From the IMG/VR virus record IMGVR_UViG_3300021356_000200, positions 1 through 21,293 of that record: a DNA stretch of 21,293 bases, one strand, 5' to 3'. Of the stretch, positions 1 through 21,293 are shown piece after piece (within the stretch, counting starts at the first letter, position 1; the number at the start of each line of letters is the position of its first letter). Made by a program: the position numbers and the translations under genes. The notes under the pieces were generated by a model. It saw only the letters and a list, made by a program, of their open reading frames with translations, was not told the origin of the DNA and made no database searches. This DNA is from a virus.

Positions 1-92
1 TAAAGACCACAATGCGGGCAACGGGTTAAATATTCCCCGTGGTTGCCAATCGAATTATAATAATCTTCTAAAGGGTCAAACGTATTCGCCAT
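1..92 (-). CDS. Partial small zinc-ribbon-like protein (N-terminus only)
   Basis: The gene starts with ATG at 92 and runs off the left edge, so only about 30 residues are visible. They begin MANTFDPLEDYY and end in a CPHCG knuckle, which suggests the first half of a zinc ribbon. The start lies inside the 3' end of the preceding gene (76-222), a 17-bp overlap in another frame that fits the tight packing of this cluster. A second CxxC pair would be expected beyond the edge. Function unknown. Confidence 0.55.
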   Translation of the reverse strand, partial: MANTFDPLEDYYNSIGNHGEYLTRCPHCGL

Positions 93-222
93 TTCTTGAT
101 CGTTTAATGATTGATTCAATGGCTTCACGTTTTGCCTTACGCCCAAGTATGGAAATGTAAGGAAGGTTGCAGTTATCACCCGTAGCAATAATTTCATTTA
201 GTGTATCAATTAAATCGTCCAT
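76..222 (-). CDS. Small hypothetical protein, 48 aa
   Basis: A short reading frame from ATG at 222 to TGA at 76-78, starting MDDLIDTLNEII and ending in a basic helix (GRKAKREAIESIIKRSRNGEYV is too long to be a signature but shows the Lys/Arg-rich half, residues about 27-48). It overlaps the gene before it by 13 bp and the gene after it by 17 bp. The acidic N-terminal and basic C-terminal helices suggest a small soluble alpha-helical protein. I do not recognise a family. The gene call rests on the chain of overlapping starts and stops in this cluster. Confidence 0.5.
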   Translation of the reverse strand: MDDLIDTLNEIIATGDNCNLPYISILGRKAKREAIESIIKRSRNGEYV

Positions 223-335
223 AACAATTTCATTATTAAAAGAAATACCATAAACCCAAGGGTCATTCCTATTGAAAGGATAAGGATCATTTCAACTATG
301 AATCGGATTGTCTTTTTTAAGTGCTTACGTTTCAT
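210..335 (-). CDS. Small single-pass membrane peptide, 41 aa
   Basis: ATG at 335 overlaps the stop of the preceding gene in an ATGA arrangement (332-335), so translation is probably coupled. The protein starts with a basic stretch (MKRKHLKKTIR) followed by one long hydrophobic segment, residues about 12-40 (VEMILILSIGMTLGFMVFLL). By the positive-inside rule the N-terminus would face the cytoplasm. No family is recognised. Peptides of this type in phages can be lysis or superinfection-exclusion proteins, but nothing here shows which. Confidence 0.5.
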   Translation of the reverse strand: MKRKHLKKTIRFIVEMILILSIGMTLGFMVFLLIMKLLWTI

Positions 336-457
336 CTAAAAAATACGTTTCCAATTACAATCATTACAAATGCAACGAACATAATTAATAGACCAACGCT
401 TGATCCGTATTCAAGCTTTTCCATTATTTGCTTTTCGTGTTTTTCAAAATTTTTCAT
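332..457 (-). CDS. Small single-pass membrane protein, 41 aa
   Basis: The frame is open further upstream to a TTG near 559, but that stretch overlaps the zinc-ribbon gene at 462-578, so the ATG at 457 is the likely start. The product begins MKNFEKHEKQIMEKLEYG, an amphipathic charged helix, and continues into one transmembrane segment, residues about 19-39 (SSVGLLIMFVAFVMIVIGNV). It starts 4 bp after the zinc-ribbon gene ends and its stop overlaps the next start (ATGA). Charged helix plus C-terminal anchor is compatible with a spanin- or holin-like role, but this is only a guess. Confidence 0.55.
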   Translation of the reverse strand: MKNFEKHEKQIMEKLEYGSSVGLLIMFVAFVMIVIGNVFFR

Positions 458-461
458 AATT

Positions 462-578
462 CTATAAATAGGATGCTTCTTTGCATCCGGTGGAACAATA
501 ATCTTCATAGTGCGGTATTTCTTTTCCGCATTCGGGGCATTCGTGATACCAGTCGTCAAATTGTGGATCGTGTGCCAT
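462..578 (-). CDS. Zinc-ribbon microprotein, 38 aa
   Basis: ATG at 578 to TAG at 462-464. The product begins MAHDPQFDDWYHECPECGKE and carries four cysteines as CPEC, then 13 residues later CSTGC (residues 14, 17, 28 and 32 by count), the pattern of a small zinc-binding knuckle pair. The reading frame is in another phase from a longer TTG-started frame covering the same DNA (332-559); the ATG, the cysteine pattern and the tight junction with the next gene at 457 support the short gene. It lies directly downstream of a terminator-like hairpin (590-605). Partner and function unknown; such peptides are often nucleic-acid or polymerase-binding regulators in phages. Confidence 0.6.
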   Translation of the reverse strand: MAHDPQFDDWYHECPECGKEIPHYEDYCSTGCKEASYL

Positions 579-589
579 AAGTTTTAAAA

Positions 590-605
590 GCCCCCCGAAG
601 GGGGC
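590..605 (-). terminator. UUCG-loop hairpin terminator after the 613-927 gene
   Basis: On the minus strand the sequence is GCCCCC-TTCG-GGGGGC followed by TTTT. It is a 6-bp GC stem closing a stable C(UUCG)G tetraloop, 7 bp beyond the stop of the gene at 613. The short T-run and the start codon only 12 bp further on suggest it may be leaky. Confidence 0.6.
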
Positions 606-612
606 GTTGGTT

Positions 613-927
613 TTAAGCTTTTACTTCTAAATTGATAAATTTGATTTCAGGGCTTCCGCTTGGTGCGTAATTTCCGGTTTCCATAAAGAAATGATCTTGA
701 ATAATTACAAAAGCACCATCAACACCACCCGTATTGCTATCCCATTCGATAACCCCTTTCGATTTTAAAGTAGTAATTAAAGCGCGTAATTGGCTACCAT
801 CTACTTTAGTTGCAATTTCGTGAACATAAGCCCAGTTGCCGGTGCTTGAACTAAATTCTTCGGCAGTAAATTCTTGAATTGCATTTAATACTGACATTTC
901 TAGTTTAGTAATTTGAACATTTTCCAT
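613..927 (-). CDS. Winged-helix-like hypothetical protein, 104 aa
   Basis: The product starts MENVQITKLEMSVLNAIQEF. The pattern of helices followed by QLRALITTLKSKGVIEWDS (residues about 46-64) resembles the recognition helix and wing of small winged-helix DNA-binding proteins, and the later part (VDGAFVIIQDHFF) looks like beta strands. It is the first gene behind a good minus-strand promoter (976-1005) and is followed by a hairpin terminator, so it may form its own transcript. Its leader shares 15 bp with that of the gene at 13998-14279. I do not recognise a specific family; a regulator is possible but unproven. Confidence 0.6.
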   Translation of the reverse strand: MENVQITKLEMSVLNAIQEFTAEEFSSSTGNWAYVHEIATKVDGSQLRALITTLKSKGVIEWDSNTGGVDGAFVIIQDHFFMETGNYAPSGSPEIKFINLEVKA

Positions 928-945
928 AAGGCGTAAAATTTAATT

Positions 946-960
946 TTTAGTTATTGTTTG
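946..960 (-). repeat. 15-bp leader repeat, copy 1
   Basis: Minus strand CAAACAATAACTAAA, 18 nt upstream of the ATG at 927. An exact second copy sits at 14289-14303, 9 nt upstream of the ATG at 14279. It is related to the AAACCAAAC leaders of four early genes. Confidence 0.6.
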
Positions 961-975
961 TTTTGTTTTACACTT

Positions 976-1005
976 CAAATATAAACAACTTTTTTAATTC
1001 ACAAA
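976..1005 (-). promoter_or_regulatory. Bacteroidetes-type promoter for the leftward genes
   Basis: Read on the minus strand: TTTG (1005-1002), an 18-bp spacer, then TATATTTG (983-976), matching the -33 TTTG / -7 TAnnTTTG consensus of Bacteroidetes. The start point should be near 969, giving a leader of about 40 nt before the ATG at 927. It is back-to-back with the plus-strand promoter at 1053-1060. Confidence 0.7.
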
Positions 1006-1030
1006 ACATTTTTGCAAAAAAAAAATAATT

Positions 1031-1060
1031 TTTTTATTTAAAAAGTTTTTTGTATCTTTG
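1031..1060 (+). promoter_or_regulatory. Bacteroidetes-type promoter for the plus-strand gene
   Basis: A perfect -7 box TATCTTTG (1053-1060) lies 45 bp before the ATG at 1106. At the same 18-bp spacing as its divergent partner the -33 position reads TTTT (1031-1034), one mismatch from TTTG, within a poly-T/poly-A tract. The two promoters share the AT-rich 178-bp gap 928-1105, which holds no gene. Confidence 0.65.
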
Positions 1061-1072
1061 TAAAAGACAAAC

Positions 1073-1084
1073 GGGAATAATCCC
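1073..1084 (+). promoter_or_regulatory. Small inverted repeat just after the plus promoter
   Basis: GGGA-ATAA-TCCC lies 13 bp after the -7 box, inside the start of the transcript. It could be an operator half-site pair or a 5' hairpin. It is short enough to be chance. Confidence 0.35.
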
Positions 1085-1105
1085 ACAAAACTAAAATCAT
1101 TTATT

Positions 1106-1510
1106 ATGGAAAAGCTTATAAAGTACATTAAGCAAAGCAAGATTAACGAGTTCAAAGAAAAGGGAATCACCTTTGAACCGTACGTTCAACGATTTACTTG
1201 GACTGACGTCATCGATGGTAAAATCGTAACAAGGGAAGTAAGAAAACCAATTAAGCACACCGACGTTTGGTTAGTTAAGAAGCCAAAAGTAAAAAGTCGC
1301 AAAGCTTTAAACGAACAAGGTATTGCAGAAATCGTTTCGGCGGATGGTTACGGTTTCGACAATCCCGAAGCCAAGTATGTTATCGATGCTGAAGGCGATT
1401 TTCGATTCGCCTATAACGATTACCTTGGTTGTTATTACCGAAGCACAATCGGCGAACTGATCAGCGAATACAATCGCGACGTGGTGTTCGATCCGAACAA
1501 TCAATGTTAA
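1106..1510 (+). CDS. Hypothetical protein, 134 aa; the only plus-strand gene (moron-like)
   Basis: The product starts MEKLIKYIKQSKINEFKEKG. The first half is basic (PIKHTDVWLVKKPKVKSRKA, residues about 48-67) and the second half is acidic and rich in aromatic residues (YVIDAEGDFRFAYNDYLGCY, about 91-110). No signal peptide or membrane segment is visible and I recognise no family. It has a private promoter (1053-1060) and an efficient terminator (1518-1541), points against every other gene, and lies right behind the capsid operon. This layout is that of a moron, an independently expressed cargo gene; in other phages such genes often encode superinfection exclusion or anti-defence functions, which is inference here. 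Confidence 0.75.
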   Translation: MEKLIKYIKQSKINEFKEKGITFEPYVQRFTWTDVIDGKIVTREVRKPIKHTDVWLVKKPKVKSRKALNEQGIAEIVSADGYGFDNPEAKYVIDAEGDFRFAYNDYLGCYYRSTIGELISEYNRDVVFDPNNQC

Positions 1511-1517
1511 ACCGAAG

Positions 1518-1541
1518 GGGTGGCGAAAGCCGCCCTTTTTT
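1518..1541 (+). terminator. Intrinsic terminator of the plus-strand gene
   Basis: GGGTGGC-GAAA-GCCGCCC (1518-1535, one G-U pair) followed by six T. A 7-bp stem with a GNRA tetraloop, 7 bp after the stop codon. Confidence 0.85.
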
Positions 1542-1549
1542 ATTACGCC

Positions 1550-1580
1550 AAAAAAAGCCCCACCGATTAGGTAGGGCTTT
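1550..1580 (-). terminator. Intrinsic terminator of the capsid operon
   Basis: On the minus strand AAAGCCCTACC (1580-1570), loop TAATC, then GGTGGGGCTTT (1564-1554), an 11-bp stem with one mismatch, running into seven T (1556-1550). It begins 24 bp beyond the capsid gene stop and faces the plus-strand terminator at 1518-1541, so the two transcripts converge here. Confidence 0.85.
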
Positions 1581-1604
1581 CTTATTAAGAAACTAATCGT
1601 TTAC

Positions 1605-2795
1605 TTATGGTGTTTCTAATGAAGCGATTGCGTCAGTAATAGAATCAGCGTAAACAAACGCGTTAGGTAGGTAATTCGTAAGTGCGGCTCTTTCTTGAAC
1701 TTTAACAGTAACAAAACCATCACGTACGTTTGTTCCATCTTCGCGGTGGAAGGTAACAGATAATCCGTCTCTTAACCAAAATTGTGTTCCTTGCGAGAAG
1801 TTACCAACTAATAAACTGTTTGCAGTTAAAGCGGTATTAATGATTACCGGAATACCCATAAATGAAGGCTGAAGCCCTGCGTAAACCTGATCTTTAAGAT
1901 AGTTGTTTTGGCTATCTTTTAGTAATAATACTTTGTGGAAATCAGAAGGGTGCATGATGATTGCATCCGCTTGATATTCACTTAAAGCAAGTTGGTTTAC
2001 TGAAGCAACAATAGCATCGAATATTTGTGCAGAATCTACAAGATCAGTAAAAGCACCACCAGTTTCAGCGAAATCAGCCGCCGCAACAGTAATACCTTGA
2101 AGTTGTGGGGCAACTCCAGTACCTTGAAGGATTTGTGAATCTTCGTAAGCAAGAAGTTTTTCAGAAGCACGAGTTGAAACGTAAGAAGCTAGTGCAGGTG
2201 TGTCAGCTAACATTTCTTCAGAAATACGGAAGTATGCTCCGATTTTCTGTACGTTAGCGTCAGTTGCAGTAAGGTCGAAGTCAGATTGTGCTAGTGTAGC
2301 GCCTTCAGCTTTAGCCGCAGACCCATCAGAATATCCGCTTTCTTTTACGAAGCGAACAACGTCTGAAGAAGTAGAACCTACTGGGATGATTGAACGCATG
2401 TGCGTTGAACGTGTAGGATCAAATTTAATTCCTGCTACGCGATCAGCCGGAATAACTTCTCCGGTATAATCAGCCGCACCAGTCATATCCGCTTTTACTT
2501 CGAAAGAAGCGGCGTTAGAATTTCCTTTAATCATTCCGTCAAGCGCACCCGCTTTAACTACTTCGATTAAAGAAGATTTGAATGATTTTGGTTGTGAAGC
2601 TTCGAATTGTTTTTTACGAGCAACTTCCATATCATCCATTCTTGCGTTAAATGTTTCAGTAAGGTTTTTGATTTCACCTTTTAACATTTCATCGGCTTTA
2701 CCAGTCGCGCTTTCTACTGCCTGACCGTAAGCCTTTTCCAATTTTGAATCGATCAAGTTACCTAACTCGTCGATTTGATTTTTAAGATTTTCCAT
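1605..2795 (-). CDS. Major capsid protein, HK97 fold
   Basis: A 396-aa protein with the layout of the HK97 family of capsid proteins. Residues 1 to about 70 form a charged coiled coil (MENLKNQIDELGNLIDSKLE), the delta or scaffold domain that the neighbouring protease removes. The rest is the shell domain, with typical stretches such as YTGEVIPADRVAGIKFDPTR and, near residue 190, GAYFRISEEMLADTP, and the late IPVIINTALTANSLLVGNFS block before the final beta strands. It builds the icosahedral head. It follows the protease gene by 2 bp and ends the head operon just before a strong terminator, as expected for the most abundant transcript end. ATG start and family length are normal. Confidence 0.95.
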   Translation of the reverse strand: MENLKNQIDELGNLIDSKLEKAYGQAVESATGKADEMLKGEIKNLTETFNARMDDMEVARKKQFEASQPKSFKSSLIEVVKAGALDGMIKGNSNAASFEVKADMTGAADYTGEVIPADRVAGIKFDPTRSTHMRSIIPVGSTSSDVVRFVKESGYSDGSAAKAEGATLAQSDFDLTATDANVQKIGAYFRISEEMLADTPALASYVSTRASEKLLAYEDSQILQGTGVAPQLQGITVAAADFAETGGAFTDLVDSAQIFDAIVASVNQLALSEYQADAIIMHPSDFHKVLLLKDSQNNYLKDQVYAGLQPSFMGIPVIINTALTANSLLVGNFSQGTQFWLRDGLSVTFHREDGTNVRDGFVTVKVQERAALTNYLPNAFVYADSITDAIASLETP

Positions 2796-2797
2796 TG

Positions 2798-3490
2798 TTA
2801 AGAAAAGCGTTGTTTTAAAGTATTATACAAATATGATTGAATTTCAGAATCGTCAGCTTTTTCTTCGACCGGCGAAGTGGTTTCTTCAACCGGCTTCGTG
2901 GCATCAACGAATAATGCTTTCAATTTTAAAATTTCAGCTTCTAAAGCGTAACCCATATCGTCGCTAATTTCACCTTTGCGTATTAGCTTCGCAATGTTAT
3001 CGTAACGCTTGTAAAATTCATCAAAGTTCTTGGCGCCTTTTACGTCAAGAATCTTGGCTTGATCATTCGCCGCTAATGTTACGGCGCTTATTTCAAATAG
3101 TTTTACTTCTTTAATTTCGCGGTATTCACCTTTATCTTCTTTTACGATCGGCAAGATACCAACCGAATTTTCGGTGATAACCCCCGCTTTCATAAGTTCG
3201 ATAACGTCTTTACCTAAAGTTGTCTTAGGAATTTCCGCCACAAAAACAAGTCCTTTTTCATCTTCGTAAAGTTCTTTCATCTTACCAATAGGTTGATTCA
3301 TATTGTGTTGATACAAGTACTTTACGCGTTCCCCGTTTTCTTTGATTGTTTTCTGATAAGCACCACGGCGAATGATATCGGAATCTGAATCTTTATTATC
3401 AAAATACGATCCGTAACCCTTTACAATACCGTTCTTTTCATCGGCATCTAATAGTTCGCCCATCGGCGATGCTTTGTACAAAAATTCCAT
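2798..3490 (-). CDS. Prohead maturation protease, HK97 gp4-like (peptidase S78)
   Basis: The ATG at 3490 (MEFLYKASPMGELL) is preferred; an in-frame TTG at 3508 would add six residues. The protein cleaves the capsid delta domain during head maturation. Family features: the opening IVKGYGSYFDNKDSDSDII, a histidine in YLYQHN (residue 62), a serine in ITENSVG (109) and a glutamate in KLFEIS (133), fitting the His-Ser-Glu triad of this family. The C-terminal part, from about residue 150, is helical and ends in an acidic linker with repeated PVEE; it may serve as a scaffold or self-cleaved tail. It sits between the minor head gene and the capsid gene, the usual order. Confidence 0.93.
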   Translation of the reverse strand: MEFLYKASPMGELLDADEKNGIVKGYGSYFDNKDSDSDIIRRGAYQKTIKENGERVKYLYQHNMNQPIGKMKELYEDEKGLVFVAEIPKTTLGKDVIELMKAGVITENSVGILPIVKEDKGEYREIKEVKLFEISAVTLAANDQAKILDVKGAKNFDEFYKRYDNIAKLIRKGEISDDMGYALEAEILKLKALFVDATKPVEETTSPVEEKADDSEIQSYLYNTLKQRFS

Positions 3491-3525
3491 ATTGTCTATT
3501 TTTCCCAAAATTACTTAATTTTTTA

Positions 3526-4470
3526 TTAGTCAAATTCATCCGGTTTAGGTACCGGTACAACTGCGCATCGGCAGTTTACCCGATTTGCCGCACTTGCACT
3601 TGGATCACCCGCCCTTAACATATAATCAACGCCTTTAGGATGCGGTACCGTAAACTTTTTATCGAAGTCAACAATTTTATTATTCATAGCGCCATGCCAA
3701 ACCCGTTCGTTTCCATCCATACTTGTAATCCATCTTTTTTCCAGTTGTTCTTTAGGAAACATTGCTTCAGCGCCTTGTTCTAATCCGATATTACTTATTG
3801 TTGTCGATTCGGTTCGAACAATTCTTTTAGCTTGCCAACGGCTTAACTGTTTGAATTTGTTATTTAGTATTCGCGATTTTTCTTCAATTCCTTTAGACAT
3901 AAAATCAGGATCAGCCATAAAAGCTTTAATAATCTTTCGAAGGTTTTGAAGTGCCGTACCTTGAATCAATCCAATTTTAGCCGCCGAATATTGTTTGGCG
4001 TATGCGATCATTTTTTGCTCCCATATCGCTTTTAAATCGTCAGGATTTGTAGTTTGTTGTTTTGTTTGGTAGTTATTAATACTTCGCATATACCACGAAG
4101 CAAAAACCCAACCCATTCCAGTAAACATTCCAACCATTAAATCTTCAAAATCCGTAAAACGAAACAAACCCAATTCGCTTACATTGTTAGTTTCTAGGAA
4201 TTGTTTTATTCCTTTTTTGTATTCGTTAAAATAAAATCTTGAAAATTGTCTTGACCAGTTTCTTTCCTGAACATCGCGTTTGCGTTCCAAACCAAACATA
4301 AATCTTTGCGAATCAAATTTGGCGGCTTTCGTTGTTGGTCGATATAGATTATTGCAAACCGCGATCCTTTGATCTAGTTCGGGAAATTCGTTTTGAACCT
4401 CCGCATCTATGATACACCGGTCGATAAAATCTTTTTCGCTTTCGTTTATTCTTGGCTTCGGTAGCGGCAT
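3526..4470 (-). CDS. Minor head protein, Mu gpF-like head morphogenesis family
   Basis: A 314-aa protein. The C-terminal third carries the Mu-F pattern: RIVRTESTTISNIG (from about residue 216), KRWITSMDGNERVWHGAMN, then ASAANRVNCRCAVVPVP near the end. The N-terminus (ESEKDFIDRC, then FPELDQRIAVCNNLY, residues 10-43) matches a short conserved module that I recall from the start of many phage head proteins. Members of this family are a few copies per virion, bound near the portal. It follows the portal gene by 2 bp and precedes the protease, as in many HK97-like head operons. Confidence 0.88.
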   Translation of the reverse strand: MPLPKPRINESEKDFIDRCIIDAEVQNEFPELDQRIAVCNNLYRPTTKAAKFDSQRFMFGLERKRDVQERNWSRQFSRFYFNEYKKGIKQFLETNNVSELGLFRFTDFEDLMVGMFTGMGWVFASWYMRSINNYQTKQQTTNPDDLKAIWEQKMIAYAKQYSAAKIGLIQGTALQNLRKIIKAFMADPDFMSKGIEEKSRILNNKFKQLSRWQAKRIVRTESTTISNIGLEQGAEAMFPKEQLEKRWITSMDGNERVWHGAMNNKIVDFDKKFTVPHPKGVDYMLRAGDPSASAANRVNCRCAVVPVPKPDEFD

Positions 4471-4472
4471 CG

Positions 4473-6203
4473 TTATCCATTTTCAGCAATTCGTTTTGCC
4501 CAAGATACCATCGCTTTACCACCCCAAAGGTTGTAAGCTACATATCCCTTATCCTTCCAAGGTTCGTCTTTGTATTCATCCGAAATAACCGCGTTTTCTT
4601 CGTGGCGACTTAAAAAACTATGAACGCGCTTCACTACATCTAAAGAAAGGGGTTCGCGATTTGCGATTTGGTTTGCACGAATCCACCCAATATTTGTTCC
4701 GCCTTGTACTACATCGCGACCGTATTTTTCGCGCCATTCTAACATTCGCTTTGCATTGTTTGTGGCGCCTTGTGGATAATTCGAATAACTTTCAGCCTTT
4801 AAACTTTTTTTTTCTTCTTCTTCATCTTCAACCGGTTCCGGTTTTGGTAAATCAATCGGATCACCAACCAAATCAATATCCCCTTCAAGCGGAATTAAAT
4901 TGGCAGGAACGAAATAACTGTTCATTTGTTCGTTTTCTTCATCAATACCGTAATTCATTACATCACGTTTTTCGTTTGGCGTAATCCACCAAGCGTTGTA
5001 AAGCTGATTAACGACCTTTTCGGTTTCTTCTTGCATTTCAGGAATCGAAGTAAAGTCGTATTCAACACAAATTTTATCACCGTATTTAGGCGATAACCAA
5101 CGGTTCAATTCGTCTTGAATTTTCATTAATTCAGGAATAACCGCCATTTGATAAAGCGCTTTTTTAGCTTCCTTCATATTGTTGTATGTAGAAGCATCGG
5201 TATTGTTTAGAAGCTGAACCGGTACACCATAAATATTACAAAGGTCTTTAACCGAAGCATTGTATTGTTCGATCAGCGATAAATCTGAAGCTGACAATCC
5301 GAAGTTAATCCACGATAGCTTTTTAGGTGTGATTAAAACATCCCCCGCATTGGTTGAACCTTGGTGTTGTTTTCTAAACTTATCTTTTAATTGTTGCGCT
5401 TGTACTTCATTAATATCGCCTTCTTCAGACATTAAGATACCACGGGCAGTTTGGTTTTGTAAATACTTAACACCAGTTGTAACGGCTTCATTGTTTGTTG
5501 TAAGTGATCTAAATCCTGCACGAAGCGGCGATTGACCGTAAAGGTGTGAACCAGTACCATCGTAATAAGGATTAAAATCTTTGATATGGCAAATACAATC
5601 AGCCGGCATATCGTAAGTTCCGTTATACTCTAAGCGATACTTTGAAACCGGTTCCATTATTCCATTCGAAATAATTTCCATAACCTGCGAAGGCATAACA
5701 TAAAGTTCGGTGTATTTTCCCGCCTTTAATCCAGTATCAGGTGCAATCCCGTAAATATATCCGTTACCGGTTAGCTTACGGAACGCGATCAGTTCAGAAA
5801 TCCACGATGAATAAGATTGTGCTGAATTAGGTTGTTCTAGTAGCATTTGAAGTTCATGCCCTTCTAATTCAACAAGCGCGTTCTTTTTAATCAGTTGCGA
5901 CTTATACAATGCAGTTGGATCGGAAACACCGGATTGCATTGCTTTGTATCTTTTGTATTCGCTTTCCTTAGTCTTTTCGTAAACTGTAAACGGTATCGTT
6001 GTCGCCGCCTTAGTAATAATATTGATCAACGAATAAATCGTTGCGTTCTTGCGATAACCTTCAGTAATGTAATTGTCATCGTTTTCGGTATTCCAAAGAA
6101 CAGAATGCCCAAGGTGATTGTAAATTGCTTTGTTATATTCAGCCGCCGTTTGTGTGGCGTTCTTGGTTAGTATATTTCGGAACCGATCCAGTATTGAAGC
6201 CAT
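4473..6203 (-). CDS. Portal protein, HK97 family, with an extra C-terminal domain
   Basis: Residues 1 to about 435 form the portal: RKNATIYSLINIITKAATTI (51-70), the GNGYIYGI segment near 146, NAGDVLITPKKLSWINFGLS (285-304) and the IYGVPVQLLNN-STYNNMKEAKKAL region (324-350). It forms the dodecameric channel at the head vertex and docks the terminase. After an acidic, proline-rich linker (451-466) there is a second domain, about 474-576, with NNAKRMLEWREKYGR, GWIRANQIANREPLS, VHSFLSRHE and YVAYNLWGGKAMVSWAKR. I recall this domain as stand-alone or fused in other phage head genes. At 576 aa the protein is longer than typical HK97 portals (about 400-450 aa). Confidence 0.93.
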   Translation of the reverse strand: MASILDRFRNILTKNATQTAAEYNKAIYNHLGHSVLWNTENDDNYITEGYRKNATIYSLINIITKAATTIPFTVYEKTKESEYKRYKAMQSGVSDPTALYKSQLIKKNALVELEGHELQMLLEQPNSAQSYSSWISELIAFRKLTGNGYIYGIAPDTGLKAGKYTELYVMPSQVMEIISNGIMEPVSKYRLEYNGTYDMPADCICHIKDFNPYYDGTGSHLYGQSPLRAGFRSLTTNNEAVTTGVKYLQNQTARGILMSEEGDINEVQAQQLKDKFRKQHQGSTNAGDVLITPKKLSWINFGLSASDLSLIEQYNASVKDLCNIYGVPVQLLNNTDASTYNNMKEAKKALYQMAVIPELMKIQDELNRWLSPKYGDKICVEYDFTSIPEMQEETEKVVNQLYNAWWITPNEKRDVMNYGIDEENEQMNSYFVPANLIPLEGDIDLVGDPIDLPKPEPVEDEEEEKKSLKAESYSNYPQGATNNAKRMLEWREKYGRDVVQGGTNIGWIRANQIANREPLSLDVVKRVHSFLSRHEENAVISDEYKDEPWKDKGYVAYNLWGGKAMVSWAKRIAENG

Positions 6204-6226
6204 TAAGGAAATTTTTCGTAAAAATA

Positions 6227-6234
6227 CAAATTTA
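6227..6234 (-). promoter_or_regulatory. Possible -7 box before the portal gene
   Basis: TAAATTTG on the minus strand matches TAnnTTTG, 23 bp before the portal ATG and overlapping the TerL stop. No -33 box is visible at 18-bp spacing. The same octamer occurs at 18955-18962 before the tape measure gene. In such AT-rich DNA it could be chance. Confidence 0.25.
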
Positions 6235-7392
6235 AATTATGAAGAAATCAGTACGCTTTGAATATACCGAATAAACGCAATATCTGAAACTATCTTGCAG
6301 GTGATTCATTTTGTCTAATGGCTTATTTATGATCGTGCCATCTTTTAGTTGCTCCCAGTAGTAATTATGATATTCCTTCATTAAGTTTTTGGAAGTATCG
6401 GTTGCGTAAACATCAAATTCCTTGATCAGCGATATTCCCGCCATAATTGAACCTTGACCTTTTATTGCCGGCTTGATCCAACAACCAAGGCGCTTAATTT
6501 CTTCGATTGACTTCGGTTCAGCAGAATCAGCATAAACAAGAACTTGATCATAACCGTTAATTTTTAACCAATCAGCAATATCGTTATTAGTCATTCCGGT
6601 TTGGTACAATAGTTCCTTGACGTAAAGCTTATCGTTTACTTTTTGAACTAGAACCGCCGCCGTTGGATCATTTGAATATCCAAAATCAAGACCAATGATC
6701 GGATCATCAAATTCAGGCATATCAGCTTCAGGAATAAATTGCCAGTTAGAATATATTTGGCGCTTTGAATAAGTAGCCTGCAAACCTTCACCATAAACGC
6801 GCCAGTAATCCGGATCACGTTCGCGCATCCGTTCAATTTCAAATACCAGTTCAGACGATAAAAATTTATTGTCTTTGTAAGTTGTAATCCAAGTATCGCA
6901 ATCATCGCGTGGTATTATTTCGTCATAAATCCAATGCACCGGATCGGAAGGGTTAAAATCCATAACGATAAAACCAGTTGTACGCATATTGATTTGACGA
7001 AAATCTTCAATGTTCAATTCGTTGGCTTCATTTAGATATGCAATATCACGTTTACGACCTCGAATCTTTTGGCTATCATCAATCGATAAAAATTCAACCA
7101 AATGATTACGATACTTAAAAGTGTTTTCCGCCTTATTGTGAACGCCTTGGTAATACATTCCCAGTTGTTCTAGTATCTGAATGAAATCACGTTGTACTGA
7201 TCCTTTTAGCGCAGGAAGCGTTTTACGAATAATAGAAATGGTTAGCGGTTCTTCAGAAGATCGAAGTAGATATGCCAAGTATTGACAACAAGAATACGTT
7301 TTACCCGATCGTGTTCCCCCTTGGTGTACTCTAAACCTTTTGTCCGAATTTAGAAGTTGTTCGAATTGAATATTACAATCAACTGTTATCAT
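6232..7392 (-). CDS. terL: Terminase large subunit
   Basis: The ATPase-nuclease that pumps DNA into the prohead and cuts it. I prefer the ATG at 7392 (MITVDCNIQFEQLL, 386 aa) over a TTG at 7419. Visible motifs in order: Walker A GGTRSGKT (25-32), Walker B DIAYLNE with catalytic Glu122, the C-motif-like region FIVMDFNPSDP (141-151), then the RNase-H-like nuclease with Asp236 in GLDFGYSND, Asp289 in VYADSAEPK and Asp367 in MNHLQDSFRY. The pattern is that of the Terminase_3 / XtmB family. It overlaps the small subunit gene by 14 bp and precedes the portal gene by 28 bp. Length is normal for the family. Confidence 0.95.
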   Translation of the reverse strand: MITVDCNIQFEQLLNSDKRFRVHQGGTRSGKTYSCCQYLAYLLRSSEEPLTISIIRKTLPALKGSVQRDFIQILEQLGMYYQGVHNKAENTFKYRNHLVEFLSIDDSQKIRGRKRDIAYLNEANELNIEDFRQINMRTTGFIVMDFNPSDPVHWIYDEIIPRDDCDTWITTYKDNKFLSSELVFEIERMRERDPDYWRVYGEGLQATYSKRQIYSNWQFIPEADMPEFDDPIIGLDFGYSNDPTAAVLVQKVNDKLYVKELLYQTGMTNNDIADWLKINGYDQVLVYADSAEPKSIEEIKRLGCWIKPAIKGQGSIMAGISLIKEFDVYATDTSKNLMKEYHNYYWEQLKDGTIINKPLDKMNHLQDSFRYCVYSVYSKRTDFFII

Positions 7393-7741
7393 CGTCTTTG
7401 TGAACGCGCCATTCAACAACGGTATTTTCTAGCTTACCATCGTGAACGATTTCTTGGCGTTCTACATATCCCCGTTTTTTTGCTTTTGTTTTTAAATAGA
7501 ATATGGTTGAAGTTGGATTACCTTCATCGATTTGCTGAAACAATTTTGATTCTACAAAGTCGATTGCCACATCTTGTATTTCATCAACCGCCTTTTTAAA
7601 CTGTTCGTCTTTTGCCATCCAGTCATAATAGGTCGATCTGTTTATCCCGATTGCTTTACAAGAAATTGATATAATACCCTTGTGATCTTCAAGCGCTTGA
7701 AGTAATTTGCTTTTTAACTTGTCGGTTTTGTTGGTTTCCAT
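7379..7741 (-). CDS. terS: Terminase small subunit (phBC6A51-type HTH)
   Basis: A 120-aa protein with an N-terminal helix-turn-helix: LQALEDHKGIISISCKAIGI followed by NRSTYYDWMAKDEQFKKAV (residues about 14-52), typical of the homeodomain-like small terminases. The next helices (VDEIQDVAIDFVESKLFQQI) are the oligomerisation region, and GNPTSTIFYLKTKAKKRGYV (about 74-93) is a common motif of this family. It recognises the packaging site and loads TerL, whose gene follows with a short overlap. No packaging site could be identified in the DNA. Confidence 0.88.
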   Translation of the reverse strand: METNKTDKLKSKLLQALEDHKGIISISCKAIGINRSTYYDWMAKDEQFKKAVDEIQDVAIDFVESKLFQQIDEGNPTSTIFYLKTKAKKRGYVERQEIVHDGKLENTVVEWRVHKDDDNS

Positions 7742-7750
7742 ACCGCAAAG

Positions 7751-7936
7751 TTAGGAATTATCGATATCTTTCTTAGTTAGCCAAACAAAGTTGAAAACGA
7801 TTATCAGTATTGCAACCTGAAAAAAATGCTGAACGTCATCTTCTTCGGTTTCAATTCCTGCCAGTTCTTCGTTGTTGTATGCGAAGCCTAGAAGTAAACC
7901 ATAAAACGGTACGATTTGAATTTCGAAGTGTGCCAT
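7751..7936 (-). CDS. Small membrane protein, 61 aa, unknown
   Basis: The ATG at 7936 (MAHFEIQIVPFYGLLLGFAY) is chosen; a longer frame with a GTG at 8062 would lie mostly inside the primase-helicase gene. An acidic middle (EELAGIETEEDDVQ, residues 24-37) is followed by one hydrophobic segment, HFFQVAILIIVFNFVWL (about 38-54), and a charged tail. It sits 1 bp after the primase-helicase gene and 9 bp before TerS. I do not recognise the family with confidence. A membrane-anchored peptide at the border of replication and packaging genes could be a holin-like or inhibitory peptide, but this is open. Confidence 0.65.
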   Translation of the reverse strand: MAHFEIQIVPFYGLLLGFAYNNEELAGIETEEDDVQHFFQVAILIIVFNFVWLTKKDIDNS

Positions 7937-7937
7937 A

Positions 7938-9635
7938 TTAAAACGGTAGGTTAGATTTGATATTTTCAAATTTACGCTTTTCGACAATGATCCGTTGTTC
8001 AGCTTCATTGATATTCTTGTATGCTCCGCCATTCTTAAAATCAGGTGCAATTTTAAATACACCCTGACGACCGTTTTCTTTTCGTTTTACTTTCTGAATA
8101 TATATTTCAACGGCATCTGATCCAAGATTTGTTTCTTCACCAAGACAACGATAAACAGTCATTGCATTGTACGCCTTATTAAAGAAGTCGCTTGACCCTG
8201 AAATATCGTATGGTGTTGGAATCCGGTATTTATTATCAATAATTTCCATTTTTCGCGGGTGCGCCACAAGAAATAGATGCGTGTTTGTTTGTTGTACAAA
8301 TTGGGTAATTTCTGAAAGCATTCGCCCAACGTATGAAACATCCCGTTGCGCGGTATGATCAAGTGTATTCCAAGGGTCGATTACGCAAAGATTGATTCCT
8401 TTTTGCAAAACCAGTTCCCGAAACTTATCTAGGATTGATTGCAGGGTTAGGTTTTCAAGGTCGATCTTGACGAAGAAGAAATTATTAGCAATAAAATCCC
8501 TTGAAGCGTTTAGTTTGTCTTTGTCGCAATTAGTTTGGTTTAGCTTATTAGCGATACGTTTAATATGCCCTTCGTATGGAAATGATTCGGGTGCAAAGAA
8601 GGCAACACGAAAACCGTGCTGAAGCGACATATTGCAACAAATTTGATCAACCACATCTGACTTTCCTGAATTTGGTACACCAGTTACAACCGACCATTCA
8701 CCTTGTGATATTTTAAGGAACTGATCTGATTCACCAATACCCATTGAATAGTTTTTTATTCCGTTGTCAGAAAAGGACAAAACCGAATCCCATATATCGT
8801 GAATATTCACTACACCCTCGATAGGGAAGTTTTTAGCCGTTTTAAGCAACTTTCTTAAAGTTTCCGACCCTGAACCTACCAAGACTTCATTCGCGTCCTT
8901 AAACGCGCCGAAATCGACGTATTTGCATTTATGGTACCCAAGTCGCCTTGCAAGTTCTTTCCGAAGTGCAATTCCGGCTTCGTCGTTATCGGTACAAAGA
9001 ATGATTTCTTTTTTGTCTTTAAAGTATTCGTGGCAGTTGTCTAAATATTCCAACCGTTGATTCCCTTTAGTAGCGCCATTTGGAACTGAAACCACCGAAT
9101 AGATGCCGCTTTCGTGTAAGCTTAATGCATCCATTTCGCCTTCTACGATATAACAATGATCGGTTTCTTTGATATTGTCCAAACCATAAAAAATAAGTTC
9201 GGCGCCTGAAACCAGTTTAAAATTCTTTTCACGATCGCGGTATTTTATATTTATCAGTTTGCCGTTTCGATAGTAGTTGAAGTTGATTGTTTTTCTTTTG
9301 GCTTGAACCTGCGGCATATACTCCACCGATTCGCCAATTTTCCAATGCGAAAGCGTAGCTTCCGATATTCCACGTTTTGCGAAATATGATATTACGCGAT
9401 CGGTAACTTCTAGTTCTATTGGTGTTGGTACGAAGTAGTCCTTCTTTTCGGTTAGATTTACATTGCCCGACCAACCGCAATGGTGGCAGTTGTAAAATCC
9501 TTTTTCAATGTTTACCGAAAGGCATTTGTCTTGTTTGTTTTTTCGTTCGGGTGAACATTTAGGGCAAGTTAGTTTTTGTTCGACCATTCCCGCCTTGGGC
9601 TGAATGCCTAAATCATAAAATCCTTGTAAATCCAT
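7938..9635 (-). CDS. Primase-helicase, T7 gp4 / Twinkle type
   Basis: A 565-aa replicative primase-helicase. Order of parts: zinc-binding domain with CPKC (24-27), Cys38 and CHHC (50-53); Toprim-type primase domain with IVEGEMDAL (163-171) and LCTDNDEAG (213-221); then a RecA-like hexameric helicase with Walker A GVPNSGKS (319-326), Walker B NLCVIDPWN (415-423) and the LFLVAHPRK motif (454-462). It would unwind the fork and make primers. No separate helicase loader gene is seen, which fits this self-loading type. The start is supported by the AAACCAAAC leader 4 nt upstream of the ATG. The gene follows a nuclease gene across a 74-bp G/C-run-rich gap and precedes the packaging genes. Confidence 0.92.
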   Translation of the reverse strand: MDLQGFYDLGIQPKAGMVEQKLTCPKCSPERKNKQDKCLSVNIEKGFYNCHHCGWSGNVNLTEKKDYFVPTPIELEVTDRVISYFAKRGISEATLSHWKIGESVEYMPQVQAKRKTINFNYYRNGKLINIKYRDREKNFKLVSGAELIFYGLDNIKETDHCYIVEGEMDALSLHESGIYSVVSVPNGATKGNQRLEYLDNCHEYFKDKKEIILCTDNDEAGIALRKELARRLGYHKCKYVDFGAFKDANEVLVGSGSETLRKLLKTAKNFPIEGVVNIHDIWDSVLSFSDNGIKNYSMGIGESDQFLKISQGEWSVVTGVPNSGKSDVVDQICCNMSLQHGFRVAFFAPESFPYEGHIKRIANKLNQTNCDKDKLNASRDFIANNFFFVKIDLENLTLQSILDKFRELVLQKGINLCVIDPWNTLDHTAQRDVSYVGRMLSEITQFVQQTNTHLFLVAHPRKMEIIDNKYRIPTPYDISGSSDFFNKAYNAMTVYRCLGEETNLGSDAVEIYIQKVKRKENGRQGVFKIAPDFKNGGAYKNINEAEQRIIVEKRKFENIKSNLPF

Positions 9636-9639
9636 AGTT

Positions 9640-9648
9640 GTTTGGTTT
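9640..9648 (-). promoter_or_regulatory. AAACCAAAC start-codon leader, copy 1
   Basis: Minus strand AAACCAAAC-AACT-ATG, 4 nt before the primase-helicase start. The copy is partly doubled (ACCAAACCAAAC). It is one of four identical leaders in the early region. Confidence 0.6.
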
Positions 9649-9653
9649 GGTAT

Positions 9654-9706
9654 GGGGGGGGTGGGGTATCGATTTTAAAAATAAAACCGAAGGGGGGTAC
9701 CCCCCT
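9654..9706. repeat. G-run and palindrome cluster; possible minus-strand terminator
   Basis: The 74-bp gap between the nuclease and primase-helicase genes holds GGGGGGGGTGGGG (9654-9666) and the perfect palindrome AGGGGGGTACCCCCCT (9691-9706). A longer imperfect pairing joins GGGGTA (9663-9668) and TCGATTTT to AAAACCGA and TACCCC further right. On the minus strand the palindrome is followed by TCGGTTTTATTTTT, so it can act as a terminator or attenuator after the nuclease gene. Confidence 0.5.
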
Positions 9707-9709
9707 ATT

Positions 9710-10246
9710 TTATTTGAATATAATTATTTCTTTTAGTTCTTCAATAGAATTTATTTGAATTAAGTCTTTATTTTGTATTCCGTAGTTCGGTGCGCCTAGT
9801 GTTAATTCTGATCCATCCGAACGAATAATAACATCGCCTTCTTTGTTGTAGGTGGCTTTTGCTAGAAAATCTTCTTTAGTTATAAAACCGCAAATCGTAA
9901 GCAATCGATTGTAAGTATTTAAGGCGCAAAACAAATAGTGCGTGTTCTTGTATTCAATTTGCTGACCGATTACATTATTCCAATGTTCCGGTTTTGCTTT
10001 ACTCGTTCTTCCAACCGTTTTAATATCAATCAGCTTGTTTCCGATCTGAATATCCCAACCACCATCAAAACCATCGCCTTTAGGTCGTTCTAATCCCAAA
10101 AGGTCTGCAATCATAAATTCGGCGCAAATACCAACCACTTGATTTTTTCGATTGCCGTTGAATGATTTTCGATTACCGATCTTCTTCTTATCTACATAAA
10201 CGGTAGCATCAATAATAGTCTGTTCGTGAATTTGTATAGTTATCAT
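9710..10246 (-). CDS. Putative PD-(D/E)XK nuclease, 178 aa
   Basis: The protein shows the core of the restriction-endonuclease-like fold: a helix with Glu43 (VVGICAEFMIADLLG), then Asp65 in FDGGWDIQIG and Asp74-Ile-Lys76 in KLIDIKT, the D-(X)n-DxK active site pattern. A late KNTHYLFCALNTYN strand (100-113) would complete the sheet. The start overlaps the stop of the initiator gene (ATGA), so the two are translated together. It is one of three nucleases of this fold within about 3 kb. It may process replication or recombination intermediates or degrade host DNA; the sequence does not decide. The C-terminal part (about 125-178) is not recognised. Confidence 0.7.
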   Translation of the reverse strand: MITIQIHEQTIIDATVYVDKKKIGNRKSFNGNRKNQVVGICAEFMIADLLGLERPKGDGFDGGWDIQIGNKLIDIKTVGRTSKAKPEHWNNVIGQQIEYKNTHYLFCALNTYNRLLTICGFITKEDFLAKATYNKEGDVIIRSDGSELTLGAPNYGIQNKDLIQINSIEELKEIIIFK

Positions 10247-10971
10247 AGTTCTAGGTTTTCAAATTCTTTTCCGTATCGTTCCATAAATACATCAATCCAA
10301 AGAACGCCCTGCTTATTTCGTTGGCGTAGTTTCTGAACTGTTAAAAAATTCTGCTTCCAAAAATCATCCTTACGAATTTCTTTGATTAGCAAATACAACT
10401 TGCGTGGTGATACGCCATTGATTCGGTTCAGCTTATCGATCGTGTCCAACCACTTTTCTTGTTGTGGTTTTGTTGAAGGTCGATAGCGTTCCGGAAATTG
10501 TTGTTGGATATGGTTAAAGGCGTTTAAAACAATTTCGGGGAATATTTTCTTTTTATTATTCTTATTAATCTTATTAGATATCTTATTAATCTTATTATTA
10601 TTTCTTTGATGCGGATTTTCCGGTGCCGAAATTCCGACTTCGGATTTTCCGACTTCGGATTTTCCGGTTCCCATTTTTACCAAATCCAGTAATTCAAAAT
10701 CATAAACAAAACGTGATCCATCCCGTATTTTTTTGCGCTTTAAAAAACCTGCTTTTTCTAGTTCTACTAGCCGTGTTGAAATGGAATCGCGACCATCTTT
10801 AAAATGATTTGTAATAAAATTAATTGTCATTTGGCGCCCTGCTTCGTGGCTAAAAAGCCAACAATAAAGACCGGTTGCCGCCATTGAAATACCCTTATTT
10901 CGAAAGATCGATAAAGGGATAGGAATGTACCGATCAAGACCGTGTGGTTTGATTATTACACCAATTTCCAT
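10243..10971 (-). CDS. Winged-helix replication initiator, lambda-O-like organisation
   Basis: A 242-aa protein in three parts. Residues about 14-95 form a winged helix (IPIPLSIFRNKGISMAATGL; DSISTRLVELEKAGFLKRKK), as in phage replisome organisers. Residues 100-145 are a low-complexity linker with a repeated GKSEV unit and an Asn/Lys/Ile run. Residues 146-242 are helical; DFWKQNFLTVQKLRQRNKQG (213-232) resembles the C-terminal part of other phage initiator proteins. It likely binds the origin and recruits the primase-helicase. The linker DNA carries direct repeats and an AT-rich block that look like an origin, as in lambda O. The ATG lies 4 nt after an AAACCAAAC leader, which fixes the start. 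Confidence 0.75.
   Translation of the reverse strand: MEIGVIIKPHGLDRYIPIPLSIFRNKGISMAATGLYCWLFSHEAGRQMTINFITNHFKDGRDSISTRLVELEKAGFLKRKKIRDGSRFVYDFELLDLVKMGTGKSEVGKSEVGISAPENPHQRNNNKINKISNKINKNNKKKIFPEIVLNAFNHIQQQFPERYRPSTKPQQEKWLDTIDKLNRINGVSPRKLYLLIKEIRKDDFWKQNFLTVQKLRQRNKQGVLWIDVFMERYGKEFENLEL
10542..10670. other. Candidate replication origin inside the initiator gene
   Basis: Four adjacent units of 14-15 bp lie at 10612-10625, 10626-10640, 10641-10655 and 10656-10670. Three contain CGGATTTTCCG, a small dyad (CGGA-TTT-TCCG); the second unit is degenerate. Beside them is an AT-rich block (about 10542-10609) with the 17-bp direct repeat TCTTATTAATCTTATTA at 10560-10576 and 10581-10597. Iterons next to an AT-rich unwinding region in the linker of an initiator gene is the layout of lambda ori. 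Confidence 0.5.
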
Positions 10972-10975
10972 AATT

Positions 10976-10984
10976 GTTTGGTTT
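10976..10984 (-). promoter_or_regulatory. AAACCAAAC start-codon leader, copy 2
   Basis: Minus strand AAACCAAAC-AATT-ATG, 4 nt before the initiator start at 10971. It occupies nearly all of the 15-bp gap after the gene at 10987. Confidence 0.6.
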
Positions 10985-10986
10985 AT

Positions 10987-11235
10987 TTATTCGTCAATAT
11001 ATTGTTTGATCCGATCGCAGAAAGTTCGTATTTCATTGAATATGATCAAAAAATCTTCTAGTGAAATCTTTTCGTCATCGTACAATTCAAATAAAACTTC
11101 TAACAATAGATCAAACTCCGGTTCGGTCATATTACCGGCGTACACGAACTGAATGTTCCCCGAATACGTTGAATTTTGCGTCCAACGTATGCGCTGATCA
11201 TCTTCATTCCAGTACACTTTTTTGCTTATCCACAT
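10987..11235 (-). CDS. Hypothetical acidic protein, 82 aa
   Basis: The ATG at 11235 (MWISKKVYWNEDDQRIRWTQ) is preferred; a TTG at 11274 would lengthen the overlap with the nuclease fusion gene. After a beta-rich, aromatic N-terminal half the protein becomes helical and acidic (EPEFDLLLEVLFELYDDEKI, residues about 38-57, and LEDFLIIFNEIRTFCDRIKQ). It overlaps the preceding DnaA-IV/VRR-NUC gene by 32 bp and the overlap contains a perfect DnaA box. No family is recognised. Its place between two replication genes suggests a small accessory factor. Confidence 0.6.
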   Translation of the reverse strand: MWISKKVYWNEDDQRIRWTQNSTYSGNIQFVYAGNMTEPEFDLLLEVLFELYDDEKISLEDFLIIFNEIRTFCDRIKQYIDE

Positions 11236-11881
11236 CTTTAAAATATTGGTCGATTCGTTGTTTAATGTAATCAAAATCTGCCGACCAAAACGCTTCCCAA
11301 TCTAATTCCTGCAACTTTTTTAAGCATTCCAGTTGGTTTTTGGTTGGTCTATTTGAACCATATTTTAATTCAATAGCCAAGCCATTTCGATATTTGTTAG
11401 GGTTGTAAATCATAAGATCAGGCATTCCCGATACACCGCCCAAGGTTTTAAACTTGTAGCGTTCAAACATTGATCGGCGACCTTCATTTGGAATATGCAC
11501 CACAAACGCTTCAGGATATTGCGCCTTGATATAAGCAATAACTCCGCGTTGCAATACATCTTCTTTACCTAAATACTTGTCATAAGGGTTTGCCATGATA
11601 CCTAATTTTTCATCTACCTTTCCCAAAAGTACGGTATATTTTGACCTGAAGTTTGGATCAACTTCACAAAGATTTTTGCATTGTTTAAGTGAATGCAGTA
11701 CGGTACAATGATCGTAACCCAATGTTTTACCAATAAATTCGTAGCTTAAATTCAAGTGATTACGGCAAATATCGTAGTAAACGTAACGCCCTTCAACGTA
11801 TTCCCTTTTTCTTGTTCTTCGTGATAAATCAAGGTTTAGTTCATCGCTTATAATGGTTAGAATTTGTTTTGTTAGGTTCAT
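11204..11881 (-). CDS. Fusion of DnaA domain IV with a VRR-NUC nuclease
   Basis: A 225-aa protein with two parts. Residues 1-95 resemble the DNA-binding domain IV of DnaA: a basic start (SRRTRKREYVEGRYVYYDIC, 20-39), then FIGKTLGYDHCTVLHSLKQC (49-68), which matches the DnaA signature IGxxxGxRDHTTVxHA except Arg to Tyr at 56 and Thr to Cys at 59. No AAA+ domain is present. Residues 106-225 are a VRR-NUC nuclease: HIPNEGRR (129-136), GGVSGMPDLMIYNP (148-161), AIELKYG (169-175) and PTKNQLECLKKL (179-190), giving the PD...ExK active site. It may be a nuclease addressed to DnaA boxes near the origin. It is coupled to the RecE-like gene by an ATGA overlap. Confidence 0.85.
   Translation of the reverse strand: MNLTKQILTIISDELNLDLSRRTRKREYVEGRYVYYDICRNHLNLSYEFIGKTLGYDHCTVLHSLKQCKNLCEVDPNFRSKYTVLLGKVDEKLGIMANPYDKYLGKEDVLQRGVIAYIKAQYPEAFVVHIPNEGRRSMFERYKFKTLGGVSGMPDLMIYNPNKYRNGLAIELKYGSNRPTKNQLECLKKLQELDWEAFWSADFDYIKQRIDQYFKDVDKQKSVLE
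11226..11234 (+). promoter_or_regulatory. Perfect DnaA box
   Basis: TTATCCACA, the strongest E. coli DnaA box, lies in the overlap between the DnaA-IV/VRR-NUC gene and the next gene. One other exact box, reversed (TGTGGATAA), is at 4771-4779 in the portal gene. A single exact 9-mer is not very likely by chance in 21 kb, but possible. Confidence 0.45.
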
Positions 11882-12687
11882 AGTATTTCGATTCCGTTTT
11901 TATCCTTTAATGAATCAACTCCTAGTGCAACGCCGGTGTTTACATAATGCTTCCAACGATCAAACGCCCATTGCATTTTTTCAAAACCGACTTCAATCAT
12001 TCGGTCGTTTAGTTTGCAAACGCGAACCATTGTTTCGGGGTTTCTTGGATCGTCATATTCAATATTATTCTTGACCGCAATAAACCGAAAGTTTTCTATT
12101 GGAATACCTAACACCGAACAATAAAACGCCGCCTGAACGTGGTAATTGTATTGCCAAACGTCGCGTTCAAATTCCATAACCGAACGGGTGCTTTTTACAT
12201 CTGATATCCAGTTTTCTTCGTAATTAACGCAATCGGGTCGAACCCTAACCGGTATGCCTCCAAATTCTGAATAATGCGAAAGTTCAGCTTCACCTTTACA
12301 CGAATCAACCGCTAAAGGTATAGCGTAAAATTGGCGTTCTATTTCGCGGATCACTTGAACATCTTTAAAATCTAAAATGGCACGATCACCTGCCTTTTCA
12401 ATAAGTTGCGCTTTAAGTTCTTTGTTTTCCTTTTTACGCAAGTCGCCGATTTCCGGAAGTTCGTAATAATCCGTTTCGTATTTCTTGCGCCCTTCTAATA
12501 AAAGCGTATGAATCGCGTTGCCAAATTCAAAGGCGGCTTTTGATTTATAGGTTTGCGCTAGATATTCGCGAACCGATCCCTTAAATTTCACAATGCTTTT
12601 TAATCCCGAAGCGCTAATCGATTTATGCGCGTGGTATTCCGCGTTGGTATCAAATACTTTTTTCATATCACTTAAGTTCAATGCCAT
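11878..12687 (-). CDS. RecE-like exonuclease (PDDEXK, DUF3799 type)
   Basis: Starts are possible at TTG 12702, ATG 12687 (MALNLSDMKK, used here, 269 aa) or ATG 12666, the last leaving no overlap. The protein matches the nuclease domain of RecE/exonuclease VIII: the opening YHAHKSISASGLKSIVKFKG (residues 18-37), FGNAIHTLLLEG with His60, GEAELS with Glu135, RVRPDCV with Asp152, ISDVKST with Asp163 and Lys165, then WQYNYHVQAAFY (178-189). It would resect double-stranded ends to give single strands for the Rad52-type annealing protein encoded upstream (13205-13726). Length fits the isolated nuclease domain, not full RecE. It is coupled to the next gene by ATGA. Confidence 0.88.
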   Translation of the reverse strand: MALNLSDMKKVFDTNAEYHAHKSISASGLKSIVKFKGSVREYLAQTYKSKAAFEFGNAIHTLLLEGRKKYETDYYELPEIGDLRKKENKELKAQLIEKAGDRAILDFKDVQVIREIERQFYAIPLAVDSCKGEAELSHYSEFGGIPVRVRPDCVNYEENWISDVKSTRSVMEFERDVWQYNYHVQAAFYCSVLGIPIENFRFIAVKNNIEYDDPRNPETMVRVCKLNDRMIEVGFEKMQWAFDRWKHYVNTGVALGVDSLKDKNGIEIL

Positions 12688-12859
12688 GGATTGATAATTC
12701 AACCTTTAAAGCTTTGTTTTCTTTTTTTACTTTGTTTAGTTCACCGTAAACCATCTGAAGTTCATTATGGCATTTCATAAGGTTTTCTTTTAAGGCGTAA
12801 ATCTGCGCTTTCATAAACGCCGGATCATCGTGTTTAGTATCGTCAATAATAATTGGCAT
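12668..12859 (-). CDS. Small coiled-coil protein, 63 aa
   Basis: The start is supported by an AAACCAAAC leader 4 nt upstream. After MPIIIDDTKHDDPAF the protein is one long helix with heptad-like leucines and alternating charge (MKAQIYALKENLMKCHNELQ and VYGELNKVKKENKALKVELS), so it probably dimerises. The 3' end overlaps the RecE-like gene if that starts at 12687. It follows a UUCG terminator, so it begins a new transcription or translation unit inside the recombination cluster. Family unknown; an accessory factor for the recombination genes is possible. Confidence 0.65.
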   Translation of the reverse strand: MPIIIDDTKHDDPAFMKAQIYALKENLMKCHNELQMVYGELNKVKKENKALKVELSIHGIELK

Positions 12860-12863
12860 AATC

Positions 12864-12872
12864 GTTTGGTTT
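12864..12872 (-). promoter_or_regulatory. AAACCAAAC start-codon leader, copy 3
   Basis: Minus strand AAACCAAAC-GATT-ATG. It directly follows the T-run of the terminator at 12873-12893, so the leader begins exactly where the hairpin ends. Confidence 0.6.
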
Positions 12873-12893
12873 AAAAAGGGCGCCGAAGCGCCC
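12873..12893 (-). terminator. UUCG-loop intrinsic terminator after the SSB-like gene
   Basis: Minus strand GGGCGC-TTCG-GCGCCC-TTTTT: a 6-bp perfect GC stem, a C(UUCG)G loop and five T, starting 9 bp after the stop of the gene at 12903. It separates the SSAP/SSB pair from the exonuclease group. Confidence 0.75.
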
Positions 12894-12902
12894 GTTAGTT
12901 AA

Positions 12903-13187
12903 TTAAAATGGTAAATCTGAATCGTCATCTGAAGCGCTTGCATTGTCTGTTTGTGCTTCAGGAACGAATGTATCGATCACAAAATTTGGTGATCCATCGC
13001 GACCTTTTAAGATCGAAAACTTAATCTGCTTATCACCTTTGTATTCGGTGAATAATTCAACGATTTCCGGTTTCTTAAAAAAGTCCATTAATTGACGTGG
13101 TGTAAATACACCGTTGCCAATTACAAAGTCAGGTGCGCCATCGCGCGGTGGGAATGATCTTATCCCTTCAACGTAAATAGTTGCCAT
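12903..13187 (-). CDS. Small SSB-like single-strand DNA-binding protein, 94 aa
   Basis: The protein begins MATIYVEGIRSFPPRDGAPD and has a compact beta-rich core (FVIGNGVFTPRQLMDFF; KQIKFSILKGRDGSPNFVID). After a short linker it ends in SASDDDSDLPF, the acidic tip that in SSB proteins binds partner enzymes. At 94 aa it is shorter than bacterial SSB (about 170 aa), and the classical SSB fold motifs are not obvious, so it is a phage-type SSB analogue. It lies between the Rad52-type annealing protein and the exonuclease, where an SSB is expected. It should coat single strands in replication and recombination. The start has an A-rich leader with no Shine-Dalgarno. Confidence 0.72.
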   Translation of the reverse strand: MATIYVEGIRSFPPRDGAPDFVIGNGVFTPRQLMDFFKKPEIVELFTEYKGDKQIKFSILKGRDGSPNFVIDTFVPEAQTDNASASDDDSDLPF

Positions 13188-13204
13188 AAATAAAAAATTA
13201 AAAA

Positions 13205-13726
13205 TTAGCGTTTAGTGTTTTTGCGCTTACCCCATTCAAAGCGGATAGCATTGCCATCGTGGGCGCCTAAATAGGTAAGCTTGTTATCTTCAAACTCTGA
13301 ATGCCACTTCCAGTTTCGAAGCTTGTATTGGAATATTTTACTGTTTGCACGTTCTTCGTTGGTTAGCTTAACAAATATAAGCGGATAGTCGTACAATTCG
13401 CGACCGATCCCCCAATTAAAACCGGCGCGTTTAAAAGCATCTGAAGCGGCACCCTTTACTGCTTCGGTATTTGATTCGGTACCCACATCCATTTTTGAAA
13501 CCCAAGTTCCCTTGTCGCGATCCCAAATGGATATAATACAATAATTGTTGCCATCAATGCTTTTGTGTTCCCTTTTCCAGTTTATTTCCCCGACGACTTC
13601 ATCAAGTCGTTTCATATCCGCACGGGCATCTTTGTATGGTAAAATGATTGCGCCCTTTGCGTTTACGGATTGTACACGAAATTCGATTTCGTCAATAGTT
13701 AGCGGTGTGGTTAATGTTTTCTTCAT
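13205..13726 (-). CDS. Rad52-type single-strand annealing protein
   Basis: A 173-aa member of the Rad52/Rad22 superfamily of phage recombinases (Sak-like). The signature runs from LPYKDARADMKRLDEVVG (29-46) and NWKREHKSIDGNNYCIIS (49-66) to EAVKGAASDAFKRAGFNWGI (88-107) and GRELYD (108-113). It pairs complementary single strands made by the RecE-like exonuclease, so the genes at 11878-13726 form an exonuclease/annealase recombination system with an SSB-like partner. Its start overlaps the stop of the HTH gene (ATGA). The C-terminal tail is basic (WGKRKNTKR), which may help bind DNA. Confidence 0.88.
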   Translation of the reverse strand: MKKTLTTPLTIDEIEFRVQSVNAKGAIILPYKDARADMKRLDEVVGEINWKREHKSIDGNNYCIISIWDRDKGTWVSKMDVGTESNTEAVKGAASDAFKRAGFNWGIGRELYDYPLIFVKLTNEERANSKIFQYKLRNWKWHSEFEDNKLTYLGAHDGNAIRFEWGKRKNTKR

Positions 13727-13956
13727 TTCGAAATTTTTAAGTAATCGTTCAACCTTCTTTTGATTTCTTGATCAATACCGTTCATAACAAACCCTAAGTC
13801 GATCAGCTTCGAAAGTTCCGACCGTTTAAACTTGGTCGGGTTCTTCAGCCTTGAATCAAGGGTTGGTTGTGATACGCCCATCTGTTCGACAACTTCGGAT
13901 TTCTTAAACCCAAGTCGCTTGCATTCATTTACAAATTCAAATTCAAATTCATTCAT
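13723..13956 (-). CDS. Small HTH DNA-binding protein, 77 aa
   Basis: The central part, FKKSEVVEQMGVSQPTLDSR (residues 17-36), is a Cro/CI-type helix-turn-helix with the typical VSQPTLDSRL recognition helix, followed by SELSKLIDLGF. The N-terminus MNEFEFEFVNE is coded by three tandem AAATTC units on the plus strand (13933-13950). The gene is translationally coupled to the annealing protein gene, so it may be a regulator of the recombination genes or a DNA-binding accessory protein. It is too small for a full CI-type repressor; no cleavage domain is present. Confidence 0.7.
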   Translation of the reverse strand: MNEFEFEFVNECKRLGFKKSEVVEQMGVSQPTLDSRLKNPTKFKRSELSKLIDLGFVMNGIDQEIKRRLNDYLKISK

Positions 13957-13970
13957 ATAGAAATAGATTT

Positions 13971-13988
13971 GCCACCCCGAAAGGTGGC
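13971..13988 (-). terminator. UUCG-loop hairpin before the HTH gene
   Basis: Minus strand GCCACC-TTTCGG-GGTGGC, 9 bp after the stop of the gene at 13998. With a U-G pair it presents a UUCG loop like the other two hairpins of this phage. The following AAATCTATTTCT is a poor T-tract, so it may be a weak terminator or a transcript stabiliser. Confidence 0.45.
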
Positions 13989-13997
13989 GTTAGTGAT

Positions 13998-14279
13998 TTA
14001 TTTTTTAATTGAAAAGTGAACATTAACACTTGAACCGTGTTCGGTTATAAACTGTTCTTGTAGTGATTCTTGAACTTGATCAAGAGTAATATCCCATTCA
14101 TCTTTTATTGCGTGCCAATCTTTACTATCAATACTAATCCAAATTGAACCGTTGCCTGCAACGTCAAAGTTGGTTGGTTTTGAAGTGATCTTGTTTTCCA
14201 TAAAGTTTGACATTCTAATTACTTCTAAAGAAGTTTCGCCATTGCCGTTCATAAACGACTGAATAAATACATTTTTCAT
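13998..14279 (-). CDS. Hypothetical protein, 93 aa
   Basis: The product begins MKNVFIQSFMNGNGETSLEV and contains WISIDSKDWHAIKDEWDITL (residues about 47-66), then a helix and a final beta strand (VNVHFSIKK). It looks like a small soluble alpha/beta protein; no motif is recognised. Its leader carries the same 15-bp element as the gene at 613-927, and a hairpin follows its stop. It lies among the first early genes after the tail operon terminator, a common place for host-takeover or anti-defence genes, which is only positional inference. Confidence 0.6.
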   Translation of the reverse strand: MKNVFIQSFMNGNGETSLEVIRMSNFMENKITSKPTNFDVAGNGSIWISIDSKDWHAIKDEWDITLDQVQESLQEQFITEHGSSVNVHFSIKK

Positions 14280-14288
14280 AATAGGTAA

Positions 14289-14303
14289 TTTAGTTATTGT
14301 TTG
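14289..14303 (-). repeat. 15-bp leader repeat, copy 2
   Basis: Minus strand CAAACAATAACTAAA, 9 nt upstream of the ATG at 14279, identical to the element at 946-960. Confidence 0.6.
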
Positions 14304-14319
14304 ATTTTAAAATTTATAA

Positions 14320-14535
14320 TTAAGCGTATCGTTGAATAAATAATTCGGTCATTTCCATCGCTTCTCGTTTGGTGTACCAAAGTTGATCTTCTTCTGCTAA
14401 TACCTTTTCTTCAAATTGATCATCTTCAAAGTGAATGCTCCAAAGTAATTCACCTTCTAGGTCATCGTTGTAAATAATGTAAAAAACTTTACCTTCGATT
14501 TCTCCTTTGTAGTAACCTTTTTCAATACGTTTCAT
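14320..14535 (-). CDS. Hypothetical acidic protein, 71 aa
   Basis: The product begins MKRIEKGYYKGEIEGKVFYI and looks like an antiparallel beta sheet (FYIIYNDDLEGELLWSIHF) followed by an acidic loop and one helix (YTKREAMEMTELFIQRYA, residues about 54-71). It is clearly acidic. An AAACCAAAC leader 5 nt before the ATG supports the start. It is the first early gene downstream of the tail operon terminator. No family is recognised; small acidic beta proteins in this position can be inhibitors of host enzymes, but there is no direct evidence. Confidence 0.62.
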   Translation of the reverse strand: MKRIEKGYYKGEIEGKVFYIIYNDDLEGELLWSIHFEDDQFEEKVLAEEDQLWYTKREAMEMTELFIQRYA

Positions 14536-14540
14536 AGTTC

Positions 14541-14549
14541 GTTTGGTTT
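14541..14549 (-). promoter_or_regulatory. AAACCAAAC start-codon leader, copy 4
   Basis: Minus strand AAACCAAAC-GAACT-ATG, with a 5-nt spacing to the start at 14535. Upstream the gap 14550-14621 is very AT-rich, but I find no perfect TAnnTTTG box in it. Confidence 0.6.
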
Positions 14550-14621
14550 TTAAATCTGAAGCTAATTTAAAATAAATTTTTAGAATAAAAAAAATATTTT
14601 AGAAAAAAATTAAAAAAAAGT

Positions 14622-14658
14622 AAAAAAAATCCCCGCGACCAATTAAGATCAACGGGGA
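14622..14658 (-). terminator. Intrinsic terminator of the tail operon
   Basis: On the minus strand TCCCCG (14658-14653), a 17-nt loop that can pair further, CGGGGA (14635-14630), then eight T (14629-14622) and more T-rich DNA. It lies 25 bp after the stop of the distal tail gene and separates late tail genes from early genes. Confidence 0.8.
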
Positions 14659-14682
14659 AAGCAAACAAGGAAAGGGGAATCG

Positions 14683-16512
14683 TTAATCGTACCTTTCGTA
14701 CGTTATGCTTGATATATCTGTAGTGTATTGATCCGGTAAAGTCATCGTTACATTGTAACGGTTTCCTTTTACGTCATAGCGCATTGTATCAATTACGCAA
14801 CCATCGGTATCGTCAAATGAAACAATGATTCGGTTGGTGTAAAACATAGGCGTTGAACTAGCCGTGTTTTTATAAAACGTGCCTTCATAGCGCTTTTTAA
14901 ATACGCGGTAATCATTTACTACTTCGAGCATTAAAAGTTCTTCTAAAGCAAAGGTTGAAGTATCACCAGTACGTTCATAAACGCCCGAAAATGATCCCAT
15001 ATAACCGGTACCATTTAGCTTGTTTGTTAGAAGATTTTTTTCACTTTCATAAACACCTGTAATATTGTCGTTGGTGCTTCGCTTTTCAAGTTCGTAATCA
15101 CCTTCAATATTTAGCTTTTCCGCCAAATAAAAGTTGTCAATATAGTGTTTGACGTAATTACCAACACCGGTTCCGGAACCTTGTTGAATCTTATTTAAGA
15201 TTACGATCATATCAGGATCGTTTGTTGTAGAATCATTAGTATATGGTTTAACATCAAATTTTGTTGATGCCCAAGAATTTACCGTTGAAGTTGAAACAAA
15301 CTTAATATGATCATCGTTTGGCGACGAAGTGTTATCCCATTCGTCAGTTGAAAAATTGTAATATTCAAACGGCGAACTTCCGTCAATATCTGCGATCACC
15401 TTTACGCCAAAACGATACGTTTCTTCTGACCCGTCATTTTCAATGTAGTAACTAAATCCAACTTCCATATTTTTATTTTGTTGGATTGAATTGTATTCTT
15501 TAGGAATCGCAATGCTTTGAACATCGGCACCTCCGGAATCAATATCGTTTGTGTGTAGATATTTTCCTGCGCTTGCCGCCTTTACACTATAAGACGAATC
15601 TGAAACAATCGCATTGTATTTACCGCTTGAAGGTGATTGTACCGACCATTCATGGGTACCGTACAAAAAGTGCGGATTTGAATTGATTATTTTTTTATCG
15701 TCAAGATCAACCTTGTAAATAGCTTTTTTTATAGGTCGTAAGTATTCAACAATTAAATCATTATTCAACGGAACTAAATCCGAAGGCACCGAAAGATCAC
15801 CTGATCCGACATAATTTGTATTTGAAACCACAAACCATTGACCGTCTGACTGAAAAACTTTTGAATTAGTAGCCTTCAAAATAGCTTCAAGAACTTGTTT
15901 ACTATTTCGATAGGTAAGCTTCTTTGTCATTAAGCCAAATTCATTCAATACAATATCATTAAAAAGCGTATTCACCGCGCTTCCTGATTTATGAACATCG
16001 TGGCGAATTGTTACCGAAAATCCAAGATCGGTTTGCGCTAGTATTGAATTTAAATAATGATACGCGTTGTCGGTATTGCTAATATTTGAAGCATTTGAAG
16101 TAGGCGCGTCGAAAGCATCTAAACTTCCAAGCCCATCGGTGGCTTTTAAAGCAATCTGATAAGGGGTTGTTGCGATTGCTTCTTTGTACCCGTCGGCAAC
16201 TAAAAAACCTTCCCAGTACGTCGAATATGAAGTTCCATTGTGATATGATACCCGTATTTTAAAAGTACGTTCATCAAAAGTGTGAAATGCATCGTAAGTA
16301 ACGTCGTCGGTTACCATTAGGTTTAAGGTACAAGTTGATCCGACAATATGGCTATATTCGTCATCCTTTGCCTTGTAATCGATTTCAACGGGTGTTCCCG
16401 TTCCAATCATAGGTAAAACACTTCCAGTATAGTTGTCGCGTAGTATTTCAACCCTACGCAAGTTACCCTTTACATCGGAAAAGGATAGCCGATATTTTAC
16501 GTTGTATGCCAT
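14683..16512 (-). CDS. Distal tail / baseplate protein with a possible carbohydrate-binding insert
   Basis: A 609-aa protein right after the tape measure gene, where siphoviruses encode the distal tail and hub proteins. Residues 1 to about 270 (YRLSFSDVKGNLRRVEILRD; TYWEGFLVADGYKEAIATTP) look like a tail-tip beta domain with a hub-like part. Residues about 275-465 resemble a jelly-roll carbohydrate-binding module: HEWSVQSPSSGKYNAIVSDS (287-306), MEVGFSYYIENDGSEETYRF (349-368) and KHYIDNFYLAEK (455-466). The remainder (470-609) returns to a hub-like fold with YNVTMTLPDQY near the end. The insert could bind the host surface. The start overlaps the tape measure stop by 1 bp. The family is inferred from position and style, not from a decisive motif. 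Confidence 0.65.
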   Translation of the reverse strand: MAYNVKYRLSFSDVKGNLRRVEILRDNYTGSVLPMIGTGTPVEIDYKAKDDEYSHIVGSTCTLNLMVTDDVTYDAFHTFDERTFKIRVSYHNGTSYSTYWEGFLVADGYKEAIATTPYQIALKATDGLGSLDAFDAPTSNASNISNTDNAYHYLNSILAQTDLGFSVTIRHDVHKSGSAVNTLFNDIVLNEFGLMTKKLTYRNSKQVLEAILKATNSKVFQSDGQWFVVSNTNYVGSGDLSVPSDLVPLNNDLIVEYLRPIKKAIYKVDLDDKKIINSNPHFLYGTHEWSVQSPSSGKYNAIVSDSSYSVKAASAGKYLHTNDIDSGGADVQSIAIPKEYNSIQQNKNMEVGFSYYIENDGSEETYRFGVKVIADIDGSSPFEYYNFSTDEWDNTSSPNDDHIKFVSTSTVNSWASTKFDVKPYTNDSTTNDPDMIVILNKIQQGSGTGVGNYVKHYIDNFYLAEKLNIEGDYELEKRSTNDNITGVYESEKNLLTNKLNGTGYMGSFSGVYERTGDTSTFALEELLMLEVVNDYRVFKKRYEGTFYKNTASSTPMFYTNRIIVSFDDTDGCVIDTMRYDVKGNRYNVTMTLPDQYTTDISSITYERYD

Positions 16513-18938
16513 TAGCTAGTTCGATTTCTTTGCTTTTCTGCGCGTTCAAGTGAAACCAATAAATCTTCACCACGAAGTTTAAATTCACCGCCAACTTGAA
16601 CTTGTCTTTGACCTGCCGAATCACCAAGTATTGATTTTAATCGGTCAAGCGGTGCAATTACTTCAGGATTTTGTCTAGCGCCTGAATATTCACCAACCAT
16701 TCCAAGTGTAGGTGAAGAAACAATTCCACCGTTAGCAAATTTCATTCCGGTAAATGTTCCCATAATTGACTTGAAATCAAGTCCACCACCTTTAAAAGAA
16801 GTAGCGCCCATCCCCGGCAATAAAGCTGATAAAATCAATGCCGCCGCCGCCGCCGCTAACATTTTCTTGACTAATTGCATGATCATCTGACCAAGTGCTT
16901 TTAATGGATTTTCAGCATTCATAAGCGTATTAAACGCATTGAATAATGAATCGCCGATCATTTCCGCATTTTCCGATACAAATTCTTTCATTCGTTCGAA
17001 TTTCTGCGTAACGGAATCAACTGAATTACCAATCAGGTTAAGCGATTCGCCTGCAAGATTTAATCCTTCCGTTGCGCCACCAAATGATCCAAGTTGGAAT
17101 GGTTCAGCACCACCTTCACCGGTGCCTGCATCAACTCCGGTGCCACCTTCTTTTGTTCCAGTTTGAAAAAATCCTGCAATTTGTTTTCCTGCATTTACAA
17201 CTTTGTCTTTTATTCCGCCAACAAAATTATCAACGTCAGCTTCAGTAACCAAAGGAAGTTCTTTTGCCGTTCTTGCATTTTCCATTCCTTGCGCAAAATT
17301 GTCTGCAACAATTTGACCGGCATTTTTTACCTTATCACCTGCTTCATTTGCGATTGTTTTAAAAGTGCCAAAAGCGCTATTCAGCGAATCCTTTACCCCT
17401 TGTTTGATCATTTCTGTATCAAGGGTGAAAACACCTTTAATAACCTTACCAATAGCTTTAAATTGATTTATAAAGTTTTGACCAAGTGCTTTGACAATAT
17501 TCCAAAGACCTTCAAAAACCGATTTACCGATTTCAAAAATTGATTTAAATATTGCGCCAATACTTTGAATAATAATTCTAAAGGCAAGCGATTCGTTGTA
17601 AAGACTAATAACGTAATTAATTACATCAACAATGGTCTTTTTAATCGGTTCCCAATTTTTAACCACCGCATAACCAACTGCGGCAAAAGCGGCAATTACT
17701 AAACCAACCGGCGAAAGTAATGCGCCTAAAGCTGAAGCGATCGTTCCTAAAAGCGATAAAACAGTTGGTAAAACTAAAGCTAAACCACCTGCGGCAAGAA
17801 CTAATCCCTTAACCGTTGGATTTAGATTTTGAAATTTCTGAAACAAGGTTGTAATAAAACCGGTAAGCTTTTGGATATATGGCAATAACGCCGTTAAAAG
17901 CGTTCCGCCTAAATTGGTAAATGAAACCTTTACTGAATTAAGTGCCTTTTGTAATTTAAAACTTGCGCTTTCTTCAACTTTTGCAAATGCATCCGCCGTA
18001 AATCCGGCGGTGTTATTCATATTGTCAAAGATTTGTCGCGTTGATTCAAATCCGGCACCGGTTAAATCCATAATACCTTTCAAGGCACGAACATTCCCAA
18101 ACACCCTTTCGAATGCTTCAGAATTTCGAAGGGATGCATCTTTTAAAGTAAGAAATACATCAAGAAGTCCTTTGTCTTTTATTTGTTGGCGAAGCCCTTC
18201 ACTAGATAAACCAAGTTCGGAAAGTGCCTTTTTAGCATCTTCGGTTGGCTTCATAATACCCATCATAATTGCATTAAGTTGGGTTGAAGCTTGCGCGGCA
18301 TCTGTTCCAGTACGCGACATCGCGGCAAACGCGGCACCTACTTCGTGGAACTGAACGCCCATATTTGATGCTACCGGTAAGACTGATCCCATTGCTCCGG
18401 CAAGCGTTTCTGCATCCAATTTACCTTCACGAACGGCGGCACCTAAAACATCGGTTGCATTTGAAGCTGAAAGCGTTTCTGAACCATAGGCGTTCATTGC
18501 AGACGTCGCTAGATCGGCAACGGTCTTTGCATCACCTAAACCTATTGAAGCTGATTTTAACGATGCATTTAAAACTTGCATTGCTTCATCGCCTCGTAAA
18601 CCGGCTGACGTAATATAAAATAAAGCATCGGCGGCGGCAGTTGCGGATTGTCCAGTATCAAGCGACATTTTCTTTGCCGCTTCACCCATTTCGGCAACCT
18701 TATCACCGGCAATACCAACCAACGATTCGATTTGGGTCATTGACTTATCAAAATCGACGGCAAGTTTTACTGCGGCGCCACCTGCAACCGCTAAAGGAAG
18801 TTGTATTGATTTTAAAGAAGAACCGACTGATTTAGCTTTTGCACCGAATGATTTTAATTGGTTGGATGCAGTATTCATCCCCCTTGTAAAACCTGCGGTT
18901 ACCGCCAACAACCGAACCCTTAAAGATTGATCCGCCAT
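16512..18938 (-). CDS. Tail tape measure protein
   Basis: An 808-aa protein that sets tail length and is ejected with the DNA. Residues about 55-300 match the TP901-type tape measure core (AVDFDKSMTQIESLVGIAGD; LFYITSAGLRGDEAMQVLNA; VLPVASNMGVQFHEVGAAFA; FGNVRALKGIMDLTGAGFES). Residues about 378-426 are strongly hydrophobic and could span a membrane. A Gly/Thr-rich linker lies near 595-625 and a poly-Ala stretch coded by a GCC repeat (16840-16854) is near 695. At about 0.15 nm per residue the tail would be roughly 120 nm, an inference from known phages. Length and the single gene support a siphovirus. A TAAATTTG box at 18955-18962 precedes it. Confidence 0.92.
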   Translation of the reverse strand: MADQSLRVRLLAVTAGFTRGMNTASNQLKSFGAKAKSVGSSLKSIQLPLAVAGGAAVKLAVDFDKSMTQIESLVGIAGDKVAEMGEAAKKMSLDTGQSATAAADALFYITSAGLRGDEAMQVLNASLKSASIGLGDAKTVADLATSAMNAYGSETLSASNATDVLGAAVREGKLDAETLAGAMGSVLPVASNMGVQFHEVGAAFAAMSRTGTDAAQASTQLNAIMMGIMKPTEDAKKALSELGLSSEGLRQQIKDKGLLDVFLTLKDASLRNSEAFERVFGNVRALKGIMDLTGAGFESTRQIFDNMNNTAGFTADAFAKVEESASFKLQKALNSVKVSFTNLGGTLLTALLPYIQKLTGFITTLFQKFQNLNPTVKGLVLAAGGLALVLPTVLSLLGTIASALGALLSPVGLVIAAFAAVGYAVVKNWEPIKKTIVDVINYVISLYNESLAFRIIIQSIGAIFKSIFEIGKSVFEGLWNIVKALGQNFINQFKAIGKVIKGVFTLDTEMIKQGVKDSLNSAFGTFKTIANEAGDKVKNAGQIVADNFAQGMENARTAKELPLVTEADVDNFVGGIKDKVVNAGKQIAGFFQTGTKEGGTGVDAGTGEGGAEPFQLGSFGGATEGLNLAGESLNLIGNSVDSVTQKFERMKEFVSENAEMIGDSLFNAFNTLMNAENPLKALGQMIMQLVKKMLAAAAAALILSALLPGMGATSFKGGGLDFKSIMGTFTGMKFANGGIVSSPTLGMVGEYSGARQNPEVIAPLDRLKSILGDSAGQRQVQVGGEFKLRGEDLLVSLERAEKQRNRTS

Positions 18939-18970
18939 TGAATATGTTTTGGATCAAATTTACGAAAATT

Positions 18971-19677
18971 TTATCCCTTGGATTTTAGCTTGTCAAGCTT
19001 GTCAATAAAGGCTTGGTATTCAGCTTCAGTAGATTTTGGTTTGCCACGTTCCAAATAAACATCTTGTGGTAAAGGAAAAAGTTTATCCGGCGCAATCATA
19101 TTAGATTTTTTCTGCGCATTTACATTGACTAACATCGATGCTAGATATCGTGTTTGTTCCCAAGATATATTCATCTTGATCATATACGATTCGCCTAGTA
19201 GTTGGTTTTCCTTCCAAGTGTTACCCCAAAATTCATTCGGGTTAATCCCAACCTGCCCGATATAGTAATCAAGTAGTGTTTCCCAGTCAAGTTGGGAATT
19301 TACTTTCCCGCCTTTGTAGTGCTTTTTACATTCCTTTCAATTCCCATATTTAAGGAATTACCCAAAATGCGCGATTCGGTCATTGATTCAATGATCTTTT
19401 CAAGTTCGTCAGCCTGTAAATCTTCAAGCCAAGCGCCAACGGTAAATTGATTGTAATCAGGTTCAATACCTTTTTCTTGATCATTTGCTAAAAGTGCCGC
19501 ATAAATTAAGGCGCGGATATTTGATAACGAAACACCGCCTGCAAAAACGTCGCCAATCTGTTCAAGGGATATCCCAAGAAGATCGGTGAAGTTCGCCCAA
19601 AAGTTCATTGAAAAGTGCATTGTGCGGTTTTTACCGCCCAACTTTGTTGTGTAGTAGCCACGTTTCCTTGTTGCCAT
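18971..19677 (-). CDS. Tail assembly chaperone, long frameshift product (GT-like), 235 aa
   Basis: Joined from 19677-19303 in the first frame and 19303-18971 after a -1 shift at GGGAAAG. The reading frame of the second part is open without a stop from the slippery site to 18971; it continues KVNSQLDWETLLDYYIGQVG and INPNEFWGNTWKENQLLGES before an internal ATG at 19183. That ATG was probably never a true start. The second part is rich in aromatic residues and ends in a charged helix (FIDKLDKLKSKG). As in lambda gpG/gpGT, a few per cent of ribosomes should make the fusion, which binds the tape measure protein and recruits tail tube protein. It lies just before the tape measure gene, the universal place for this gene pair. 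Confidence 0.82.
19280..19309 (-). promoter_or_regulatory. -1 ribosomal frameshift site (GGGAAAG) with downstream hairpin
   Basis: The heptamer G GGA AAG (19309-19303) is in the right phase for -1 slippage and is the same as in lambda G-T. Four nt later there is TTCCCA (19298-19293), a 7-nt loop, and TGGGAA (19285-19280), a stem that could stimulate the shift. The zero frame stops at TAA immediately after the heptamer. Confidence 0.82.
19300..19677 (-). CDS. Tail assembly chaperone, short product (G-like), 125 aa
   Basis: The unshifted product of the chaperone pair. It starts MATRKRGYYTTKLGGKNRTM and is mostly helical (FWANFTDLLGISLEQIGDVF; LIYAALLANDQEKGIEPDYN; AWLEDLQADELEKIIESMTE), the style of small tail chaperones that coat the tape measure. 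The TAA stop follows the slippery heptamer directly, so ribosomes that do not slip end here. It lies between the tail tube genes and the tape measure gene. A long hairpin (19692-19719) separates it from the tail tube gene and may lower its expression relative to the tube protein. Confidence 0.82.
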   Translation of the reverse strand: MATRKRGYYTTKLGGKNRTMHFSMNFWANFTDLLGISLEQIGDVFAGGVSLSNIRALIYAALLANDQEKGIEPDYNQFTVGAWLEDLQADELEKIIESMTESRILGNSLNMGIERNVKSTTKAGK

Positions 19678-19691
19678 AAGTAGAATATATT

Positions 19692-19719
19692 AGGCGCTTA
19701 ATCCCCTAATTAAGCGCCT
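19692..19719 (-). terminator. Long hairpin between tail tube and chaperone genes
   Basis: AGGCGCTTAA (19692-19701), 8-nt loop, TTAAGCGCCT (19710-19719): a perfect 10-bp stem, 11 bp after the tube gene stop. There is no good T-run on the minus strand, so it may be a leaky terminator, a processing site or a 3' stabiliser for the abundant tube mRNA. Confidence 0.55.
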
Positions 19720-19729
19720 TGTTTATTTA

Positions 19730-20152
19730 TTAATTTGTTGAAGAAGTGATTGCTCCGGTAATAGTGATTTCACCACTAAATGAAACCGGTGATTCCATTT
19801 CAGCCGATACTTCGATTGAAGAAATAAATCCTTCACCTTCGTAAACTGTATCGCCAGTTTCGGCAGTTCCGAAAGACCAGTCCACTTTGTTACGACCAGT
19901 TACATATCCGATAATTTCTTCAGCATTTGAAGAATCGTCATAAGCAACTAAACCTTCGAAAGAAATTGTTCCACCGCGAACACCTGAAATAAATTCTGAA
20001 TATCCGTTTGAATCTTTAGTTGTAGCTTCAGGCAAATCGTGTGAAAGCGACATTGAACAACTTGTGGTGTGTCCAATAGTTGCTAAAGTTCCGCCGTCAG
20101 CAATTACTTTTACAAGTAAATTAGTTCCTGAAAATACGCCAGTTGTAGCCAT
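19730..20152 (-). CDS. Major tail tube protein, copy A, 140 aa
   Basis: The protein begins MATTGVFSGTNLLVKVIADG. The block DLPEATTKDSNGYSEFISGV (39-58) and the following GGTISFEGLVAY are typical of TP901-1-type tail tube proteins, and the end VSFSGEITITGAITSS is the last beta strand of the fold. Hexamer rings of this protein build the tube. A Bacteroidetes-type promoter (20188-20217) lies 36 bp upstream, which fits the need for high expression, and a hairpin follows the stop. It is homologous to the neighbour at 20208-20672. The copy nearer to the chaperone genes and behind its own promoter is the better candidate for the main tube subunit. Confidence 0.85.
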   Translation of the reverse strand: MATTGVFSGTNLLVKVIADGGTLATIGHTTSCSMSLSHDLPEATTKDSNGYSEFISGVRGGTISFEGLVAYDDSSNAEEIIGYVTGRNKVDWSFGTAETGDTVYEGEGFISSIEVSAEMESPVSFSGEITITGAITSSTN

Positions 20153-20187
20153 ATTGATTTTAAATTATTTCGTTATCAAATTTTAAT

Positions 20188-20217
20188 CAAATATACAAAG
20201 AAAAAAATTACACTAAA
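20188..20217 (-). promoter_or_regulatory. Bacteroidetes-type promoter before the tail tube gene
   Basis: Minus strand TTTA (20217-20214, one mismatch from TTTG), 18-bp spacer, TATATTTG (20195-20188). Same spacing and same -7 octamer as the promoter at 976-1005. It overlaps the end of the upstream gene. Confidence 0.55.
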
Positions 20218-20672
20218 TTCCAGTTCTCGTTTAGCAATTCCCATTGTGTAAATATAGTATCCCAAGTTTCGCCTTCAACTAAATTCACGGCAAATAATCC
20301 GGTCAACTGAATTTCTACATTAAAAGAAACGGCGGCATTATTTTCAGCCACTTCGGATATATTGGTTACAAAACCATCCCCCCGAATAATAACCTTTTGA
20401 TTTGCGGGATGCTTAAAATAAAAATCGTTGATTGATCTAGTGATCAGCATTTCTTGAAGCTGACCAAAATTTAAGGAATCAGAATAATCGGTTAAACCTT
20501 CGGCGCGAATCCTTCCGGATCGAATACCCGCCAAAAATTCTTGCCACCCTTGCGAATCCTTTGTGGTTGCATCGGCTAAATCTTGTTCTAAATTAATAAC
20601 GGTGCTAGTCGAATGACCTAACACCGTATTATCTTTTAGAAGTAAAAAAGAAGTTGCGTTTATTGCCGACAT
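20208..20672 (-). CDS. Tail tube-like protein, copy B, 154 aa
   Basis: Paralogue of the tube protein at 19730-20152. Both share the block DL..ATTKDS.G..EF..G.R (here residues 31-51: DLADATTKDSQGWQEFLAGI), the later EGL.DY and the final strand VSFNVEIQLTGLF (115-127). This copy has a 27-residue C-terminal extension ending in WDTIFTQWELLNENWNLV, rich in Trp, that the other lacks. Possible roles: a second tube subunit, a tail terminator or completion ring, or a decorated minority subunit. The ATG at 20672 follows the coiled-coil gene by 5 bp. The function as a tail tube fold protein is well supported; the division of labour is not. Confidence 0.75.
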   Translation of the reverse strand: MSAINATSFLLLKDNTVLGHSTSTVINLEQDLADATTKDSQGWQEFLAGIRSGRIRAEGLTDYSDSLNFGQLQEMLITRSINDFYFKHPANQKVIIRGDGFVTNISEVAENNAAVSFNVEIQLTGLFAVNLVEGETWDTIFTQWELLNENWNLV

Positions 20673-20677
20673 CGAAA

Positions 20678-20953
20678 CTATTTCACTTCTTCAGCATCTA
20701 CAACTTCAATATCTTTTGCATCTTTATCTTCGATCGGTGTAAATTCGCCGGTCTTTAAATTGATTTCGATTTTGCCGTGCTTATCTTCTAGTTCCTTTGT
20801 AATTGCATCTTGTTCAGCTTGAACTTGTGCAAAGGCGTGAAGTAAAGCGTGCTTTTGAAGTTCTAAACCACCAAGTTCCCCTTGAATCTTGGCTTTGTTT
20901 TCTTGTTGTTGTTGAAGGTTTTTTAGAATCCCTTCTTCGATCTTGTTTGCCAT
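20678..20953 (-). CDS. Coiled-coil hypothetical virion-associated protein, 91 aa
   Basis: The product begins MANKIEEGILKNLQQQQENK and is one long helix with many Gln and Leu (IQGELGGLELQKHALLHAFA; QVQAEQDAITKELEDKHGKI, up to residue about 62), followed by KIEINLKTGEFTPIEDKDAK and an acidic tail. I recall similar small coiled-coil proteins among structural genes of marine phages, but cannot name a family. Its place directly before the tail tube genes suggests a role in tail assembly or the virion. The 56-bp gap upstream (20954-21009) is AT-rich, with no convincing promoter. Confidence 0.65.
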   Translation of the reverse strand: MANKIEEGILKNLQQQQENKAKIQGELGGLELQKHALLHAFAQVQAEQDAITKELEDKHGKIEINLKTGEFTPIEDKDAKDIEVVDAEEVK

Positions 20954-21009
20954 TATAAAAAATTATTTTTGTAAAGTTAAACAATTTCTTTATTCAAAGG
21001 CATAAAGAA

Positions 21010-21293
21010 TTATTCAGGAACGCTTAAAGTTAGTTTTGTAGGTGCAACCTTTTCTGCGATCTGCGCATCTAGGTTAGACTGCATTTCTGCAACGTCTAAA
21101 AGTGGTTCAATCCAAGCTATAATATCTGCTTGAACTAAATCATCAAATGCCGTAAAGCTATCTGCGTTAGGTTCATCTACTGTTTGCGTTCCGATAATAG
21201 AAGCGTTGTTTTCGTTTGCATCTTCAGCGATATAAGACCAGTGTACATTGTAAACGACTTTTTCAAGATCGCCTACCTGTGTGTGTGCATCAA
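21010..21293 (-). CDS. Partial protein, C-terminal part, possible marine-phage structural accessory protein
   Basis: The frame enters from the right edge and ends at TAA (21010-21012); 93 full codons are visible. The visible part includes QVGDLEKVVYNVHWSYIAED, GTQTVDEPNADSFTAFDDLV, QADIIAWIEPLLDVAEMQSN and the end VAPTKLTLSVPE. The layout, a beta sandwich part followed by a WIEPLL helix and a short proline-containing tail, resembles small DUF7936-like proteins I recall from marine phages, next to structural genes. The N-terminus is outside the window. Role unknown; the neighbours suggest a virion or tail assembly function. Confidence 0.6.
   Translation of the reverse strand, partial: DAHTQVGDLEKVVYNVHWSYIAEDANENNASIIGTQTVDEPNADSFTAFDDLVQADIIAWIEPLLDVAEMQSNLDAQIAEKVAPTKLTLSVPE

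Follow-up and report, generated by a model that had tools for sequence, protein, structure and literature searches.

A phage protein joining a DnaA domain IV-like module to a VRR-NUC nuclease: a candidate DNA-anchored junction resolvase of a recombination and replication operon

Introduction

One open reading frame of a 21.3-kb IMG/VR virus record, the whole of which is referred to here as the window, encodes a module resembling domain IV of the initiator protein DnaA, followed by a nuclease of the VRR-NUC type. The record probably derives from a marine bacteriophage with a flavobacterial host. Why should a phage attach an origin-recognition module to a nuclease? A preliminary description of the sequence proposed that the module sends the nuclease to DnaA boxes, either at the phage's own origin or at the host oriC.

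In DnaA, base contacts are made at positions 399, 423, 432-435 and 438-439 (PMC5043019). VRR-NUC proteins that stand alone, from bacteria and phages, form dimers and cleave four-way (Holliday) junctions; linear duplex is not cut by one of them, psNUC, and FAN1 is set apart by an insertion that blocks dimerization (PMC4103454).

In this study, we examine the predicted structure and conservation of both halves of the protein, the distribution of the fusion and of its separately encoded counterparts, the surrounding genes, and the DnaA boxes and repeats of the phage. The data favor, with moderate confidence, a reading in which the fusion protein is a DNA-anchored resolvase of Holliday junctions and other branches, belonging to a Red-like recombination and replication module of the phage.

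Results

The fusion protein contains a DnaA domain IV-like module and a VRR-NUC nuclease

The fusion gene is read on the minus strand, from 11881 down to 11204, an orientation that the preliminary description had not given (Table 1); FIGKTLGYDHCTVLHSLKQC corresponds to residues 49-68 of its product. Residues 6-67 matched the Pfam family Bac_DnaA_C (PF08299) at 37.2 bits, above the curated cut-off of 31.5, and residues 118-194 matched VRR_NUC (PF08774) at 27.9 bits, above the cut-off of 23.8. An AlphaFold2 model, built from a deep alignment with 60 related sequences, had a mean pLDDT of 91.9 and a pTM of 0.65, the mutual placement of the two domains being poorly defined. When the model was compared with known structures, residues 2-94 aligned with DnaA domain IV of 3PVP (Z 16.4, rmsd 1.4, 93 residues aligned) and 1J1V (Z 15.4). 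The nuclease part, residues 102-221, matched 4QBL best (Z 13.8), ahead of archaeal Hjc and the RecU Holliday-junction resolvases. The NCBIfam equivalog model for DnaA, TIGR00362, aligned through its C-terminus alone, with 39.1 bits vs. 343.9, and the fusion protein is therefore without AAA+ domain III. The domain assignments of the preliminary description are thus upheld: the domain IV match is significant, the model has the domain IV helix-turn-helix fold, and the AAA+ domain is indeed absent.

Table 1. Features of the window around the fusion gene
Feature	Position	Strand	Basis or remark
Fusion protein, DnaA domain IV-like module plus VRR-NUC nuclease	11204..11881	-	225 aa, ATG at 11881
DnaA domain IV-like module, residues 2-94	11600..11878	-	Pfam; fold match to 3PVP and 1J1V
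Helix 58-74 of signature DHCTVLH	11660..11710	-	alignment, model; contact positions from PMC5043019
VRR-NUC PD-(D/E)XK domain, residues 102-221	11219..11578	-	Pfam; fold match to 4QBL
E107	11561-11563	-	conservation
Active-site stretch with D155 and E171-x-K173	11363..11419	-	conservation; K/Q pair described in PMC4103454
Q183	11333-11335	-	after the E171-x-K173 stretch
Rad52/Erf-like single-strand annealing protein	13205..13726	-	family matches
Small protein ending DSDLPF (SSB-type acidic tip)	12903..13187	-	sequence; relatives in this slot include DUF3127/SSB
RecE/exonuclease VIII-like nuclease (DUF3799)	11878..12702	-	family matches
Small conserved protein (MWISKK...), function unassigned	10987..11235	-	conserved slot
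Replication initiator (HTH_36; DnaD/O-like)	10243..10971	-	family matches
178-aa protein, possible PD-(D/E)XK-like motif (...DGGWDIQIGNKLIDIKT)	9710..10246	-	sequence
Primase-helicase	7938..9635	-	family matches
Isolated perfect TTATCCACA	11226..11234	+	at start codon of the gene after the fusion
Direct repeats, 15 nt, core CCGAAGTCGG, iterons	10632..10666	-	inside initiator gene
AT-rich repeat beside iterons	10548..10602	-	possible unwinding element

The DNA-binding half keeps the core DnaA contacts

Conservation was counted over 61 non-redundant relatives. The signature corresponds to residues 433-439 of E. coli DnaA, with D57, H58, C59, T60 and H63 aligned to D433, H434, T435, T436 and H439. 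The equivalents of R399 (R24), R407 (R32) and H434 (H58) are each present in all 61 relatives and that of T436 (T60) in 58, which argues that DNA binding is under selection, and the invariance of the three core contacts makes it probable that this half binds duplex DNA. Among the base-contact positions, 399 and 434 are invariant, and 423, 432, 433 and 435 are altered in most members; the common residues of the family are Lys at 432 (Tyr in the window), Asn at 433 and Ala at 435, and P423 is not retained.

It had been suggested in the preliminary description that changes of Arg to Tyr and of Thr to Cys in the recognition part may alter the preferred site. The departure from Thr435 is not special, given that Ala occupies this position in 53/61 relatives; what does stand out is the Cys itself, found in the window alone, and Tyr at 432 occurs in 4/61. 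Full-length DnaA proteins encoded on gut contigs also show KDHATV and RNHATV, including Ala at 435, so that the residues at 432, 433 and 435 are not, taken alone, evidence of a new target.

Median identity was 0.32 for DnaA-IV, 0.47 for the exonuclease, 0.61 for the nuclease and 0.68 for the primase, and the DnaA-IV half thus evolves fastest of the four. A special signal of co-evolution between the N- and C-terminal halves was not seen, since DnaA-IV tracks the nuclease no more closely than the exonuclease (divergence correlations of 0.55 and 0.59, respectively).

The nuclease half appears to fill the resolvase slot of the phage

The active-site residues are nearly invariant, in accordance with the profile and fold assignments of this half to VRR-NUC: E107 is present in 60/60 aligned relatives, P154-D155 in 61/61, E171 in 60/61, and K173 and Q183 in 61/61 each. 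From its position relative to Hjc, E107 would be the first acidic residue of the site. K173 and Q183 lie ten residues apart, as do K47 and Q57 of stNUC, and the beta1-beta2 linker of the model consists of a single short helix (138-146), without the two long helices of FAN1.

Other resolvases were sought in 18 large contigs of the flavophage group and in five other phages with DnaA-IV proteins. All 18 contigs carry VRR-NUC and none carries NinG or RusA, the latter having been tested on these contigs only; L037 and L039, which belong to this set, are without DnaA-IV. P12024L, an isolated flavophage whose DnaA-IV and VRR-NUC genes are not neighbors, and ctfjg026 likewise have VRR-NUC and no NinG. 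The reverse holds for tooticki6-1, Nekkels_1 and Gundel_1, in which NinG is present and VRR-NUC absent. Because the phages examined, which represent few independent lineages and were screened for some resolvase families rather than all, carry either VRR-NUC or NinG and in no case both, VRR-NUC appears to fill the slot of a branched-DNA resolvase.

Fused and split forms recur in one phage group, and an unrelated phage has an independent gene pair

A profile scan of viral contigs yielded 120 relatives, the best 80 of which were retained, giving 81 loci with the window. The survey of the domain pair in phages proposed by the preliminary description thereby found the fusion in 14 further viral loci (15 with the window) and the two domains as adjacent genes on the same strand in 59; the nuclease alone was called in the other seven, four of which end at a contig edge beside the gene. 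On the remaining three contigs (L037, L039 and L081, of 30-34 kb), DnaA-IV was not detected next to the nuclease or elsewhere and VRR-NUC is kept, which implies that a DnaA-IV anchor would be dispensable or replaceable. An assembly artifact as the source of the fusion is ruled out by its presence in the 14 other loci. Scanned from the DnaA-IV side, the nuclease is adjacent in 77 of 80 loci, and the other three stop at a contig edge. The fused relatives are only about 41-44% identical, and the split genes overlap by 4 nt or sit about 28 nt apart. The nuclease tree contains at least two switches between the fused and split states, a single origin not being rejected (p-AU 0.07).

In the podovirus ctfjg026 (MW202828), which is unrelated, a VRR-NUC gene and a DnaA-IV gene overlap, their order being reversed. 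Its VRR-NUC (43.9 bits) is barely similar to the nuclease of the window, and the pair is an independent one. A viral protein in BFVD, A0A516L0Z0 (218 aa), is 45% identical over its full length, has no recorded name or function, and is apparently the same fusion.

Several observations accompany this survey. Five loci that lie near fused clades in the tree (L033, L036, L038, L047 and L049) show a longer overlap of the two genes, 74-113 nt with the frames differing, and may represent a step between the split and fused states or else a frameshifted pair. Split DnaA-IV proteins such as those of L011, L023 and L042 end in a heptad-like tail, YNxLLLENDxLKxKIxELxxxIYxLADxE, in which one Asn is strongly conserved and which is missing from the fused proteins; the tail may form a dimerizing coiled coil, for which the statistics are weak (6/42 split DnaA-IV tails at p < 0.05) and the pattern is suggestive by eye. 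The contigs of metagenome bins yielded only five fragments of the same phage group (L088-L092), filed in Flavobacteriaceae, Gammaproteobacteria, Woesearchaeota and Rhodobiaceae bins and probably mis-binned phage contigs. Two sets of candidate phage DnaA-IV proteins were rejected: five gut "Bacteriophage sp." matches (L168, L171-L174) are full-length DnaA, with frames of 414-475 aa, and the match in Acinetobacter phage MD-2021a (L170, CAKLQH020000026) lies on a bacterial dnaA-dnaN-recF contig.

The pair occupies a conserved recombination and replication operon

The conserved gene order consists of an annealing protein (Erf/Rad52-type), an SSB-like protein, a RecE-like exonuclease, DnaA-IV plus VRR-NUC, a small protein, the initiator, a variable gene and the primase-helicase, and all neighbors with a recognizable family are phage recombination or replication genes. 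Among the window and the best 80 of 120 relatives, the DUF3799 exonuclease is directly upstream of the pair in 66/81 loci and the MWISKK... protein directly downstream of the nuclease in 71/81. The start codon of the fusion overlaps the exonuclease stop by 4 nt in the window, which may be taken as a sign of translational coupling. The MWISKK... protein has no Pfam or PHROG match and is a possible third partner. The variable slot is occupied in the window by the 178-aa protein, also without a Pfam or PHROG match, and holds different genes in other phages. No PADLOC model matched the fusion protein, and a link to a defense system was therefore not seen.

DnaA boxes are not enriched, and iterons mark the probable origin

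Across 37 phage loci and the window, 6 copies of TTATCCACA were observed vs. 6.1 expected, and 54 of TTWTNCACA vs. 70 expected, without clusters of either. Perfect boxes occur twice in the window, at 4771-4779 and 11226-11234, each of them isolated, and TTWTNCACA is absent from the place matching the latter in L001, L002 and L004. An apparent depletion of TWTNCACA and TTATCCA, seen against a third-order Markov model, disappeared once a maximal-order model and permuted controls were used, and for this reason no avoidance of boxes is claimed.

Iterons within an initiator gene resemble the origin in the lambda O gene. Most of the phages carry direct repeats of ~15 nt near nt 290-360 of this gene, their sequence differing from phage to phage; a qualifying tandem repeat was present in 23/36 initiator genes vs. 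2/64 control genes (exonuclease and primase). The iterons are a probable lambda-like origin, as judged from sequence, and suggest that replication there is served by the phage's own initiator. With boxes neither enriched nor clustered and the origin likely to lie at the iterons, the earlier proposal, in which DnaA boxes at the phage or host origin attract the nuclease, is not borne out. The DnaA-IV half may nevertheless bind some DnaA-box-like or host site.

Discussion

The reading of the fusion protein as an anchored resolvase draws on several results together: the half that carries the nuclease has the fold and active site of dimeric junction-cleaving VRR-NUC proteins; the operon places exonuclease, annealing and SSB-like genes upstream and initiator and primase downstream; the domains are kept fused or adjacent, with the nuclease almost always beside DnaA-IV; a reversed-order pair arose independently in ctfjg026; VRR-NUC and NinG are complementary; and the core DNA-contact residues are invariant. 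The case is weakened in that gene order within one phage lineage partly reflects shared ancestry. We infer that the VRR-NUC half would dimerize and introduce nicks in pairs at forks and four-way junctions, the expected leftovers of exonuclease-plus-annealing recombination, and that such cutting would debranch replicated phage DNA before packaging. The DnaA-IV half, whether fused or encoded next door, would anchor the enzyme on the duplex arms by way of a DnaA-type contact formed by the equivalents of R399, R407 and H434.

The alternatives differ in what the DnaA-IV half is taken to do. It might act mainly as a regulator of the operon or of replication at the phage's own sites, in which case the fusion would be a by-product of coupled neighboring genes and would add little to the nuclease. 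The separate genes of 59 loci, the three contigs without DnaA-IV, the NinG-using flavophages that carry DnaA-IV without VRR-NUC, the rapid divergence of this half relative to the nuclease, and the 4-nt overlap or roughly 28-nt spacing of the genes all fit this idea; it is made rather unlikely by the persistence of the fused state among such distant relatives and by the ctfjg026 pair, which argues for joint function. We also consider it unlikely that the protein is a sequence-directed junction resolvase, in which DnaA-IV picks specific phage or host sites and junctions or forks are cut there; if this were true, the origin-recognition module of DnaA would serve as a guide for a nuclease.

Recruitment to an origin can be weighed in two forms. 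Were DnaA-IV to bind the phage origin, VRR-NUC might nick or resolve DNA there to start or restart replication, and the initiator gene, which contains iterons beside an AT-rich stretch, does follow shortly downstream of the fusion gene, only one small gene separating them. However, the iterons (core CCG-N4-CGG) are unlike TTATCCACA and vary by phage while the contact residues of DnaA-IV stay the same, an initiator dedicated to this task is already encoded by the phage, and DnaA boxes are not enriched, which together leave this role improbable. Less probable still, to a degree that we regard it as very doubtful, is an anti-host factor brought by DnaA-IV to the DnaA boxes of the host oriC to block or destroy host replication. 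The invariant DnaA contact residues would permit recognition of host sites, and the NHATV and DHATV variants of the recognition helix are shared with full-length DnaA proteins, but psNUC, the nearest solved relative, leaves linear duplex uncut (PMC4103454), the phage's DnaA boxes show no clear sign of avoidance or protection, no defense-system model matched, and the conserved location is a phage recombination and replication operon. It is because the relatives keep the neighboring genes within this operon that a DNA-anchored junction cutter is likelier than a weapon against the host origin.

The anchored resolvase that we favor would be assembled from parts already known. With psNUC (4QBL), stNUC (4QBO) and saNUC (4QBN) the fusion has in common the fold, the active-site residues and the phage setting, and with psNUC the short beta1-beta2 helix; these are single-domain proteins for which junction cutting is described (PMC4103454), whereas the fusion adds a DnaA-IV domain, or an adjacent gene for one, and its cutting is predicted. 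FAN1 likewise has a C-terminal VRR-NUC after a DNA-binding domain, and differs in its helical insertion that blocks dimerization, its further domains and its flap activity, as compared to the DnaA-IV domain and short insertion of the fusion. The DNA-binding domain of FAN1 is a SAP domain. The resemblance to DnaA domain IV extends to the fold and to the retained equivalents of R399, R407, H434 and T436, in contrast to the missing domains I-III, the mostly Asn, Ala and Lys residues at 433, 435 and 432, and the loss of P423. NinG/Rap and RusA probably share with it the job of resolving branched recombination intermediates, but belong to families unrelated to VRR-NUC. Our literature search found no published description of a DnaA-IV and VRR-NUC pair, and what is new is the pairing of a VRR-NUC enzyme, here a candidate resolvase, with DnaA domain IV.

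The pairing supplies VRR-NUC nucleases with a DNA-binding partner absent from the literature searched, and a large marine phage group in which the pair can be studied. Small phage proteins that consist of DnaA domain IV alone carry the annotation "chromosomal replication initiation protein"; Gundel_1 and ctfjg026 provide examples. The gene pair and the natural fusion tie one group of these proteins to a branched-DNA nuclease in a recombination operon, which suggests that such labels mislead, and give DnaA-IV-only phage proteins a directly testable role. In ctfjg026, a second DnaA-IV gene lies directly before an SSAP_Sak annealing protein and an exonuclease (L095 11034-12721; MW202828 51033-52720), another tie of DnaA-IV to recombination genes.
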